Shown here piece after piece: positions 1-64,000 of a stretch of 64,000 nt of DNA (the stretch's first letter is position 1; the number at the start of each line of letters is the position of its first letter). Below the pieces are notes generated by a model, which was not told where the DNA came from, did not search any database, and was given only the letters and a program-made list of their open reading frames with translations. Location of the stretch: contig OMXP01000002.1 of NCBI GenBank assembly GCA_900315055.1, forward strand, positions 1 to 64,000, written 5' to 3'. The position numbers and the translations under genes were made by a program. This DNA comes from an uncultured Lachnospiraceae bacterium. Lineage in GTDB: Bacteria; Bacillota; Clostridia; Lachnospirales; Lachnospiraceae.

Positions 1-32
1 TGACTGTACCTCCATGGAATAAGATACAGTCA
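1..32. repeat. 8-bp inverted repeat in AT-rich DNA at the window edge
   Basis: TGACTGTA (1-8) is perfectly complementary to TACAGTCA (25-32), with a 16-base spacer. The first ~75 bases are much more AT-rich than the following gene, and TGACTG recurs at 81-86. The segment ends just where an O-antigen polymerase-like reading frame begins without its N-terminal half. It could be the terminal repeat of an insertion sequence lying to the left, a terminator, or chance. Confidence 0.4.
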
Positions 33-79
33 GTATAATATCGGTTTAATTCTTATTCAATACCATCTATTAATTAGAC

Positions 80-3000
80 GTGACTGCACAGCTAGAAAAT
101 ATCGGCCTTTATCCGGAGCCTCCGATGTTCGGTCTGGCGCTGAATGTCGCCCTCTATACGGAAATGTATCTTCGAAAGAAGGAACACCGGCAGATCGCCC
201 GGTGGGTGGTGCTGACGCTGACCCTCGTCAGCACACAGGCCATCCTCGGAACGCTCCTTGCCGTTATTGCCTGGGGTGCCAAGTGCATGGAGGGGACTGC
301 CACGCATTTTAAAGGGGTGGTCCGAGTCCTTCTTGTCATCGCCGTGCTGCTTGGCATGGCGGGCTGTATCTACGTACTGTATTATTACAAGTCCTCGACC
401 GGCGAGCGGGGATCTTTGATGACACATATCGAGGACTTCAAGATCGGCCTTCGGGCGTTTAAGCACAGCCCTCTTCTCGGTGGCGGATACGACAACAACG
501 CGTACCTGCAGCAGTTCATGTCCGAAAACCGGCAGACCAATAACCCGGGATTTACCAATACGGTCACGGCGATCCTTGCAGAGGGCGGCGTTGTGCTGGG
601 CCTTTTCTGCATGCTGCCGTACCTCATCGGTCTTCTGCATGCCTTTACGAAGCGCAATAAGGAGACGGCACTGTGGGCGATGGGTATGGCAGGCTGCTAC
701 TGCGTGGTGATCTTCCAGTTCCGCATGCTCCTTCTTCTGATGATGGCTTATGGGTATTCGAGCCTGCATGTCAGCCCGAAGACACACTTCCTGAAGCTGT
801 ACGACACCCCGAACACGGAGTCCCGGAAGGTGATCCGGTGGAATCCGATCTTTGTGCTGACTGCCGCAGGACTGGGACTCCTCATGGTGTTCTTCGGACA
901 GAGAGCCTGGAGCGCGCTCAATACGTTTCTTCTGCGATATGACCTCTATATTAGTCAGTCTGCACCGAAGCTTGCCTGCTTCCTTCTGATTGTCATCACA
1001 GCGGTCTTTGTCCTGGACGAGAGCCTGAAACGGCGAAGGATAGAGGACCGGCTGAGGGGAGTGATCGGGCTCTCCCTGTCCCTTGTGCTCTACGGCCTTC
1101 TCTATACGAGGATCAGGGAACTGGTGAACGTCAGGCTGCTTCTTGACAAGGACTGGAGCGATGGCAGAGAGTCCATCATCCTTTTGCTGATCTATTTCGC
1201 GTTCCTTGCCGTCTGCATGCTGGTTTGCAGCCTTCGCCTGTCGGCGCTTCGAAAACACCTGGTGGTGTCGATTGCCATCCCGGCCGCGGCAGCGGGCGTG
1301 TTTGCCTACTATGCATACACCCTGCCGGACTTTTTCCTTCGCTGCGTCGATCTGAAGGTTGCTTCCGACATGAAGGCCATCAGCGTGATCAATACAGTGG
1401 ACGGTGCCAATCTCTATGCGGACAGCGAGATGCGTCTCTACCGGGCCCTGGTGCCGACGCTGAAGTATTCCGCGGCAAGAGGAGACGACTATCTGGGCTA
1501 CGATGCGGCGACCGTTATCATGTCTGTGGGATCGGACTGCGAGGATCTGTTCAACGCCGGCTGGCTGATGACACCGATCTCGGATTACAGCGTGCTCTAC
1601 ACGAATCAGCCGGAAGTGATCTCTGCTCTGCAGGCACAGGGGTATACCTTCTATGCGCATGATCCGCTCCAGACCGATGCGATCAATGCCCTGACACTTG
1701 CATCCGGGCGGTATCAGGTGAATTTCACCCTGCACCTCGACGATGTCTCTACGGTTACGGGGGATACGGTCGTTGGTACGGTTGACGCCACCGGCTTCTA
1801 CAGCAATGACAACCACACCCTCGCATCCCTCGAGGTCAAAGGCTCTGATTTTGATGAGAATGGGGATACGCTGATCCATATGACAATGGAGATCCCGGAT
1901 ACGCAGCAGATCGCCTACCATTTCACTGCGGCAGACGGCATCAGCTGCGAGAAGACGCAGGTTACGGTCGCAAAAGTCCTGGTCTATGACGTCCGCCGGG
2001 TGTATGACGGCTGGCATCAGCTCCTCAACGAGAGCTACTATGACGGCAACGGCAACCCGGTGACCCTGGAGAAGGGGTACGGGCAGATCGCGTACACCTA
2101 TGACCGGGACATGAACAACACCTCCATTACCTATGAGGACATCTACGGCAACCCGGTGAACACGACAGACGGGTATGCGATCGTACAGCGCGCGTTCAAC
2201 GCAAAGAAACAGTGTATCAGCGAGGCCTACTATCTGTCCGACGGAACACCGGTGGTGCTTCAGAGCAAGGGCTATGCGCAGATCAGCAAAGCCTACGATG
2301 AGGACGGCAGGCAGACGGAGGAGTGGTACTACGACATCAGCGGGAACCTGGTCCTGAACAGCACTGGCGCCGCCGGCTGGAAGAAAACCTATGATGAGAA
2401 CGGCAATACCACGTCGATCACCTACTACGGGGCAGACGGCAGCCCGGTGATCATGTCCTACGGATACGCGCAGATCCGGTACACCTATGATGCGGACAAT
2501 CACCAGACCGGAGAGTCCTACTACGATGAGAACGGACAGCCGATGACACTGGACAACGGAACGGCCGGTGTGGTGCGGTCGGACTTTGATGAGAACGGCA
2601 ATGCCCAGGATGTGTATTTCATCGATACATCGGGGAACATCACGACGAGAAACGACGGGATTGCGGAGTTCCATCGAAAGTACAACGACAACAGGCAGAT
2701 CATCTATGAGGCGTATTTTGAGGCGGACGGGACGCCGCATACGATGGACGGCGGATATGAGGCGGTCGAGAGAACCTATGATTCTGCCGGGAATACGGCC
2801 ACGGAGAAGTACCTCGATGCGAACGGAAATCCGGTTCTGACGACCTGGGGCTTTGCGGAAATCCACGGGACCTACAATGACAATCACCAGGAGATCAGCG
2901 AGAGCTACTATGATACATCCGGAAATCCCATGGCGTTGCAAAACGGCAAGGCCGGTGAGACCCGCGAATATGACTCCGCCGGGAACCTCATCGATCGGAA

Positions 3001-3130
3001 GTTCTATGATCTGTCCGGGAATCCGGTGATGACAACCGACGGATATGCGGAGATTCAGTATACGTACGACGAGAACAACCAGCGGACGGGTGAGACGCAT
3101 CTGGATCTTGATGGAAATGTAGTTGGATAG
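80..3130 (+). CDS. O-antigen polymerase/ligase-like membrane protein, 5'-truncated, with repeat-rich C-terminal domain
   Basis: Residues 1-235 match the C-terminal half of Wzy/WaaL-type proteins: an 'IGLYPEPPMFG' stretch, then a periplasmic-loop-like segment around 'SPLLGGGYDNN' (about residue 133), then further membrane helices. More helices follow to about residue 420, then an extracytoplasmic region and about twelve 32-residue repeats (637-1016). Family members normally have some 150 residues before the point where this frame opens. Here the frame is closed by TAA at 71-73 and starts on GTG at 80 with no clear ribosome-binding site, so the gene looks 5'-truncated or interrupted. The repeat tail is not usual for a polymerase. 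It lies directly upstream of the flippase gene, consistent with a role in polysaccharide polymerisation, but the protein may no longer be functional. Confidence 0.65.
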   Translation: MTAQLENIGLYPEPPMFGLALNVALYTEMYLRKKEHRQIARWVVLTLTLVSTQAILGTLLAVIAWGAKCMEGTATHFKGVVRVLLVIAVLLGMAGCIYVLYYYKSSTGERGSLMTHIEDFKIGLRAFKHSPLLGGGYDNNAYLQQFMSENRQTNNPGFTNTVTAILAEGGVVLGLFCMLPYLIGLLHAFTKRNKETALWAMGMAGCYCVVIFQFRMLLLLMMAYGYSSLHVSPKTHFLKLYDTPNTESRKVIRWNPIFVLTAAGLGLLMVFFGQRAWSALNTFLLRYDLYISQSAPKLACFLLIVITAVFVLDESLKRRRIEDRLRGVIGLSLSLVLYGLLYTRIRELVNVRLLLDKDWSDGRESIILLLIYFAFLAVCMLVCSLRLSALRKHLVVSIAIPAAAAGVFAYYAYTLPDFFLRCVDLKVASDMKAISVINTVDGANLYADSEMRLYRALVPTLKYSAARGDDYLGYDAATVIMSVGSDCEDLFNAGWLMTPISDYSVLYTNQPEVISALQAQGYTFYAHDPLQTDAINALTLASGRYQVNFTLHLDDVSTVTGDTVVGTVDATGFYSNDNHTLASLEVKGSDFDENGDTLIHMTMEIPDTQQIAYHFTAADGISCEKTQVTVAKVLVYDVRRVYDGWHQLLNESYYDGNGNPVTLEKGYGQIAYTYDRDMNNTSITYEDIYGNPVNTTDGYAIVQRAFNAKKQCISEAYYLSDGTPVVLQSKGYAQISKAYDEDGRQTEEWYYDISGNLVLNSTGAAGWKKTYDENGNTTSITYYGADGSPVIMSYGYAQIRYTYDADNHQTGESYYDENGQPMTLDNGTAGVVRSDFDENGNAQDVYFIDTSGNITTRNDGIAEFHRKYNDNRQIIYEAYFEADGTPHTMDGGYEAVERTYDSAGNTATEKYLDANGNPVLTTWGFAEIHGTYNDNHQEISESYYDTSGNPMALQNGKAGETREYDSAGNLIDRKFYDLSGNPVMTTDGYAEIQYTYDENNQRTGETHLDLDGNVVG
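1990..3127 (+). repeat. About twelve tandem 32-codon (96-bp) coding repeats
   Basis: Each unit reads roughly [KR]xTYDexgnxxxxxYYDxxGNPVxxxxGYAxI and encodes an aromatic and Gly/Asn-rich strand pattern like YD/RHS or MORN-type cell-surface repeats. Units have diverged at the DNA level, so this is an old protein repeat rather than a recent tandem duplication. The last unit is cut short by the stop codon after 'DGNVVG'. Confidence 0.75.
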
Positions 3131-3137
3131 GGAGCGC

Positions 3138-4592
3138 ATGCAGAAGGTTTCTCTGAAAAAAAACTTTGTGATGAACGTCATCCTGCAGCTTTCCTCGATG
3201 ATCTTTCCGCTCATCAGCTACCCCTACGTATCGAGAGTCCTCGGGCCGTCCGGGATCGGGACGGTGTCCTTTGCCTACTCCGTGGTATCGTACTTCTCGA
3301 TGCTGGCACAGCTCGGGATTCCGACCTACGGGATCCGCGCCTGTGCGCAGGTGCGGGACGACAGGGAGAAACTGACAAGAACGGCGCAGGAGCTGCTTCT
3401 CATCAATCTTCTGATGAATGTGGTTGCCTATGCGGGCCTGTTCCTGTGCGTCATGCTGATCCCAAGGCTTCGGTCGGAGGCGGTGCTGTACGTCATCATG
3501 AGCGCCATGATCCTTCTGACCTCCCTTGGCATGGAGTGGCTCTATCAGGCACTGGAGCAGTATACGTACATCACGGTAAGGTCCTGCGTCTTCAAGCTGA
3601 TCGGGCTTGTCGCGATGTTCGTTCTGGTGCGCTCGTCCAAAGACGTGCTGATGTACGGGTTCCTGTATATCTTTGCAACCTGTGCCTGCAATGTCTTCAA
3701 CTTTTTCTATGCAAGGCACTTCATCTCCCTGCGCCCGGCACACGGCTGGCATCTTCGACAGCACCTGAAGCCCGTCGGGATCTTCTTTGCGATGACCTGT
3801 GCGACGACGATCTATACCCAGATGGACCGGACGATGCTGGGGTTCATGACCGACGATGCGGAGGTGGGACTGTACAACACGGCGTCCAACATCAAGCTGG
3901 TACTGGCATCTGCCGTGACGTCTCTTGGTACGGTGCTGTTGCCCCGGGTCTCCTATTACGTGGCGCACCGGGAGGAGGGCTTTCGGCAGGTGACGGAGAA
4001 GGCCCTGAACGTTGTCCTCGACATGGCCTTCCCGATCCTTGTCTTTTTCCTGCTCTTTGCGGACGATACCGTTTACCTGCTCTCGGGATCTGCCTATGAG
4101 GGGTCGATCCGCCCGCTGCAGATCGTACTGCCGACGGTCCTTTTCATCGGTCTCTCGAACCTGTTCGGCATGGAGATGCTGGTTCCCATGGGAGGGGAGA
4201 AGCACGTCCTCTACTCGGAGATCCTGGGAGCGCTGGTCAATCTGGTGCTTAATGCACTCCTCATTCCGAAGTATCAATCTTCCGGCGCAGCCGTCGGGAC
4301 ACTGGTTGCCGAGGCCGTGGTGCTGCTCTATCAGGCCATGGTGCTGAGATCTCAGGTGGGATCCATGCTGCTTCACATGTCCTGGTGGAAGATGATTCTC
4401 TCCTCGGTTCTTGCTGGAGCGGCCGTCCTTCCGGTCCGGGCTCAGGGCTGGAACAGTGCGCTGTCTCTGATCGCGGGATTTCTTCTCTACGGGATTGTCT
4501 TTGCGGCACTGATGCTGCTGTCCCGGGAGAGCCTTGCCGTACAGCTATGGACGCAGCTGCGTGAGAGAAGGAAGGGGGCAGACCATGGTTGA
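3138..4592 (+). CDS. wzx: Wzx-type oligosaccharide flippase
   Basis: About 484 residues with roughly 12-14 hydrophobic helices throughout, typical of the MOP/PST polysaccharide flippase family. Family marks are the N-terminal 'NFVMNVILQLSSMIFPLISY', 'SRVLGPSGIGTVSFAYS' and the mid-protein 'QMDRTMLGFM...VGLYNTASNIK'. It should move undecaprenyl-linked repeat units across the membrane. I chose ATG at 3138, preceded by AGGGAG, over an in-frame TTG at 3123. It starts 7 bases after the polymerase-like gene and its end overlaps the next gene (ATGGTTGA). Confidence 0.88.
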   Translation: MQKVSLKKNFVMNVILQLSSMIFPLISYPYVSRVLGPSGIGTVSFAYSVVSYFSMLAQLGIPTYGIRACAQVRDDREKLTRTAQELLLINLLMNVVAYAGLFLCVMLIPRLRSEAVLYVIMSAMILLTSLGMEWLYQALEQYTYITVRSCVFKLIGLVAMFVLVRSSKDVLMYGFLYIFATCACNVFNFFYARHFISLRPAHGWHLRQHLKPVGIFFAMTCATTIYTQMDRTMLGFMTDDAEVGLYNTASNIKLVLASAVTSLGTVLLPRVSYYVAHREEGFRQVTEKALNVVLDMAFPILVFFLLFADDTVYLLSGSAYEGSIRPLQIVLPTVLFIGLSNLFGMEMLVPMGGEKHVLYSEILGALVNLVLNALLIPKYQSSGAAVGTLVAEAVVLLYQAMVLRSQVGSMLLHMSWWKMILSSVLAGAAVLPVRAQGWNSALSLIAGFLLYGIVFAALMLLSRESLAVQLWTQLRERRKGADHG

Positions 4593-5706
4593 TGTGATCA
4601 TTGCCGTCCGGGACATGCCTCTGCATCTCCTTCAAAGATGTCTTTCCAGCCTTGCCGCACAGACGTACCGGGACTTTCAGGTCCTTCTGGTGGATGACGG
4701 ATCAAAAGCGGTCCCTGCGGATCAATACGATAGTCTGGTCAGAGACTTTCCGTTTGTCCGGGTATTTCATCAGGATCCCCTCGGTGTTTCAGCGGCAAGG
4801 AATCTTGCACTGGAGCACAGTACGGGAGAGTTTGTCGCCTTTGTGGACGGGGATGATACGGTGGCACCGGGGTTCCTGTCGGAAGCGACAGGACTTCAGA
4901 AGGAGTCGGACGCCGATGTGGTGTCCGGCTGTTTTGCATGGACCTATGTAAATGGAGAGGTTCCGTCGACTCCGTCTTTCCCGAAGGGAGAGCATCGCCT
5001 GTACGGCGAAAAGGACCGGCAGTTCCTCTGCCGGAACCTGCTCTCCGACAAAGTGGATCCGGAGCATGCGGAGCTTTCCGGCTTCTACAACGGCTCCTGC
5101 TCGGCAAAGCTCTACCGGGGAAGCCTTGCACGGAGTGTGCGCTTTGCGGAGGGCGTCGCCTACCGGGAGGATCGCTTCTACAACATCTCCATCGCCCGGC
5201 GTGCCGGGCGGTATCTGATTGTCAATCGTCTCTGGTATTCGTACGTTCAGTATGAGAGTTCTGCAGCCCACGGTGTCAATCACTCGCTCCGGGACGCGTT
5301 TCGTCCTTCGATGCACTTCCTTGGGGAGCTGTACCGGTGGGATCCTGCCCTTCTTCCGGAGATTACCTGGACGAGGCGGGATATCACGGAGAAACTCCTG
5401 TACGGGGATCTGCTCGCAAGGGATCAGAAAGGAGCGGGGAAGGGTGCGATTCTGCCGTATCTTTCCGATCCGGACTTTTCTAAGCTTCTTTCTGCCTGCA
5501 GCAGGCTCCCCGATGACCGGAACGGCAACCTGATTGATTCTCTGATCCGGGGAAAACACTGGGAACTTCTTGTTCTTGTCATCCGATGCTATCTCCTCCT
5601 TGGACTCGACCGGCGGGTACCCGCGGGAAACGGATATCAGCTGTTTTCAAAAGACGCTCCGGATCGTGATCATCAGGACAATGGAAAGGGGACGAATCGT
5701 TCATGA
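4585..5706 (+). CDS. Family 2 glycosyltransferase
   Basis: A GT-A fold enzyme of 373 residues. It starts 'MVDVIIAVRDMPLHLLQRCL' and carries 'LLVDDGS' and the metal-binding 'FVDGDD', the usual GT2 nucleotide-sugar site. The C-terminal ~130 residues are a soluble extension as in capsule/teichoic GT2 enzymes. There is no membrane helix, so it likely works at the inner face of the membrane on a lipid-linked acceptor. The start is ATG 4585 with a GGAAGGGGG ribosome-binding site, overlapping the flippase stop. It overlaps the next GT2 by ATGA, so genes 3138-7495 form one translation-coupled operon. Donor sugar unknown. Confidence 0.85.
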   Translation: MVDVIIAVRDMPLHLLQRCLSSLAAQTYRDFQVLLVDDGSKAVPADQYDSLVRDFPFVRVFHQDPLGVSAARNLALEHSTGEFVAFVDGDDTVAPGFLSEATGLQKESDADVVSGCFAWTYVNGEVPSTPSFPKGEHRLYGEKDRQFLCRNLLSDKVDPEHAELSGFYNGSCSAKLYRGSLARSVRFAEGVAYREDRFYNISIARRAGRYLIVNRLWYSYVQYESSAAHGVNHSLRDAFRPSMHFLGELYRWDPALLPEITWTRRDITEKLLYGDLLARDQKGAGKGAILPYLSDPDFSKLLSACSRLPDDRNGNLIDSLIRGKHWELLVLVIRCYLLLGLDRRVPAGNGYQLFSKDAPDRDHQDNGKGTNRS

Positions 5707-6686
5707 GCAACAAGGTACTGACCGTCTCGGTAGCCGCTTACAATGTAGCCCCCTTCCTTACGCAGTGTCTGGACAGCCTTGCATCCTGCAGGCGGAAGGA
5801 TCTTCTGGAGGTTCTCATCGTCGATGACGGATCAACGGATGAGACGGCAAAGATCGCCAGGGCATACTGTGAGCGGGAGCCTGAGGTTTTTCGCCTGATC
5901 CGGAAGGAAAACGGAGGCTGGGGGTCGACGCTGAATGCCTCCATCCCGGAAGCCCGGGGCACCTATTTTCGTCAGCTCGACGGGGATGATCTCCTGAATA
6001 CAGAGACCCTGGACAGGTACCTGGAGTGCCTTGAAGAGGAGAGTGCGGACTTTGTCCTTACCCCCTATGAGACGTTCGTGTCGGGGACGGAGGCGTTTTT
6101 GCTGTGCGAGAGCTCGAAAGTACCTAAGGCACAGGGAGCGGATATCGGCCTGCTTCCTTCCGGGTATTCCATCCCCATGCACACCTGCACCTTCCGGACG
6201 TCCCTTCTTCAGGACGAGGGGGTGCATCTTCTGGAGCACTGTTTCTATACGGATACGGAGTTCGTGGTAAAGGGGATCCGGCAGGCGGAGACGTTCTCCT
6301 CTTACCCGGAGCCTCTCTATCGATACCGTGTTGCAAGGAAGGGCCAGAGTGTCAGCAGGGAAGGGTACCGGCGGCACCGGCAGGATCTTGTTCGGGTGGC
6401 GATGGAGCTGGTACGGACGTTTAACAAAGAAACGTTTACGAATAAGGAGGCGGCAGAAACAAGGATCCTGGAGCACCTCTCCGTGATCAGCGGGAACCTC
6501 GATGTATTCAGCCGGGCAGAGTTCATGGACTATGAGAAGGAACTAAAGAGCAAGGCACCCGCATTCTATGCGGCAGAACGCTCCCGGGCGGTCCTGCTCC
6601 TTCGAAGGACAGGCTATCTTCTGTGGGGGCCGATGGTGCTGCTTACAGGGGCTCTCCGTCGAAGGGAGGAGGGAGCGTCATGCTGA
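5703..6686 (+). CDS. Family 2 glycosyltransferase
   Basis: A 327-residue GT-A enzyme. 'VSVAAYNVAPFLTQCLDSL', 'VLIVDDGSTDET' and 'FRQLDGDDLL' are the standard GT2 motifs (DDGS for nucleotide binding, DGDD for metal). After about residue 210 it has a helical C-terminal part and a short hydrophobic stretch near the end that may rest on the membrane. The start overlaps the preceding stop as ATGA, and its own stop overlaps the next start, showing translational coupling inside the polysaccharide operon. Sugar specificity cannot be read from sequence. Confidence 0.85.
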   Translation: MSNKVLTVSVAAYNVAPFLTQCLDSLASCRRKDLLEVLIVDDGSTDETAKIARAYCEREPEVFRLIRKENGGWGSTLNASIPEARGTYFRQLDGDDLLNTETLDRYLECLEEESADFVLTPYETFVSGTEAFLLCESSKVPKAQGADIGLLPSGYSIPMHTCTFRTSLLQDEGVHLLEHCFYTDTEFVVKGIRQAETFSSYPEPLYRYRVARKGQSVSREGYRRHRQDLVRVAMELVRTFNKETFTNKEAAETRILEHLSVISGNLDVFSRAEFMDYEKELKSKAPAFYAAERSRAVLLLRRTGYLLWGPMVLLTGALRRREEGASC

Positions 6687-7495
6687 AGGTATCGGTCATC
6701 ATGACAACGCACAACAGCAAAGAGAGCTTCCTTCCAGGCTTTGCCTCCATCGCGGAGCAGGATTATCCGGATCTTGAGGTTGTCATTATCGACGGGGCGT
6801 CCACGGACGGGACGGCGGAGCTGATCCGGAAGGCGGAGAGAGCATCGGCCGGTCGTGCGGGCTTTACGGTCCGCTGGATTTCAGAGCCGGATGGCGGAAT
6901 CTATGAGGCGATGAACAAGGGGATTGCAGGATCCTCCGGGGATATCATCGGGGTGATGAATGACCGGTTTACAGAAAGGGACGCGATCTCCCGGATGGTA
7001 GCCGCAATCGAAGCGTCCGGTGCGGACGGAGTTCACACGGACCTTGTGTACACGGATCACGGACGGTGTGTGCGGTACTGGCACATGGGGGACGGGGATT
7101 TCCGGAACGGACATTACCGGGCGCTCTCGTTCGGATGGCTTCCGGCACACCCGACCCTGTACCTTCGACGGTCGGTGTATGAGAAGTACGGGACCTATGA
7201 TACGTCCCTCAAGAGTTCGTCGGACTATGAATACATGCTTCGGATCCTGTCGGGGAAGAAGGACAGGGCGGTGCGCCTTTGCTATCTTCCGGAGGTCCTT
7301 GTCGACATGAGCTATGGCGGGACGAGCAACGGGGGCTTTTCCGGGTACTTCCGCAACATGGCCGAGGCCCGTGAGGCCTTAATCCGAGAGGGTTATCGTC
7401 CGGCATGGCCTGTGATCCTCTGCAGGATTCTCCGTACTCTTGATCAGTACCGGCAGGCCAGGCGCTATGATGCGGTGAAGACGGACCTTAAGTAG
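6680..7495 (+). CDS. Family 2 glycosyltransferase (WcaA-like) with altered DXD motif
   Basis: About 271 residues. It starts 'MLKVSVIMTTHNSKESFLPG', with 'VVIIDGASTDGT' and the subgroup mark 'SEPDGGIYEAMNKGI'. This subgroup normally has a 'FLNSDD' metal site directly after that helix. Here the position reads 'GVMNDRFTERD', so the usual DD pair is replaced by ND. Whether the enzyme is still active is open. ATG 6680 follows GGGAGGAGGGAG and overlaps the previous stop (ATGCTGA). The 3' end overlaps the convergent gene at 7465-8601 by 31 bases. Confidence 0.8.
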   Translation: MLKVSVIMTTHNSKESFLPGFASIAEQDYPDLEVVIIDGASTDGTAELIRKAERASAGRAGFTVRWISEPDGGIYEAMNKGIAGSSGDIIGVMNDRFTERDAISRMVAAIEASGADGVHTDLVYTDHGRCVRYWHMGDGDFRNGHYRALSFGWLPAHPTLYLRRSVYEKYGTYDTSLKSSSDYEYMLRILSGKKDRAVRLCYLPEVLVDMSYGGTSNGGFSGYFRNMAEAREALIREGYRPAWPVILCRILRTLDQYRQARRYDAVKTDLK

Positions 7496-8601
7496 GCAAG
7501 GTACTTCTTGGCAATGACCGGCAGGCTGTAGCGGGTGGTGTCAAGCTCTGCGGAGTGATTTTTCGCATGCTCCATGGCTCTGATCCAGTCTTCCGGGTCA
7601 TAGGGGTCGTCCACGTAGTTGGCCTTTCCCTGGGTGACCTCCGGGATGCAGGTGCAGCGCGTGGTGATCACGGTGGCACCGAGGATCATGGCCTCGACGG
7701 GCGGAATCCCGAAGCCCTCGAAGACACTGGGGAAGAGAAAGGCCCTGGCGTTTTGGTAGAGCGTGTTTCGCTCCGCGTTGCTGACATAGCCCGTGAACTG
7801 CACGCAGTCTTTGATCCCGAGCTCCCGGACACTGCGCACGAGGTCGTTCTCCGCATTCCCGCTGATCCCGGAGATGAGGAGCTTTTCCGGTGTTTTTCTC
7901 TCCTTCAGGATTGCCATGACGCGAAGGAACGTTGCGATGTTCTTGTGCGGGATCAGCTGCCCCACGGTGTAGTAGTAGCCTTTGGGGCTGATGTGATACC
8001 TCTCGGAGAGGGCGGCAAAGCTGCAGGTCTCCTTCGGATCGACCGTGACGGGGTTGTAGATCGTGGTGGTCTTCTCCTTCGGGAAGTGGTAGACCGCCTC
8101 GATATCCTCCCGGACGGCATCGGAGATGCAGACAATCCCTGCCGACCGGTCCCGGACCGCTTTCCAGATGAGCTTTGAGTACCAGACCTCATAGGAGGGG
8201 TGATATTTCGGGTAATGGCAGGCCTGGATGTCATGAATGACACTGACGTAGCGGATTCCGCCGTTGAACACCGGGCGGTCATAGACCGGACTGAAGCAGC
8301 AGGTAAGAGAAAGGTGCCGAAGGTGCGCATTCAGGTGAAGGTTCTGCCAGAGGATGCGCTTTCCGATGTTTGCAGAGAGTACGTCACAGACGTCGATCGT
8401 ATAGCGGGGATCCTCCTCTGCATAGTGGCGGAAGGTGTCCGCATTGTCCTTTGAGGTGATGAGGAAAGCATGGAACGGGTCCTTCTCGTGATGGAAGCCG
8501 GTGAGAAGGTTTCGGATCATGACCTCCGTTCCGCCGACCTTTCCGGGACGGACCCAGAGAAGGTTTACGGCAAAGGTAAGAGTTGTATTGGGTTCCGGCA
8601 T
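7465..8601 (-). CDS. Family 4 (GT-B) glycosyltransferase
   Basis: A 378-residue GT-B enzyme. The N-terminal domain has the glycine turn 'RPGKVGGTEVMIRNL'. The C-terminal domain has 'YTVGQLIPHKN' and the donor-binding 'FPSVFEGFGIPPVEAM' with the EX7E-type acidic residues typical of GT4 enzymes. It would transfer a sugar from a nucleotide donor to a lipid-linked glycan, with retention of configuration as known for the family. It is preceded on the same strand by the GT2 gene at 8674-9579 (72-base gap) and faces the operon 3138-7495 tail to tail, overlapping its last gene. Confidence 0.85.
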   Translation of the reverse strand: MPEPNTTLTFAVNLLWVRPGKVGGTEVMIRNLLTGFHHEKDPFHAFLITSKDNADTFRHYAEEDPRYTIDVCDVLSANIGKRILWQNLHLNAHLRHLSLTCCFSPVYDRPVFNGGIRYVSVIHDIQACHYPKYHPSYEVWYSKLIWKAVRDRSAGIVCISDAVREDIEAVYHFPKEKTTTIYNPVTVDPKETCSFAALSERYHISPKGYYYTVGQLIPHKNIATFLRVMAILKERKTPEKLLISGISGNAENDLVRSVRELGIKDCVQFTGYVSNAERNTLYQNARAFLFPSVFEGFGIPPVEAMILGATVITTRCTCIPEVTQGKANYVDDPYDPEDWIRAMEHAKNHSAELDTTRYSLPVIAKKYLAYLRSVFTAS

Positions 8602-8673
8602 ATTGGTCTCCTGATACCTGTTTCTGTGTCTGTTGTGGTACGTGTTTTCAGTCTGCTCTCTGGTATATTTTCG

Positions 8674-9579
8674 TCAATGCAGAAGGAACAGGACGCGAAG
8701 TGCGGTCTCTCCGCCGATCGTCGGCTTCAGGCGATGGGGATAGAAGAGACGGCGAAGGCGTAAGAGCGTTGCGTTGCTCTTTCCGGAGAGCAGAAGGAAC
8801 GTTTTCCTCTCTTCCGGTGAGATCGCAGAATCCGTGTCTGCAAACAGGGCGATGCGGGTGCATTTCTCCTCGAAGGCAGGGCCGGAGATCTCTTTGGAGA
8901 GGTAGGAGCGGATCATGCCGGCTGTCCCGGACCCTGTTGAGGTGACCGTGTCCTCATGGCGGCGGTAGCTGGCAAGGATCTTGTGATCCTGCAGGATCCT
9001 GCCGTGGAAGGCACAGGTCCAGATCGATAACTCGTCGTGGGGAAGATTTTTTCCCTCCGGGGATTTGCCAAGGAGGATCTGCCGCAGGGCCTCGTTGAGG
9101 ACCATGGAGAACCCTTCCGCCTGGTTGTAGAAGAGGAGCTTTTCCGGGGGAAGCGCCATAAGGTCCGGGCAGGTGTGGACGGACTTTTTACGGAGGCTGC
9201 TGTCACAGACGTTGTAGTCGTGGATCCAGAGGGCAGGAATGCCAGCGGGGACTTCTTTCAGGGCAGCCTGTGCGTGAGAGAGCTTTTCCCTGTCCCATAT
9301 GTCGTCCTGGTCGCAGAAGGCATAGGCGTCTGCTTTGGGGCTCTCACGAAGCAGTGCCCAGAAGCAGTCCGGGTAGCCAAGGTGTTTCCTGCCGGGGACG
9401 ATACGGACTTTGTCCGGGTGGCGGGTCTGGTATTCCCTCAGGATTTCCGGCGTTTTATCGCTCGATCCGTCATCGCGGATCAGGATCTGAAATTCGACGC
9501 CTGTCTGCTCAAGCAGGCTGTTCAGCTGGGCGGGAAGATACCGCTCCCCGTTATAGGTGCAAAGAAGAACATGGATCAT
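8674..9579 (-). CDS. Family 2 glycosyltransferase, rhamnosyltransferase-like
   Basis: A 301-residue GT2 protein. It begins 'MIHVLLCTYNGERYLPAQLN', then 'ILIRDDGSSDKT' and 'AYAFCDQDDIWDREK'. The 'FCDQDDIW' block is typical of the RfbN/WsaF-like rhamnosyltransferase branch, so rhamnose or a related 6-deoxyhexose is a reasonable but unproven donor. It is the first gene of a two-gene minus-strand unit with the GT4 gene. The 226 bases upstream to the next gene hold the promoter of the divergent gene at 9806. Confidence 0.8.
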   Translation of the reverse strand: MIHVLLCTYNGERYLPAQLNSLLEQTGVEFQILIRDDGSSDKTPEILREYQTRHPDKVRIVPGRKHLGYPDCFWALLRESPKADAYAFCDQDDIWDREKLSHAQAALKEVPAGIPALWIHDYNVCDSSLRKKSVHTCPDLMALPPEKLLFYNQAEGFSMVLNEALRQILLGKSPEGKNLPHDELSIWTCAFHGRILQDHKILASYRRHEDTVTSTGSGTAGMIRSYLSKEISGPAFEEKCTRIALFADTDSAISPEERKTFLLLSGKSNATLLRLRRLFYPHRLKPTIGGETALRVLFLLH

Positions 9580-9703
9580 GGATTTCCTCGTTTCCCGGTG
9601 TGGTTAACTTCTATGATAAACCACAGAAAGACGTTTGGGGGCGGAAAAAGGAATCAGAATGGATTCCGGGAACTTCGAAGTTTTATTCCTGTTATATGTC
9701 ACG

Positions 9704-9732
9704 TTGTGGAAAACGGACAATCATGTCATAAT
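9704..9732 (+). promoter_or_regulatory. Sigma-A type promoter for the 9806 gene
   Basis: TTGTGG (9704-9709), a 17-base spacer and CATAAT (9727-9732) lie about 75 bases before the start codon in an AT-rich stretch. Confidence 0.45.
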
Positions 9733-9805
9733 ATTTTACTGAATTTTAACTGATTCCTGTTGCACTGTTTTTGGTGCGGGACAGTTTTTTATCGGAGAGG
9801 GGCAC

Positions 9806-10552
9806 ATGGAGGCCGCAGAAAACGCCCGCGTTCTGATCATGATCGCGGCATACAATGAAGAAGAGAATATCGAGTCTGTGGTGGACGACCTCACAGCCCA
9901 TTTTCCTCAGTATGATTACCTGGTGATCAATGACGGCTCGACGGATCACACGGAAGAGATCCTGAAAAGACGCCGGTACAACTATGTATCCCTGCCGGTC
10001 AATCTCGGGATCGGAGGCGCCATCCAGACCGGATATCTGTACGCGTGGAAGAACCACTATGATATCGCCGTCCAGATCGACGGGGACGGACAGCATGACC
10101 CGAAGTATATCCCGGCAGTTATCTCGCCGATCCTTAAGGATCAGGCCGACTACGTGATCGGTTCCCGGTTTGTGACGGGGGAGGGCTTTCAGTCCACCGC
10201 CGCAAGAAGGACCGGGATCCGGTTTCTGTCCGGACTGATTCATCTGACCTGCGGGAAGAGGGTACAGGACGTGACGAGTGGTTTTCGGGCTGTGCGGCGT
10301 CAGTCCATCCGGGAGTTTTCGAGGCACTATCCCATCGACTATCCGGAGCCGGAGGCGATTGTGGATGCCATCATGCGAAGGGAGCGGATTCTGGAAGTGC
10401 CGGTGGTCATGCGAAGCCGCCAGCACGGGACAAGCTCCATTCGGGCAAGACAGTCCGTCTACTACATGATCAAGGTGAGTCTGGATATCATTGTGTGCAG
10501 GATCAGCTACGGCCTGCGCAGAGGACAGAGGGAGACAGGAAAAGCAGAATGA
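9806..10552 (+). CDS. Polyprenyl-phosphate glycosyltransferase, DPM1-like family 2
   Basis: A 248-residue GT2 enzyme with 'VLIMIAAYNEEENIESVV', 'YLVINDGSTDHT', 'NLGIGGAIQTGYLYA' and 'AVQIDGDGQHDP', the pattern of dolichol/undecaprenyl-phosphate mannosyl- or glucosyltransferases. It lacks the C-terminal membrane helices seen in GtrB-type members. The neighbouring DUF2304 membrane protein overlaps it by ATGA and probably supplies the membrane anchor. Such pairs are common in Gram-positive polysaccharide loci. The product would be a lipid-phosphate sugar used by GT-C enzymes outside the membrane, of which several candidates lie nearby. The ribosome-binding site is GGAGAGGGG. Confidence 0.85.
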   Translation: MEAAENARVLIMIAAYNEEENIESVVDDLTAHFPQYDYLVINDGSTDHTEEILKRRRYNYVSLPVNLGIGGAIQTGYLYAWKNHYDIAVQIDGDGQHDPKYIPAVISPILKDQADYVIGSRFVTGEGFQSTAARRTGIRFLSGLIHLTCGKRVQDVTSGFRAVRRQSIREFSRHYPIDYPEPEAIVDAIMRRERILEVPVVMRSRQHGTSSIRARQSVYYMIKVSLDIIVCRISYGLRRGQRETGKAE

Positions 10553-10977
10553 ATACCATACCCATGGAAGCAGCATATATCCCGCCGAGGCTGAAAGCGG
10601 CGATGCTCGTCGCGATTCTGATCTTCTTTATCGGGATTCTGTATCTTCTGAAGCATCGAAAGCTGCAGCTTCGCTACACCCTGCTGTGGCTTGCCTGCGG
10701 CTTCTTTCTGGGGATTCTGGTCCTCTTCCCGAATGTCATCTCGTTTCTGGGGCATCTCATCGGGATCCAGACGACCATGAATGCGCTGTACATCCTGCTT
10801 CTGGCCTTTCTGTTCATCCTCGGTATCAGCCTGACATCCATCATCTCCATCCAGAAAAGTGAGATCCAGAAGCTGGACGAGAACGTGGCCCTTCTGGAGA
10901 GACGGGTCCGGATTCTCGAGGATCAGAAAGAAGAGACTGACACACCTTCTGCAGACAGGTCAAAGTTGCAGGAGTGA
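10549..10977 (+). CDS. DUF2304 family membrane protein
   Basis: 142 residues with three hydrophobic helices (about 18-38, 43-63 and 73-98) and a charged coiled-coil tail ('ISIQKSEIQKLDENVALLER'), the layout of DUF2304 proteins. These are commonly encoded next to DPM1-like transferases, as here, and are thought to assist or anchor them. ATG 10549 is chosen because it forms the ATGA overlap with the transferase. The 3' end overlaps the convergent DUF2142 gene by 18 bases. Confidence 0.8.
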   Translation: MNTIPMEAAYIPPRLKAAMLVAILIFFIGILYLLKHRKLQLRYTLLWLACGFFLGILVLFPNVISFLGHLIGIQTTMNALYILLLAFLFILGISLTSIISIQKSEIQKLDENVALLERRVRILEDQKEETDTPSADRSKLQE

Positions 10978-12894
10978 AGCCATGAGAAAGTACAGGGTGG
11001 CAGCGTTCAGGACAAGGAAGGCGGGCAGTGTGATCTCCGGGAGCCGGAGCTTTGCGGACAGGGCCCGGAGCTTTTTTGCTCTCTTTGGCAGGCAGAAGGA
11101 TAGACCAAGGAGTGGCATCAGGGGGACGAAGTAGCGGCCCTGCATGCCGGCAATGACGCCGATCCCTTCTGCCGGGATATAGGACCAGGAGAACAGGAAC
11201 GTTGCATAGATCGCAAGACTTCCCAGAAGGAAGATGACAAGGGAAAGGATGCGGTCTTTCTTTTTGAGGGAAAGTTCCTCTGCCGCGGTCAGGTACAGGG
11301 CGGCGATCAGAAGATAGCCTGCAAGCTTTACAAGTCCCGGTGCGTTATTGAAGAGATACCCGAAGACTGCCGAGGAGAACAGGTCTCTGGTCTGGGTTGC
11401 GGCGGTCTTCAGGAAGACCAGGGCGACATATCCCGGGTGGTGGAGGATGTAGTCGACGGTATAGAACTCGATTCCCGGGATGGATTCGATGTACTGGATC
11501 CGGCTGGCATCCATCGAGGAGGTGCTGAGGTAATCGAGGATCTCTCTTCCGCGAAAGGCGAGGATAGCGATACAGGCAAGGGCTGCGGCGGAAAGAAGGA
11601 AGATCACCGGCTTTTTCGACCATTTGTTCCTCGGGATTAGGAAGATGCCAAGTCCGAGGAATACATACACAAACTTGACCGGGACGAGGGCAATGAAGAC
11701 GCTGCCAAGCAGTGCGACATCGAGGATCCGCATCTTCTGCTCCCGCTCTCTGTCATGCAGGCACAGGGAGAGGAAGAGAAAGGCAAGGGCGAGGTTCCAG
11801 ACATCATAGGAATAGGACGTGCAGAGCCTTACAATGCCGGGAAAGAGGCAGGTGCCGGCAATGAGGTACTGGATGTTCGGGCAAAGCGCCATGGACAAAG
11901 CGGCGATCAGGGCAAAGAACAGCAGGTTTGTGAACCTTCCAAGGAGCAGAATTCCCTGATACGGGAGCCTTAATGCCTGACCCAGCATCAGCCCGAGGGC
12001 CCCCGGAAGGTAGCAGTAGGAGGGAATATTGGTGGGACCTGCAGCGACCGGGGAGTTTTCAAGGACCTGATTTCCGGACGTCGTATCCGTCAGGAAGTGA
12101 ATGGTATCTGTAAGATCCGCACTGCCGGAGGGAGTCGTATCTTCCAGCATGCGGACAAGGCCGCTCTCTCTTATATGGACCAGTCCGTCCTCCTCCACCT
12201 GTCCGGTGAGCTTTCCTGCAAGATAGCTCGTATTCAGGAAGTGGGTCTTCTCATCCGGGGTATGGAACGGGGTGAGGATCAGCGTATTGAGGACCCCGAG
12301 GACCATCAAAGAGACAACAAGGGTCGTCTTCGGATGAGAGATCATACGCTCCGGAAACAGGAGAACAAGGACAAGAAGAACAAGCAGAGCACTGCACAGC
12401 AGGACGTACCAGGGCATCGGAGATGCGGCATCCCCGTACAGGGCGATGGAAACAGCTGAGGTTTTTGCTCCATTGATGGCTGTCTCGACCTGATAGGTCT
12501 GCCCATGGACGAGGGAGAGGGGGGTCTCCGGCGGTATGGTATCGCCGAAGGTAAAGTATCCCGCATCCGAAGGGGCAAAGGACTGCTGAAAAAGGGTTCC
12601 GTCATCGCCTGTAATCACGAGGTCGATGGAAGAATCTATGGATTCATCCATGGATCCTTCCATGGATGAATCCATGTCTTCCTGCGGGGTATCCTCCAGA
12701 GAGAGGGCGATGGCAGTGACGGAAGACAGGTCTGCCCTGAATGTAATGCTGTCTTCGGCATTGCTGCTGCCCTCGATCACCTGTTCCTTCAGGTACGTTC
12801 CCTCCGGTCTTTTCAGGATCATGCAGAGCAGGGCAGCTGCAAGAATGGCAATGGACAGGATCCATCTGATGTTGTTCTTCCGGTTCTTCTTCAA
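10960..12894 (-). CDS. DUF2142 family polytopic membrane protein
   Basis: 644 residues: one N-terminal helix (12-27), an extracytoplasmic beta-rich domain (about 40-155), then about a dozen helices. 'LTPFHTPDEKTHFLNTSYL' is the D/E-rich first-loop motif typical of DUF2142/GT-C-like proteins, and 'IAGMQGRYFVPLMPLLGL' is the typical late motif. The family is found in polysaccharide loci and is suspected to use lipid-phosphate sugars; the activity is not established. A low-complexity Asp/Ser/Met segment interrupts the extracytoplasmic domain (residues ~73-91). A strong extended -10 lies 51 bases upstream. Confidence 0.8.
   Translation of the reverse strand: MKKNRKNNIRWILSIAILAAALLCMILKRPEGTYLKEQVIEGSSNAEDSITFRADLSSVTAIALSLEDTPQEDMDSSMEGSMDESIDSSIDLVITGDDGTLFQQSFAPSDAGYFTFGDTIPPETPLSLVHGQTYQVETAINGAKTSAVSIALYGDAASPMPWYVLLCSALLVLLVLVLLFPERMISHPKTTLVVSLMVLGVLNTLILTPFHTPDEKTHFLNTSYLAGKLTGQVEEDGLVHIRESGLVRMLEDTTPSGSADLTDTIHFLTDTTSGNQVLENSPVAAGPTNIPSYCYLPGALGLMLGQALRLPYQGILLLGRFTNLLFFALIAALSMALCPNIQYLIAGTCLFPGIVRLCTSYSYDVWNLALAFLFLSLCLHDREREQKMRILDVALLGSVFIALVPVKFVYVFLGLGIFLIPRNKWSKKPVIFLLSAAALACIAILAFRGREILDYLSTSSMDASRIQYIESIPGIEFYTVDYILHHPGYVALVFLKTAATQTRDLFSSAVFGYLFNNAPGLVKLAGYLLIAALYLTAAEELSLKKKDRILSLVIFLLGSLAIYATFLFSWSYIPAEGIGVIAGMQGRYFVPLMPLLGLSFCLPKRAKKLRALSAKLRLPEITLPAFLVLNAATLYFLMASLLQL
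12625..12676 (-). repeat. Degenerate 12-bp tandem repeat inside the DUF2142 gene
   Basis: Variants of ATGGATTCATCC recur about four times, encoding a 'DSSMEGSMDESIDSSID' stretch. This looks like slipped-strand expansion in a surface-exposed loop. It is in frame, so length changes by whole units would keep the gene open. Confidence 0.6.
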
Positions 12895-12944
12895 GGGTGC
12901 AACTTCCCCTTCCTTTCAGGCTTTTTGCGGACAGCGGCTTTTTA

Positions 12945-12953
12945 ATTATAGCA
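12945..12953 (-). promoter_or_regulatory. Extended -10 promoter for the DUF2142 gene
   Basis: On the minus strand TGC-TATAAT forms a perfect extended -10. The -35 region is weak. The start codon is 51 bases downstream. Confidence 0.55.
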
Positions 12954-13049
12954 TTTTGGCATATAGTAATATAGATTGACCTTTGCATGGACGCTTTTGC
13001 GTAGGCGTTCCTGTATTATTGGAGAGAGCAGAGAGGACGATTCCAGCAG

Positions 13050-14510
13050 ATGATCCGTAAGATTTGGGACAATAACAGGGCGCTGATCCGAAAGGATCTT
13101 CAGGAGGTGCGGGGATATTCCAAAGGGATTGACCGCTTCCTGTTTCTTCTTGCCGTGCTGTTCTGCCTTGCTGCAATCTACTACTCGGATATCGCGATCA
13201 CCGGGCCGTTCGGGTGCATTTTCTGGGATTCCCTCTTTGACGGGCAGCCTCTCTCGTTCTACCGGAATGCACTTCAGAGCGGGATCGCCGTTGAGGGAGC
13301 AGTCTATGACATCGGCGCCTATGTGTTTTTTGCCATCTGGGATCTGCCGGTCTGGATCATCTACAAGGTGACAGGCTGTTCCCTGACCTCGATGGGCTTT
13401 CTCTACTGGTACCGGCTGCTGCCGACGCTGTTCCTGTTCCTTGATGCGCTGGAGCTTCGAAAGCTCGCTGCATCTCTGGGATATGATGACAGGACCTCGG
13501 TCTTTGCATCCATTCTGTTTCTGTTATCCTCCTGCGCCTTCTTCCCGGTGTTTGTGGCGGTGCAGTACGATGTCATCCCGGTGTTTTTCATGCTCCGGGG
13601 GATCCGTGCCTGGTACCGGCACGATGAGAAACGCTTCCTTGTCGATTTTGCCATCTCCCTTACCGTCAAGCCGTTTACGCTGCTGGTTCTTCTGCTTCTG
13701 GTTCTCTGGCGCGACAGGAACGTGTGGAAGATTATCATCCGGCTTTTTCTTTCCTGCCTTCCCATGATCCTCTGCAAGCTGATCTATTCCCTGGATCCCA
13801 CCTACCGGCAGACCGTGAGCGGCTTTTTGGGGAACAAGCTCTCACAGGTCTTTTCCTATGCCATCCCGGGGGGATTCGGAAACATATCCCTTCTCATCAT
13901 CTGCTTTGCCGTGATCTATCTTTATGCCTATCTGAAGGGGAAGGACCGGGAGAACAGTAAGGACAGAGAGGATCAGAAGAACGATCTTCGGCCGATGCTT
14001 CTTTGCTTTGCGCTCTTTGCGTCCTACCTGTGCTTCGGGGAGATGTTCCCGTACTGGACGATGTATCTGGCGCCGTTTGCGGTGCTGTCCGTCCTCGCAG
14101 GTCTGACCCCGGACAACCGGAACCGGCAGCTGCTTGTCGACTTTATCTGGAACGGGTGCGTTCTGGTTCTTATGATCTTCAAGTATTACTGGGTCTACGG
14201 CGGGGATCATACCTTTGCGTATCTGATCCTTCGTCCTTTCTGCGGATCGGTTCTTGCAGGAGAGGGCGGGACGACGGTTGCGGGGATCCTCCGGCGGACG
14301 GGCCTTGAGGCGATGACGCCGGCGCTGTCGGCTGTACTTCTGGTCTGCCTTTCCGAGATCCTGCTGTGTGCCTTCCGCCATGCGGGAGAGAGGGTATCGG
14401 TTCCCGCAGACCACGGGATCCGGATCCAGCTGCGGATACGGCTCCTGGTGATCCTCGGGTTCCTGTGTCTGACACTTGCGGCCCTTGCGATCACGGTCCT
14501 GGGGCTCTGA
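13050..14510 (+). CDS. Polytopic membrane protein, GT-C glycosyltransferase-like
   Basis: 486 residues with about 10-12 hydrophobic helices. An acidic first-loop region ('IFWDSLFDGQPLSFYRNAL') after helix 1, 'FYWYRLLPTLFLFLDALEL'-type helices, and 'CFGEMFPYWTMYLAPFAVL' late in the protein resemble undecaprenyl-phosphate-sugar-dependent mannosyltransferases. The assignment is by topology and position only. It opens the operon 13050-16740 and lies 10 bases before a GtrB-like transferase that could make its lipid-sugar donor. An AGAGAGGACG sequence precedes the ATG. Confidence 0.6.
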   Translation: MIRKIWDNNRALIRKDLQEVRGYSKGIDRFLFLLAVLFCLAAIYYSDIAITGPFGCIFWDSLFDGQPLSFYRNALQSGIAVEGAVYDIGAYVFFAIWDLPVWIIYKVTGCSLTSMGFLYWYRLLPTLFLFLDALELRKLAASLGYDDRTSVFASILFLLSSCAFFPVFVAVQYDVIPVFFMLRGIRAWYRHDEKRFLVDFAISLTVKPFTLLVLLLLVLWRDRNVWKIIIRLFLSCLPMILCKLIYSLDPTYRQTVSGFLGNKLSQVFSYAIPGGFGNISLLIICFAVIYLYAYLKGKDRENSKDREDQKNDLRPMLLCFALFASYLCFGEMFPYWTMYLAPFAVLSVLAGLTPDNRNRQLLVDFIWNGCVLVLMIFKYYWVYGGDHTFAYLILRPFCGSVLAGEGGTTVAGILRRTGLEAMTPALSAVLLVCLSEILLCAFRHAGERVSVPADHGIRIQLRIRLLVILGFLCLTLAALAITVLGL

Positions 14511-14520
14511 GGAGGTTTCT

Positions 14521-15486
14521 ATGGCACAAAGGAAGATGATCAGTGTCGTGGTTCCCTGTTACAACGAGGAGAACACGATTACAGATCTCTATGAGATCCT
14601 GACAAACCTGTTTCATAACGAGCTGTCCTCCTATGACTATGAGATCCTGTTCTCGGACGATCACTCGAAGGACGGTACAAGGACGATAATCCGTGCCCTG
14701 TGTGCGAAGGATCCCCATGTGAAGGCACTGTTCAACATGGCGAACTTCGGGTTCTCCAGGAACATCTTTTCGGCCTTCCGCCATGCGAAGGGGGACTGTG
14801 CGTTTCTGGTGTTCGGGGATCTGCAGGATCCGCCGGAGCTTCTTCCGGACTTCGTAAGGAAGTGGGAGGAGGGAAACCTGGTCGTTCTCGGGCAGAAGGA
14901 GAAATCCGACGAGGGACGGGGGATCAGTCTGATGCGAAGTCTCTACTACCGCATCATCAGCTGGCTCTCCGATTCCCCACAGCTCAAGGAGTGCAACGGG
15001 TACGGGCTCTATGACCGGAAGTTTCTCGATGTCATGAACGAGGTCGAGGAGATCCAGCCGTATCTTAAGGCAGTCATCGCCGAATATGCCCCGGACTGTG
15101 TGTTTCTTCCCTACCATCATCACAAGTCCGGACGGGGAAAATCGAACTTCAACTTCTACCGGAACTATGACTTTGCGATGCAGGGGATCACGACCTCGAC
15201 CAAGAAGCTGATGCGCATGGCAACGCTTCTCGGGGTGATCGTCGGCCTGTTCAGCGTAATCTATGCCATCTCGGTGATCGTGCGAAAGCTGATCTACGGG
15301 GCTGCGTTCCCGCTGGGGCTTGCCTCGATCCAGGTCGGGGTCTTTCTGCTCGGGGGCCTTATTCTGTTCTTTATCGGCATCCTCGGGGAATATGTGCTGT
15401 CCATCAACACGAGGACGATGCGAAAGCCGAGAGTGGTGATTGCAGAGTCCCTCAACATGGACGGGAAGAAAGACGGAACACGGTGA
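14521..15486 (+). CDS. GtrB/ArnC-like polyprenyl-phosphate glycosyltransferase
   Basis: 321 residues. The GT2 domain has 'ISVVVPCYNEENTITDLYEI', 'FSDDHSKDGT' and 'LVFGDLQDPPELL', then 'CNGYGLYDRKFLDVM'. Two C-terminal helices (about 235-258 and 270-293) match the GtrB family, which makes undecaprenyl-phosphate-linked sugar at the inner membrane face. ATG 14521 follows GAGGAGG. The preceding gene is a likely consumer of the product. The usual GtrB DDGS is DDHS here, which is tolerated in the family. Confidence 0.85.
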   Translation: MAQRKMISVVVPCYNEENTITDLYEILTNLFHNELSSYDYEILFSDDHSKDGTRTIIRALCAKDPHVKALFNMANFGFSRNIFSAFRHAKGDCAFLVFGDLQDPPELLPDFVRKWEEGNLVVLGQKEKSDEGRGISLMRSLYYRIISWLSDSPQLKECNGYGLYDRKFLDVMNEVEEIQPYLKAVIAEYAPDCVFLPYHHHKSGRGKSNFNFYRNYDFAMQGITTSTKKLMRMATLLGVIVGLFSVIYAISVIVRKLIYGAAFPLGLASIQVGVFLLGGLILFFIGILGEYVLSINTRTMRKPRVVIAESLNMDGKKDGTR

Positions 15487-15490
15487 ATTC

Positions 15491-15967
15491 ATGGGGACAG
15501 CATCACTGCCAAAACTGCACAGGGACCTGTTGGTGCGCGGCCTGGCTGTACTGATCCTTGTGATCCTTAATATTGCTTCCCGGCCATGGTACAGCCGGTA
15601 TGTCGAAGCGGAGAACACGTGGACCTGTTTTGATGCAAGGCACATCGTGGAAAGGATATATGCAAGGAAACTCTACGTCTTGCTTCGGGAAGGAAAACCA
15701 TTGACGACAGACAGCATTCTCGAGCTTGCCACAGAGGCTTTTGAAACAAACATGGATTACACGGTGGTCCGGGAGGCAGATACCCTGACGGTCTTCGGCC
15801 TCTGCAGGGACGACGGGTATATTTTCGTGCGGATTGTGGACGAAAGTACCGGGGAGCTTTGCTTTGACTGCAGCAACGAGAAACATGATGACGTATTCAC
15901 CAGAAGCGCAGAGGATTTCCCCGGTATTACGGACCTGACACAGATTTCCTATGAGTCTGTCCGGTGA
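15491..15967 (+). CDS. Small membrane-anchored protein of unknown function
   Basis: 158 residues: a short basic N-terminus, one helix (about 15-28), then a soluble domain beginning 'PWYSRYVEAENTWTCFDAR'. The following gene encodes a clear paralogue with the same layout ('PWYRQYVAAYEWQSCADAR'), both with a Cys-x-Asp-Ala-Arg block and an alternating 'TxxVREADTLTVFGLC' strand region. I recognise no family. The helix-then-outside layout resembles pilin- or sensor-like small proteins, but no type IV prepilin cleavage site is visible. The start codon choice is uncertain (ATG 15491 with a weak GGTGA; an in-frame ATG at 15440 would overlap the previous gene). Confidence 0.6.
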   Translation: MGTASLPKLHRDLLVRGLAVLILVILNIASRPWYSRYVEAENTWTCFDARHIVERIYARKLYVLLREGKPLTTDSILELATEAFETNMDYTVVREADTLTVFGLCRDDGYIFVRIVDESTGELCFDCSNEKHDDVFTRSAEDFPGITDLTQISYESVR

Positions 15968-15980
15968 GGGAGGGATTGAC

Positions 15981-16409
15981 GTGGAAGAGCTTACACTGAC
16001 AAAGGATACGCCGTGGAGAAAGCACCGCGGTGCGTGCATACGGATTCTGATACTGCTGTGTCTGATTCTCCTCTATGGCATGCTTCTCCCGTGGTACCGG
16101 CAGTACGTGGCAGCCTATGAATGGCAGAGCTGTGCGGATGCGAGAATCCTTACGGCGGGGAATGTGACGAATCGTCTGCGAGAGGCCGGTCACAGCGGGG
16201 ATCTGCTCTCTGTCATAGAGGAGAGTTTCCGGGAGACCGTGCCGGGGTGTAAGACACACAGAGAGAAGGACCGACTCCTGGTCTACGATCTTTGCCGAGC
16301 AGGCGGTGTGGTGAGTGTCACGGTGACGGATGCCGGCACCGGCGCTTTCACGATACAGTGTGATGCAAAAGGCCACGATCTGGTTGTCACCAATGAGACA
16401 AAGCAGTGA
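15981..16409 (+). CDS. Small membrane-anchored protein, paralogue of the preceding gene
   Basis: 142 residues from a GTG start with a perfect AGGGAGG 7 bases upstream; an in-frame ATG at 15951 overlaps the preceding gene. One helix (about residues 20-36) is followed by 'LLPWYRQYVAAYEWQSCADAR' and a domain ending 'FTIQCDAKGHDLVV', which lines up with 'LCFDCSNEKHDDVF' of the neighbour. The two arose by duplication and have diverged widely. The stop overlaps a further small gene as GTGA, so they are translationally coupled. Function unknown. Confidence 0.6.
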   Translation: MEELTLTKDTPWRKHRGACIRILILLCLILLYGMLLPWYRQYVAAYEWQSCADARILTAGNVTNRLREAGHSGDLLSVIEESFRETVPGCKTHREKDRLLVYDLCRAGGVVSVTVTDAGTGAFTIQCDAKGHDLVVTNETKQ

Positions 16410-16534
16410 CAGACCGGGCAGACAAAATGTCAGATGCAAAGCTTCGGCAGGCACTGTGCGCTGTTGCAAAAGAATGCCCGTCGGATCAGCAGGAGAGATT
16501 CCTGTCCCTGCGGGAGACTTTGACAGGGCAATGA
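16406..16534 (+). CDS. Possible small coupled protein (42 residues)
   Basis: A GTG start overlaps the preceding stop (GTGA), and the stop overlaps the next start (ATGA). The frame reads 'MTDRADKMSDAKLRQALCAV' and continues as a charged helix. Chained overlaps on both sides are the main support. Nothing is recognised. Confidence 0.4.
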   Translation: MTDRADKMSDAKLRQALCAVAKECPSDQQERFLSLRETLTGQ

Positions 16535-16740
16535 AAGAGGAAATGCGGCTCAGTGGGACCTTCCGGTTCCCCTGCAGCTTCCGCCAGCCCCTGCTGTCCT
16601 GTGTTCTGATGCTGCTGTATGAGGGAGATTCCTTCGGACAGGGGCTTCACAGAAACCTGTACCCGGCATGTGCGGCGTATATCGCAGCCCTTGGGGAAGT
16701 ACCGGAATACGGAGGCGCTGCGTTCGTTTGGACCTGCTGA
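16531..16740 (+). CDS. Possible small coupled protein (69 residues)
   Basis: ATGA overlap with the previous small gene. The product begins 'MKEEMRLSGTFRFPCSFRQP' and contains 'LLSCVLMLLYEGDSFGQGL' and a C-terminal 'YGGAAFVWTC'. It is cysteine-rich for its size (four Cys) and moderately hydrophobic. No family recognised. It ends 36 bases before the convergent lipid kinase gene, so the chain 13050-16740 stops here. Confidence 0.4.
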   Translation: MKEEMRLSGTFRFPCSFRQPLLSCVLMLLYEGDSFGQGLHRNLYPACAAYIAALGEVPEYGGAAFVWTC

Positions 16741-16775
16741 TCAGACAGGTTTTGACTTTGGGAGCCTTACTGTTC

Positions 16776-17690
16776 TTATTTCTGCTCCGGCACCATGATC
16801 TTCATGGCGCCCGGGCAGATGTCCATGGTCATTTCCGTGTAGGATCCGCTGTCCTCTCCGTCGAGCGTCCAGGCAACGGGCTTTTCTGTTGTGATGTGCA
16901 GATGCTTTGCCTGAAAGACCGTGACCAGCGGGTTGTCGAGATTTCCGCTCCGCAGAGACTGCAGGATGTCATTGGCGTCGACCAGCGTCTTAGGCGGACG
17001 GATCAGGATGACATCAAACATCCCGTCGTTGAGATCCGCCCGGGAGAGGAGCGGTGTTTTGACGCCGCCGATCGACTTGGTGTTGGAGACCGTACCGACG
17101 ATGAACTCGTCCTCGAGATGATGATCATCATAGTCGATGGACATGTTTACGTGATACTGGACCGCTGTCGGAAACGACTTGATGAGGTTCAGGACATAGG
17201 CGGTGTGGCCGATGGCATTCTTTAAGGACTGACTGGTGGCATAGCTGACATCGGTGAAGGCACCGAAGGCAGCGATGTAGTTGAAATAGGTGTCATTGAA
17301 CCGGCCGATATCATAGGCATAGGGAATTCCCTCCCCGATGGCCCGGCACTGTCCCTCGAGGGTATTCGGGAGACCGATGCCGGATGCGAAGTCATTGGTG
17401 GAGCCTGCCGGGAAGTAGCCGATGGGAACAGCAATGTGCTTTTTCATGACCGCATTGACAAGGTGCGACAGCGTGCCGTCTCCGCCGCTGCAGGCGATGA
17501 CATCAAAGCGGGTGTCGTTTTCCCGCAGACAGCGGCTTGCCGTGAGACCGTTTGCCGGATCGACCGGCAGGACGCTTACACAGCAGCCGTACAGGCTTAA
17601 GGCATGTATCATCTCATACAGGCTGTCCTGTACGTTGCCCTGACCTGCGACGGGGTTGACAATGAGAAGCAGGTTTTTGTCCAGACTCAT
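16776..17690 (-). CDS. Diacylglycerol kinase-family lipid kinase (YegS/DgkB-like)
   Basis: 304 residues. 'LLLIVNPVAGQGN', 'VIACSGGDGTLSHLVNA' and 'PIGYFPAGSTNDFA' are the nucleotide-binding and catalytic blocks of the DAGK_cat family. The C-terminal half is the beta-sandwich lipid-binding domain, ending 'WTLDGEDSG...'. It phosphorylates a membrane lipid such as diacylglycerol or an undecaprenol-like lipid, using ATP; the exact lipid is not readable. ATG 17690 has a GGAGG 8 bases upstream. It is the second gene of a minus-strand pair (gap of 13 bases) after the PMT-like gene. Confidence 0.85.
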   Translation of the reverse strand: MSLDKNLLLIVNPVAGQGNVQDSLYEMIHALSLYGCCVSVLPVDPANGLTASRCLRENDTRFDVIACSGGDGTLSHLVNAVMKKHIAVPIGYFPAGSTNDFASGIGLPNTLEGQCRAIGEGIPYAYDIGRFNDTYFNYIAAFGAFTDVSYATSQSLKNAIGHTAYVLNLIKSFPTAVQYHVNMSIDYDDHHLEDEFIVGTVSNTKSIGGVKTPLLSRADLNDGMFDVILIRPPKTLVDANDILQSLRSGNLDNPLVTVFQAKHLHITTEKPVAWTLDGEDSGSYTEMTMDICPGAMKIMVPEQK

Positions 17691-17703
17691 CTGATATCCT
17701 CCG

Positions 17704-19323
17704 TTAATGATTCCATTCTCCCACAGCGTAGTTTGCGAACACGGTGACCGTAAGACCGTTCTCCTCCATGTATGCCATGACGTCCGCATTATCGCTTGCA
17801 CACAGGAAGATCCGGTTCTTTGTGATCTCCTGATAGACCAGGTTTGCCGGATCAATGGCGGCTGTGGCGTCATACCAGGCGTATTTTTCCGGATACCGGG
17901 ATTCAATGGTGCCGGATCCCCGGTCACAGATGACGACGGTGTCAAGGTACAGATCCGCGGGGATCTTCTCATAGAACAGGACATCGGATACCGGAACGTA
18001 GGTCAAAAAGCAGACCGTATCGTCCGCATCCCGGATGGTATCGGTGTAGGCAAGGGCTTCCCGAAGTCCTGCCCCATAGGTTTTGGCGCAGTTGCCGTTG
18101 TGGTCGGTGAAGTAATAGGAGACAAATGCACACACAGAGAGCAGGTAGGTGAGGCCGATCACGTAGGACGCCTTTGCGTGCCAGTGTTCGATCAGCTCCA
18201 TGCAGCCGACGGCGAGGAAATAGGTCATCGGCAGGAGTACGATGTTGATCCTCGAGAAGTACGGCTCCTCGAGGAGGCCGCCGAGAAGGAGCCCGAGGAA
18301 CAGTTGGACGATCAGCAGCGCTTCGGCACGGAATTTCTTCTCCCGGTGCATGTGGAAGATCGAGAGCCCGAGTCCCGGCAGCATCAGCAGGTAGCTGAAG
18401 GGATAGAAGAGGCCGAACGATCCCGCAACATCGGAAACTCTGCCGTCGTCCTGGGTGACAAGCAGATGAATGGTGTTGTAGAGATGGGAGAGGAAGGTCT
18501 TCGGATCTCTCGAAAGCTCTCCGGAACGGAAGCTTGAAAGGCGCGGGATGTCAAGGAACCCGCCGGTCATCGGCTCGAGAAACCCCATGTTGACGAGGAC
18601 AAACAGAATGAGCGGCAGGGCAAGAAGCCCCAGAACGGCCACGGACAGAATCCCCCAGAGATCAATGGTTTTGCGGCTGCTGTCCGCTCTCACGGCAAGG
18701 ATGTACCAGACATAGCAGAAAAGGATCAGGAAGGGCATGACAATCCAGGTGGCGGCATAGCAGTAAAGGGAGAGGCCGAAGAACAGCATGGACAGCAGAA
18801 GGTACCTGCTGTTTTTCTTTCCCGCCCGGATCAGAAACAGAAGGCCGAACAGGAGAAATGGCGGCAGCGCATTGCAATCCATCGCAAAACGGCTCATCAT
18901 GATATCCCAGGGCATGACGGAGAGGAGAAAGGTGCCGACAGCGGCAAACTTCTCTCCCCGGATTTCCCGGCAGAGGGCCGCAAAGGCAATCAGCTCGATG
19001 CAGCCAAGGACCGCACGGGTCAGACGGACGGAAAAAGCAGACAGACCGAAGCCGGCAACAAAGGGAATCTCCAGGAGTGTCAGCATGATGCTCATGCCCG
19101 ATCCCCAGGTCTCCAGATAGACAGGGCGGTGGTACCCGCTGGTGTCAACCCCGTAGTGCAGAAGCGACCAGGCATTGTATCCGGCGTAGGACTCGTCCTG
19201 CCAGAGTGCGCCGTCTCCCGGGACCTGTCCCACATAAAACAGGCGAAGCGCAAAGCCAAGAAGCAGTGCGACGAGGAGAAGCTTCTTTTCCCGGGAAAGA
19301 TGTTTGTGTGATCGCTTCGACAT
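17704..19323 (-). CDS. ArnT/PMT-like GT-C membrane glycosyltransferase
   Basis: 539 residues with about 11-12 helices. The first extracytoplasmic loop carries 'DGALWQDESYAGYNAWSLL', whose DE pair sits where GT-C enzymes keep their catalytic acid. 'VYLETWGSGMSIMLTLLEIP' and the late soluble C-terminal domain also fit the PMT_2 group. It would transfer a sugar from a polyprenyl-phosphate donor at the outer face, and the two lipid-sugar synthases in this locus are candidate suppliers. ATG 19323 follows TAGGAGG. Confidence 0.75.
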   Translation of the reverse strand: MSKRSHKHLSREKKLLLVALLLGFALRLFYVGQVPGDGALWQDESYAGYNAWSLLHYGVDTSGYHRPVYLETWGSGMSIMLTLLEIPFVAGFGLSAFSVRLTRAVLGCIELIAFAALCREIRGEKFAAVGTFLLSVMPWDIMMSRFAMDCNALPPFLLFGLLFLIRAGKKNSRYLLLSMLFFGLSLYCYAATWIVMPFLILFCYVWYILAVRADSSRKTIDLWGILSVAVLGLLALPLILFVLVNMGFLEPMTGGFLDIPRLSSFRSGELSRDPKTFLSHLYNTIHLLVTQDDGRVSDVAGSFGLFYPFSYLLMLPGLGLSIFHMHREKKFRAEALLIVQLFLGLLLGGLLEEPYFSRINIVLLPMTYFLAVGCMELIEHWHAKASYVIGLTYLLSVCAFVSYYFTDHNGNCAKTYGAGLREALAYTDTIRDADDTVCFLTYVPVSDVLFYEKIPADLYLDTVVICDRGSGTIESRYPEKYAWYDATAAIDPANLVYQEITKNRIFLCASDNADVMAYMEENGLTVTVFANYAVGEWNH

Positions 19324-19438
19324 GCGATATCCTCCTAAAGTCTGATGTTCCATCAGTATAGCGCAGTTTTGGGAAAACTGGACAGGGGCGGGGAAAACGA
19401 CAGGCCGGCATTTACGGCATTGCGGGGAATAAGACATC

Positions 19439-21133
19439 ATGGCAAAGACAGAGAAACGAAGAGAACATTTGAGAGAAGCAGGCTGCATTCTGGTATTTTT
19501 TCTGCTTTCTTTCCTGTATGTGCTGCCGCCTGCGATGCGGAAAGATCTGATACTGGGGGACGATACGCGCTATCACCTGAACCGGATCCTGGAAATGACA
19601 GACCACCTTCGACATGGGGATTTCCGCCCGTATACGTATACCTGGTCCTTCGGGAAGATCAGTCTTCCGATCGGCATCTTTTATCCGCAGTTTACGCTCT
19701 ATCCGTTTGCCCTTGGGACTCTTATTACGGACAACTGGGTCACCGGTATCTACGCCGGCATCGCCTTCTATACCTTTCTCACACTTCTTAATACGTACCT
19801 TGCGGTGCGGCGCATGGACGGATCCAGAGAGCAGGCATTTCTGACGGCCCTTCTCTATGCGTTCTGCAGCTATCGGTTTTTCGATGCGTTTACACGGTTT
19901 GCCCTCGGGGAATATCTCTCGATGACATTCCTGCCGCTTGTCCTGTACGGGTTTTATGCGGTGTTCTTTGGCCGGAAGCGGGACTGGTGGGTTCTGGGGC
20001 TTGGCATGGGACTCCTTCTCTGGTCCCATGTGCTGAGTCCGTTTCTTACCGTGCTCTTCCTAATTCCGGTGGGCGTGGTGTCCCTGTTTTTCATGAAAGA
20101 GAAGGCGGCAAGACTTGTGCGGCTTCTTCCGGCAGCAGGGCTGGCGCTCCTTGTCGGTGCCGTGTTCTGGATTCCGATGGCAGAGCAGGAGACGGCGCAG
20201 ACCTTTGAACAGCCGTCCCCCTATGAGCTTGCACAGATGGCACTTCATCCGCTGCAGCTGCTGTCTTCCTCCTTCCGCAATCACTTCTACGACATGGACG
20301 TGAACGGGAACGTCTACAACATCGGCATCGTCCTGATGGCAACGGCGATCGCAGGACTGTTCCTCTGGCACTTCATGAGCGTTCGCTGCAGGGTGACCTG
20401 GCTTCTTGGGTGCGCTGCCGTGGTGCTGTCCACCACGGTGATTCCCTGGAGATATCTGCAGAACACGCCCATCAGCCTGATCCAGTTTCCCTGGCGGTTC
20501 CTGATGCTGGCAAGCCTGTTTCTGTCCTGTGCTGCAGGGGAGATGGTCTGCACGATTCCGGGCAGGGCTGTGAGACGCCACGTCCTTTCCGCGGCACTTG
20601 GCGCTGTGGTCCTTGTCCTGTACTTTGGTTCCGTATGCGGGTATCTGTCAGTAAACGGTGCGATCCACACGCATCTGACGGCAGAGGATGATATCTGTGA
20701 GGAGGAAGCGAGCATTTCGGAATATCTTCCGGTCGAAGCAGAAGGGCAGGTCGAGGATCTGAAAAATCATATGGCCGTGCTGGACGGTGTCAGAAAGAGT
20801 CTTTCGCCGGAGACGATACAGTCCGGTGTGAATACGCAGATCTACACCGATCCGGATCTTGTGGAAGCGGATACCGCAGAGCTTCCGGCTGCCTGGTACA
20901 AAAATCTCCATGTCTATCAGAAGGTGGGAGAGGATCTGGTGGAATGCCTGGTCAGGAAGTCCGCCCGTGGCATGGTGGAAGCAGATCTTTACGGAGACGG
21001 CGTTGTTTACCTTGTCTATGAACCGTCCTTTGCCGACCATCTGAGTGCTGTCCTGACCCTTGCCGGCATTGTCCTGACCATTGTTCTGGCGGTTCAGAGG
21101 CTGTTTCAGAGATCGAAACCCATAAAGGCCTGA
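19439..21133 (+). CDS. PF10131-like polytopic membrane protein
   Basis: 564 residues. An N-terminal helix is followed by 'LILGDDTRYHLNRILEM', an acidic first loop as in GT-C proteins, then about ten helices. 'TPISLIQFPWRFLMLASLFL' is the hallmark of the family called '6-pyruvoyl-tetrahydropterin synthase related domain; membrane protein', despite having no link to pterins. A soluble C-terminal portion and a last helix end the protein. It is probably a glycosyltransferase of surface glycan synthesis. The 3' end overlaps the convergent hydrolase by 28 bases. Confidence 0.7.
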   Translation: MAKTEKRREHLREAGCILVFFLLSFLYVLPPAMRKDLILGDDTRYHLNRILEMTDHLRHGDFRPYTYTWSFGKISLPIGIFYPQFTLYPFALGTLITDNWVTGIYAGIAFYTFLTLLNTYLAVRRMDGSREQAFLTALLYAFCSYRFFDAFTRFALGEYLSMTFLPLVLYGFYAVFFGRKRDWWVLGLGMGLLLWSHVLSPFLTVLFLIPVGVVSLFFMKEKAARLVRLLPAAGLALLVGAVFWIPMAEQETAQTFEQPSPYELAQMALHPLQLLSSSFRNHFYDMDVNGNVYNIGIVLMATAIAGLFLWHFMSVRCRVTWLLGCAAVVLSTTVIPWRYLQNTPISLIQFPWRFLMLASLFLSCAAGEMVCTIPGRAVRRHVLSAALGAVVLVLYFGSVCGYLSVNGAIHTHLTAEDDICEEEASISEYLPVEAEGQVEDLKNHMAVLDGVRKSLSPETIQSGVNTQIYTDPDLVEADTAELPAAWYKNLHVYQKVGEDLVECLVRKSARGMVEADLYGDGVVYLVYEPSFADHLSAVLTLAGIVLTIVLAVQRLFQRSKPIKA

Positions 21134-22071
21134 ATCAGCTTCTGATAGCGTCCCCGGTCGAGGATATAGCTGATGCCGTGTCCTGCCTTCGGGAATGTCT
21201 CAAGGTCAACCTTTTCCGGGCTGGCCTTTTGGATTTCCATGCTCTCCTCCACCGGGACGAACCGGTCGTCCTCTCCGTGGACGATGAGAATCGGAACGTC
21301 TGCCTTCTTTACGGCGTCTCTTACGTTGGTGTTGTTCAGACTGAAATGACCGAATAGATACGCCGCCTGAAAAATGAGGGGCCAGAGAATCCTGTCGCTT
21401 AAGTGCATCCCGCGGATCACGGTGCAGATGATGTCCTTTGCGGAGCTGAACGGGCAGTCGGCAACGATGCCCTTTACGTTCTCCGGAAGAGGCAGCCCGC
21501 TCGAGAGAAGCACCGCTGCTCCGCCCATGGAAATGCCGTAGAGATAGATTTCCACATCCTGTCCAAACATCTCAACCGCCTTTTCGGTCCAGGAAAGGAC
21601 GTCATGGCGCTCCATGGCACCGAAGGTGACACACCGTCCCTCCGATCGTCCCTGACCCCGCTCATCGATCAGGATCGTCGGGACCCACATCGAAATCATT
21701 TCCTTTGCACCGCCTGCAAAGTCCCGCACAGCGGAACTTCTGTAGCCGTGGAAGAGGATGGCGCAGATCTTTCTTCCCTCTTTTCTGTTTTCTTCTTCCG
21801 GCTTTCTGCCGGCTTTGTAATATCTCCCCTTCAGGATCAGCCCGTCCCTGCTTCTGCAGGAGATCTCCTGAAACGGTACCGCTTCGAGGTTCCTGATGAG
21901 CTCCACCATAACGTCTCTCTGTGCCTGATACTGCCCGGACGTCGGGATGTTGTATGTCAGATCTTTCCGCTTTTTTATGGGTTTGCTTCCGAACACAGCC
22001 CGGTAGATCCCGTAGAGCGCTGCAAGGTACAGTGCAGCGAGTATCAGGATAATGACGGTCAGGGCGCTCAA
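21106..22071 (-). CDS. Membrane-anchored alpha/beta hydrolase
   Basis: 321 residues: an N-terminal helix (5-27), then an alpha/beta-hydrolase fold with 'AILFHGYRSSAVRDF', the nucleophile elbow 'YGISMGGAAVLL' (Ser), 'ILIVHGEDDRFVP' (Asp) and 'FPKAGHGISYI' (His), so the triad is complete. It resembles the BAAT/YqkD-type esterases of Firmicutes. The catalytic domain could face either side of the membrane. The substrate is unknown. A TATAAT on the minus strand (22191-22196) may be its -10. Confidence 0.82.
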   Translation of the reverse strand: MSALTVIILILAALYLAALYGIYRAVFGSKPIKKRKDLTYNIPTSGQYQAQRDVMVELIRNLEAVPFQEISCRSRDGLILKGRYYKAGRKPEEENRKEGRKICAILFHGYRSSAVRDFAGGAKEMISMWVPTILIDERGQGRSEGRCVTFGAMERHDVLSWTEKAVEMFGQDVEIYLYGISMGGAAVLLSSGLPLPENVKGIVADCPFSSAKDIICTVIRGMHLSDRILWPLIFQAAYLFGHFSLNNTNVRDAVKKADVPILIVHGEDDRFVPVEESMEIQKASPEKVDLETFPKAGHGISYILDRGRYQKLIQAFMGFDL

Positions 22072-22229
22072 TCCGTTACCTCCATTGCTTCTCTCAATTC
22101 CTTTTTATCTTTTACACTTTCCGGCCTGTGTCACAAAAGCTGTCAGGTGAGAGGAAGTGCACGTGCCTTTTCGAAGTGCCCGATTTTACAATTATATTTT
22201 ACAGAGGGCAGATTCGGATGGCCGATCCC

Positions 22230-22261
22230 AAGGGTAAATCCATGGGATTTATCCCTTTTCT
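22230..22261. terminator. Stem-loop after the TetR gene
   Basis: AAGGGTAAATCC (22230-22241) pairs with GGATTTATCCCTT (22245-22257) with one bulge and a 3-base loop. It sits directly after the minus-strand TetR stop. The T-rich side lies on the plus strand, so its strength as a terminator for TetR is doubtful. Confidence 0.35.
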
Positions 22262-22797
22262 CAGGCTGAGCGGACGTATTTCTCCACCAGCTGTCCCAGA
22301 CGCCGGAAATCATCTTCGATGTTGTACATCATGTGGTGATTCAGCCAGTCCATGGACAGGCCGAAGAGCTCATAGGAGTAGAACTTCTTCAAAAGCGCCG
22401 CGTCTTCCTCGCTGAGCGCATTTTTCGAGCGGAACTGCTGCATGAACTTGTCCGTGATGTAGCGGCAGGTCTTCAGCAGGCAGTCCTCGACGATCTGGCG
22501 GTTGTCGGAGAAGTGGATGTGCATGATAGCGGTCTTGCGCGTTCTGGCAAAGTCCACGAGCTGGCAGACGGCCTCATCGAGGGTTGCAGAGTCCGGGACG
22601 GAGGCGATCGCCTTGTTGACCTCATCGCCGACGGTTTTCGTCAGGAGAGAGGGGATGTCCTCAAAGTGGTAGTAGAAGCAGTTGCGGCTGATGTCACAGC
22701 GCGATGCGATTTCCTTGACGGTGATGCGGGACAGTGACTGCTCATTGAGCATCTGTCCGAACGTCGTTTCAATGTATTCCCTGGTTCGTATGGACAT
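22261..22797 (-). CDS. TetR-family transcriptional regulator
   Basis: 178 residues. The N-terminal helix-turn-helix reads 'ITVKEIASRCDISRNCFYYH' followed by 'FEDIPSLL', the TetR/AcrR signature. The C-terminal ligand domain resembles the DhaS/TetR_C_8-like group. It is divergent from the radical SAM gene (74-base gap) and likely controls it and itself through the inverted repeat between them. Confidence 0.85.
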   Translation of the reverse strand: MSIRTREYIETTFGQMLNEQSLSRITVKEIASRCDISRNCFYYHFEDIPSLLTKTVGDEVNKAIASVPDSATLDEAVCQLVDFARTRKTAIMHIHFSDNRQIVEDCLLKTCRYITDKFMQQFRSKNALSEEDAALLKKFYSYELFGLSMDWLNHHMMYNIEDDFRRLGQLVEKYVRSA

Positions 22798-22808
22798 GGG
22801 ACCTCCAC

Positions 22809-22849
22809 ATTGGTTAAGGATTCGTTAAATATCTACCAATCAGTATAAC
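22809..22849 (+). promoter_or_regulatory. Promoter with inverted repeat between TetR and radical SAM genes
   Basis: TTCGTT (22821-22826), 17 bases, TATAAC (22844-22849) makes a promoter toward the radical SAM gene. ATTGGT (22809-22814) and ACCAAT (22835-22840) are inverted and flank the -35, a plausible operator for the adjacent TetR protein. Confidence 0.5.
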
Positions 22850-22871
22850 AGAGAATCTGGAGTTTCGACTT

Positions 22872-24425
22872 ATGAAAATCGTTTTCATTACCCCTACAAC
22901 AGCACTGCGAAGACTTCCCGCCTACCGGGCGGCAGGAAAGGTCTACGGACAGAGCAATTCGATCACGGGTCCTTTGATCCTCGGCGGAATCCTGAAGCGT
23001 GCAGGACATGAGGTTGAGGTCTATGAGGAACTGAACGGCTCGGTCAACTATAAGAAGCTCATCCCGACAGCGGACATCTTCATGTTTTCGATCATGACAA
23101 GCAACTCGCTCCGGGCCTATGAGCTTGCGGACCGTGTTCATAAGGAAGGGCATGCGCGCGTCATCATGGGCGGCATGCATGCCACCAATATGCCTGAGGA
23201 AGCCCTGCAGCACGCCGATCAGGTGATCGTCGGAGAGGGCGAGAAGGTGATCCTCGATGTCGTCGAGGGGAGGATCACCGATAGGATCGTACACGGGATC
23301 CCGCTCGAAAACCTCGATGAGGCACCGTATCCGGATTACAGCATCCTGAAGACTCCGGTGGAGGCGGCAAATGTACTGACTACACGTGGATGCCCCTTCC
23401 GCTGCACCTTCTGCACGACGTCCCGCATGTTTGCGCCGTACCGGCAGCGCTCCATCGACAATGTGATCGGCGAAATCCGCATGTACAAGCAGATGGGCTT
23501 TCAGTACATGAACTTCGAGGACGACAACTTCACCGCGGACAAGGAGCGGGCAAAGGAGATCTGCCGGCGGATGATCAAAGAAGGACTGACGTTTAAAGAG
23601 ACGTTCTTCTTTGGCAGAACCGACATGGCAAACGACGAGGAGCTCCTGACCCTCCTCAAGGAGGCACATCTCACCCGGGTTCTCATCGGTATCGAATCCC
23701 TGAACCAGAAGGCACTGAATTCAATTCACAAGGGACAGAACATCGAGGATATCCGAAGGGCCGGTAAAGCCTGCGCGGAGCACGGAATCCGGGTCATTGC
23801 GTCCATAGTCCTTGGGCTGGACGATGATCAGAAGGAGGATATCAAACGGTCCATTGACTTTGCGAAGGAGATCAATGCCTATCAGCTGCAGCCGGCGATT
23901 CTGACACCCTATCCCGGAACACCGGTGTACGAGCAGATGGTAAAGGAGGGAAGACTCCTCAAAGAGACGAACTGGGCTGCCTACGACATGATGAATGTCG
24001 TCTTCCAGCCAAAGAACATGTCTCCCTGGGAGCTGCAGGATACGTTCTACGAGATGTCCAAGTACTTCTATGACGAGAAATCCGCGGAGACCATCGGAAA
24101 GCTCTTCGGCAGGGAGTACGGGAAGCGAAGGAAGGGGCTTGCGATGTACGCAAAGCTCGGTGTCTGGGGCGCCCATGTGGCCTCGAAGATCAAGGGAACG
24201 CCCTACTATAAGATCCGCAATGCGAAGTGGATGTATGAAAGACAGCCCGACGGGAGCCTTGTCTTTGCGGACTGGTTCAGGAAGGAGCATCCGGATGTTG
24301 TAGCGGCAGAGGAGGCAAAGAAGGAAGAGGGGATCAGAGCCGAGACCATCGACGAGTCCCGGAAAAAGGCAGGACAGGAACTTCTGCATGCCGAGAAGAC
24401 AAGGCAGCAGGGATCCGTCGCGTGA
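22872..24425 (+). CDS. B12-binding-domain radical SAM protein
   Basis: 517 residues. Residues 1-150 form a Rossmann-like cobalamin-binding-type domain ('MKIVFITPTTALRRLP', 'RVIMGGMHATNMPEEAL', 'VIVGEGEKVILD'). The radical SAM barrel has 'LTTRGCPFRCTFC', giving the CX3CX2C [4Fe-4S] site, and 'VLIGIESLNQKALNSI'. The N-terminal domain lacks an evident DxHxxG motif, so cobalamin may not be bound. The C-terminal tail is highly charged. Members of this class methylate or rearrange lipids, hopanoids, antibiotics or tetrapyrroles; no specific reaction can be assigned. Its only partner by position is the divergent TetR regulator. Confidence 0.8.
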   Translation: MKIVFITPTTALRRLPAYRAAGKVYGQSNSITGPLILGGILKRAGHEVEVYEELNGSVNYKKLIPTADIFMFSIMTSNSLRAYELADRVHKEGHARVIMGGMHATNMPEEALQHADQVIVGEGEKVILDVVEGRITDRIVHGIPLENLDEAPYPDYSILKTPVEAANVLTTRGCPFRCTFCTTSRMFAPYRQRSIDNVIGEIRMYKQMGFQYMNFEDDNFTADKERAKEICRRMIKEGLTFKETFFFGRTDMANDEELLTLLKEAHLTRVLIGIESLNQKALNSIHKGQNIEDIRRAGKACAEHGIRVIASIVLGLDDDQKEDIKRSIDFAKEINAYQLQPAILTPYPGTPVYEQMVKEGRLLKETNWAAYDMMNVVFQPKNMSPWELQDTFYEMSKYFYDEKSAETIGKLFGREYGKRRKGLAMYAKLGVWGAHVASKIKGTPYYKIRNAKWMYERQPDGSLVFADWFRKEHPDVVAAEEAKKEEGIRAETIDESRKKAGQELLHAEKTRQQGSVA

Positions 24426-24450
24426 AGCTTCTGTCATTGCGAATCTGTAA

Positions 24451-24496
24451 AAAAGGGCCATGCGCCGGTTTCATCCGGCTGCATGGCTCTTTCTGT
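24451..24496 (+). terminator. Bidirectional intrinsic terminator
   Basis: GGGCCATGCgCCGG and CCGGcTGCATGGCTC form a stem with a short TTTCAT loop, followed by TTTCT. The opposite strand ends in a T-run as well, so it can serve both converging genes. Confidence 0.7.
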
Positions 24497-24514
24497 ACCT
24501 GTTTCCTGCTTTTT

Positions 24515-26029
24515 TCAGTTTTCCGATGTGGCCTCTTTCCAGATGACGCGGATGCTGGTGCCGTCGCTGCAGACCTTATACAGCGAAGTATCACGGACAA
24601 GCGGCAGATCACCGGAAGGGAAGGAGTCGGCGCCCTCATAGCGGACGTTCGGGAGGGGATAGTAGTCCATGTAGTTTCCAAAGCCCCAGGTGCTGTCGGT
24701 GAACATGCCGGGGACAAGACGGCCCTCGAGGATCGGGAAGTGCTCCGAGATGCGTTCGACCACCGGGGAATATCCAAGGGACCCCTCCATGGTAAGGTTC
24801 ACCTCCTGATCCTCCGGGATGATGTTGTTTGCGACAAGGTCATCCGTCACCATCTGCATGCGGGTTTCGATGTAGGATTTCTGCTGATCCAGGGCGTTGC
24901 CGTAGGTGAAGGCAAAGGAGAAGAAGCACCAGGAAAGGCAGCAGACGGACAGGACGGCCAGGGCTCTTCCTGCTCTGACAAGTATTTTTCTGTCGGGGAG
25001 GCTTTCTGTGGTACCCAGTGCCAGCAGGCAGAGGAGGACACAGAACCCGTACATGGCTCTGCAGGCAAAAATCGGCTTTGAAAGGAACGGATAGATCCCG
25101 AACATCAGCACGGTCATCAGGCCTGTGCCGGCCAGGATCAGGAGAATCCGTCCGGCCTTTTGGCCTGCAGAGAGGCTGGTGCCGGTCTTTACTGTGCTGC
25201 CGATCTGAAAGAGAAGGTAGAACAGGACGATCAGAGCAGCGAACAGCAGCCACTGGACGCGGAAATCCGAGCGGACAAGGGACAGGTACTGTCCCATGTG
25301 ATCCAGATAGGTCGGCAAAAGCTCCGGAAGAGACGGAAGAGAGGCGGATACATAGGACGGCTCCCGGTAGAAGAGGTTCATGATGACCAACTTGTAGAAA
25401 CCGAGGGCTGCCAGCCAACAGAGTGCGGAGATTAAAAAGAACGATCCGCGCTCCTTCTTTGTCCCCTCGTTTCGTGCGATGCAGCCGATGGTATAGGCGA
25501 TGACAACCATCGGGAAGATGCCCGAGGACGCCTGATAGGTGCAGCACATGCCAAGGACACCGAGGAAGGCGACTGCGGGGTACCATTTCTTCTTTCGAAA
25601 GGCGATCGGAAGGATACTTGCAAAGATCGAGAAGGCCATGTACGGGGCATCGAATTTGTAGGAGATGCACTCGAGAAAATACGGATTGAGCGCAAGGATA
25701 CTCCCCGCTGCAAGATCTGCGATGGTACAGCGCTCTTTCGGACAGACCTCGAAGATCAGGATGACGGCCGAAGGAGCAAGAAGCAGCGCTGCCAGAATCT
25801 GCGTCAGGGGAGAGACGTCATTGAGCTCTGTCGAAAACGACATCAGATAGGAGAGCACATTGTTGAGGACGCGGCCGAAGGTCCAGTCCATGGTTCCGGA
25901 ATACGCTCTTCCCATGTCGTCCATGTACAGAAAGTCTGCCCGGATGATGGCACTGTACCCCAGAAGGAACAGTGCAGAAAGAATTCCAAAAGACTGTCTG
26001 CGGTTAAAAGTGATGTGTTTTGTCTTCAT
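24515..26029 (-). CDS. GtrII-like glucosyltransferase domain membrane protein
   Basis: About 504 residues with about 10 helices. 'RADFLYMDDMGRAYSGTMDW' after helix 1 and 'LNPYFLECISYKFDAPYMAF' are marks of the Glucos_trans_II (GtrII) family, whose members transfer glucose from undecaprenyl-phosphate-glucose to a surface glycan. The DD pair is the likely catalytic site. The start is uncertain: ATG 26029 lies 10 bases after AAGGA, whereas ATG 26038 lies only one base after it. It is downstream of, and on the same strand as, the second DUF2142 gene (gap of about 50 bases). Confidence 0.75.
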   Translation of the reverse strand: MKTKHITFNRRQSFGILSALFLLGYSAIIRADFLYMDDMGRAYSGTMDWTFGRVLNNVLSYLMSFSTELNDVSPLTQILAALLLAPSAVILIFEVCPKERCTIADLAAGSILALNPYFLECISYKFDAPYMAFSIFASILPIAFRKKKWYPAVAFLGVLGMCCTYQASSGIFPMVVIAYTIGCIARNEGTKKERGSFFLISALCWLAALGFYKLVIMNLFYREPSYVSASLPSLPELLPTYLDHMGQYLSLVRSDFRVQWLLFAALIVLFYLLFQIGSTVKTGTSLSAGQKAGRILLILAGTGLMTVLMFGIYPFLSKPIFACRAMYGFCVLLCLLALGTTESLPDRKILVRAGRALAVLSVCCLSWCFFSFAFTYGNALDQQKSYIETRMQMVTDDLVANNIIPEDQEVNLTMEGSLGYSPVVERISEHFPILEGRLVPGMFTDSTWGFGNYMDYYPLPNVRYEGADSFPSGDLPLVRDTSLYKVCSDGTSIRVIWKEATSEN

Positions 26030-26081
26030 CGGGTTCATATCCTTGTGCTTTCAAAGCCGGTGTGGAGTGGCTTTTGTCTGT

Positions 26082-28127
26082 CTATCCGAGGTAGGAGCAG
26101 TAATTCATCAGCTCCATCAGTTCCAGGAGTGCCAGTACCGCATTGCCGTACAGGAGATTTACTTCGAGGGACCGGCTGCGGGGATCGGGAGACGGCATGC
26201 TCTTCTTTCCCCTGGGGATCAGCAGGGCAAAGAAGGCAAAGAGAAGAGCCGGGATATAGTAGCGTCCCTGCAGACCCTCGATGGAGTAGGTGGACGCGGC
26301 AAGGGAGGTCCACTGAAGGTACAGGCTGGTGTCGACAAGGACAAAGATCCCGGCTGCAATCAGGGCGGACCAGAGACCCGCACGGCGGGCACAGGAAGGC
26401 TGATTCTGCCTTGCTGCGATAAACAGGGCAAAGAGAAGCGCAATGCCGAGCACCGGGATCAGCTCGCTGGTCACGATATTCAGAAGACCCAGCTTGTAGC
26501 CGTACAGTTCCAGGAGATACTCCGCCCCGTCTTCCCAGAGCGTCTTGATCATGATGTAAACGTACCGGACGGGCTGATGCAGGATGAAGGAAACCTTCTG
26601 CGCGGCATCGCCTCCGGCGCGGGTTGAACCAAGGTAGTTTGAGGCAATGGCGATCCAGCCAAGGGAGAGGACCAGTGTCTCGAGTGTTGCGAGGATCTTG
26701 TGGAGGAAAGCGGATTTCCTGCTCCGGAACCGGGCGTTCGGGATGATCCAGACGAGAAATGCGCTGATGAAATAGATCACCTTGCAGGAGCTCACAAAGA
26801 ACAGAGTGACGTACATCAGCGCAAGATCCCTTCTGGTCATGGTCCGGTCCTGTCCGCACCAGCAGACACAGAAGGCGAGGATGGCAATCACCATGGCGTT
26901 TGTAAAGGCATCCCCCGAGAGACTCGAGCGAAGCTCCAGCATCATCGGCATGAGAGCGATGGCGGAGAGCAGGGCTTTTCCGGTCGGGATGGCCCGGATC
27001 GCAAGATAGATAATCGCCGTGCACCCGAACAGGTTGAACAGGGATCCCGTGTAGTAAAGAACCCAGACGTTGTCCGTGAACAGATCGGCGATGCCGATGC
27101 CAAGGGCTGTCAGGACGTGGTTATACGGGGAGTAGAGCGCAAAGTTCGAGATGTTATAGGGGACGAGGTCCTGAGCGTTCAGAGTCGTATGGAACGTGTG
27201 GAGGGCGATATACGGCGTATAGGCATACTGGCGGTACACGATGATGTTTTCCGGGACGTTGACGAGCCCCCCTTCCGGCACCAGGAACTGGCCATGGGCT
27301 ATCGTGTAGGCGCGCACGAAGTGGTTTGCGGAATCCGGTGTAATGTACGGGGATGTCAGGAACAGGTACAGGCCGCCAAGCAAAAGGGAGAAAAGTAGAA
27401 AGATGTTCTCTGGTTTTTGAAAGGCTTTCCCAAAGTACAGGCAAAGCCACAGGACGAGACAGATCGCAGCAAAGAACAGCACGGTCAGAATAAGGCGCTG
27501 TGTGTTGGAAAGAAGCTGATAGAGAAGAACGGACCAGACAACGCCGGTGGATGCCTGATAGACCTCCTCCATCGTCTGACCATCCCCTGCATCATTTCCG
27601 CCACTCGTATACTTGTAGCCGGTCGCCTTTGCGATCTCATAAAAGCCGTAGGCATTTTTTTCGTCTGCCGCACTCGAGGTGATTTCAATGGTCCAGGTGT
27701 GGCCGTCCCCCAGGTCGATTACGGAATCGGGATCGAATTCCGTCCAGCGCTCCCGGACAGGATCCCCGCTCTCGTCGCTCTTATAGCTGATGAAGGATGC
27801 GTCATCGTTGTTCAGGATCTTCTCATAGACAGACTCTCCGTCCCTGCAGAGACGCACGGTCGTGGTATCGGAAGAGGCTTCTTCCGGTGCCCTGAGGGTC
27901 AGGAGAAATCCGTACAGGGTGCGGCTTGTCGGTGAGAGTGTGATCGAGATCGGCGCATCTTTGGTTGCATACGTCACGGTCGTGGATTCAACGGGCTGTG
28001 CATCCGATGCGATAAACGGCACGCCGGAGCGGCGCATGGCATAGGAGGCGCAGAGGGCGATGGCAAGGAACAGAATCGCGAATTTCAGGCAGCCGGGCTG
28101 AACGGAATGATGCAGCAGACGTTTCAT
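26082..28127 (-). CDS. DUF2142 family polytopic membrane protein
   Basis: 681 residues: an N-terminal helix, an extracytoplasmic beta-rich domain (about 40-190), then about 12 helices. 'LTSPYITPDSANHFVRAYTI' is the acidic first-loop motif, and 'IEGLQGRYYIPALLFAFFAL' matches 'IAGMQGRYFVPLMPLLGL' of the DUF2142 protein at 10960-12894, so the two are paralogues. ATG 28127 has GGAGAGGA 3-4 bases upstream and is preferred to an in-frame ATG at 28172. Likely a surface-glycan glycosyltransferase; the activity is not established for the family. Confidence 0.8.
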   Translation of the reverse strand: MKRLLHHSVQPGCLKFAILFLAIALCASYAMRRSGVPFIASDAQPVESTTVTYATKDAPISITLSPTSRTLYGFLLTLRAPEEASSDTTTVRLCRDGESVYEKILNNDDASFISYKSDESGDPVRERWTEFDPDSVIDLGDGHTWTIEITSSAADEKNAYGFYEIAKATGYKYTSGGNDAGDGQTMEEVYQASTGVVWSVLLYQLLSNTQRLILTVLFFAAICLVLWLCLYFGKAFQKPENIFLLFSLLLGGLYLFLTSPYITPDSANHFVRAYTIAHGQFLVPEGGLVNVPENIIVYRQYAYTPYIALHTFHTTLNAQDLVPYNISNFALYSPYNHVLTALGIGIADLFTDNVWVLYYTGSLFNLFGCTAIIYLAIRAIPTGKALLSAIALMPMMLELRSSLSGDAFTNAMVIAILAFCVCWCGQDRTMTRRDLALMYVTLFFVSSCKVIYFISAFLVWIIPNARFRSRKSAFLHKILATLETLVLSLGWIAIASNYLGSTRAGGDAAQKVSFILHQPVRYVYIMIKTLWEDGAEYLLELYGYKLGLLNIVTSELIPVLGIALLFALFIAARQNQPSCARRAGLWSALIAAGIFVLVDTSLYLQWTSLAASTYSIEGLQGRYYIPALLFAFFALLIPRGKKSMPSPDPRSRSLEVNLLYGNAVLALLELMELMNYCSYLG

Positions 28128-28262
28128 GTATCCTCTCTCCGAATCAAAACAAACCGATGAAAGCAAAAGCAATATACCGCAACAGGCCGGAAAAGAAAAC
28201 AGCAGGGGACAAACAGGTGACCTTCAGGGCGATGAGAAGGCTGTCCTTGCCCGGATCCGTAT

Positions 28263-28268
28263 TATAAT
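28263..28268 (+). promoter_or_regulatory. Consensus -10 (TATAAT) before the MEMO-AMMECR1 gene
   Basis: TATAAT 39 bases before the start codon. No convincing -35 at 17 bases, so it may depend on an activator or be weak. Confidence 0.4.
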
Positions 28269-28306
28269 GGAAACAGCAGATTGATCAGGATCTGCGGGAG
28301 GCTTTT

Positions 28307-29698
28307 ATGGGTATCATCTATGCAGTCATGGTTCCGCACCCTCCGGTGGCAGTGCCGGAGATCGGAGGAGGACGGGAGAAGGAGATTCAGCCAACCCTGG
28401 ATTCCTATGCTGCGGTGGCAGATCTTGTGGCGAAGGTACAGCCGGAGACGATTGTGCTCTCGACGCCGCATGCGACCATGTACCGGGATTACTTTGAGAT
28501 CTCACCGGGAAAGAGGGCAGGCGGCAGCTTTTCCCGCTACGGTCACCCGGAAGTCAACATGTCTGTCTCCTACGACACGGAATTCGTAGACTGCCTGTGC
28601 GCCGGCTGCCGGAAGGCTCACATGGCGGCGGGATCGGACTACGAGCGGGAGCCGGAGCTCGATCAGGGGACGATGGTACCGCTCTACTTTGTCAACAAAA
28701 AGTACACCGACTACAAACTGGTCCGCGTGGGACTCTCGGGACAGTCTCTCGTCGAGCACTATAAGCTTGGACAGCTGATTCAGAAGACGGCGGACGAGCT
28801 GGGACGCAAGGTTCTGTACATTGCATCCGGGGATCTGTCCCACTGCCAGCTTCAATCCGGCCCCTACGGGCTGAAACCGGAAGGACCTGAGTACGATCGC
28901 CGGATCATGCAGACCATGAGCAGCGGGAACTTCGAAGAACTCCTGGAATATGACCCGGTCTTTCTCGAAAAGGCCGAGGAGTGCGGCCATCGGTCGTTCT
29001 GCATCATGGCGGGAGCACTTGATAAGAAGAGTGTTGAGATAAAGGTATTGACCCATGAGGCGACCTTCGGTGTCGGCTACGGCTTTGTGATCTATAAGGT
29101 GACGGGAGACGATCCGGAGCGTTCCTTTCTCTCCCGGTACCTGGAGAAAGAGGCGGAAGGTGAAGAAGAAATAGCTGCATCTTCTGACCCTTATGTCCGG
29201 CTTGCAAGGGCCGAGGTAAAGGCCTGGGTTACGGACAGGAAGAGAATCCCGGTGCCGTCATGGGTGACGGATAAGATGCGGACGACAAGGGCAGGGGCCT
29301 TCGTGTCCATTCATGAGTTCGGGGACCTCCGGGGCTGCATCGGGACCATTTCGGCAACCTGTAACAATGTGGCAGAGGAGATCATCCAGAACGCCGTCTC
29401 GGCCTGCTCCAGGGATCCCCGGTTTGATCCGGTTACCCCATCGGAGCTTCCGTATCTCTCGATCAGTGTCGATGTACTTGGGGCTGCAGAGCGGATTGAG
29501 AGTGCCCAGGAGCTGGACGTGCACCGGTACGGTGTCATCTGCTCCAATGCGGAGGGAAAGAGAGGACTTCTCCTTCCGGATCTTGAGGGCGTTGATACCG
29601 TGGAGCAGCAGGTGAAGATCGCCTGCCGGAAGGGCGGGATTTCGATCAATGATCCGACTCTTACGCTTCAGCGTTTTGAGGTGGTGCGCCATGTCTGA
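28307..29698 (+). CDS. AmmeMemoRadiSam proteins B and A, fused (MEMO + AMMECR1)
   Basis: 463 residues in two domains. Residues 1-265 are MEMO/extradiol-dioxygenase-like ('MVPHPPVAVPEIGGG', 'VLSTPHATMYRDYF', 'YIASGDLSHC'), keeping the conserved His residues. Residues 285-463 are AMMECR1 ('TRAGAFVSIHEFGDLRGCIG' with the LRGCIG signature, then 'SRDPRFDPVTPSELPYLSIS'). In many genomes these are separate genes beside a radical SAM gene. Here they are fused and the radical SAM gene follows with an ATGTCTGA overlap. The family is widespread; its substrate is not established. Confidence 0.9.
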   Translation: MGIIYAVMVPHPPVAVPEIGGGREKEIQPTLDSYAAVADLVAKVQPETIVLSTPHATMYRDYFEISPGKRAGGSFSRYGHPEVNMSVSYDTEFVDCLCAGCRKAHMAAGSDYEREPELDQGTMVPLYFVNKKYTDYKLVRVGLSGQSLVEHYKLGQLIQKTADELGRKVLYIASGDLSHCQLQSGPYGLKPEGPEYDRRIMQTMSSGNFEELLEYDPVFLEKAEECGHRSFCIMAGALDKKSVEIKVLTHEATFGVGYGFVIYKVTGDDPERSFLSRYLEKEAEGEEEIAASSDPYVRLARAEVKAWVTDRKRIPVPSWVTDKMRTTRAGAFVSIHEFGDLRGCIGTISATCNNVAEEIIQNAVSACSRDPRFDPVTPSELPYLSISVDVLGAAERIESAQELDVHRYGVICSNAEGKRGLLLPDLEGVDTVEQQVKIACRKGGISINDPTLTLQRFEVVRHV

Positions 29699-30527
29699 GG
29701 AGAGACCTGTCTGTAATACGTGCTTTCACCACTGCGCCTTGTCTTCCGGCCAGACGGGATACTGCAGGGCAAGGGGCAATGTGGACGGTGTGATCCGTGC
29801 GGTGAATTACGGGTGTCTTACCTCCATTGCCATGGATCCCATCGAGAAGAAGCCCTTTGCGAAGTTCTATTCGGGAAGCGAGATTCTCTCTGTCGGCTCC
29901 TTTGGCTGCAACCTCCGCTGTCCGTTCTGTCAGAACTACACGATCTCTCAGGTGGATTCTCTTAAGGCATCTTTTCGCCAGATGATGCCGGAGGAGCTGG
30001 TGAACCTGGCGCTCTCCATCCCAGACAACCTGGGGCTTGCCTTTACCTATAATGAGCCGCTGATCTCGTATGAGTACGTGATCGACTGCGCAAAGCTCTT
30101 AAAAGAGAAGGATCCGTCCAAGAAGGTGGTGCTGGTCACCAACGGCACGGCGGAAGAGAAAGTAATCTCGGAGGTCTTACCGTATGTGGACGCAATGAAC
30201 ATCGACTACAAGGGAGATGCCGCATTCTACCGGGACGAGCTGCACGGGGATCTTGCATCGGTGCGGAGGACGATTGAGATGGTGTATGCCTCCTGTCATC
30301 TCGAGGTGACATGCCTTGTGATTCCCGGCAAAAACGACAGGGAGGATTTTATCCGGGAGCTTGCATCCTATTTGGCTTCGCTGTCTCCCTCCATCGTGCT
30401 GCATTTGTCGCGGTATTTTCCGCGGTATCAGTATGACATTGAGGCGACACCGAAGGCGGATATCAAAAGACTTGAGAAGGTGGCAGAGCAGTATCTGCCA
30501 TCCGTGTTTCTTGGGAATATGTTCTAA
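29691..30527 (+). CDS. amrS: AmmeMemoRadiSam system radical SAM enzyme
   Basis: 278 residues. After a Cys-rich start ('VCNTCFHHCALSSGQTGYC') comes 'FGCNLRCPFCQN', the CX3CX2C cluster site, and 'LGLAFTYNEPLISYEY', typical of PflA-like activases. The position right after the MEMO-AMMECR1 gene identifies it as the third member of that set. ATG 29691 is chosen because it overlaps the preceding stop; a longer in-frame start at 29649 would add 14 residues encoded inside the upstream gene. Confidence 0.88.
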   Translation: MSEERPVCNTCFHHCALSSGQTGYCRARGNVDGVIRAVNYGCLTSIAMDPIEKKPFAKFYSGSEILSVGSFGCNLRCPFCQNYTISQVDSLKASFRQMMPEELVNLALSIPDNLGLAFTYNEPLISYEYVIDCAKLLKEKDPSKKVVLVTNGTAEEKVISEVLPYVDAMNIDYKGDAAFYRDELHGDLASVRRTIEMVYASCHLEVTCLVIPGKNDREDFIRELASYLASLSPSIVLHLSRYFPRYQYDIEATPKADIKRLEKVAEQYLPSVFLGNMF

Positions 30528-30567
30528 CGTTTTTCTGAAATCTTCGGGAAGACTGGTAAAAATTCCA

Positions 30568-30596
30568 TTGCGCCGATTTGTGTTCCGGGATACAAT
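30568..30596 (+). promoter_or_regulatory. Promoter of the amt gene
   Basis: TTGCGC (30568-30573), a 17-base spacer and TACAAT (30591-30596). It lies about 175 bases upstream of the start codon, leaving a long leader. Confidence 0.6.
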
Positions 30597-30606
30597 CCTG
30601 ACATGA

Positions 30607-30692
30607 TTTCGGCAAGGACGCCGCAGAGAGGAGAGCCTTAGGGAAACCTGAAGGTTGCCATCTGCGGCGTATTTGTTTTCAGGTAACGGCAA
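30607..30692 (+). ncRNA. Structured leader RNA upstream of amt, class unassigned
   Basis: A perfect 9-bp outer stem pairs CGCCGCAGA (30619-30627) with TCTGCGGCG (30661-30669). Inside is a second stem CCTTAGG (30636-30642) / CCT-g-AAGG (30647-30654) closed by a GAAA tetraloop with one bulged G, separated from the outer stem by an internal loop (GAGGAGAG on one side, TTGCCA on the other). This nested design with a GNRA loop looks like a ligand- or protein-binding leader. I could not match it to a known riboswitch. Confidence 0.5.
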
Positions 30693-30693
30693 G

Positions 30694-30741
30694 GGCGCCG
30701 TCCGGGGAGCTTATGGCTTTCCGGGCGGCGCCTTTTGCTTT
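30694..30741 (+). terminator. Intrinsic terminator (attenuator) just before amt
   Basis: GGCGCCGTCCGG (30694-30705) pairs with CCGGGCGGCGCC (30721-30732), a 12-bp stem with one G-U, followed by TTTTGCTTT. It ends about 29 bases before the amt start codon, so transcripts from the promoter must read through it. Confidence 0.7.
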
Positions 30742-30769
30742 GCTGAACGAAGAAGAGGAGGAAATAGTT

Positions 30770-32548
30770 ATGAACTGGCAAACACTGACAGGCGGCGGCA
30801 GCTGGGAAGCGACGACCGTGATCTGGGTGCTGCTGTGCGGCGCTCTGGTCTACTTCATGCAGGCGGGCTTTGCCCTGTGCGAATCGGGTCTTACAAGAGC
30901 CAAGAACACCGGCAATATCCTCATGAAGAACATGATGGATTTCTGCATCGGCACCCCGTGCTTCTGGCTCATCGGATTCTCCCTGATGTTTCACGGAACG
31001 AACGGTTTCATCGGGACCCCGGATTTCTTCATCCAGGGAACCTATTCCGCGGAGAACTCCGTGGTTCCGCAGACGATGCCGCTCTTTGCGTATGTGATCT
31101 TCCAGACGGTGTTCTGCGCAACCGCAGCAACCATCGTCTCGGGCTCCATGGCAGAGCGCACGAACTTCGCCGCGTACTGCGTCTATTCCGCCTGCATTTC
31201 GCTCCTGGTCTATCCGATCTGCGGACACTGGACCTGGGGCGGCGGCTGGCTCTCCCAGCTTGGCTTCCATGATTTTGCAGGCTCCGCACAGGTCCACAAC
31301 GTCGGCGGCATCATCGCGCTTCTGGGTGCGGCTCTGTTAGGACCCCGTATCGGCAAGTATGACAAGAACGGCAAGGCAAGAGCCATCCCCGGCCACAACA
31401 TGACTGCCGTCGCCCTCGGCGTCTTCATCCTGTGGTTCTGCTGGTTCGGATTCAACGGCGGCTCCACCGTCTCCATGGCAGGCGACGAGAGCCTGTGGGA
31501 AGCATCTCTTGCCTTTATGACCACGAACCTTGCGGCAGCCGTTGCTACCTGCACGGCGATGATCTTCACGTGGCTTCGCTACGGCAAGCCCGATGTCTCC
31601 ATGACCCTGAATGCGTCTCTTGCAGGTCTTGTTGCCATCACGGCAGGCGCGGACTGCGTCTCCGCAGCCGGTGCGTTCTTCATCGGTCTCATCGCCGGGT
31701 TCCTGGTTGTGTTCTCGGTTGAGTTCTTTGACAACGTCGCCAAGGTCGATGACCCGGTCGGCGCGGTCTCCGTCCACTTCGTCAACGGTGTCTGGGGCAC
31801 CATCGCGGTCGGCCTGTTCTCCACCGGTGCCGACGGCGTCGGCAAGGGTCTGTTCTACGGCGGCGGTGTTCACCAGCTTGGCATTCAGTGCCTTGGCATC
31901 CTCTCGATCGATGTCTATGTCCTGATTGTCATGTTCATCATCTTCAAGATCATCGACAAGACCATCGGACTTCGTGTCCCGGCACAGGTCGAGATTGACG
32001 GCCTGGATATCCACGAGCACGGCCTTGCATCCGCCTACTCAGGATTTGCCATCACCGATGTCACGGATCTCGAGGTCAGCGAGAACGAGAACACGGATCT
32101 GGGTGAGGATTCCTACGACAGGGCATCCGATGCACAGAAGAATGCGGCAGTCCATGTGGTGAAGGAGCCTAAGATCGCAGATCTGTCCACCGGTATCCAC
32201 AAGGTGTCCATCATCTGCCGCCTGAACAAGTTTGATGAGCTCAAGAAGGCACTCAATGAGATCGGTGTCACCGGCATGACGATGACCCAGGTCATGGGCT
32301 CCGGTATTCAGAGAGGCTCCAACGATGCCATGTACCGTGGCACCAAGGTCGACAACACGCTCCTGCCGAAGGTCAAGGTTGAGGTCATCGTCGGCAAGAT
32401 CGCAGTCGACAAGGTCATCGACACCGCAAAGAAGACGCTGTACACCGGCCACATCGGCGACGGCAAGATCTTCGTCTACAACGTGCAGAAGGTCGTCAAG
32501 GTCCGCACCGGCGAGGAGGACTATGCAGCCCTGCAGGATGTCGAGTAA
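30770..32548 (+). CDS. amt: Ammonium transporter Amt fused to a PII (GlnB/GlnK) domain
   Basis: 592 residues. Residues 1-405 are an 11-helix Amt channel, with 'HDFAGSAQVHNVGGIIALLG' carrying the first pore His and 'VHFVNGVWGTIAVGLF' the second. A charged linker (about 405-475) joins a C-terminal PII domain (476-585) with the T-loop region 'GSNDAMYRGTKVD' (Tyr at the uridylylation position) and the B-loop 'TGHIGDGKIFVYNV'. PII normally binds ATP/ADP and 2-oxoglutarate and plugs the channel when nitrogen is plentiful; here it does so presumably in cis. No separate glnK follows. The ATG follows GAGGAGGAAA. The upstream leader suggests attenuation control. Confidence 0.93.
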   Translation: MNWQTLTGGGSWEATTVIWVLLCGALVYFMQAGFALCESGLTRAKNTGNILMKNMMDFCIGTPCFWLIGFSLMFHGTNGFIGTPDFFIQGTYSAENSVVPQTMPLFAYVIFQTVFCATAATIVSGSMAERTNFAAYCVYSACISLLVYPICGHWTWGGGWLSQLGFHDFAGSAQVHNVGGIIALLGAALLGPRIGKYDKNGKARAIPGHNMTAVALGVFILWFCWFGFNGGSTVSMAGDESLWEASLAFMTTNLAAAVATCTAMIFTWLRYGKPDVSMTLNASLAGLVAITAGADCVSAAGAFFIGLIAGFLVVFSVEFFDNVAKVDDPVGAVSVHFVNGVWGTIAVGLFSTGADGVGKGLFYGGGVHQLGIQCLGILSIDVYVLIVMFIIFKIIDKTIGLRVPAQVEIDGLDIHEHGLASAYSGFAITDVTDLEVSENENTDLGEDSYDRASDAQKNAAVHVVKEPKIADLSTGIHKVSIICRLNKFDELKKALNEIGVTGMTMTQVMGSGIQRGSNDAMYRGTKVDNTLLPKVKVEVIVGKIAVDKVIDTAKKTLYTGHIGDGKIFVYNVQKVVKVRTGEEDYAALQDVE

Positions 32549-32615
32549 CCGAAGGGACAGCAACAACTTAAGAGAGTTCTGAGCAGATGTGCTGAGCAAA
32601 AGCTCAATGCAGGCA

Positions 32616-32658
32616 GTCGCCGCGGAGATTTAGATTCTTCCGCGGCGGCTGTTTTTTT
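32616..32658 (+). terminator. Intrinsic terminator of amt
   Basis: GTCGCCGCGGA pairs with TCCGCGGCGGC across an AT-rich loop, followed by seven T. Strong and correctly placed 70-110 bases after the stop. Confidence 0.85.
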
Positions 32659-32704
32659 ATGTTCCACTTCCTTCCATTCGGGCTCCGGCACGTCCCTGGA
32701 TGAC

Positions 32705-32733
32705 TTGTCAATACTTTGCGTTCGCGGTATAGT
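32705..32733 (+). promoter_or_regulatory. Sigma-A promoter of the MBOAT operon
   Basis: TTGTCA (32705-32710), exactly 17 bases, TATAGT (32728-32733). It is the only good promoter I found before the ten genes 32808-45922, whose gaps are all under 50 bases. Confidence 0.7.
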
Positions 32734-32807
32734 CCACGTTCGGGGAAAAGGGGGCAGAGACGATGACAGGATGCATGTCTCTGCTTTCGTGTGGAGAGGA
32801 ATACGGA

Positions 32808-34265
32808 ATGGAATACAACAAGCCGCTTTATCTTTGCGCTTTTTTGCCGCTCATGGCACTGCTCTGCCACTATGCGCCGGAGAGGCACAGGCGGAAGATA
32901 CTCATTGTCGCGGATCTGATCTTTTACGTGCTGCTTGCCGGGAAGATGACGCCGGTCTTTTTGCTGACCGTATTGGTCACCTGCCTCCTGACAAGGCGAA
33001 TCGGTACATCGAATGGCAGGGGAAAGACAGCCTGGTTTCTTCTTGGCATTGTCCTTCTGTTCGGGCCGCTCTTTGCGTTCCGGTTTCTTCGGCTGTTTCC
33101 GTCTTCTCCCACGGGAATCTCCTATTATACCCTGATGGCGGCGGCGTGCCTGATTGAGGTGTACTGGGGACGGCTCTCACCTTTGGGGCTTACGGATACG
33201 TTCCTCTTTCTTTCCTTTTTCCCGCAGGTTCTGCAGGGACCGATTGCAAGGCCGGAGGATACCATGGAACAGCTCCGGCACCCGGCTGCCGTGCACCGGC
33301 CGGAGATCCGCGCAGGGCTTCTTCGGATCCTCTGGGGGCTGTTCAAGAAGCTTGCCATCGCCGATCGCCTGAACATGGTTGTCGGCATGCTGTTTCGGGA
33401 GTACACGAACTACCACGGGGCCTGGATTCCGTTTGCCGCGATCTGCTGCACGCTGCAGCTGTACATGGATTTCTCCGGCATGATTGATGTCAGTATCGGA
33501 TCGGCACAGCTCTTCGGCATTCGTCTCCCCGAGAATTTCCGCCAGCCGTTTCTCTCCGAGGATGCGGGGGAGTTCTGGCGAAGATGGCACATCACTCTCG
33601 GTGTATGGCTGAAGACCTATGTCTATTACCCCATTGTCACTGCAAAGCCTGTCCTGAAGCTCATGAAGAGCACCAGGAAGAAGCACGGCAAATATGCCGC
33701 GCAGCTTCTCGTGAGCTTCCTTGCTCTGACGCCGGTCTGGCTCTTCAACGGCATCTGGCACGGACCGCACCTCAACTATATCCTCTACGGCATCTACTAC
33801 CTCGTCCTGATCCTTCTGAACGAAGCATTAAAGCCTGCAAAGAGCGCCTTCTACAAGAAGACGGGCTTTCGAAGGGAAGGGGCCTTCTTTAAGGTCTTCC
33901 GGATTGCCCGGACGCTGCTCATTGTCGTGACCGGGGAGCTGTTCTTCAGGGCGCAGGGGACGAGGGCAGGGCTTTCCATGATTGCCTCGACCTTCCATGA
34001 CTTTCACCTGTCAGATCTGACACTCACCAATCTCCATACCTTCGGCCTTGATACCGCGGACTATGCGCTGATCCTGTTCGGGACGGTTCTCGTCTTTGGT
34101 GCGGATCTTCTGCACGAGCACGGCTTTGATGTCAACGTGTGGCTGTCCGGGAAGAGCAGGGCCTTCCGCTTTGCCTGGTACTATGCGGCGGTGGCGCTGG
34201 TGATCATTTTCGGTGCCTACGGCACGGGCTACCTTGCCGTAGACATGATCTACGCGAACTTTTAG
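32808..34265 (+). CDS. MBOAT family O-acyltransferase (first of three)
   Basis: 485 residues with about 11 helices. 'EDAGEFWRRWHITLGVWLK' and 'LFNGIWHGPHLNYILYG' are the two MBOAT signatures; His318 in the second is the expected catalytic residue. Relatives DltB, AlgI and PatA take an acyl or aminoacyl group from a cytoplasmic thioester and pass it through the membrane to a surface polymer. ATG 32808 follows GGAGAGGA. The next gene encodes the SGNH-like partner that usually finishes such transfers. It heads a ten-gene operon that also encodes a ligase and a carrier protein. Confidence 0.88.
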   Translation: MEYNKPLYLCAFLPLMALLCHYAPERHRRKILIVADLIFYVLLAGKMTPVFLLTVLVTCLLTRRIGTSNGRGKTAWFLLGIVLLFGPLFAFRFLRLFPSSPTGISYYTLMAAACLIEVYWGRLSPLGLTDTFLFLSFFPQVLQGPIARPEDTMEQLRHPAAVHRPEIRAGLLRILWGLFKKLAIADRLNMVVGMLFREYTNYHGAWIPFAAICCTLQLYMDFSGMIDVSIGSAQLFGIRLPENFRQPFLSEDAGEFWRRWHITLGVWLKTYVYYPIVTAKPVLKLMKSTRKKHGKYAAQLLVSFLALTPVWLFNGIWHGPHLNYILYGIYYLVLILLNEALKPAKSAFYKKTGFRREGAFFKVFRIARTLLIVVTGELFFRAQGTRAGLSMIASTFHDFHLSDLTLTNLHTFGLDTADYALILFGTVLVFGADLLHEHGFDVNVWLSGKSRAFRFAWYYAAVALVIIFGAYGTGYLAVDMIYANF

Positions 34266-34278
34266 GGAGGGCAGGACG

Positions 34279-35181
34279 ATGAAAAAAACTTCTTTGAAAC
34301 GTCGCTTTGTTCTTCTCCTGTTTGTGCTGGGACTGGTGGTGCTCCTCGAAGTGCTCTCGTTTGTAAGCGTTTCGATTCTCCGGCACTCGGATCTGACGAT
34401 ACAGAAGAGAAATGCGACGGAGATTGACTTTAAGAGCGTGCCGAGGGATTCACTGGACGGCGTGGTGCTCGGGAGCTCTCTTGCCTACATGAGCGTCCGC
34501 CCGGATGTGATTGAGGAGAGGACGGGAGAGAGGTTCTACGTTCTCGGTCTTCCCGAGGAGAAGATGGCGGAGGCGTACCATCTGTTCCGTTTGGCTCTTT
34601 CGAGACAGGATCTGAAGATCGTCGCGATCGAGTGCGGCATGCTCTTTCAGGAAAGAAGCAAGGTGCAGGAGATCCAGGATACGGCGACCGAGGCGGTATC
34701 CGTGGCCTTTCCGATTATCAAGACCCACGATGCCTGGAAGGCCTTCTTCCCGCATGAGAAATCGGACGAGGTTCGGGAGATGGGCTTTCGCATCGAAAAG
34801 AATTCCGGCGATGTCGTGCCGGCAGATACCACAGGGTACATGGCGCCGACAACAGAATGTGCCCCGATCTCCGCATACAGCAGGATGATCCTGAAGGAAA
34901 TCTGCAGGCAGTGTAAAAAAAGAGGCATTCAGGTCCTTCTCTTCAGTGCACCTTCTGTTGCCGACGGAAGCATGGCAAGGCACAATGCACTGGTAAAACT
35001 TGCCGGAGACCTTGAGGTTTCATACGTGGATTACAATACGAAGGACATCGGGATCGACTGGAGCACGGATACCTGCGACGGGGGAGAGCACCTGAACCTT
35101 CAGGGTGCCGGGAAAGTATCAAAAGCCTTTGCGGAAGATCTGAGGCAGGACACGGCAGGCGACAGAAAGACGGGAAAATAG
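34279..35181 (+). CDS. SGNH-like partner of the first MBOAT protein (DltD/AlgJ-like layout)
   Basis: 300 residues: one N-terminal helix (9-32), then an extracytoplasmic SGNH-like domain. 'VVLGSSLAYMSVRP' holds the candidate nucleophile (Ser66 or Ser67), and 'CDGGEHLNLQGAGK' holds Asp267 and His271 of a DxxxH pair. This anchor-plus-hydrolase layout matches DltD and AlgJ/AlgX, which act outside the cell on the acyl group delivered by the MBOAT enzyme. It starts 13 bases after that gene. The acceptor is not known. Confidence 0.75.
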   Translation: MKKTSLKRRFVLLLFVLGLVVLLEVLSFVSVSILRHSDLTIQKRNATEIDFKSVPRDSLDGVVLGSSLAYMSVRPDVIEERTGERFYVLGLPEEKMAEAYHLFRLALSRQDLKIVAIECGMLFQERSKVQEIQDTATEAVSVAFPIIKTHDAWKAFFPHEKSDEVREMGFRIEKNSGDVVPADTTGYMAPTTECAPISAYSRMILKEICRQCKKRGIQVLLFSAPSVADGSMARHNALVKLAGDLEVSYVDYNTKDIGIDWSTDTCDGGEHLNLQGAGKVSKAFAEDLRQDTAGDRKTGK

Positions 35182-35219
35182 TACAATAGCCGGTGTCGGA
35201 AAAAATGGCGGGAGGAATC

Positions 35220-36749
35220 ATGAGGGATATCACCATACTGGATATGCTGGAGAGGACGGCAGGAGCAAGGCCGGACAAGGCTGCGTTCCGGGATCCCCGG
35301 AAGGCTGTTACGTTTGCAGATCTTGTTCAGGTATCAAAACGGGTTGGAACCTATCTTGCAGGGAAGATTGCGTTCGGAAGCCCTGTTGCCTTCTACATGG
35401 AAAAGAGCGTCGATGCGCTCTGCGGGATGTTCGGGGCAGTCTATGCCGGGGGATTCTACAGCTTCATCGATGTACGGCAGCCCGCGGCGCGGGCAGAAAA
35501 GGCCCTGTCGGTCCTGCAGCCCTCGATTCTTTTCTATGACCGGGCACAGAGGGATAAGGCAGAAGCACTGTCGGTTTCCTGTCCGGCTGTGTGTCTGGAC
35601 GATGTCCTTTCGCAACTGCCGGAGGCAGATGAGAAGGTTTTATCGTCCATTCGCGCCGGGCTTCTCGATACGGATCCGCTGTATGTGAACTTTACAAGCG
35701 GCAGCACGGGGACGCCGAAGGGGGTTGCGGTCTGTCACCGGTCGGTTCTGGACTTTATCCCGTTCCTCGTGCAGATCTCGGGGATCGATGAGACGGACGT
35801 TCTCGGCAATCAGGCACCGTTTGACTTTGATGTCTCGGTCAAGGACATCTATACAACACTGTATACCGGAGCCGAGACGGTGCTCATTCCCCGGGAGTAT
35901 TTCACTGCGCCGACAACGCTCATGGACTACCTGTGTGATCATGAGGTGACGAGTCTTTGCTGGGCAGTCTCCGCCATGTGCTTTGTCTCCATCATGAACG
36001 GCTTTGACTACAGGGTGCCGGAGAAGATCCGAAGGGTCATGTTTTCGGGCGAGGTCATGCCGGTGAAGCAGCTCGATGTCTGGCAGAAGTTCCTGCCGGA
36101 AGCCGCCTTCATCAACCTGTACGGGCCGACGGAGATTACCTGCAACTGCACGTACTACGTGCTGAACCGGACATTTGAAAAGAACGAGAATATCCCGATC
36201 GGGCGGCCCTTCCCGAATGAGCGGGTGTTCCTGCTCGATGAAGAGGATCATCTGGTGACGAAGGAAGGGGTTCTTGGCGAGATCTGCGTCTGCGGCACGG
36301 CCCTGGCCCTCGGCTACTGGAATGATCCGGAGAAGACAGAGAAGGCCTTTGTGCAGAATCCCCTGAACCGGGTGTATCCGGAGCGGATGTACCGGACCGG
36401 GGATCTTGGCACATACGATGCCGACGGGAACCTCGTCTATCACACGCGGAAGGATTTTCAGATCAAGCAGATGGGGCAGCGGATCGAGCTTGGCGAGATC
36501 GAGGCGGCCGCGATGGCGCTTGACGGGGTCTTCCGGGCTGCCTGTGTGTATGATGCGGGAAAGAAGAAGATCCTGCTGTACTATACCGGAGAAAAGGATG
36601 TACCGGCAGTAAAGAAGGAGCTCTCCGCAACGCTCCCGCCCTACATGATGCCGGGAAAGACGGTGCAGGTTTCAGAGCTTCCGATGAACAAGAACGGAAA
36701 GATTGACCGGCAGGCACTGCTGGCTCTTGCAACGGGAGGGAAGAAGTGA
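35220..36749 (+). CDS. AMP-forming ligase, DltA/NRPS adenylation-domain-like
   Basis: 509 residues. 'YVNFTSGSTGTPKGVAVCH' (phosphate loop, residues ~155-172), 'INLYGPTEITCNCTYY', 'MYRTGDLG' and 'NKNGKIDRQAL' with Lys494 are the adenylation core motifs in order. It activates a carboxylic acid with ATP and should load it on the phosphopantetheine of a carrier protein. Resemblance to DltA suggests an amino acid, but the neighbour is a decarboxylase and the carrier is not clearly DltC, so D-alanine cannot be assumed. ATG 35220 follows GGAGGA. Its stop overlaps the decarboxylase start (GTGA), which implies linked dosage. Confidence 0.88.
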   Translation: MRDITILDMLERTAGARPDKAAFRDPRKAVTFADLVQVSKRVGTYLAGKIAFGSPVAFYMEKSVDALCGMFGAVYAGGFYSFIDVRQPAARAEKALSVLQPSILFYDRAQRDKAEALSVSCPAVCLDDVLSQLPEADEKVLSSIRAGLLDTDPLYVNFTSGSTGTPKGVAVCHRSVLDFIPFLVQISGIDETDVLGNQAPFDFDVSVKDIYTTLYTGAETVLIPREYFTAPTTLMDYLCDHEVTSLCWAVSAMCFVSIMNGFDYRVPEKIRRVMFSGEVMPVKQLDVWQKFLPEAAFINLYGPTEITCNCTYYVLNRTFEKNENIPIGRPFPNERVFLLDEEDHLVTKEGVLGEICVCGTALALGYWNDPEKTEKAFVQNPLNRVYPERMYRTGDLGTYDADGNLVYHTRKDFQIKQMGQRIELGEIEAAAMALDGVFRAACVYDAGKKKILLYYTGEKDVPAVKKELSATLPPYMMPGKTVQVSELPMNKNGKIDRQALLALATGGKK

Positions 36750-37945
36750 ACGAAGAAGAACTGAAGGGGCTATATTCTGCGTTCGGAACGCCCCTGTATG
36801 TCTTTGATACGGGAGAGCTTTCCGGGCGCGTAAAGAAGATCCGGGAGATCTTGGGAGATCGGATTCACCTTTGCTATTCCATCAAGGCAAATCCGTTCCT
36901 CGTGCCGGCGATGCTCCCTCTTGTCGACCGGCTCGAGGTGTGCAGCCCGGGGGAGCTTTCGATCTGCGAGGACCGGAAGGTCCCCGGAGAGAAGATTCTC
37001 TACTCCGGCGTCAACAAGATGCCGAACGACATCAAAGACGCCGTCAGTTATGGCGCCGGGATCTGTACGGCGGAATCCGTTCATCAGTTTACACTGGTCC
37101 ATGAGGAGGCTGTGCGGCAGGGTAAGGTACTGCCGATCCTTCTTCGGATCAATGTCGGCTCCCAGTTTGGCATGTCAAAAGAGGATCTCCTGTACCTGAT
37201 AGATCACCGTTCGGAATACCCGAACCTTGTCATCGAGGGGATCCACTGCTTTGGCGGGACTCAGAGAAAGAACCTGAAGATCCAGAGAGGGGAGCTTTCG
37301 ATGCTCCGGGATCTCTTCGAGGAGGTAAGGTCAGAGCATCACTTTGATCTCCACAGACTTGAGTACGGAACCGGGCTTCCGGTTCCCTGTTTTGAGGGGG
37401 ATGACTTCGATCACCCGTTCCGGCTTCTTTCGGACCTTGCCCCGGACCTTCAGGCGGCGGCAGACTTTGCGGACGTCACGGTTGAGATGGGACGTTTCTT
37501 TGCGGCATCCTGCGGCTGGTACCTGACGAAGGTCACGGACATCAAACAGGTGAAAGACGCCTGCTATGCCCTCGTTGACGGCGGGATTCATCACGTCCAC
37601 TACGACGGGCAGATGATGGGCATGAAGGTGCCGAAGATCGTACATCTGAAGGAGGATTCGACGTCGAAGGCCTCTGATCCGGAGACGCATTCCTGGACGA
37701 TCTGCGGGAGCCTCTGCACGACAAGCGACGTGCTGGTGCGGAAGGTGGATCTGGACGGGCTGTCTCTGGGAGATGTCCTTTGCTTTGCCAACGTCGGGGC
37801 CTATTCGGTGACCGAAGCGATGGATCTGTTTCTTTCCCGCACCATGCCGCGCGTGGTATTGTATGATGGACGTCAGGGTGAGCTTGCAAGGGACTTTGTG
37901 GAGTCCTGGAAGCTGAATACACAGGGTGACTCACAGCAGATGTGA
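36746..37945 (+). CDS. PLP-dependent decarboxylase, alanine-racemase fold (Orn/DAP decarboxylase family)
   Basis: 399 residues from GTG 36746. 'HLCYSIKANPF' contains the PLP lysine (Lys47); 'VNKMPNDIKDAV', 'IHCFGGTQ', 'VEMGRFFAASCG' and 'ICGSLCTTSD' (catalytic Cys, Cys324) follow the LysA/Orn decarboxylase pattern. Genuine lysA would not sit in this operon, and the ligase overlap argues for a dedicated role: either making the acid or amine that is loaded, or decarboxylating a carrier-bound amino acid. In exosortase-A exopolysaccharide loci of other bacteria a ligase, a decarboxylase of this superfamily and a carrier also sit together. Confidence 0.85.
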   Translation: MNEEELKGLYSAFGTPLYVFDTGELSGRVKKIREILGDRIHLCYSIKANPFLVPAMLPLVDRLEVCSPGELSICEDRKVPGEKILYSGVNKMPNDIKDAVSYGAGICTAESVHQFTLVHEEAVRQGKVLPILLRINVGSQFGMSKEDLLYLIDHRSEYPNLVIEGIHCFGGTQRKNLKIQRGELSMLRDLFEEVRSEHHFDLHRLEYGTGLPVPCFEGDDFDHPFRLLSDLAPDLQAAADFADVTVEMGRFFAASCGWYLTKVTDIKQVKDACYALVDGGIHHVHYDGQMMGMKVPKIVHLKEDSTSKASDPETHSWTICGSLCTTSDVLVRKVDLDGLSLGDVLCFANVGAYSVTEAMDLFLSRTMPRVVLYDGRQGELARDFVESWKLNTQGDSQQM

Positions 37946-37974
37946 GGATTCATGTTAAGTTGGAGGAAGGATCA

Positions 37975-38205
37975 ATGGACGAATTACTGGAGATTTTGCA
38001 GGACGTGACCGATGAGGTGGATTTTAAGACAGAAGAGCATCTGATCGACGACGGACTGCTGAACTCGTTTGACATTCTGCAGATCATCAGCGCACTGGAT
38101 GATGCCTACGGCATCTCGATCCCGGCATCGGAGATTGTGCCCGCGAACTTCAACAGCGCAAAGGCGATGCTGGCCCTTGTCAACAGGCTGCAGCAGGAAG
38201 GCTGA
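37975..38205 (+). CDS. Acyl/aminoacyl carrier protein
   Basis: 76 acidic residues. 'LIDDGLLNSFDILQIISAL' gives the phosphopantetheine serine (Ser31) in a DGLLNSF context, followed by 'YGISIPASEIVPANFNSAKA', as in small carrier proteins dedicated to accessory pathways. DltC has a similar GLLDSF site, but its third helix differs. ATG 37975 is preceded by GGAGGAAGG and is preferred to an in-frame start at 37942. It lies between the decarboxylase and the second MBOAT gene (8-base gap), so it is the likely shuttle from ligase to membrane transferase. Confidence 0.88.
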   Translation: MDELLEILQDVTDEVDFKTEEHLIDDGLLNSFDILQIISALDDAYGISIPASEIVPANFNSAKAMLALVNRLQQEG

Positions 38206-38213
38206 TTTCATTC

Positions 38214-39776
38214 ATGAGTCTGTTTTCACTCGGATACCTGATGTTCAACGGTATTCTTCTGATTCTGTATTATACGGTCTGCCGCAGGAAGCAGTGGATA
38301 CTGCTTCTTGCGGCAAGCCTTTTTTACTATACCCTGCTTTCGGGACAGGGGATGGTCTACCTTCTGCTCCATGCCCTGGTGACCTATGCCGGCGCAAGGA
38401 GACTTTCTTCCCTGGAGGATGCGTGCAGGATACGGCGAAAGGATCCATCCCTTGACCGGGAGGGGAAAAAGAAGGTCAAGGCAGCCTTTACACGCAGGAA
38501 ACGGGTGGTGCTCTGGACCGTGATCATCCTGCACCTTCTGGTCCTTGCAAGGCTGAAGTACTGGACGGATCTGTTCCCCTCGGCGCCGTCCCTTCTTCTG
38601 CCGCTTGGGATCTCGTTCTACACGTTCATGTCGATCAGCTATCTTGTCGATGTCTACGGCGGGAAGTATCCCGCGGAGCAAAACTTTGCCCGGCTTCTTC
38701 TGTATCTTTCCTGGTTCCCGCAGATGATCCAGGGACCGATCGGGCGCTATCCCGACATGGCGCCGCAGTTTCAGAAGACGCATACGTTTGACTCCGACCG
38801 GGCGCGGCGGGGGATGCTTCTTATTCTCTTTGGCCTTCTCAAGAAATATGTCGTTGCCGACATGCTGGTGAATGAGATCTCGGATCTCTTCGACGGGCCG
38901 GTGGATGGTCTTCCGGGGAGCCTTATCGTATTCGGTATTCTTCTCTACTCGGCGCAGCAGTACGCGGATTTCTCCGGCGGGATCGATATCGTCGCGGGAT
39001 TTTCGAGTCTGTTCGGGATCGAGCTTGCCCCGAACTTTCGGCAGCCGTATTTCAGCACGTCTCTCGGGGATTTCTGGCGGAGATGGCACATCAGCCTCGG
39101 CGCGTTCATGCGGGACTACGTGTTTTATCCGTTTGCGCTTTTAAAGCCTATGCAGAAGTTCGGCAAATGGTGCACGAAGCACCTCGGGAAGCACGCGGGG
39201 CGGGTGCTGCCGGCCTGCATTGCAAACATCCTGGTGTTCTTCATCGTCGGCATCTGGCACGGCGCCCAGCTCCACTACGTGCTCTGGGGTCTGTACAACG
39301 GCCTGGTGATCGCCTTGAGCGACCTCACGGCGCCGTTCTGGACAGGGCTTGCGAATAAGCTCCATATGAATACGGAATCGAAGGGATTCCATGTGTTCCG
39401 GATCATCCGGACCTTTGTGATCGTCAATATCGGCTGGTACTTTGACCGCATCACGGATTTTAGGAGCTGCATGACCTGCCTTGCAAGGACGCTGACGCAC
39501 TTTGATGCGGGACATTTTGCTTCTGCCCTTGTGCAGGAGTTCTGCACCGGATCGGATAAACTGACGGTTTTCGGGAGCATGGCGCTTGCCCTTGTGGGCT
39601 GTATCGTGATCTTTGTCGTGAGTTTCCGGAAAGAGACGGGGCACGATGTTTCCGGGGAGCTGATGGCAGGAAAGCCTGCTGTTCAGGGAGTTCTTGTGAT
39701 GCTGTCCCTGATGCTGATTCTTTCGTCGTTCCTGTTTACGACGAGTGCGGGAGGTTTTCTGTATGCAAACTTCTGA
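38214..39776 (+). CDS. MBOAT family O-acyltransferase (second of three)
   Basis: 520 residues with about 11-12 helices. 'LGDFWRRWHISLGAFMRDYV' and 'FIVGIWHGAQLHYVLWGLY' are the MBOAT signatures, with His349 the expected catalytic residue. It shares the FWRRWH block and the C-terminal 'YANF' ending with the first MBOAT protein, so these two are the closer pair. It lies 8 bases after the carrier gene and is the best candidate to accept the carrier-bound group. Its stop overlaps the next SGNH-like gene by 14 bases. Confidence 0.88.
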   Translation: MSLFSLGYLMFNGILLILYYTVCRRKQWILLLAASLFYYTLLSGQGMVYLLLHALVTYAGARRLSSLEDACRIRRKDPSLDREGKKKVKAAFTRRKRVVLWTVIILHLLVLARLKYWTDLFPSAPSLLLPLGISFYTFMSISYLVDVYGGKYPAEQNFARLLLYLSWFPQMIQGPIGRYPDMAPQFQKTHTFDSDRARRGMLLILFGLLKKYVVADMLVNEISDLFDGPVDGLPGSLIVFGILLYSAQQYADFSGGIDIVAGFSSLFGIELAPNFRQPYFSTSLGDFWRRWHISLGAFMRDYVFYPFALLKPMQKFGKWCTKHLGKHAGRVLPACIANILVFFIVGIWHGAQLHYVLWGLYNGLVIALSDLTAPFWTGLANKLHMNTESKGFHVFRIIRTFVIVNIGWYFDRITDFRSCMTCLARTLTHFDAGHFASALVQEFCTGSDKLTVFGSMALALVGCIVIFVVSFRKETGHDVSGELMAGKPAVQGVLVMLSLMLILSSFLFTTSAGGFLYANF

Positions 39777-40845
39777 GCACAGGATCGGATCGAAGCGGAT
39801 CCGGATCATCGGGATCATCGCCCTGTTTGTCGCAGTTTTCGTTCTTCTGAATGCCCTGCTGTGCTTTCTTATCGAGCCCTATCGCCCGAGCGGCTATGAG
39901 ATGTGGGAGGGATTCCGGTCGAAGACGACCCTCGATACCGTCTATGTCGGGACATCGGAAGCGGAGTGCGGGATTGACCCTGCGGTTGTCGATTCTGCCA
40001 CCGGCTCTTCCTCCTACAATATGGCCACCAACATGCAGGACCTGTACTGTTCCTTTGATGCGATGCGGACGGCCGTGGAAGAAAAGGGGATCACACGCGT
40101 AGTCCTGTGCCTTGATACCGATATCTCTTCCATGGAGAGGAAGGACAACAGCCGGGCAGAGGAGAACTATATCCTTGCCAGGGCAAGAACGGAGTCCGCA
40201 TCGAAGGGGCTGAAGGACCGGCTGTCCTTTGCGTTTTCACCGGAGATCATCGGGACCAGTGCATCCCTTACCCTCTGGTTTCCCTGGATCTACAACCGAT
40301 CCTTTGACGTAAAAAAGAACGTCACGGAGAAGCTCTCCGGGGCGGTTTCGGACCCTTTGGGACACCGGGACGAGAACGGATTTGAACCCAATGACGTGGT
40401 GACGGAGAATCCCGGCTTTGTGGACCGGGAGGACGCAGAATCCTTCAGTACGGAAAACGATCTCACAAAACCGGAACTTACGGACAGCAACCGCCTGCTG
40501 CTCTCCGAGATCCTCATGTACTGCAGAAGTCACGGCGTGACTCTTACGGTGATGGCGCTTCCTGCGGCAAATGTCTTCAACATGTACGATTACGATGCCT
40601 ACCTTGCCTGGACGAAGGAGATCGACGACCTGTGCGCTGCCTATGGGACGCACTTCTACAACTGCAACCTGATCGACAGAAACGTCCTGTTCGTACCCTA
40701 TGACGAGTACAAGGACGTCAGCCATATGAATACGAAGGGCGCAGAGCGCTTTTCTGCATTCCTTGCAACGTTCTTAGAGGCGGATCCGGAGACGGCGTAT
40801 TCCTGGTTTCGGTATTCCAGGCAGCAGTCGGCGGATCTTTTCTGA
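39763..40845 (+). CDS. SGNH-like partner of the second MBOAT protein
   Basis: 360 residues: one N-terminal helix (about 14-37), then an extracytoplasmic domain with 'TVYVGTSEAECGID' (candidate nucleophile Ser) and 'YKDVSHMNTKGAERF', giving the HxNxxG block seen in all SGNH-like proteins of this operon. The middle 150 residues are longer than in the first partner. ATG 39763 follows GGGAGG and overlaps the MBOAT stop, which argues for tight functional pairing. Confidence 0.72.
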   Translation: MQTSEHRIGSKRIRIIGIIALFVAVFVLLNALLCFLIEPYRPSGYEMWEGFRSKTTLDTVYVGTSEAECGIDPAVVDSATGSSSYNMATNMQDLYCSFDAMRTAVEEKGITRVVLCLDTDISSMERKDNSRAEENYILARARTESASKGLKDRLSFAFSPEIIGTSASLTLWFPWIYNRSFDVKKNVTEKLSGAVSDPLGHRDENGFEPNDVVTENPGFVDREDAESFSTENDLTKPELTDSNRLLLSEILMYCRSHGVTLTVMALPAANVFNMYDYDAYLAWTKEIDDLCAAYGTHFYNCNLIDRNVLFVPYDEYKDVSHMNTKGAERFSAFLATFLEADPETAYSWFRYSRQQSADLF

Positions 40846-40893
40846 AGAAGACAAACAGGGAAAAACGGGCACGGGATTTGGAGAGTGAGGGAT

Positions 40894-43470
40894 ATGGTGA
40901 CATCTATGAGAAGATCGTGGTGGCGGTATGGAGGTTTGGCTGCGTCAGCTGTTCTTGTTCTTACGGTCATCTGCATTGCCCTGTTCACGGACCAGCTCTA
41001 CGTCAAAAGAACGTCCGTGCAGGGACAGGAAGAGAGCGGATCGCATACGGTTGAACTGACAAAAGAGCCGACCTCACAGGAATTCTCGTCCAACTATGAT
41101 TATCTCGACGGCGTCATGCTGTATCTTGTTGCAGAAAACCACCCGACGGGAACGGTCAGGGTAAGCCTCTGTCAGAAGGACCGGGTGCTGGATTCTGTTT
41201 CTATCGACGTGAGTCAGGTTCAGGATTCGTCCTGGACAGAGGTAAAGATCAGCAGGATGATCAGACGGGATACGCCGTACCAGCTGGAAATTTCTTTTGT
41301 AAGAGACAGTGACTGTCCGGAAAAAGCCACGCTTTCCTGTGTCATGAACCCGGGGGATACGGTTGTGGAATCAGACCAGTCGACTCTGATCGTGACAGAG
41401 AGCGCCGGAGAGCAGGGGAGCATGCTGCTCGGATTTTATGCCCTCGATGGCAGGACAAAGATCACGATGGGCTGGGTGATCTTCATGGCGGTGCTGTCGG
41501 CGTTGCTGGTAATCGACTTCCTCTTCCCGGACAGCCGCCCCGCTGTCTTTCTTCGTGAAAACCGGTTCATACAAAGCAGGCACGGTCGGAAGGCACTGGT
41601 GATTCTCATCAGTGTTCTGCAGTTTCTGCTCCTCGTCCCGAATGTGGTCTACCATCTCACCAACATCGGTCTGGACCCGAGCTGGCGATACTTTCTGAAT
41701 GTCGCCGGAGAGCAGGGGTATATCTTCGGCAGGGACATTTTCTTTACCTATGGTCCCCTGGGATACCTGTGCTATCTCATGAACCTGAACAACGGACAGT
41801 ACATCGCAGGACTTGTCATCTGGGGGTGCCTTTTTGCCGTGCACATCCTGCTGCTTGTGATCCTCTGCCGGTATGTGCTCTCAGGGCAGCTGTCTCTCAC
41901 GGCCTTTGCGCTGTCCTTTTTCTGCTATCTTCCGCTGATTCACGATACGCAGACGGACAATTACATGCTGTTTCTCGTGCTGCTTGGTGTTGCGGTCTGG
42001 AAGATCGGAGACCGGAAGAAGACGGCTACTGTCCTTGTGAATGCATTGCTGTGCCTGATGTTTTTCAGCAAGTTTTCGACCTTTTCGAACTCCGTGGTGT
42101 TTCTGCTCTTCTTCATCGGTCTGGAACTGGTTTTCGAGCGCGACTGGCATTCGATCTTTCTGCTTCTGCCTGCCTGTGTGATCACGCCTGTTCTCTATCT
42201 TCTGTATAACCCGTCCGTGCGGGACCTCATCGCCTATGTCAGCGGTGTGCTGAAGATCTCGAGCGGCTGGATGAAGACGCAGCAGTGGGACGATATGTAT
42301 TCCGCCAGGGAGTTTCGAAGCCTGTACCTGATCATTGCCCTGTACCTTCTGCTCCTGCTGCTTTCTGTTCTTGCGGACCGGCACCGTTCCACGATGTTGG
42401 CGGCGGGGAGCGTCTCCCTGTTCATGGCATACAAGTATGGCGTCGGTGCCCATGGCATGCCGATGACCATCTGGCTGACAGCCATGCTGTTTACGGTATT
42501 CTACCTGACCCTGCCAGTGGGAAATCCGGTGCCGGCAGGAACCTCGGACTCCCACAGTATCCGGAGAGCCGGTAAAAGTCTTGCCATTCTGATCTGCTGT
42601 ATCAGCATCACGATGCTGCAGAGCGTCAACCTGAGGGTCGGGAGCACGGAGCTGAAGCAAATGGTTCTCGGAAAAATCCATACGGCAACGCATCTGTCGG
42701 AGTCCTCGCTTACACCGGAGCTTGCCGCGAAAGCGGATATCCCGCAGGAGATGCTGGATCTGGTCGGGGATCAGACGATCAGTGTCTATCCCTGGCGCAC
42801 GGCTTATCAGGCAGTCTACCCGGATCTTCATGTCATCGTCGGTCCCTCTGTGCAGAACTGCAACCTGTTTATCCTTTGGCTCGATGAACTCGAGGCTGAC
42901 TGGTACCGCTCCGACAAAGCCCCGGAATATCTTCTGGTCCATGAGGGCACGATCTTCAATCATCTGAAAGGGCTGGAAAATCCTCTGACCTGGGAAGCCA
43001 TCTGGCAGAACTATGAGACGGTAATGACGGGTGGCGGCATGATCCTGCTTGAGAAGAAAGAGGATCAGACGGTCGTTACAAAGACCTTTCTTTGCAGTAA
43101 GACGTACGGGATCACAGATGTGATCGAGGTTCCGGAAGATGCGGACTATGCGGTAATCCATGTGAAGATGGCGCTGCAGGGGAAGCTGAAAGACCTGTTC
43201 TACCGGGCCGGCATGATGACGATGACCGTGACCTATGCGGACGGCAGAAGTGACAGCGGAAGCCTCGTCGTGCCAAACCTTGAATCCGGCTTTTACACCT
43301 TTGAATATCCGCAGACGATGGAGCGGACAGAGGATCTGTTTTCGGGGGAGAAGATGCCGGAAATGACGACGTTCCAGCTTTCCGGGACAGCGGTGCGGTG
43401 TTATGAGAGTACCATGACGATCGACTGGTACAGCGCAGAAAAAAAGCAGGGGGTGTCGTCCTCTTTGTAA
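40894..43470 (+). CDS. Large polytopic membrane protein with N-terminal beta-rich domain
   Basis: About 858 residues. One helix (about 12-33) is followed by an extracytoplasmic beta-rich domain (40-165), then about 12 helices (175-590), then a soluble C-terminal domain (about 600-855). The topology and the first loop around 'NIGLDPSWRYFLNVAGEQGY' resemble GT-C/DUF2142-like proteins, and the N-terminal domain has the same strand pattern as in the two DUF2142 proteins here. I do not recognise a family with certainty. It lies inside the MBOAT operon, so it may build or export the glycan being modified. The start is uncertain: ATG 40894 is 9 bases after GGAGA; GTG 40885 abuts it. Confidence 0.6.
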   Translation: MVTSMRRSWWRYGGLAASAVLVLTVICIALFTDQLYVKRTSVQGQEESGSHTVELTKEPTSQEFSSNYDYLDGVMLYLVAENHPTGTVRVSLCQKDRVLDSVSIDVSQVQDSSWTEVKISRMIRRDTPYQLEISFVRDSDCPEKATLSCVMNPGDTVVESDQSTLIVTESAGEQGSMLLGFYALDGRTKITMGWVIFMAVLSALLVIDFLFPDSRPAVFLRENRFIQSRHGRKALVILISVLQFLLLVPNVVYHLTNIGLDPSWRYFLNVAGEQGYIFGRDIFFTYGPLGYLCYLMNLNNGQYIAGLVIWGCLFAVHILLLVILCRYVLSGQLSLTAFALSFFCYLPLIHDTQTDNYMLFLVLLGVAVWKIGDRKKTATVLVNALLCLMFFSKFSTFSNSVVFLLFFIGLELVFERDWHSIFLLLPACVITPVLYLLYNPSVRDLIAYVSGVLKISSGWMKTQQWDDMYSAREFRSLYLIIALYLLLLLLSVLADRHRSTMLAAGSVSLFMAYKYGVGAHGMPMTIWLTAMLFTVFYLTLPVGNPVPAGTSDSHSIRRAGKSLAILICCISITMLQSVNLRVGSTELKQMVLGKIHTATHLSESSLTPELAAKADIPQEMLDLVGDQTISVYPWRTAYQAVYPDLHVIVGPSVQNCNLFILWLDELEADWYRSDKAPEYLLVHEGTIFNHLKGLENPLTWEAIWQNYETVMTGGGMILLEKKEDQTVVTKTFLCSKTYGITDVIEVPEDADYAVIHVKMALQGKLKDLFYRAGMMTMTVTYADGRSDSGSLVVPNLESGFYTFEYPQTMERTEDLFSGEKMPEMTTFQLSGTAVRCYESTMTIDWYSAEKKQGVSSSL

Positions 43471-43497
43471 CTGTTGACTGATCCTGACTGTAGCAAT

Positions 43498-44952
43498 ATG
43501 ACTTTTCTTTCCGTTTCCTTCATCCTGTTCTTTGCCCTGGTGTTTGCGGGGTACTATCTGGTTCCTGACAGGTACCGGTACCTCGTGATTGCAGCCGCCG
43601 GCTGCATCTTCTACGGATACGGGGAGCCTTCCCGGCTCCTTCTTGTCTTTCTGGTGACGGGGATCGTCTATGCAGGTGGGCTTGTCCTTGAAAGGCTTGA
43701 GAACGGCGGTTTGCGGCGCCGGTGGTATGTTCTGTTCTTTGCTTTGACTCTCGTTCCCCTTGTCATCTGGAAGGTCCTCAGCTGGCAGGGAACGGCGATT
43801 CCGGTGGGACTCTCGTTCTACAGCTTTCAGGCGGCGGGGTATCTCCATGACGTGTATCACGGAAAGCTTTCTGCAGAACGCAATCCTGTCCGTCTCTTTT
43901 CCTTTACCGCCTTCTTCCCGACCATCCTCTCCGGGCCGATTGCAAAGGCAAGATACCTGCTGCCGCAGCTGCGGGAGATTGAGAAACCTTCGTCTGAGAT
44001 GCTGATCCACGGATTTCTTCTGTTCGTTTTTGGTATGGCAGAGAAGGTCCTCGTTGCCGATGCGCTCTCCTCTGCGGTCGCCTTTATCTTTGACCGGTAC
44101 GGGTTTTACGGGAGAGGATACTATCTTGTCGCGGCGATGCTCTTTGCCACCCAGCTCTACGCGGACTTTTCCGGCTATTCGGACATGGCGATCGGCGCAG
44201 CTGCGATGCTGGGGATCCGCCTCGAGAAGAACTTCACGAATCCGTTCCTCTCGGTATCCCTGAAGGATCTCTGGAACAACTGGCATGTGAGCCTGAACGA
44301 CTGGTTCCTCGAAAACATCTACTTCCCACTCGGAGGATCGAGGAAGGGGACGGTGCGAAAGTATGTGAACCTCATGATCGTGTTTCTGGTGAGCGGCCTC
44401 TGGCACGGAACCGGCGTGCACTTCGTGGTGTGGGGACTCTTCAACGGCGCCCTGATGGTTGTGGGAGAGGTGACGGATCCGTACCGGAAGAGGCTGCGGG
44501 GAATGATGCACATCCGGGAGGACAACCCGGTTCTTGTCTGGATCCGGCGGCTTCTGGTGTTCCTTCTCTTTTCTCTGGCGTTCATCTTTTTCAGGGCGGG
44601 GACGACAAAGGACGGAGTGGCGCTCCTTCTCGGGTGTCTGACGGTTCGGCCCTCGGATCTTCGGGCGATCTATCTGCCGCTTCTGTTTGACAATGATTCC
44701 GCAAAGACCTTACTTGTCGGCGTTTGCATTCTCGCCTTCTTCGTCCTCCAGTATCTGCGACGGGGAAAAGTGGTAAAGGGGAAGAACGGAGAGAAGGAGG
44801 TGGTCCTGACATCCGGTGCCTATCAGAGGTTCCGGTCTTTGCCGACCCTTTGTCAGGTGCTGCCGGTTGCCCTTCTTCTTGCCTTTTCGATCTATACGCT
44901 CTGCGCCGGCGGGACGAAGACCAACACCTCGTTCATCTACTTTGCGTTTTAG
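43498..44952 (+). CDS. MBOAT family O-acyltransferase (third of three, AlgI-like)
   Basis: 484 residues with about 11 helices. 'FLENIYFPLGGSRKG' and 'LVSGLWHGTGVHFVVWGLF' (His303) place it near AlgI and related O-acetyltransferases. The first signature reads 'LWNNWHVSLNDWF' instead of FWRRWH, so the RR pair of the other two is NN here. It probably serves a different acyl donor from the first two. No clear ribosome-binding site precedes ATG 43498; translation may rely on the upstream gene 27 bases away. Confidence 0.87.
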   Translation: MTFLSVSFILFFALVFAGYYLVPDRYRYLVIAAAGCIFYGYGEPSRLLLVFLVTGIVYAGGLVLERLENGGLRRRWYVLFFALTLVPLVIWKVLSWQGTAIPVGLSFYSFQAAGYLHDVYHGKLSAERNPVRLFSFTAFFPTILSGPIAKARYLLPQLREIEKPSSEMLIHGFLLFVFGMAEKVLVADALSSAVAFIFDRYGFYGRGYYLVAAMLFATQLYADFSGYSDMAIGAAAMLGIRLEKNFTNPFLSVSLKDLWNNWHVSLNDWFLENIYFPLGGSRKGTVRKYVNLMIVFLVSGLWHGTGVHFVVWGLFNGALMVVGEVTDPYRKRLRGMMHIREDNPVLVWIRRLLVFLLFSLAFIFFRAGTTKDGVALLLGCLTVRPSDLRAIYLPLLFDNDSAKTLLVGVCILAFFVLQYLRRGKVVKGKNGEKEVVLTSGAYQRFRSLPTLCQVLPVALLLAFSIYTLCAGGTKTNTSFIYFAF

Positions 44953-44968
44953 GGAAGGAGAAAGTGGG

Positions 44969-45922
44969 ATGGCGAAATTCTTACGATATGTCCTTCTGAC
45001 CGGTCTTCTCTGCGCCCTGATTCTTACCGGGGCGTTTCTTTGGATCACTCTGTACCCGAAGGGCGTGTTCTCGAATACCTACCAGAGTGTCATTCAGGAC
45101 AAGGTTGCATACGATAAGAGCCTTACAGGGAAGAAGATCGTGATCACCGGGGGATCGAACTGCGCCTACGGGATCGATGAAAAGCTCCTTTCGGAGAAGA
45201 CGGGATACAGCGTAGCAAACCTCGGGCTCTATGCGGGCCTTGGGGATCTGTTCCAGACAGAACTGGTGAAGGCAAACCTCCAGGAGGGGGATATCGTCCT
45301 TCTTGCCTACGAGTACAACTGGCCGGAGAGTACGTCCTTTACGGATATCCTCTCGGATACCGTGATGTCCGGAATCGATGATGATATCGAACTGTACCGG
45401 TACGTCCCCCTTCGTAACTGGTCCCAGATCCTCGGGTATCTCGGAGACTATGCAAAGGACAAGAAGGAACATGAGCAGAACCCCGGGGAAGATCATCACC
45501 ACACGCTCTTTGATGCGGACGGGAGAATGATCCAGGAGCGGCCTTCCTGCATCATGGGAGACTTTGTCGAGGGAGAGTCTTACTACAACCCGGTGGATCT
45601 TTCAGGGGTTACGATCTCGGATGAGACGGTCTCGTACCTGAAAAAGTTCAAGGCATACGTCGAATCGAAAGGTGCCAGTGTCTATATGATCGGCGTTCCT
45701 CTCTGGGACGAGGCGGCGGTGAGTGATCCGTCGACGTTTCAGGAACTTAAGGACGAGGAAGAGGAGAAAATCGGGATCGACTTTATCTCGGATCCTGCGG
45801 AGTACCTGTACCCGAAGGATCTGATGTACGACACGGTGTATCACTGCAACAGTGAAGGCGCGAGGGTACGGACGCTCCAGCTTGTATCGGATCTTCAGGC
45901 AGCAGGGGTCCTTTCGCGGTAA
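44969..45922 (+). CDS. SGNH-like partner of the third MBOAT protein
   Basis: 317 residues: an N-terminal helix (about 6-26), then an extracytoplasmic domain with 'IVITGGSNCAYGIDEKLL' (candidate Ser) and 'DTVYHCNSEGARVRTL', the HxNxxG block. The middle part has a His-rich segment ('GEDHHHTLFDADGR'). It starts 16 bases after the third MBOAT gene with an AGGGAAGGAG site. It is the last gene of the operon; a spacer of 71 bases precedes the next start. Confidence 0.72.
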   Translation: MAKFLRYVLLTGLLCALILTGAFLWITLYPKGVFSNTYQSVIQDKVAYDKSLTGKKIVITGGSNCAYGIDEKLLSEKTGYSVANLGLYAGLGDLFQTELVKANLQEGDIVLLAYEYNWPESTSFTDILSDTVMSGIDDDIELYRYVPLRNWSQILGYLGDYAKDKKEHEQNPGEDHHHTLFDADGRMIQERPSCIMGDFVEGESYYNPVDLSGVTISDETVSYLKKFKAYVESKGASVYMIGVPLWDEAAVSDPSTFQELKDEEEEKIGIDFISDPAEYLYPKDLMYDTVYHCNSEGARVRTLQLVSDLQAAGVLSR

Positions 45923-45993
45923 CGAACGCTGTCACTTTTGCTCTGTGTTACAATCCTTTTACAGGAAATTAACACAGGAGGGCGTATGCTGAT

Positions 45994-47088
45994 ATGAGAG
46001 GGAATGGAAAGAAAAAGAAGGCACCACTGGGGCTTGTGATCCTTCGCATCGTGCTGATTGTCCTGATTATTGTTCTGGTCCTTGCCGCGGGACTGGTGCT
46101 GTATCTGACCGTGACGGAGTACAAGCCGGCATCTGAGGAGCCGGTTGAGGTTGAGACGGAAGGGTCTGGCGAATCCGTACAGGCAGGGGATGAGCTTCGC
46201 ATCGTCACCTGGAACTGCGGGTACGGAGCCCTCGGGGACAACGCGGACTTCTTCATGGACGGTGGTTCCATGGTAAAGACTGCGACGAAGGAGAGGGTGG
46301 AGCAAAACCTTGCAACGCTCCGGGCTGAGATCTCTTCACTGTCGCCGGATATCACCTTTCTGCAGGAGGTGGACACGGACTCTGCAAGGTCGTATCACAT
46401 CGATGAGGTGTCCTTTCTTGGAGAGGGGGGTGCGTCCTCCGACTTTGCCTACAACTACAGGGTGGTCTTTGTCCCCTACCCCGTCCCGCCGATGGGAAAG
46501 ATTTATTCCGGTGTTGCGACACAGACGGACCTGTCGGTGAGTTCTGCCACGCGCATCGCCCTGCCGTGCCCCTTCAAGTGGCCGGTGCGCGTCGGAAACC
46601 TGAAGCGGTGTCTTCTCGTAAACCGGGTGCCGGTTGATGGAAGCAGCAAAGAGCTCGTTCTTGTCAATCTCCACCTCGAGGCCTATGACGACGGTGAGGG
46701 GAAGGCGGCGCAGACGAAGGTCCTGTGCGACTTCTTAAAGAGCGAGTACGAAAAGGGCAACTACGTGATCGCAGGGGGCGACTTCAATCAGACCTTTTCC
46801 GGGACGGATACGTCGATGTACCCGGACAAGGAGGGAACCTGGCAGTGCGGGATCCTCGACGAGAGCGATTTCCCAACGACCTTTCAGTTCTGTCAGGACA
46901 GCTCAACGCCCACCTGCAGGTCCCTCGATATCCCCTATGCGGGAGCAGATCACGACACGTTTCAGTACTACGTGATCGATGGCTTTATCGTCTCGGACAA
47001 CGTCGAGGTGCAGTCCTGCAGGACGCAGGACCTTGCCTTTACCGCGACGGATCACAACCCGGTGCTGATGGAAGTCAGGCTGAAATAA
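45994..47088 (+). CDS. Membrane-anchored endonuclease/exonuclease/phosphatase family protein
   Basis: 364 residues. A basic start and one helix (about 12-38) anchor an extracytoplasmic EEP domain: 'LRIVTWNCGYGALGDN', 'FLQEVDTDSAR', 'VIAGGDFNQTFSG' and 'FTATDHNPVLMEV' supply the metal-binding and catalytic Asn/Glu/Asp/His residues. Related surface enzymes are sphingomyelinases, phospholipid or sugar-phosphate phosphodiesterases and nucleases; the substrate cannot be chosen. A TACAAT at 45949-45954 may be its -10. It follows the MBOAT operon and could belong to it by read-through. Confidence 0.85.
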   Translation: MRGNGKKKKAPLGLVILRIVLIVLIIVLVLAAGLVLYLTVTEYKPASEEPVEVETEGSGESVQAGDELRIVTWNCGYGALGDNADFFMDGGSMVKTATKERVEQNLATLRAEISSLSPDITFLQEVDTDSARSYHIDEVSFLGEGGASSDFAYNYRVVFVPYPVPPMGKIYSGVATQTDLSVSSATRIALPCPFKWPVRVGNLKRCLLVNRVPVDGSSKELVLVNLHLEAYDDGEGKAAQTKVLCDFLKSEYEKGNYVIAGGDFNQTFSGTDTSMYPDKEGTWQCGILDESDFPTTFQFCQDSSTPTCRSLDIPYAGADHDTFQYYVIDGFIVSDNVEVQSCRTQDLAFTATDHNPVLMEVRLK

Positions 47089-47089
47089 T

Positions 47090-47114
47090 AATCGATCCTT
47101 TGATCGATTTCACA
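47090..47114 (+). terminator. Weak stem-loop between EEP gene and ugd
   Basis: AATCGATC (47090-47097) and GATCGATT (47102-47109) form an 8-bp stem with a 4-base loop, followed by a T-poor tract (TCACATTT). It may be a weak terminator or a protein-binding palindrome. Confidence 0.3.
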
Positions 47115-47130
47115 TTTGGAGTGTAATGAT

Positions 47131-48378
47131 ATGAAAATCGCAGTCGCAGGAACCGGCTATGTCGGGTTATCGCTGTCTGTTCTGCTGTCCCAGCACAACG
47201 AGGTGACGGCAGTGGACATTATCCCGGAAAAGGTGGAGAAGATCAACAACAGGATCTCGCCGATCCAGGACGAATACATTGAAAAGTACCTTACAGAGGA
47301 CAAGGAAGGGAAACGGACACTCCATCTCCATGCAACCACCGACGGGGCGGCGGCTTACCGGAACGCGGATTTCGTGATCATCTCGACGCCGACGAACTAT
47401 GACAACAAGAAAAACTTCTTCGACACCTCGGCGGTGGAGCAGGTGATTGAGCTGGTGCTGTCCGTCAATCCGTCTGCCATCATGGTGATCAAAAGCACCG
47501 TTCCGGTCGGCTATACGGCAAGGACCCGGGAGAAGTATCACACATCCAATGTCCTCTTTGCCCCGGAGTTTCTCCGGGAGAGCAAGGCGCTCTATGACAA
47601 CCTGTATCCATCCCGCATCATTGTCGGTACGGACAGGAGTGATCCAAAGCTCGTCGATGCCGCGCACACCTTTGCGGATCTTCTGCAGGAGGGGGCGATT
47701 GAGGAGAATATCCCGAAGCTGTTTATGGGATACACCGAGGCGGAGGCGGTGAAGCTCTTTGCGAACACCTACCTTGCCCTCCGGGTCTCCTACTTCAATG
47801 AGCTTGATACCTATGCGGAGATGAAGGGACTCGATACGAAGTCGATCATCGACGGCGTCTGCCTCGATCCCAGGATCGGGACGCAGTACAACAACCCGTC
47901 CTTCGGGTACGGCGGCTACTGCCTGCCGAAGGATACGAAGCAGCTTTTGGCCAACTACCAGGACGTCCCCGAAAACCTGATTCAGGCGATTGTCGACAGC
48001 AACCGGACGCGGAAGGACTTCATCGCCGAGCGGGTGCTGGAGATGGCGGGAACCTACAGCGAGTCGGATTACTATGATGAGAAGAAGGAGCACCCGGTGG
48101 TGATCGGCGTGTACCGGCTCACCATGAAGAGCAACAGCGACAACTTCCGCCAGAGCTCGATTCAGGGCGTCATGAAACGGATCAAGGCCAAGGGCGCGCA
48201 GGTGATCATCTATGAGCCGACGCTCGAGGACGGGACGACGTTCTTCGGGAGCGAAGTGGTCAATGATCTTGATGAGTTCAAGAGGCGCAGCAATGCGATC
48301 ATCGCAAACCGCTACAACACGGTGCTCGACGATGTGAAGGACAAGGTCTACACGAGGGATATTTTCCGGAGAGACTGA
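47131..48378 (+). CDS. ugd: UDP-glucose 6-dehydrogenase
   Basis: 415 residues. '[19 protein letters not shown]' is the NAD-binding GxGxxG fold, '[11 protein letters not shown]' and 'STVPVGYT' the conserved NAD loop, '[20 protein letters not shown]' the substrate loop, and '[19 protein letters not shown]' the catalytic-Cys motif. It oxidises UDP-glucose to UDP-glucuronate in the cytoplasm, the precursor for uronic acids in the surface polymer. It is the only nucleotide-sugar biosynthesis gene in the window. ATG 47131 is 10 bases after GGAG. Confidence 0.95.
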
Positions 48379-48406
48379 AGATAAATTGGAAACAGGCTGA
48401 TGTTGA

Positions 48407-48940
48407 GAGGGATGCAGGAATTCATCTTGCATCAGCTTCATCATGCTGATCCCGTCGTCTCTCATGCAGTCCCTTGCATCCTTTGTCTCCCAGAACGTAT
48501 CTGCCGGCAAGGAGAAGAGAGCCAGGAAGGCCATGGGCTGCGGCATGCTGTTTGGCGCACTCATCGGTACGGCGATCGTCCTCTTCATCTGGACGAGGGG
48601 CTACCTTCTCACGGGACTCTTTACGAACGAAGCAGAGGTTATCCAGTGCGGCTGGGATTATCTCAAGGGCTTTTCTCTGGAGTCTATCGTGACCGCGTTC
48701 CTGTTCAGCTTTAACGGCTACTTCAACGGCCATGACAAGACCCTGTTCATCATGGTCTCCGGCATTGCGCAGACGTTCCTCGTGCGTCTTCCGTTTGCCT
48801 ACTGGCAGAGCATTCAGCCGAATGCAAGCCTTACCAGGATCGGCTCCGCAGCGCCCCTTGCCACCTGCTTTGGCATCGTGCTGTGCCTTGTCTACTATGC
48901 GCACTTCAATCATCAGCTGAAGCAGAAGAAGGAGAATTAG
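48407..48940 (+). pseudogene. C-terminal remnant of a MATE family efflux transporter
   Basis: The frame opens after TGA at 48404-48406; the first ATG is 48443. The product keeps only the last ~165 residues of a MATE/NorM protein: 'SSLMQSLASFVSQNVSAGKE', then four helices and 'QTFLVRLPFAYWQSI'. Full-length members have about 450 residues. There is no N-terminal half upstream; ugd ends 29 bases before the frame opens. A deletion has therefore joined ugd to the tail of this gene. Probably not functional. Confidence 0.75.
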
Positions 48941-48950
48941 CCGGAACAGA

Positions 48951-48991
48951 AAACGGGCACAGGAACCCTGGAAGGTGTCCTGTGCCCGTTT
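48951..48991. terminator. Bidirectional terminator, 14-bp perfect stem
   Basis: AAACGGGCACAGGA (48951-48964) is perfectly complementary to TCCTGTGCCCGTTT (48978-48991). The A-run and T-run flanks allow function for both the MATE remnant and the converging ferritin gene. Confidence 0.75.
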
Positions 48992-49012
48992 GACATTCCT
49001 TTGATCAGAAGA

Positions 49013-49525
49013 TCAGAGAACGAGGCTCGGAGCGGTGTAGACTCTTGCGAGCAGCTCCTGGTTCAGAGCATACAGACCTTTGGGATCGGAGCCGTAGAGA
49101 TCAAACTTCTTGATGAGATCCTCTGCATTCTTCTCCTCCTCGCCCTGCTCCTTGACGAACCAGTCAAAGCACTGCATGGTCCGGTAGTCATGGATGGCAT
49201 CCGCCGCGGCGTAGATGGTGTTGATGAGGGAGGTCACGTACTGCTCGTGCTTGAGGCCCAGCGTTAACGGATCCTTTGCGGAAGCGTAGGTGGCATCCGG
49301 CTTTGCAACGGCGTCGAACGATACGTGCTCCCCGTTGTTGTGCAGGTACTGGCGCATCAGCATCGCGTGATCGCGCTCCTCCTGCGCCTGAATGTCATAC
49401 CAGTGGGCGAAACAGTCCAGGCCGAGGTCATTGTAGTAGTTCGAGAAATCGAGGTAGAGATAAGCGGAGTAGAACTCCTTGTTGATCTGAGTGTTGATGA
49501 GCTCTCTGACTTTGGTATCCAGCAT
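49013..49525 (-). CDS. ftnA: Ferritin
   Basis: 170 residues, the normal ferritin length. 'INKEFYSAYLYLDFSNYYND', 'HWYDIQAQEERDHAMLMRQY' (ExxH ferroxidase ligands) and 'WFVKEQGEEEKNAEDL' (second Glu set) give a complete bacterial non-haem ferritin site. It stores iron in a 24-mer cytoplasmic shell. ATG 49525 follows AAAGGAGACA; an in-frame ATG at 49561 is less well placed. A TATAAT on the minus strand at 49567-49572 and a DtxR-like box at 49631-49649 lie upstream, suggesting iron control. Confidence 0.92.
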   Translation of the reverse strand: MLDTKVRELINTQINKEFYSAYLYLDFSNYYNDLGLDCFAHWYDIQAQEERDHAMLMRQYLHNNGEHVSFDAVAKPDATYASAKDPLTLGLKHEQYVTSLINTIYAAADAIHDYRTMQCFDWFVKEQGEEEKNAEDLIKKFDLYGSDPKGLYALNQELLARVYTAPSLVL

Positions 49526-49566
49526 ATGTGTCTCCTTTCGCAGTTCATCTGTTACTGACAATATCC

Positions 49567-49572
49567 ATTATA
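49567..49572 (-). promoter_or_regulatory. -10 (TATAAT) of the ferritin gene
   Basis: Perfect TATAAT on the minus strand, 42 bases before the start codon. The -35 region is poor, as expected if an activator or repressor takes part. Confidence 0.45.
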
Positions 49573-49630
49573 GCGGGCCTGCAGAGAAGAACCGTAAAAA
49601 GACAATAAAATCTTTAAGAAAACAGGAAAG

Positions 49631-49649
49631 TTAGGAAAATATAACTAAA
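49631..49649. promoter_or_regulatory. Possible DtxR-type metal box between ferritin and a small gene
   Basis: By hand alignment 12 of 19 positions agree with the DtxR/IdeR consensus, with TTAGG at one end and TAAC...AA at the other. It lies upstream of both divergent genes. AT-rich DNA makes chance matches likely. Confidence 0.3.
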
Positions 49650-49760
49650 TGATTTGACAAAAAGAACCGACAAAGTCGCTGATCACTCAGTCAGAAGAGA
49701 CGGATACGACTTCATGCGGTATACTTTTTGGCAGAACTGGACAGAAACGGAGGGACAAAG

Positions 49761-50000
49761 ATGAGCAAGGAAGCGGACAAGAGGATTCTTTCCCTGGTAA
49801 AGCCGGAGTATCTCAAGAAGATCCCGGTCTTTGTGCGGGACCATGCGACGGGGAATACCTGCCGGCTGATCGAGCTGGAGCATGCAGAGCTGTATGCGAA
49901 GTTCGAGACGGAGCAGGTCCCGGAGGATGCAGAGAACGAGATGAGAGATCTCGTCAACGGGATCTTCGAGGAGCGCATGAAGAAGCATCACGTGCTCTGA
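49761..50000 (+). CDS. Conserved-looking small cytoplasmic protein, function unknown
   Basis: 79 residues, charged and helical, no signal or membrane segment: 'MSKEADKRILSLVKPEYLKK' to 'FEERMKKHHVL'. ATG 49761 has a good GGAGGGA, and a clear terminator follows at 50047, so it is a complete transcription unit. No domain recognised. It is divergent from ferritin and shares the intergenic region with the possible metal box. Confidence 0.7.
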   Translation: MSKEADKRILSLVKPEYLKKIPVFVRDHATGNTCRLIELEHAELYAKFETEQVPEDAENEMRDLVNGIFEERMKKHHVL

Positions 50001-50046
50001 AGACAGGATCTCCGATCAGGGAGATGCTCAATTGATTGAACCAGAA

Positions 50047-50088
50047 CGCCCGTCCGCAGTGAGAATGCTGCGGGCGGGCGCTTTGTCT
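50047..50088 (+). terminator. Intrinsic terminator
   Basis: CGCCCGTCCGCAG (50047-50059) pairs with CTGCGGGCGGGCG (50068-50080), 13 bp with one G-U, followed by CTTTGTCTT. Confidence 0.8.
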
Positions 50089-50129
50089 TGCCGGGTGTTT
50101 TCTGTTCCGGACTTTTCTGTTCTGATTGT

Positions 50130-51227
50130 CTACTGGGCCTTGGTGGTCCACCACTCCACGGTGGATGGATCGACGCCTTCGTCGATGCTGTATCCCTGCG
50201 TGCGGATAATGATCCGGGAGAGGACCTTTGCGTAGGAGGTGCGGCCATTTGCGTTCATGTGCAGACGGTCGTCGGAGAGCATGTCTGTGGCATTGGTCGA
50301 GTCGATCCCCGCAAAGAGATAGGCATTGAAGTAGGAGTACACATCGCTCTCACCTGCGAGAGTTGTGCTTACAAGGTTGTCGAGTGAGTCACAGTACTCA
50401 ATGAGGCGGTGCCCTTTTGCATTTGCGTAGGTGTTGATATCTCCGAGATAGGTATCTCCGTTAAAGAACTGGGCGTAGGTCGGTCCGCAGAAGATGATCT
50501 TTGCATTCGGCGCTGCCTTATGGAGCGTCCGGCCGATATTGGCTTCCGCGTTGCGGTAGCTTCGCTCCGTGGTGTTGCCGTCAAGGTCAATGTTTTCGAG
50601 ATAGTCGTTGAGGCCAAATTCAACAATAAAGACGTCGACCTTCGACATGTCCACGGAGTCGATCATGTACTTCTGGTACGGGAACATGTCAGCGAGATAG
50701 TCCGTGGAGATCTGATCCGTCAGTGCATAGGCGACACCGACGCCGCTTAAGGAACTCCAGTTCGTCTTGTCTGTGCCGTCGTTGTCAAGCACGGCTGCGG
50801 TGGCACCGCCGATGCCGCAGTTCCAGACATTTGCATGGCAGTACTGGCTGATCTGATAGGCAAGACCGTCATAGCCCTTGAAGTTGCCGAACTGGGAATC
50901 GCCGAGGACCACGATGTTCATCAGGGCGTTGTCGCCGTACATGGTGTTCACGAGGTCATCGGAGTACCGGATCTGCCCGTCGACGATGGGGGAGGTACTG
51001 GCTGCCGTCGAAGCCTGTGTGGTGGCTGTTGTCGTTGACTGTGCTGCGGCCTGTGTGGACGCCTGGGTGGCGTTGGTGGTCGAAGCCTCTGCGGTCGTTT
51101 CTGCCACGGACCCGGTGGTCACGGTTTCAGTTGCTGCAGACTCTGCCGCGCCGCAGGCGGTGAGGAGAAGCCCTGCGCAGCCAAGGATGGCGGCACCTTT
51201 CCTAATATATGAGCTTTGTTCTTTCAA
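50130..51227 (-). CDS. SGNH/GDSL hydrolase lipoprotein
   Basis: 365 residues. 'AAILGCAGLLLTACG' is a lipoprotein signal with lipobox LTAC, so Cys25 is lipidated. A Thr/Ser/Ala-rich linker (26-80) spans the wall, then the catalytic domain: 'NIVVLGDSQFGNF' (block I Ser), 'NCGIGGATAA' (Gly), 'VEFGLNDYLENI' (Asn) and 'SDDRLHMNANGRTSYAK' (Asp/His). All four SGNH blocks are present. It probably removes acyl groups from surface glycans or lipids. It stands alone between terminators, away from the MBOAT operon. Confidence 0.85.
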   Translation of the reverse strand: MKEQSSYIRKGAAILGCAGLLLTACGAAESAATETVTTGSVAETTAEASTTNATQASTQAAAQSTTTATTQASTAASTSPIVDGQIRYSDDLVNTMYGDNALMNIVVLGDSQFGNFKGYDGLAYQISQYCHANVWNCGIGGATAAVLDNDGTDKTNWSSLSGVGVAYALTDQISTDYLADMFPYQKYMIDSVDMSKVDVFIVEFGLNDYLENIDLDGNTTERSYRNAEANIGRTLHKAAPNAKIIFCGPTYAQFFNGDTYLGDINTYANAKGHRLIEYCDSLDNLVSTTLAGESDVYSYFNAYLFAGIDSTNATDMLSDDRLHMNANGRTSYAKVLSRIIIRTQGYSIDEGVDPSTVEWWTTKAQ

Positions 51228-51281
51228 GAGATTCTGCTCCTTTTATCGTTTCGTCGTTCCTTCTGTTTCGCAAACGCAGGC

Positions 51282-51287
51282 ATTATA
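51282..51287 (-). promoter_or_regulatory. -10 (TATAAT) of the SGNH lipoprotein gene
   Basis: TATAAT on the minus strand, 55 bases before the start codon and directly downstream of the dtxR terminator. The -35 is weak. Confidence 0.4.
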
Positions 51288-51328
51288 CTACAAAACTGCC
51301 CGCATCGCTGATGTGCGATACGGGCAGT
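51288..51328 (-). terminator. Intrinsic terminator of the DtxR-family gene
   Basis: On the minus strand ACTGCCCGTATCGC pairs with GCGATGCGGGCAGT, followed by TTTTGT. It separates the regulator from the lipoprotein gene. Confidence 0.75.
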
Positions 51329-51378
51329 GGCAAAATTTTGTCTTTGGTTTGTCCCTGTTTTGTCTTTGATTCTTTCGT

Positions 51379-51783
51379 TCAGGCTCCCTGAACGGGCTTC
51401 AGGTTGGCGTCCATGTATTTGCAGAGGGCATCAAAGGTTTCTTCGCTGATGTCGTGCTCGATCTTGCAAGCGTCTGTTCTTGCCTGCTCGGGGTGAACCC
51501 CGAGGCGCACGAACAGATCCGTCAGCGTCTTGTGGCGGTTATAGGTCGCCCCGGCCACCTTCATCCCGGAGTCGGTCAGGACCAGCATTCCGGCGTGATC
51601 GGTGGTGATATAGCCCTTTTCCTTCAGGCGCTTTGTGGTATAGGTCACGGACGGCTTGGTTACCCCGAGCTGCTCCGCCACATCGATGGAGCGGACATAT
51701 CCCTGACGCTCCTTGATCATGAGGATCGCCTCCAGATAGTCCTCGGTCGTCTTCTGTACGCCGTTTTCTTCTTCGACTCTCAT
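51379..51783 (-). CDS. DtxR/MntR-family metal-dependent regulator
   Basis: 134 residues. An N-terminal winged helix ('TTEDYLEAILMIKERQGYVR', 'VAEQLGVTKPSVTYTTKRLK') is followed by the metal-binding and dimerisation domain ('NRHKTLTDLFVRLGVHPEQA', 'ACKIEHDISEETFDAL'). The C-terminal SH3-like domain of DtxR is absent, as in MntR and short IdeR types. It represses iron or manganese uptake genes when metal is bound. The promoter contains a box resembling its own family's operator, so it is probably autoregulated. Ferritin lies 1.9 kb away. Confidence 0.9.
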   Translation of the reverse strand: MRVEEENGVQKTTEDYLEAILMIKERQGYVRSIDVAEQLGVTKPSVTYTTKRLKEKGYITTDHAGMLVLTDSGMKVAGATYNRHKTLTDLFVRLGVHPEQARTDACKIEHDISEETFDALCKYMDANLKPVQGA

Positions 51784-51820
51784 AGTACTGCTCCTGTTTC
51801 TGTGTTCTTTAACATTGAAC

Positions 51821-51851
51821 TAAGATTAGCACTATCTAACGGAAATTTCAA
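51821..51851 (-). promoter_or_regulatory. Promoter with DtxR-like operator
   Basis: On the minus strand TTGAAA (51851-51846), 17 bases, TAATCT (51828-51823). A 19-base imperfect palindrome (51821-51839) covers the -10 and agrees with the DtxR/IdeR consensus at 13 of 19 positions by hand alignment. Confidence 0.5.
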
Positions 51852-51883
51852 GAAGCCGGTGACCGCTGAATTATGAACATTTG

Positions 51884-52561
51884 CTAAACGTTTCGGGAAG
51901 CAGAGCGGAAGGAGCTGTCTCCTGCCGTCTGTTCCTGAATGCTCTCAAGGTAGGCCGGAAGATCGGAGAGGCTTTTGAGGATTACATTCGCCTTTTCCCG
52001 CATCTCGTCGGTCACAGGCTGCATGTCGGGGATCATGACGGTGATCATGCCGGCGGCATGACCCGAACGGACGCCGTTCCAGGAGTCCTCGACGACAACG
52101 CAGCGATCCGGCGTGGCATGGAGCTTTTCTGCCACGGTCAGCCAGATGTCCGGGGCGGGCTTTCCGTTTTTGAGGTCCCTGCCTGAAAAGACAAGGTCAA
52201 AGAGATCCTGTGTGTGGGTGATTGCAAGGTAGCGCTTTGCGACTTCCATGCCGCTCGAGGTGCAGATGGCGGTCCTGTAGCCGTGGGAGAGCAGGTAGTG
52301 CAGGCACTCCTCCATGCCGGGCTTTTCATCGATGCCGTCTTTCAGGATCTTCTCGTCCACGAGCTTTATCTTTTCCGCCAGTGCCCTGTCCGGATCCATG
52401 TGGAGTTCGTCCTGAAGAACAGCCTTGATGTGGTGGATGGGGGTCCCGACAAAGGACTGATAGACCGTAAGAGGCACCCCGACCTTCAGCCAGGCGTCCC
52501 GGTAGAGCCTCTCCGAGTCGAAGAGGGTGCCGTCCATGTCAAAGAGTACGGTTGTGAGCAT
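51884..52561 (-). CDS. HAD-family phosphatase, beta-phosphoglucomutase-like
   Basis: 225 residues. 'VLFDMDGTLFDSERLYRDAW' holds the nucleophile Asp and acid/base Asp, 'AICTSSGMEVAKRYL' the Thr/Ser, 'GKPAPDIWLTVAEKL' the Lys and 'CVVVEDSWNGVRSGHAAGM' the metal Asp: all four HAD motifs. The helical cap puts it with sugar-phosphate phosphatases and beta-PGM relatives. It is the downstream partner of the TetR gene, which overlaps it by 23 bases. Confidence 0.88.
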   Translation of the reverse strand: MLTTVLFDMDGTLFDSERLYRDAWLKVGVPLTVYQSFVGTPIHHIKAVLQDELHMDPDRALAEKIKLVDEKILKDGIDEKPGMEECLHYLLSHGYRTAICTSSGMEVAKRYLAITHTQDLFDLVFSGRDLKNGKPAPDIWLTVAEKLHATPDRCVVVEDSWNGVRSGHAAGMITVMIPDMQPVTDEMREKANVILKSLSDLPAYLESIQEQTAGDSSFRSASRNV

Positions 52562-53147
52562 GAGGATCTCCTTCCGGCTGCAGCCAGTTGATGCGGGAGA
52601 TCTTCAGCACCAGGGCTGAGATCTCCTCGGGGGTCTTCGAGATATCGTCCACCAGCCAGGACTTTACGAGGGCATAGCTTCCGGCGGTCAGGAAGGTCGC
52701 CGCAAGCGGAATCTCGCTCTCGTCAAACTGACTGCGGAAGAGCTGGGAGATCGGGGAATCGTCCTTCATGAAGTGCGGGAAGGTTTTCCGCACGTCGTCG
52801 TCCCGGTGGAAGCGGATCAGGATCTTCATCTTGTCGGCGTTGGCATACAGGTACCGGCAAAGATCCGTGAGAATGGCTTCCGTCCCCTGATTGCCCGCAG
52901 GGTACTTCTTTTTCTCCTTTTCCACGAACTCGGCTGCCATGTCCCTGCTGATCTCATCCAGGATGTCCTCCGGGGTGCTGTAGTGGGTGTAGAACGTCGT
53001 GCGGTTCACACCGGACTCCCGGCAGAGGGCCGTAACCGTGATGTGGGCCATGTCCGGATAGTGCGCCCGGTCCTCCAGAAGACGCAGGAGCCCGTCCTGC
53101 AGCATGTGCCGTGTCACTTCCACCCGCTGATTTCTGCGATCTGCCAT
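52539..53147 (-). CDS. TetR-family transcriptional regulator
   Basis: 202 residues. The helix-turn-helix is 'ITVTALCRESGVNRTTFYTH' then 'STPEDILDEI'; the C-terminal half is the ligand domain, with 'GSYALVKSWLVDDISKTPEE' near the end (TetR_C_7/8-like). It overlaps the HAD gene by 23 bases in another frame, so translation is coupled. It is divergent from the metallophosphoesterase-ABC exporter unit, whose -35 is covered by an inverted repeat, the natural candidate for its operator. Confidence 0.85.
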   Translation of the reverse strand: MADRRNQRVEVTRHMLQDGLLRLLEDRAHYPDMAHITVTALCRESGVNRTTFYTHYSTPEDILDEISRDMAAEFVEKEKKKYPAGNQGTEAILTDLCRYLYANADKMKILIRFHRDDDVRKTFPHFMKDDSPISQLFRSQFDESEIPLAATFLTAGSYALVKSWLVDDISKTPEEISALVLKISRINWLQPEGDPHAHNRTL

Positions 53148-53210
53148 GATAAACCTCTGAAATACAGACAGAGTCTTCTGCTTTGTCTGTTTTGATCAGA
53201 TAAACCGATG

Positions 53211-53246
53211 TGTCCGTTGTCAAAATGGACAGATGTATCTTACCAT
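53211..53246 (+). promoter_or_regulatory. Promoter with dyad operator for the metallophosphoesterase-ABC unit
   Basis: TTGTCA (53217-53222), 18 bases, TACCAT (53241-53246). A dyad TGTCC-n-TT-n5-AA-n-GGACA (53211-53231) covers the -35 and is a plausible site for the divergent TetR protein. Confidence 0.45.
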
Positions 53247-53277
53247 TACAGTTGTCGAAATACAACGGAGGCAGTCT

Positions 53278-54423
53278 ATGAAAGAGCAGAGAAACGGAAA
53301 ACCGGGCCAGGAGGAAAGACGGGAAAAGCCGAATCTTCGGTGGGTACTGGAGCTGATCCTGGCCCTTGCCTTTGTTCTTTACACCGCATTCCGGTTTGCG
53401 GCGATCTTTGGGGGTATGTTCAAGGTCCTGTTTCCGGTCTTCGGGGCCCTTGGCGTGTTTCTTCTTGCGTTTCAGGCGATTACGACGCTGGGGAGAGGGA
53501 GATACTCTGCCCTCTACAGCGCCCTGGTTTTTCTCTCCGGGCTGTACATTGCCTTTCTGGTCTATTCCGGGTGCGGACTTCTCGTGTTTGATGCGCTCTA
53601 TGCCATCCTTGCCTTCGGCTTCCACCTTCCGGTATCCCCTGCGCTGCTCACGGGACTTGCAGCTCTTACGGGTGTTCTTGTCACCCTGTACGGAGCCGTG
53701 CATGCGGCAAGGCCGGTTGTCGTGCCGGTGCGTGTACCGACTGCAAAGGTAAAGACGCCGTACCGTGTCGTCCAGCTCTCCGACCTCCACATCGGGGCGG
53801 TGATCGGAAGGAGGCGGATTGCCTCTGTCGTGCGGCAGGTGTCCGGTCTTTGCCCGGATCTTGTAGTGATTACCGGGGATCTGTTCAATCGAAGATCCTG
53901 CAGGGAGTGCAGGGATCTGCACCTCGTGGAGAGGGAACTTTCCTCTCTTTCCTGCCCGGTGGTGTGCGTTACGGGAAATCATGACCTTTCGGGATCTGAT
54001 CCGGACTTTTCTTCGTTCCTTTCGCGGTCCGGGATCCTGCTGGTAGATGAAAAGGAAGAGGATTTCGGTCCTGTCCGGGTCATCGGCCGTTCCGGGTGCA
54101 GGGAGGAGATGGAAAATCGCAGGCCTCTCCCGGACCTTTCCGGGGATGCAAGGCTTACCATAGTCCTTGACCACAACCCGAAGGGGATGGAAGAGGCAGC
54201 TTTTGCCGGGGCGGATCTTGCTCTTTTCGGGCACACGCACGCGGGACAGTTCTTTCCCTGCACGCTGATGACCAGGTGGTACTACGGGAAAGCGGCAAAT
54301 CACGGTGTCTCGAAAGACAGGAATACCACCTGCATCGTCTCCTCCGGCACCGGCTGCTTTCAGTGCCCGGTTCGGGTCGGAACAAATGCGGAAATCGTGA
54401 GAATTGATGTTTATCCTGTATAA
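53278..54423 (+). CDS. Membrane-anchored metallophosphoesterase (YkuE-like)
   Basis: 381 residues. Four hydrophobic helices (about 20-140) precede a calcineurin-like domain: 'VVQLSDLHIGAVIG', 'LVVITGDLFNRRS', 'VVCVTGNHDL' and 'LALFGHTHAGQFF' give the full two-metal site. Relatives include the YkuE and LpxH-like phosphatases of Bacillota. The substrate is unknown. ATG 53278 follows GGAGG. The ABC exporter starts 36 bases downstream in the same direction. Confidence 0.85.
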   Translation: MKEQRNGKPGQEERREKPNLRWVLELILALAFVLYTAFRFAAIFGGMFKVLFPVFGALGVFLLAFQAITTLGRGRYSALYSALVFLSGLYIAFLVYSGCGLLVFDALYAILAFGFHLPVSPALLTGLAALTGVLVTLYGAVHAARPVVVPVRVPTAKVKTPYRVVQLSDLHIGAVIGRRRIASVVRQVSGLCPDLVVITGDLFNRRSCRECRDLHLVERELSSLSCPVVCVTGNHDLSGSDPDFSSFLSRSGILLVDEKEEDFGPVRVIGRSGCREEMENRRPLPDLSGDARLTIVLDHNPKGMEEAAFAGADLALFGHTHAGQFFPCTLMTRWYYGKAANHGVSKDRNTTCIVSSGTGCFQCPVRVGTNAEIVRIDVYPV

Positions 54424-54459
54424 TACAAAGAGAGGGGTAGTTTGCTTTTTGGAGGGAAC

Positions 54460-55164
54460 ATGGAACCACTGATCAGGCTGGAAAACGTATGTAAGACCTA
54501 TGGAAGCGGCAAGGCGAAGGTACAGGCACTGGAGGACGTGTCCTTTACGGTAAACGAGGGTGAATTTGTCGTGCTCCTCGGATCATCCGGCGCCGGGAAG
54601 ACGACGCTGTTAAACCTTCTTGGCGGGATGGATACGGTGACAAGCGGGAAGATCCTCTTTGACGGGAAGGAGGTCTCCTCGATGTCCAAGAAGGACCTGG
54701 TTTCCTACCGGCGCTATGACGTCGGCTTCGTGTTCCAGTTCTACAATTTGATCCCGAACCTCACCGCCCTCGAAAACGTGGAGATTGCGGCAATGCTCTG
54801 CAAAGATCCGATTCCATCCGAAGAGGCGCTGGACATGGTGGGACTCTCCGAGAGATCCGGCAACTTCCCGGCACAGCTCTCCGGCGGAGAGCAGCAACGG
54901 GTTGCGATCGCAAGGGCTCTTGCAAAGAACCCCCGGATGCTTCTTTGCGATGAACCGACGGGTGCCCTCGATGACGTGACAGGGCGGCAGGTGCTGAAGA
55001 TCATCCATGACCTTGGAAGAGAGAAGAAGACGACGGTTCTTCTTATCACCCACAACCAGGCGATTGCCCCGATGGCGGATCGGATCCTGAGGATCCGGAA
55101 CGGGCATCTCATCGAGGATAAGGTGAATGATAAGGTAAAGGAGATCGGAGAGATCGAATGGTAA
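54460..55164 (+). CDS. ABC transporter ATP-binding protein (MacB/LolD type)
   Basis: 234 residues. '[20 protein letters not shown]' is Walker A, '[16 protein letters not shown]' the Q-loop, '[19 protein letters not shown]' the signature, '[11 protein letters not shown]' Walker B and 'LLITHN' the switch His. This ATPase group drives FtsX-fold permeases for peptide or lipoprotein handling and antimicrobial resistance. ATG 54460 follows GGAGGGAA. It overlaps its permease gene (ATGGTAA). Confidence 0.93.
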
Positions 55165-57974
55165 CAGCGTTTAAACTTGCCCTGCGGAGCATCCGCACCT
55201 CCAAGGCGCGGTACCTCTCGCTGTTTTTCATTGTGCTGTTAAGTGTCGGCTTCTATGCGGGGCTGAAGCTCTGCCGGCCGCAGTTCTGGCAGGCCTGCAG
55301 AAACTACCTGACCGATCAGCACTTCTATGATTTCCGGATCTTTTCGGACCTTGGCTTTGATAAGGACGATGTGAAGGCTTTTGAGGATCTCACCGGCGTA
55401 TCCCTTGCCGAGGGGGAGAAGAGTCTTGATGCGATGGCGGACATCGGGGGGACGACGTCCCCGGTGACCGTGATGGCACTGCCGCAGTCGGTGAATGTCC
55501 CCTCCGTGGTGAGCGGAAGACTTCCGGAAAGCGATGACGAGTGCGTTGTGGACCACCGGGCGCTCCCCGATTCCGCGATCGGGGAGACGATCACGATGGA
55601 CAGTGAGGACTTGAAGGAAACGACTCTCACCGTCGTCGGCACCGTAAACTCCCCGCTCTACCTCAACGCCGACCGCGGCTCGACGAGCCTCGGGAACGGG
55701 TCACTCTCCGGCTTTGTGTACGTGACGAGGGATAACTTTACGACGGACTATGACACGGCAATCGACCTTGTCTTTTCTGACAGCGCATCCTATGACGTGT
55801 TTTCCGATGCGTACGATGACTACATCGCAGACAACAAGAGTGCCGTAAAGGAAAAGGCGCAGGAACTTGCCGATGCCTCGTATGAGGACATCCTGGACGA
55901 GATCCTGGAGAAGGGACAGAAGAAGATCGACGAGGCGAATGCGGACCTGCAGGCGAACGCCGGGAAGGCGCGCATGGAGCAGGACAAGGCAGTCTCCGAT
56001 GCCGTGGTAAAGGTGAAGGAACAGCTCGATCCCATGGTACAGGCCGGGATGATGACAGAGGACGCGGAACAGAAGCAGCTCGTCGAGGTGAGAAAGAAGG
56101 CGGAGAAGGCCGCGGACGAGGCGTTTACCCCGATCCCGCTGACCGACCTTACCGATGATGCGGATACGCTGAGCGCTTTCAAAGACGAGATCGGGAAGGA
56201 TCAGGTGGAGAGCGTATCGGACCTTGAAAAGCTCTCTGTTCCCGACATGACGCGGGACGATGCGGTAAAGGCGGCAGAGGATGAGGGGGTGAGCAGCCCC
56301 ACAGTCCACGTGCTGACGCGTTCGGAGAATGCCGGGTATGTGAGCTTTGAGTCGGATACGTCGATCATCAATGCCATCGCCGATGTGTTTCCGATCTTCT
56401 TTATTCTCATTGCCATCCTCGTCTGCGTGACGACGATGACGCGCATGGTGGAGGAGGAGAGGTCGCTCATCGGTACGCTGAAGGCGCTCGGGTATTCGAA
56501 CGGCGCGATCACGATGAAGTACCTCACCTACGCCCTGCTTGCAGCATTGCCCGGCTGGGCGGTCGGATATATCGGTGGGACGATTGCCCTTCCGCAGTGC
56601 TTCTGGCTTGCCTACAGCGTGCTGTACGACTTTACGGATCTTCCCTATGTCTTCAGCCCGTCCATGGCAGGGCTCACCCTGGCAGTCACGGCACTTGCGA
56701 TGATCGTGAGTGTCTATACTTCCTGCCGGTCGGAGCTTATTTCCTCTCCTGCGGTGCTGATACGGCCAAAGAGCGCAAAGCCGGGTCGGCGGATCTTCCT
56801 CGAGAGGATCACGCCCCTCTGGAAGAGACTCTCCTTCCTTCGGAAAGCATCCCTTCGAAACATGCTCCGCTCGCCCCTTCGCGCCATCATGATGGTGATC
56901 GGCATCGGCTGCTGTGCGGCTCTTGTCACCACGGCCTTCGGGGTACGGGATTCGATGATCGATGTCGGAAACATCCAGTACGATACCATTCAGACCTATG
57001 ACCTCACCGTGGGCGTGGATGAGGGATCGGCAGAGGACGCGGGAAAGAAGCTTGAAGGGTACGACTTTGTGACGGGCTCTCTTCCGGCGTCCGAGAAGAC
57101 CGTCGATGTAAAGAGCGACTCCTCCATGATGTCCTCCTGTACGGTTCTTGCCTTCGATGACGGGGCGGACCTTTCCGGGTACTGGACGTTTACCGGCTGG
57201 GACGGGGAGAGTGTCTCGTACCCCGAAGCGAAGGGGGATGTTCTTATCAGCAGGCGTCTTGCCCAGAAACTCGGGGTATCGGTCGGGGATACTCTTCTCG
57301 TCGGGGACGGGGACGTGCAGCTGACGGTTTCCGGGATCTTCCGGAACTATATCGGAAACTTCCTCTTTGTGACGGACGAAACCTACGCGGAGGACTATGC
57401 AGAGGACAAGGAGAAGGATTCTGACGGAAACCTTCTTGCCAACATGCTCCTGGTAAAGACCACGGGAGATCTGTCTGATGATCAGCTGACAACAGTAAAC
57501 GGGACAGACAACGTCGCAAGTGTATCTGCCCTTGCGGATTCGAGGGCGCAGGTCAATCACTCGCTCTCGTGTCTCAACTACATCATCTGGCTCATCATCG
57601 GCTTTTCCGGGGCACTGGCCTTTGTGGTCATCTTCAACCTGACGAACATCAACATCGCGGAGCGGTCGAGGGAGATCGCGACGGTGGAGGTGCTTGGCTT
57701 TACGCCGAAGGAGACGAGGTCCTATGTCCTCTGGGAAAACCTGGCACTGTCCGTCGTGGCGGGGGTCATCGGACAGCCCTTCGGGTACCTGTTCTGCCGG
57801 TTTATCATCGGCAGGATCCTCATTGACCAGATGACCTTCCCGGTCCTTGTGATGCCGGTAAGCTACTGCTTCTCGATTGTCATCACGATCCTCTTTGCCG
57901 TGATCGTCAACCGCTTCATGAGAAGCCGGATTGCGAGGATCCACATGGCGGAATCGCTGAAGGCGGTGGAGTAG
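55158..57974 (+). CDS. ABC transporter permease, double FtsX-type with coiled-coil domain
   Basis: 938 residues. Helix 1 (about 18-38) is followed by a large outer domain (about 40-410) that includes an Ala/Glu/Lys-rich coiled coil (about 235-330), then FtsX helices (about 410-530), helix 5 after '[16 protein letters not shown]', a second outer domain, and a final FtsX core ending '[12 protein letters not shown]'. This ten-helix layout matches the large Firmicute MacB-like/BceB-related permeases whose coiled coil extends from the membrane. It works with the preceding ATPase; the substrate is unknown. The divergent TetR gene is the likely regulator. Confidence 0.88.
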
Positions 57975-58027
57975 CAGACGGGATAAGATCTGCAGGACAG
58001 ACCATACAACAAGATACAGGAGAGAAG

Positions 58028-58072
58028 GAGCAGGATTTCCGGCCGCAGTTGCGGAAGGAGTCCTGCTCTTTG
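58028..58072 (+). terminator. Intrinsic terminator of the ABC exporter operon
   Basis: GAGCAGGA (58028-58035) pairs with TCCTGCTC (58061-58068), with an inner TTCC/GGAA stem, followed by TTTG. Confidence 0.65.
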
Positions 58073-58151
58073 CATACGGACTGAAAGCTGTAAGGGCAGT
58101 TGCACTGTTGCCGGCCCGGGGGCAAGGACACTGCCATATTCTTTGCGCAGA

Positions 58152-58180
58152 TTGATTCCCGCAGGGAACCGTGCTAGACT
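58152..58180 (+). promoter_or_regulatory. Promoter of the orphan ATPase gene
   Basis: TTGATT (58152-58157), 17 bases, TAGACT (58175-58180). The predicted transcription start falls just before the three palindromes. Confidence 0.4.
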
Positions 58181-58191
58181 GCAATAAATAG

Positions 58192-58231
58192 AATCATGAT
58201 TTGGTAAATCATGATTCGGTAAATCGTGATT
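58192..58231. repeat. Three 10-bp palindromes at 15-bp spacing
   Basis: AATCATGATT at 58192-58201 and 58207-58216 and AATCGTGATT at 58222-58231, each separated by TGGTA/CGGTA. The first two are perfect self-complementary palindromes. They lie between the likely promoter and the ATPase start codon, where they could be operators. Confidence 0.7.
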
Positions 58232-58252
58232 TTGTTTATTGAGGAGAACGGC

Positions 58253-59665
58253 ATGAGATTCCTTTGCAGAGAAAATGAACTCAGGAAGATGAACCGGAGA
58301 TATGAGGCGGGAAAGTTTGAGTGCATTATCATTTACGGCAGACGCCGTGTCGGGAAGACCGCACTGATCAACGAGTTCTGCAAGAATAAGAAAACCGTCT
58401 TCTTTTCCGCCCTGCGTGCTACAGCACAGGAGAATCTGAAAGCATTGTCAATGGCAATTTACGAGTGTGACCACCCGGAAACGGAAAATTATCCGGTATA
58501 TCAGGACTTTGAAGCAGCACTTGACGAGATCGGAAGAATGGGAAGAGATGAACGGCTGATCTTTGTCATTGATGAGTACCCGTACCTTGCAAAAGCATAT
58601 GAGGCGATTTCGTCCAGAATTCAGCATCTGATCGATCACAGGTGGCAGGAGAGCAGGCTGTACCTGATCCTCAGCGGTTCATCTGTCAGTTTCATGGAGA
58701 ATCAGGTTCTCGGGTATCAAAGCCCCCTGTATGGAAGACGGACGGCTCAGTTCAAGATCGAGAAGCTGACTTACAAAGAAACGGCAACCTTTTATCCGAA
58801 TCTTACGAATGAACAGAATGCGTGCGTTTATGGCATGACCGGTGGGATCCCGCATTACATCAATAAGCTGGATATCCGGGACTCTTTGGACGAAGCTGTC
58901 ATTGACAACATTTTTGACCGATCCGGATATCTGTTTGAGGAGCCGGAGAATCTGCTGAAGCAGGAGCTGCGGGACCCCGGTGTCTACAATTCCATTATTC
59001 GGGCAATCGCTCAGGGCGCTTCGAAGCTGAATGAAATTGCAACGAAAACAGGATTACCAAGCGGAGTATGCACGACATATATCAATACACTGATGGAACT
59101 TGGAATCCTGAAAAAAGAGACACCGATTACGGAAAAACCGGGAAAGAAGACGATCTATCTGATCGATGATAATTTCTTCCGGTTCTGGTATCGGTTTGTG
59201 CCGGAGAATTACTCCCTCATCGTTTCCGGCAGATTTCCGAGTGTCTATGAGCGGGCTGTGAAATCGAAGATGCACGACTACATGGGACTGATCTTTGAGA
59301 AAATGTGTCGTGAATATCTTCTCCGATATGCACCGGATCTTCCGTTTGAACTTTCTGACGTCGGTCAGTGGTGGGGGACGGATCCCAAAACGAGGAAACA
59401 GGTTCAGATTGATATCGTGGGAGTGCCCGTCAGGGAAAATGAACAGAGAATCACCGAATATCTGATTGGTTCCTGCAAGTTCCGAAATGAGAAGATTGGC
59501 ATGGACGAACTGACACTGCTTGAAGACTATGCACAGGTTTTCGGGAAAGGGCTCCGGTACCGGTTTGTCATCTTTTCTCTGGGAGGCTTCACAGACGAGC
59601 TGCTGGAAGCGGCAAAAACAGAGGGCGTGCAGCTGATCACACTGGATGATTTATATTCCTTGTGA
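58253..59665 (+). CDS. AAA ATPase of the DUF234/archaeal-type group
   Basis: 470 residues. 'CIIIYGRRRVGKTALINEF' is Walker A, 'LIFVIDEYPYLAKAY' Walker B, 'LILSGSSVSFMENQVL' sensor 1; a winged-helix part ('LNEIATKTGLPSGVCTTYIN') and a C-terminal DUF234 nuclease-like domain ('WWGTDPKTRKQVQIDIVGV' with a D-x-D pattern) follow. Such ATPases are scattered in bacteria and archaea, often near mobile DNA; their role is not known. The gene is AT-richer than its neighbours, stands alone between terminators, and has phased palindromes upstream, all consistent with transfer. ATG 58253 follows GAGGAGAA. Confidence 0.88.
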   Translation: MRFLCRENELRKMNRRYEAGKFECIIIYGRRRVGKTALINEFCKNKKTVFFSALRATAQENLKALSMAIYECDHPETENYPVYQDFEAALDEIGRMGRDERLIFVIDEYPYLAKAYEAISSRIQHLIDHRWQESRLYLILSGSSVSFMENQVLGYQSPLYGRRTAQFKIEKLTYKETATFYPNLTNEQNACVYGMTGGIPHYINKLDIRDSLDEAVIDNIFDRSGYLFEEPENLLKQELRDPGVYNSIIRAIAQGASKLNEIATKTGLPSGVCTTYINTLMELGILKKETPITEKPGKKTIYLIDDNFFRFWYRFVPENYSLIVSGRFPSVYERAVKSKMHDYMGLIFEKMCREYLLRYAPDLPFELSDVGQWWGTDPKTRKQVQIDIVGVPVRENEQRITEYLIGSCKFRNEKIGMDELTLLEDYAQVFGKGLRYRFVIFSLGGFTDELLEAAKTEGVQLITLDDLYSL

Positions 59666-59709
59666 ATTCTCTTTTGGGCTTTATCCGGAAACACTGCAGA
59701 GGATGAAAA

Positions 59710-59755
59710 ATCCCGGAGCACCGAATGGGTATGATGCTCCGGGATATTGTTCTTC
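59710..59755 (+). terminator. Intrinsic terminator of the ATPase gene
   Basis: ATCCCGGAGCA (59710-59720) pairs perfectly with TGCTCCGGGAT (59734-59744), followed by ATTGTTCTTCT. Confidence 0.65.
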
Positions 59756-59804
59756 TGATTTGATTGGCTGTTCTTTTCTTTGCTGCTGCCTGTCTTTTCT
59801 TTTC

Positions 59805-60692
59805 CTACAGACGGTTCAGGACGTCTCCTGTTGAGTCCTCAAAGAACAGGAGACCCAGGAGCCCCGGTCCCGTGTGGACGGCCATCGATGCCGTGATCTG
59901 CTCCTTGAACAGGATCCTGGCCTTCGGGCAGGTTTCCCTGACCATCTTTTCCATCTCGTCCGCTTCCTCCGGCGCGCCGCCGTAGGGGATGACAACATAT
60001 GCGTCATCATCGTCTCCCGCCTTCTCGCGGACCTTCTCGAGGAGTTTTTCCCGTCCTGCCTTCTTCGAGGCACGGATCTTGGCCGCGGTGTAGTAGACAC
60101 CTTCCTCGTTGCAGCAGATGATCGGACGGATCTTCAGCCTGTTTGTCAGAAAGTACGTGACGGTGCCGATGCGGCCGCCCTGATGGAGATAGTCGAGGGT
60201 ATCCATGTAAAACATGAGGCTTGCCCGGACTTTGTGCCCTTCCAGGGCGTCCTTTATCTCCTCAAACGATGCGCCGTTCTTCAGACTTGCCGCCGCCCAG
60301 ATCGCATAGATGCCGGAGCCGATGGAGATGTTTCTCGTATCGAAGACAAAGGTGCGAAGATTCGGGTATTCCTGCGCGACGGATTCGATCTGATGGACCG
60401 TGCCGGAGAGGTGCTCGGAGATGTTGATGAAGATCGCCTGATCATAGCCCTCGTTCAAAAGTTCTGTGAACAGGTCGTGGATCTCGGCGGGCGATGGCGT
60501 CGAGGTCTTCGGCTGCTGCGGGAATCGCTCATAGATGATCTTCGGGTCGATGACACCGTCCAGATAATCCCCGTCGGGATACATCACGTGGACCGGAAGA
60601 ACCCGGATCCCGAGGCGCTCTGCCAGATCCTTCGGCACGTCGCCGCAGGAGTCCGTGACGATCACTGTCTTATGCTGAACCTGTTCAGCCAT
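59805..60692 (-). CDS. degV: DegV family fatty-acid-binding protein
   Basis: 295 residues. 'VIVTDSCGDVPKDLAERLGI' at the start, 'KTSTPSPAEIHDLFTELL', 'SEHLSGTVHQIESVA' and 'LDYLHQGGRIG' are the DegV/FakB motifs; the TS and S-x-T residues hold the fatty-acid carboxylate. FakB proteins present exogenous fatty acids to the kinase FakA for membrane lipid synthesis. No fakA is visible here. ATG 60692 follows AAGGAGGGAA. Confidence 0.92.
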   Translation of the reverse strand: MAEQVQHKTVIVTDSCGDVPKDLAERLGIRVLPVHVMYPDGDYLDGVIDPKIIYERFPQQPKTSTPSPAEIHDLFTELLNEGYDQAIFINISEHLSGTVHQIESVAQEYPNLRTFVFDTRNISIGSGIYAIWAAASLKNGASFEEIKDALEGHKVRASLMFYMDTLDYLHQGGRIGTVTYFLTNRLKIRPIICCNEEGVYYTAAKIRASKKAGREKLLEKVREKAGDDDDAYVVIPYGGAPEEADEMEKMVRETCPKARILFKEQITASMAVHTGPGLLGLLFFEDSTGDVLNRL

Positions 60693-60832
60693 GATAAAAT
60701 TCCCTCCTTATTTTCCCTCTATTGTCTTTGACATCATACCACCATGCGCCTTCCTGGGGTATTCTATTTGGCAGAGGGCTGACAGAGACGGAATTTGATA
60801 CTGATGATGCTGAGGATATTCGGAGGTATTTC

Positions 60833-61480
60833 ATGGAAAACGACACAAGAACACAGGAAGAGATCACAAGAAGCGGCAACCCCGCAAAGCCGGTGGGGGA
60901 GGACGGGAAGACGATGCTCTCCCGCATGAATGAGAGTCATTATGAGATGACCGGCTGGGCACTCTCGTTCTGGACGATTGCGCCGACGGATCGGGTCCTC
61001 GACTGCGGGTGCGGAGGCGGCATGACGGTGCACCGCATGGCAGAGAAGGTTGAGGACGGGAAAGTCACCGGCATCGACTACTCGAAGGTGTCGGTTGCAG
61101 CATCGAAGGACCTAAATTCGAAGGAGATACAGGCCAAAAAGGCGGAGATTCTCGAGGCCTCGGTCGAGGATCTGCCTTTTGCGGACGAAACCTTTGACAA
61201 GGTGATCACGGTGGAGAGTTTCTACTTCTGGCCGGACGCGGTGCGGGATCTCAAAGAGGTACGGCGGGTGCTGAAGGACGGCGGGACCTTTCTTCTGGTT
61301 GCGGATATCTACGGAGATCTTCCTCTGTCCGAGAAGGAGAAGGAAAACATCGAACGCTACTCTCTCCGGAACCCGACGATCGCAGAGTTCCGGGAGCTGT
61401 TTTCAAAGGCAGGCTTCTCCCGGTGCCTTGTGCACACGAAGGAAGGGACGACCTGGATCTGCGTTGAGGGGACGAAATAG
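60833..61480 (+). CDS. Class I SAM-dependent methyltransferase
   Basis: 215 residues. 'RVLDCGCGGGMTVHRMAEKV' is the SAM-binding motif I, 'VTGIDYSKVSVAASKD' motif II, 'ASVEDLPFADETFDKVITVE' and 'DGGTFLLVADIYGD' motifs of the UbiE/Methyltransf_11 group. The acceptor is unknown. ATG 60833 follows CGGAGG. It is divergent from degV and ends at a shared terminator. Confidence 0.88.
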   Translation: MENDTRTQEEITRSGNPAKPVGEDGKTMLSRMNESHYEMTGWALSFWTIAPTDRVLDCGCGGGMTVHRMAEKVEDGKVTGIDYSKVSVAASKDLNSKEIQAKKAEILEASVEDLPFADETFDKVITVESFYFWPDAVRDLKEVRRVLKDGGTFLLVADIYGDLPLSEKEKENIERYSLRNPTIAEFRELFSKAGFSRCLVHTKEGTTWICVEGTK

Positions 61481-61492
61481 AGCTTAGGATGC

Positions 61493-61541
61493 AAAAGGAG
61501 CAGGTGACGAACTTTGTAGGTTCGTACCGGCTCCTTTTCCT
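61493..61541. terminator. Bidirectional intrinsic terminator
   Basis: AAAAGGAGC (61493-61501) pairs with GCTCCTTTT (61530-61538), enclosing an inner ACGAAC/GGTTCGT stem. T-runs exist on both strands for the converging methyltransferase and permease genes. Confidence 0.75.
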
Positions 61542-61588
61542 TATTCTGCGGTTTTACTTCTTTCGTTTTGTGGTTCTGCTTTTCTTTC

Positions 61589-63040
61589 CTACTGCTTCTG
61601 TTCCTTCGGATTGATCTCGTTCTTCGGGATCGCGACGTTCAGGATGATGGCGATGAGACATGCGGAGACGATGCCGGACTCACCGAAGATCAGCTGCACG
61701 AGGTAGGGAAGGTGCGTAAGGATCGCGCTGTTCGTTCCGAGGGCGTAGCCGACACCGAGGGAGACGGCGATGATCGAGGTGTTGCGCGCATCGAGGGGCT
61801 CTCTGGTCACCAGCTGGATGCCGGAGACGACGATTGAGGCGAACATCATGACCGCGGCACCGCCGAGGACCGACTGGGGCATGATCGAGAGGATGGCGGA
61901 GAGCTTCGGGAACAGGCCGCACAGGATCAGAAAGATGCCTCCGAGGCCGATGGAGTAGCGGTTTACGATCTTTGTCATCGAGACAAGGCCGACGTTCTGG
62001 GAGAACGAGGTGTTCGGCAGGACACCGAAGATCGATGCGAACGAGGAGCCGAGGCCGTCGCACATGACGCCGCCGGAGAGCTCCTTATCCGTTGCTTCTC
62101 TTCCCATGCCGCCCTCGGCGATGCCGGAGATGTCACCGATGGTTTCGACTGCGGTCACGATGAACATGATGAGCATCGGGAGGATCGCGCGAAGGTCAAA
62201 GACGAAGGATACCGGCATGAACTGCGGCACGGAGAACCAGGACGCGTTTTTTACGGTATCCCACTGCAGGGCCCAGGAGCAGGTGGCGGTGATGGTTTCG
62301 CCTGCGTCGTTGACATAGGTGCAGGTCGTCGGCAGGACGTGTCCCATGATGGCACAGATGATGTAGCCGGCAATAATGCCGAGGAGAATCGAGCTGTAGC
62401 TCGTAAAGCCCTTCGTGCCGTGCTTCAGAATCAGAATGATGACGAGGACACAGGTCGCGACAAACAGGTTTGGCAGGGAGCCGAAGTCGTGGTTCGAGGA
62501 GCCGCCGCCGAAGTAGCTGATGCCGACCGAGAGGAGCGAGAGGCCGATGGAGAGCACCACCGTGCCGGTGACGACCGGCGGGAAGAACTTTCTTAAGGGT
62601 TTCAGGATCGCCCCGAGAAACGTCTCAAACAGGCCGCCGATAAGGCTTGCCCCGAGGATGGCGCCGTAGGCGATGACACCGCCGCCCATGGTATTCGCGA
62701 TGCTGCTCATGACGCCGATAAAGCCGGAGCTCGTTCCCATGACGACGGGAAGTTTTGCGCCGACAGGGCCGATCGTGAAGACCTGCACCAGGGTCACGAT
62801 GCCGGCGATGAGCATGGCGTTCTGCAGCAGGGTGATCCGGAGAGCCCCCATGCCGCCGTCCACGGTGATCCCGCAAAGGCCCATGATGACGATGAGCGGG
62901 GTCAGGTTCCCGACGAACATCGCGAGCACGTGCTGAAGTCCGACGGGCAGAGCAATCGCAAGGCGGGGTCTGCCGTCGAGATCATAGGGTGTTGCTTCCT
63001 GTTCCGGTTTCTTTGGGACACTGTCCTGTTTCCTGTCCAT
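61589..63040 (-). CDS. NCS2 nucleobase:cation symporter (xanthine/uracil permease)
   Basis: 483 residues with about 14 hydrophobic segments. 'LQHVLAMFVGNLTPLIVIMG' near the start, 'GTSSGFIGVMSSIANTMGGG', 'VTAVETIGDISGIAEGGMGR' (helix 8 with the conserved Glu) and 'NTSFSQNVGLVSMTKIVNRY' (the NxG/QN motif) are NCS2 signatures nearer to xanthine/urate than to uracil carriers. It imports a purine with protons. The minus-strand leader contains a terminator between promoter and gene. RidA and an SsnA-like deaminase next door fit purine breakdown. Confidence 0.88.
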   Translation of the reverse strand: MDRKQDSVPKKPEQEATPYDLDGRPRLAIALPVGLQHVLAMFVGNLTPLIVIMGLCGITVDGGMGALRITLLQNAMLIAGIVTLVQVFTIGPVGAKLPVVMGTSSGFIGVMSSIANTMGGGVIAYGAILGASLIGGLFETFLGAILKPLRKFFPPVVTGTVVLSIGLSLLSVGISYFGGGSSNHDFGSLPNLFVATCVLVIILILKHGTKGFTSYSSILLGIIAGYIICAIMGHVLPTTCTYVNDAGETITATCSWALQWDTVKNASWFSVPQFMPVSFVFDLRAILPMLIMFIVTAVETIGDISGIAEGGMGREATDKELSGGVMCDGLGSSFASIFGVLPNTSFSQNVGLVSMTKIVNRYSIGLGGIFLILCGLFPKLSAILSIMPQSVLGGAAVMMFASIVVSGIQLVTREPLDARNTSIIAVSLGVGYALGTNSAILTHLPYLVQLIFGESGIVSACLIAIILNVAIPKNEINPKEQKQ

Positions 63041-63091
63041 GAATACCTCCTACTGCTGAAAATCTGTCAGCTTTGAAAACAATGAGTTATT

Positions 63092-63138
63092 GGCTCGGGT
63101 AGCAAAAAGAGCCGCTTCGCCCTTCGACAAAGCGGCTC
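63092..63138 (-). terminator. Attenuator in the permease leader
   Basis: On the minus strand GAGCCGCTT (63138-63130) pairs with AAGCGGCTC (63117-63109), followed by TTTTTG: a strong terminator about 70 bases before the start codon. A downstream GAGCC (63096-63092) can pair instead with the GGCTC of the terminator's 3' arm, giving a mutually exclusive antiterminator hairpin. Confidence 0.6.
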
Positions 63139-63152
63139 CGTTGCCTTTGTTC

Positions 63153-63182
63153 ACTATACCCTGTCACCCGGGCGGTGCGCAA
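63153..63182 (-). promoter_or_regulatory. Promoter of the NCS2 permease gene
   Basis: On the minus strand TTGCGC (63182-63177), 18 bases, TATAGT (63158-63153). The transcript would begin only ~10 bases before the terminator stem. Confidence 0.55.
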
Positions 63183-63317
63183 TAAGGCGTGTTGCACAAA
63201 ATATCTCCCACTGCTTTCACGGCCTGCACAAGATTAAAAATGGTTTCTCTTCCCTTCCGGACGTGCTATGCTTTTCCTGCAACAGGATTTTCTGAGAACT
63301 CTTAGGAGGTGAACCCT

Positions 63318-63689
63318 ATGGAAACCATTCAGACCAAAAATGCACCGGCCGCGATCGGCCCGTATTCCCAGGCCAAGGTGACGGGATCTCTTGTCTTCGT
63401 CTCCGGCCAGATCCCGGTGGATCCCGCAACAGGAGCTGTTGCAGGGGAGTCCATCGAAGCACAGGCAGAGCAATCCTGCAAAAATGTCGGCGCCATCCTC
63501 ACCGCGGCGGGAAGCGGCTATGACAAAGTGGTAAAGACCGTCTGCTTCCTCTCCGACATGGGAGACTTTGCGGCCTTCAATGCGGTCTATGAGAAGTACT
63601 TCACAAGCCGCCCGGCAAGAAGCTGCGTTGCGGTAAAGGAGCTGCCGAAGGGTGTCAAGTGCGAGGTCGAGGCGATCGCAGAAATCTAA
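63318..63689 (+). CDS. ridA: RidA/YjgF/UK114 family enamine/imine deaminase
   Basis: 123 residues, normal length. 'APAAIGPYSQAKVTGSLVFV', 'SGQIPVDPATGAV' and 'SRPARSCVAVKELPKGVKCE' (catalytic Arg and the CVAV strand) are the RidA motifs. It hydrolyses reactive 2-aminoacrylate-type imines released by PLP enzymes. ATG 63318 is 5 bases after a GGAGGTGA; an in-frame GTG at 63309 lies within that site. It is divergent from the permease and precedes an amidohydrolase. Confidence 0.93.
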   Translation: METIQTKNAPAAIGPYSQAKVTGSLVFVSGQIPVDPATGAVAGESIEAQAEQSCKNVGAILTAAGSGYDKVVKTVCFLSDMGDFAAFNAVYEKYFTSRPARSCVAVKELPKGVKCEVEAIAEI

Positions 63690-63724
63690 TTTTGATTTAC
63701 AAGTTCATACAAAGTGACCTAAGG

Positions 63725-63770
63725 ATGGGGAGTCTGCAGCGGTGCGGACTCCCCATTTTCTTTCATTTTT
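63725..63770 (+). terminator. Intrinsic terminator of ridA
   Basis: ATGGGGAGTC (63725-63734) pairs with GACTCCCCAT (63747-63756), followed by TTTTCTTTC. Confidence 0.8.
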
Positions 63771-63873
63771 TCAGGACTTCTGATTTTTTTTCAGCACTTT
63801 GCCCCGGGATACGGTATGATAGAGGTGTCAATACGTGCAACCGGCACGAGAGAAAGAGAACTGGAGGTGTGCG

Positions 63874-64000
63874 ATGATCCTTGTCGGAAACGGAACCGTG
63901 GTCACGATGGATAACGAAAACCCGCTCATTGAAAGCGGTGCGGTGCTGATCGACGGACCGGTGATCCAGGCGGTCGGAAAGGAAGCGAAGCTTTCGCTGC
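63874..64000 (+). CDS. Amidohydrolase, SsnA-like, N-terminal part (cut by window end)
   Basis: The first 42 codons are present: 'MILVGNGTVVTMDNENPLIE' and 'SGAVLIDGPVIQAVGKEAKL'. This beta-sandwich start, with TxDxxxPxIExGAVxIDG, is typical of the SsnA/guanine-deaminase-like metal-dependent hydrolases. ATG 63874 follows CTGGAGGTG. The metal-binding HxH lies beyond the window. Context with the NCS2 permease suggests purine or pyrimidine deamination, but the fragment cannot show it. Confidence 0.7.
   Translation, partial: MILVGNGTVVTMDNENPLIESGAVLIDGPVIQAVGKEAKLSL

What the first reader, a model, noticed from the sequence alone, without database searches (positions are those of the whole stretch)
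32705..45922. Ten-gene operon with three MBOAT/SGNH pairs around a ligase-decarboxylase-carrier trio
Seen: three MBOAT genes each followed within 16 bases (or overlapping) by a membrane-anchored SGNH-like gene with an HxNxxG block, and an adenylating ligase, PLP decarboxylase and carrier protein with GTGA coupling between pairs one and two, all behind one promoter. Known: dlt operons use DltA ligase, DltC carrier, DltB MBOAT and DltD to put D-alanine on teichoic acids; ligase/decarboxylase/carrier trios occur in exosortase-A exopolysaccharide loci. Inferred: a Dlt-like machine whose cargo is processed by decarboxylation, either before loading or while carrier-bound, giving an amine-bearing or otherwise unusual substituent on a surface glycan. 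The other pair or pairs could use a different donor such as acetyl-CoA. I do not know of this exact arrangement as a described system.
Basis: partly seen in the sequence, partly recalled or inferred. Interest (0 to 1): 0.85.

Follow-up and report, generated by a model that had tools for sequence, protein, structure and literature searches.

The report
Carrier-linked decarboxylation feeding glycan acyltransferases
A gene cassette found in about a fifth of sampled gut Lachnospiraceae genera (and a few distant relatives) appears to load an acidic amino acid onto a carrier protein, trim it by decarboxylation, and pass the resulting amine-bearing group (probably beta-alanine or GABA) through the membrane onto a surface glycan, which would be an undescribed cousin of teichoic-acid D-alanylation.

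Summary
The ten genes are present, tightly coupled, with intact catalytic motifs. The core is a conserved cassette: ligase, PLP decarboxylase, carrier, MBOAT, SGNH. The decarboxylase occurs in 40 of 200 same-family genera, one genome each, and in Erysipelotrichaceae, Gemmiger, Slackia and a spirochaete. Of 20 cassettes sampled, 17 have an MBOAT alongside, against about 5% by chance.

The decarboxylase is not LysA. It lies in a separate clade, lacks LysA's acidic residue after the catalytic Cys, and is nearest to BtrK, which decarboxylates a carrier-bound glutamyl group. The ligase is not DltA; its pocket has a nearly invariant Lys at position 239, suiting an acidic substrate. MBOATs 1 and 2 belong to one clade found only in cassette loci in my sample; MBOAT3 does not, so it probably uses acetyl-CoA.

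Best model: Asp or Glu is loaded by its side-chain carboxyl, decarboxylated on the carrier to beta-alanyl or GABA thioester, moved to the MBOAT's C-terminal Tyr, then to SGNH and a glycan. Cargo, order of steps and acceptor are inferred, not shown. No described system was found, but preprints and most subscription papers were not searchable.

The parts
32705..32733 (+). Candidate promoter, TTGTCA-17-TATAGT
   Evidence: 10 of 12 consensus matches; consensus only.
32808..34265 (+). MBOAT1, membrane acyltransferase ending MIYANF (acyl-shuttle motif); belongs to the cassette-linked clade
   Evidence: PF03062 E 1.3e-18; C-terminus; tree.
34279..35181 (+). SGNH1, membrane-anchored SGNH-type transferase
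   Evidence: GSS and DGGEHLNLQG blocks; 13 nt after MBOAT1.
35193..36749 (+). LIG, adenylating amino-acid:carrier ligase; pocket D235 V236 K239 W279 S301 N331
   Evidence: AMP-binding E 1.2e-59; TIGR01733 over cut-off; pocket columns.
36746..37945 (+). DEC, fold-III PLP decarboxylase, BtrK-like, GSLCTT motif
   Evidence: Best PDB match BtrK by sequence and by fold; tree.
37942..38205 (+). ACP, stand-alone carrier protein, predicted phosphopantetheine serine in LLNSFD
   Evidence: PF00550 E 7e-5; alignment of 36 relatives.
38214..39776 (+). MBOAT2, ends FLYANF; cassette-linked clade, 45-57% identical to cassette MBOATs elsewhere
   Evidence: PF03062 E 1.8e-16.
39745..40845 (+). SGNH2, DltD-like SGNH transferase
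   Evidence: GTS and DVSHMNTKG blocks; fold match to DltD.
40885..43470 (+). Large polytopic membrane protein, family unknown (perhaps a glycosyltransferase or polymerase: guess)
   Evidence: No Pfam, PHROG or PDB relative of note; no strong homologue in 240 genomes of the class.
43474..44952 (+). MBOAT3, ends FIYFAF; outside the cassette-linked clade, predicted acetyl-CoA user
   Evidence: PF03062 E 1.7e-27; tree.
44966..45922 (+). SGNH3, partner of MBOAT3
   Evidence: GGS and DTVYHCNSEG blocks; 13 nt after MBOAT3.

Best explanation
A Dlt-like surface-glycan acylation pathway whose cargo is remodelled on the carrier. (1) LIG activates an acidic amino acid (Asp or Glu, or a close analogue) by its side-chain carboxyl and loads it on the holo-ACP. 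(2) DEC removes the alpha-carboxyl from the carrier-bound residue, leaving beta-alanyl-ACP (from Asp) or 4-aminobutyryl-ACP (from Glu). (3) MBOAT2, and MBOAT1, take the aminoacyl group from the carrier at the cytoplasmic face and place it on the Tyr of their own C-terminal FxYxxF-like motif outside. (4) SGNH2 or SGNH1 takes it onto its Ser and esterifies a hydroxyl of an extracellular glycan, adding a positive charge. (5) The MBOAT3/SGNH3 pair probably adds acetyl from acetyl-CoA to the same or another polymer. Shown by sequence: gene families, catalytic motifs, association, clades. Inferred: substrate, on-carrier timing, cargo, acceptor.
For: Conserved cassette, 17 of 20 sampled with MBOAT, all 20 with ligase, 19 with ACP next to DEC. 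DEC is nearest BtrK by sequence and fold. All 38 cassette DECs have Thr or Ser where LysA has Glu after the catalytic Cys, shared with BtrK, a Vin-like enzyme, an exosortase-type enzyme and SbnH. LIG has Lys at position 239 in 34 of 35 relatives (Arg in the other); three DltAs have Met or Ala. Characterised precedents load first and decarboxylate on the carrier: VinN/VinO (PMC11284099); BolO/BolN is proposed likewise, and free beta-alanine did not rescue the bolN deletion (PMC7756342). MBOATs of cassettes form one 100/100 clade including MBOAT1 and 2 but not 3. All 53 MBOATs in the loci end in a Y-x-x-F/Y motif, the acyl-Tyr shuttle shown for PatA and DltX (PMC12148441).
Against: No biochemistry. 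The pocket reading of K239 rests on alignment to textbook specificity codes, not on a model with ligand, and the VinN pocket pattern (Arg331, Ser299) is not reproduced. BtrK leads LysA structures by under 1 Z unit (40.9 against 40.0), a tie. The branch joining cassette DECs to the Vin-like enzymes is weak (58/95). About one cassette in seven has no MBOAT nearby. No acceptor glycan gene is consistently linked.
Confidence: 0.6

Rival explanations
1. Decarboxylation comes first. DEC makes free beta-alanine or GABA from Asp or Glu, and LIG then loads that product. The final substituent is the same; only the order differs.
For: IdnL3 in incednine biosynthesis decarboxylates free beta-glutamate before loading (PMC11284099). 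The gene order LIG-DEC-ACP does not fix the order of steps.
Against: DEC is nearest BtrK, which acts on a carrier-bound substrate. A buried Lys at 239 in LIG would suit a free carboxylate, which beta-alanine and GABA lack.
Confidence: 0.15
2. A different cargo: DEC acts on another acidic or acylated amino acid (for example a diamino or hydroxy acid, or DAP giving lysine) and the substituent is another amine-bearing acyl group.
For: SbnH, with the same CT motif, acts on a citryl-diaminopropionate conjugate (titles), so the motif reports absence of a distal amine rather than Asp or Glu as such. The pocket gives no unique substrate.
Against: DAP to lysine is disfavoured: LysA's Glu after Cys and its RPxxY block are both absent from the clade, and the genome has a separate LysA-like gene.
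Confidence: 0.17
3. The trio makes a small metabolite or lipid head group unrelated to MBOAT-mediated glycan acylation, and the MBOAT pairs nearby use acetyl-CoA.
For: Eleven loci show the trio without MBOAT directly beside it, some on short contigs. In L011 the trio end is followed by housekeeping genes. MBOAT/SGNH systems outside Dlt are thought to use acyl-CoA (PMC12148441).
Against: Trio-linked MBOATs form their own 100/100 clade while seven other MBOATs of this genome fall outside it. Adjacency is 17 of 20 against about 5% expected. Nine related but non-cassette decarboxylase loci of the class show no MBOAT. L019, without MBOAT, has an AT3 acyltransferase directly beside the ligase.
Confidence: 0.08

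Closest known systems
Dlt pathway (DltA, DltB, DltC, DltX, DltD), teichoic acid D-alanylation
   Same: Adenylating ligase, stand-alone carrier, MBOAT and SGNH partner; SGNH2 model matches DltD first; no CoA donor expected.
   Different: Adds a decarboxylase; ligase, carrier and MBOAT all fall far under the Dlt equivalog cut-offs; the acyl-shuttle motif is fused to the MBOAT instead of sitting on a separate DltX; MBOATs are not in the DltB branch.
BtrI/BtrJ/BtrK of butirosin biosynthesis
   Same: Stand-alone carrier plus a fold-III PLP decarboxylase of the same subgroup.
   Different: BtrJ is an ATP-grasp ligase (own knowledge) whereas LIG is an adenylating ANL enzyme; the product goes to an aminoglycoside, with no MBOAT or SGNH.
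VinN/VinL/VinO and BolO/BolC/BolN
   Same: ANL ligase, carrier and BtrK-type decarboxylase; loading before decarboxylation.
   Different: Ligases only about 26% identical and with other pockets; feed polyketides and lipopeptides, not surface glycans.
Exosortase-A-associated ligase/decarboxylase/carrier trio (TIGR03098, TIGR03099)
   Same: Same three gene types in polysaccharide loci; seen in Sinorhizobium pSymB; TIGR03099 is the best NCBIfam match to DEC.
   Different: 186 of 592 and 173 of 478 bits; ligase unlike (26% identity); the locus seen has no MBOAT.
PatA/PatB peptidoglycan O-acetylation
   Same: MBOAT/SGNH pair with the C-terminal hexapeptide; MBOAT1 ends MIYANF against FIYANF in N. 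gonorrhoeae PatA.
   Different: PatA uses acetyl-CoA; here pairs 1 and 2 are tied to a carrier.

Membership tests
Dlt operon | DltA equivalog (TIGR01734) | tested here: not met
   272 bits against 559.85; DltAs of the class score 501-549.
Dlt operon | DltC equivalog (TIGR01688, PRK05087) | tested here: not met
   22.4 against 52.35 and 35 against 68 bits.
Dlt operon | DltB equivalog (TIGR04091) | tested here: not met
   151-167 bits against 375 for the three MBOATs; separate branch.
Dlt operon | Separate DltX microprotein | tested here: not met
   Gaps inside the operon are 39 nt or less, and the motif is fused to each MBOAT.
Dlt operon | SGNH protein of DltD type | tested here: inconclusive
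   Best fold match DltD but E only 1.6e-4 and level with other SGNH hydrolases.
Dlt operon | Cargo is D-alanine | not testable with these tools
   Needs ATP-PPi exchange or mass spectrometry; the pocket differs from DltA.
LysA | Equivalog score and acidic residue after catalytic Cys | tested here: not met
   165.6 against 297.9 bits; CT in place of CE, separate clade 100/100.
BtrK-type carrier-linked decarboxylases | Nearest relatives and CT motif | tested here: met
   Top PDB match; motif shared.
BtrK-type carrier-linked decarboxylases | Activity on carrier-bound substrate | not testable with these tools
   Biochemistry needed.
Exosortase-A trio | TIGR03098 and TIGR03099 over cut-off | tested here: not met
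   185.8 of 592.35 and 173.2 of 478.45 bits.
Bacterial MBOAT/SGNH acyltransferase pair | MBOAT domain with conserved His, adjacent SGNH with Ser and Asp-His, C-terminal FXYXXF | tested here: met
   PF03062; WHG His invariant; SGNH blocks and termini. MBOAT1 and some relatives have a non-Phe first residue.

The most novel reading that the evidence does not exclude
Gut Lachnospiraceae decorate a surface glycan with ester-linked GABA (or beta-alanine) made on a carrier protein from glutamate (or aspartate), by MBOATs that came to use a carrier independently of DltB. Two such MBOAT/SGNH pairs in this operon would share one carrier and address two sites or polymers.
Probability: 0.4. Interest if true: 0.85.

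Novelty: new variant of a known kind. Interest (0 to 1): 0.72.

Why it matters
Surface charge set by Dlt shapes resistance to cationic peptides and host recognition, yet this genome, and most sampled genomes of the class, have no strong DltA match (3 of 118 at E 1e-100 or better). A second aminoacylation route would fill that gap. If the cargo is GABA or beta-alanine it would be a new envelope substituent in gut commensals. It would also show that an MBOAT with the fused shuttle motif can use a carrier protein, where current papers tie that type to acyl-CoA (PMC12148441). The predictions are testable with four soluble or small proteins.

Tried and rejected
Ordinary LysA displaced here: rejected. 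True Dlt operon: rejected. Chance grouping: rejected. A fixed acceptor: clustering of flanking genes found only a family-2 glycosyltransferase in 7 of 37 loci, nothing that names a polymer. Identity of the 861-aa membrane protein: no match in Pfam, PHROGs, PDB sequences or 240 genomes. Literature: no paper found joining MBOAT, decarboxylase and carrier; the VinN structure paper was not held and preprints are not in the library. The extension to Eggerthellaceae failed because a locus cannot be a search centre. Foldseek and VIA ranking cannot separate BtrK from LysA by itself, so I do not lean on it.
Full report
Observation. The ten genes lie as described from 32808 to 45922 on the + strand, with spacings of -32 to +39 nt. 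Families are confirmed for MBOAT1-3, ligase, decarboxylase and carrier. The three SGNH proteins have no Pfam hit but carry the expected Ser and Asp/His blocks, and a confident model of SGNH2 has DltD as its first fold match (E 1.6e-4, other SGNH hydrolases close behind). A promoter-like site sits at 32705.

Conservation. A search with the decarboxylase in a genome collection gave 30 relatives. Gene maps show a recurring five-gene cassette. The commonest order among 57 loci is LIG-DEC-ACP-MBOAT-SGNH (20), then MBOAT-SGNH-LIG-DEC-ACP (8) and SGNH-MBOAT-LIG-DEC-ACP (5). In 200 genomes of the same family, drawn one per genus, 40 have the decarboxylase at E 1e-90 or better. I fetched 20 of these for their neighbourhoods: they were taken from the high-scoring end of the list, so they are not a random sample. 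Seventeen have an MBOAT within five genes, all 20 a ligase, 19 a carrier. The chance rate from this genome's own MBOAT density is about 5% per 14 kb, and nine related non-cassette decarboxylase loci of the class show none. The cassette also occurs in Erysipelotrichaceae, Gemmiger and Slackia, and the trio in a spirochaete contig. In a phylum sample of 398 genomes only 4 have it, so it is concentrated in this family.

Decarboxylase. The best solved relative by sequence is BtrK, L-glutamyl-[BtrI carrier] decarboxylase. By fold BtrK is also first, but within one Z unit of a LysA. The 38 cassette enzymes form one clade at 100/100, apart from LysA at 100/100. After the catalytic Cys the cassette enzymes have Thr or Ser where LysA has Glu; BtrK, SbnH, a Vin-like and an exosortase-type enzyme share the Thr. 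In LysA and ornithine decarboxylase that acidic residue contacts the distal amine (own knowledge of those families), so its loss argues against diaminopimelate, lysine or ornithine as substrate. PLP lysine, phosphate-binding and catalytic residues are invariant, so the enzyme looks active. A separate LysA-like gene lies on contig 64.

Ligase. It is well over the cut-off for the general amino-acid adenylation family and far below DltA's. Positions were assigned by aligning the textbook GrsA specificity code by eye, so they carry some risk. On that reading 34 of 35 relatives have Asp235, Val236, Lys239, Trp279, Asn331, and all have Ser301; three DltAs have Leu236, Met or Ala239, Ser279. Asp235 fits a free amine. 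Lys239 also occurs in a known glutamate code (own knowledge; a paper search for that code found nothing). This favours an acidic substrate but does not choose between Asp and Glu. If decarboxylation follows loading, the activated carboxyl must be the side-chain one, since fold-III enzymes act at the alpha carbon.

MBOATs. A tree of 66 MBOATs puts every cassette-adjacent one, plus MBOAT1 and MBOAT2, in one clade at 100/100; three more members of the clade also lie in cassette loci. MBOAT3 and seven other MBOATs of this genome fall outside, and DltB is far away. The clade has two halves, one holding MBOAT1 and one MBOAT2. The simplest reading is that pairs 1 and 2 use the carrier and pair 3 uses acetyl-CoA. 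All 53 MBOATs in the loci end in Y-x-x-F/Y, matching the shuttle motif that becomes acylated in PatA and DltX. DltB lacks it because DltX supplies it. This combination, carrier donor plus fused shuttle, is one that the cited paper does not describe: it ties the fused form to acyl-CoA donors.

Model and limits. Loading, decarboxylation on the carrier, transfer to the MBOAT Tyr, then to SGNH and a glycan hydroxyl. Gene content, motifs and clades are shown. Substrate, timing, cargo and acceptor are inferred. On-carrier timing follows VinN/VinO, where thioester formation is required first, and the bolagladin proposal. The acceptor is open: flanking genes vary between genomes.

Novelty. It works like Dlt with an added Btr/Vin-type step, but it is not a member of Dlt, LysA or the exosortase trio, each of which failed a tested defining feature. 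Library searches found no description, with the caveat that preprints and most subscription papers were not searchable. I file it as a new variant of a known kind.

Noticed in passing
38280-38325, + strand: A perfect 16-pair hairpin followed by a T run lies inside the start of MBOAT2 (fold -37.8 kcal/mol, z -6.2). It looks like an intrinsic terminator inside a coding sequence; 10 other cassette MBOATs do not show it. It could attenuate the downstream genes, or be coincidence.
   Followed up: partly
40885-43470: 861-aa polytopic membrane protein with no recognisable family and no strong relative in 240 genomes of the class.
   Followed up: partly
G000 contigs 24, 26, 79, 87, 91, 99, 106, 109: The genome holds at least 11 MBOAT genes in 3.1 Mb, an unusually large set for one bacterium by my own judgement.
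   Followed up: partly
L019:7347-8357: A cassette without MBOAT has an AT3 acyltransferase (PF01757) directly before the ligase, as if AT3 had replaced the MBOAT/SGNH pair.
   Followed up: no
L050:1-2185: A plasmid of Nitratidesulfovibrio annotated as having diaminopimelate decarboxylase carries a CT motif and an ATP-grasp neighbour, so it may be a BtrJ/BtrK-like pair and not LysA.
   Followed up: no
L036:13417-14712: A LysA-type decarboxylase lies two genes from a cassette decarboxylase.
   Followed up: no
45994-48378: An exo/endonuclease-phosphatase family gene and a UDP-glucose/GDP-mannose dehydrogenase follow the operon; the dehydrogenase hints at uronic-acid glycan synthesis nearby.
   Followed up: no
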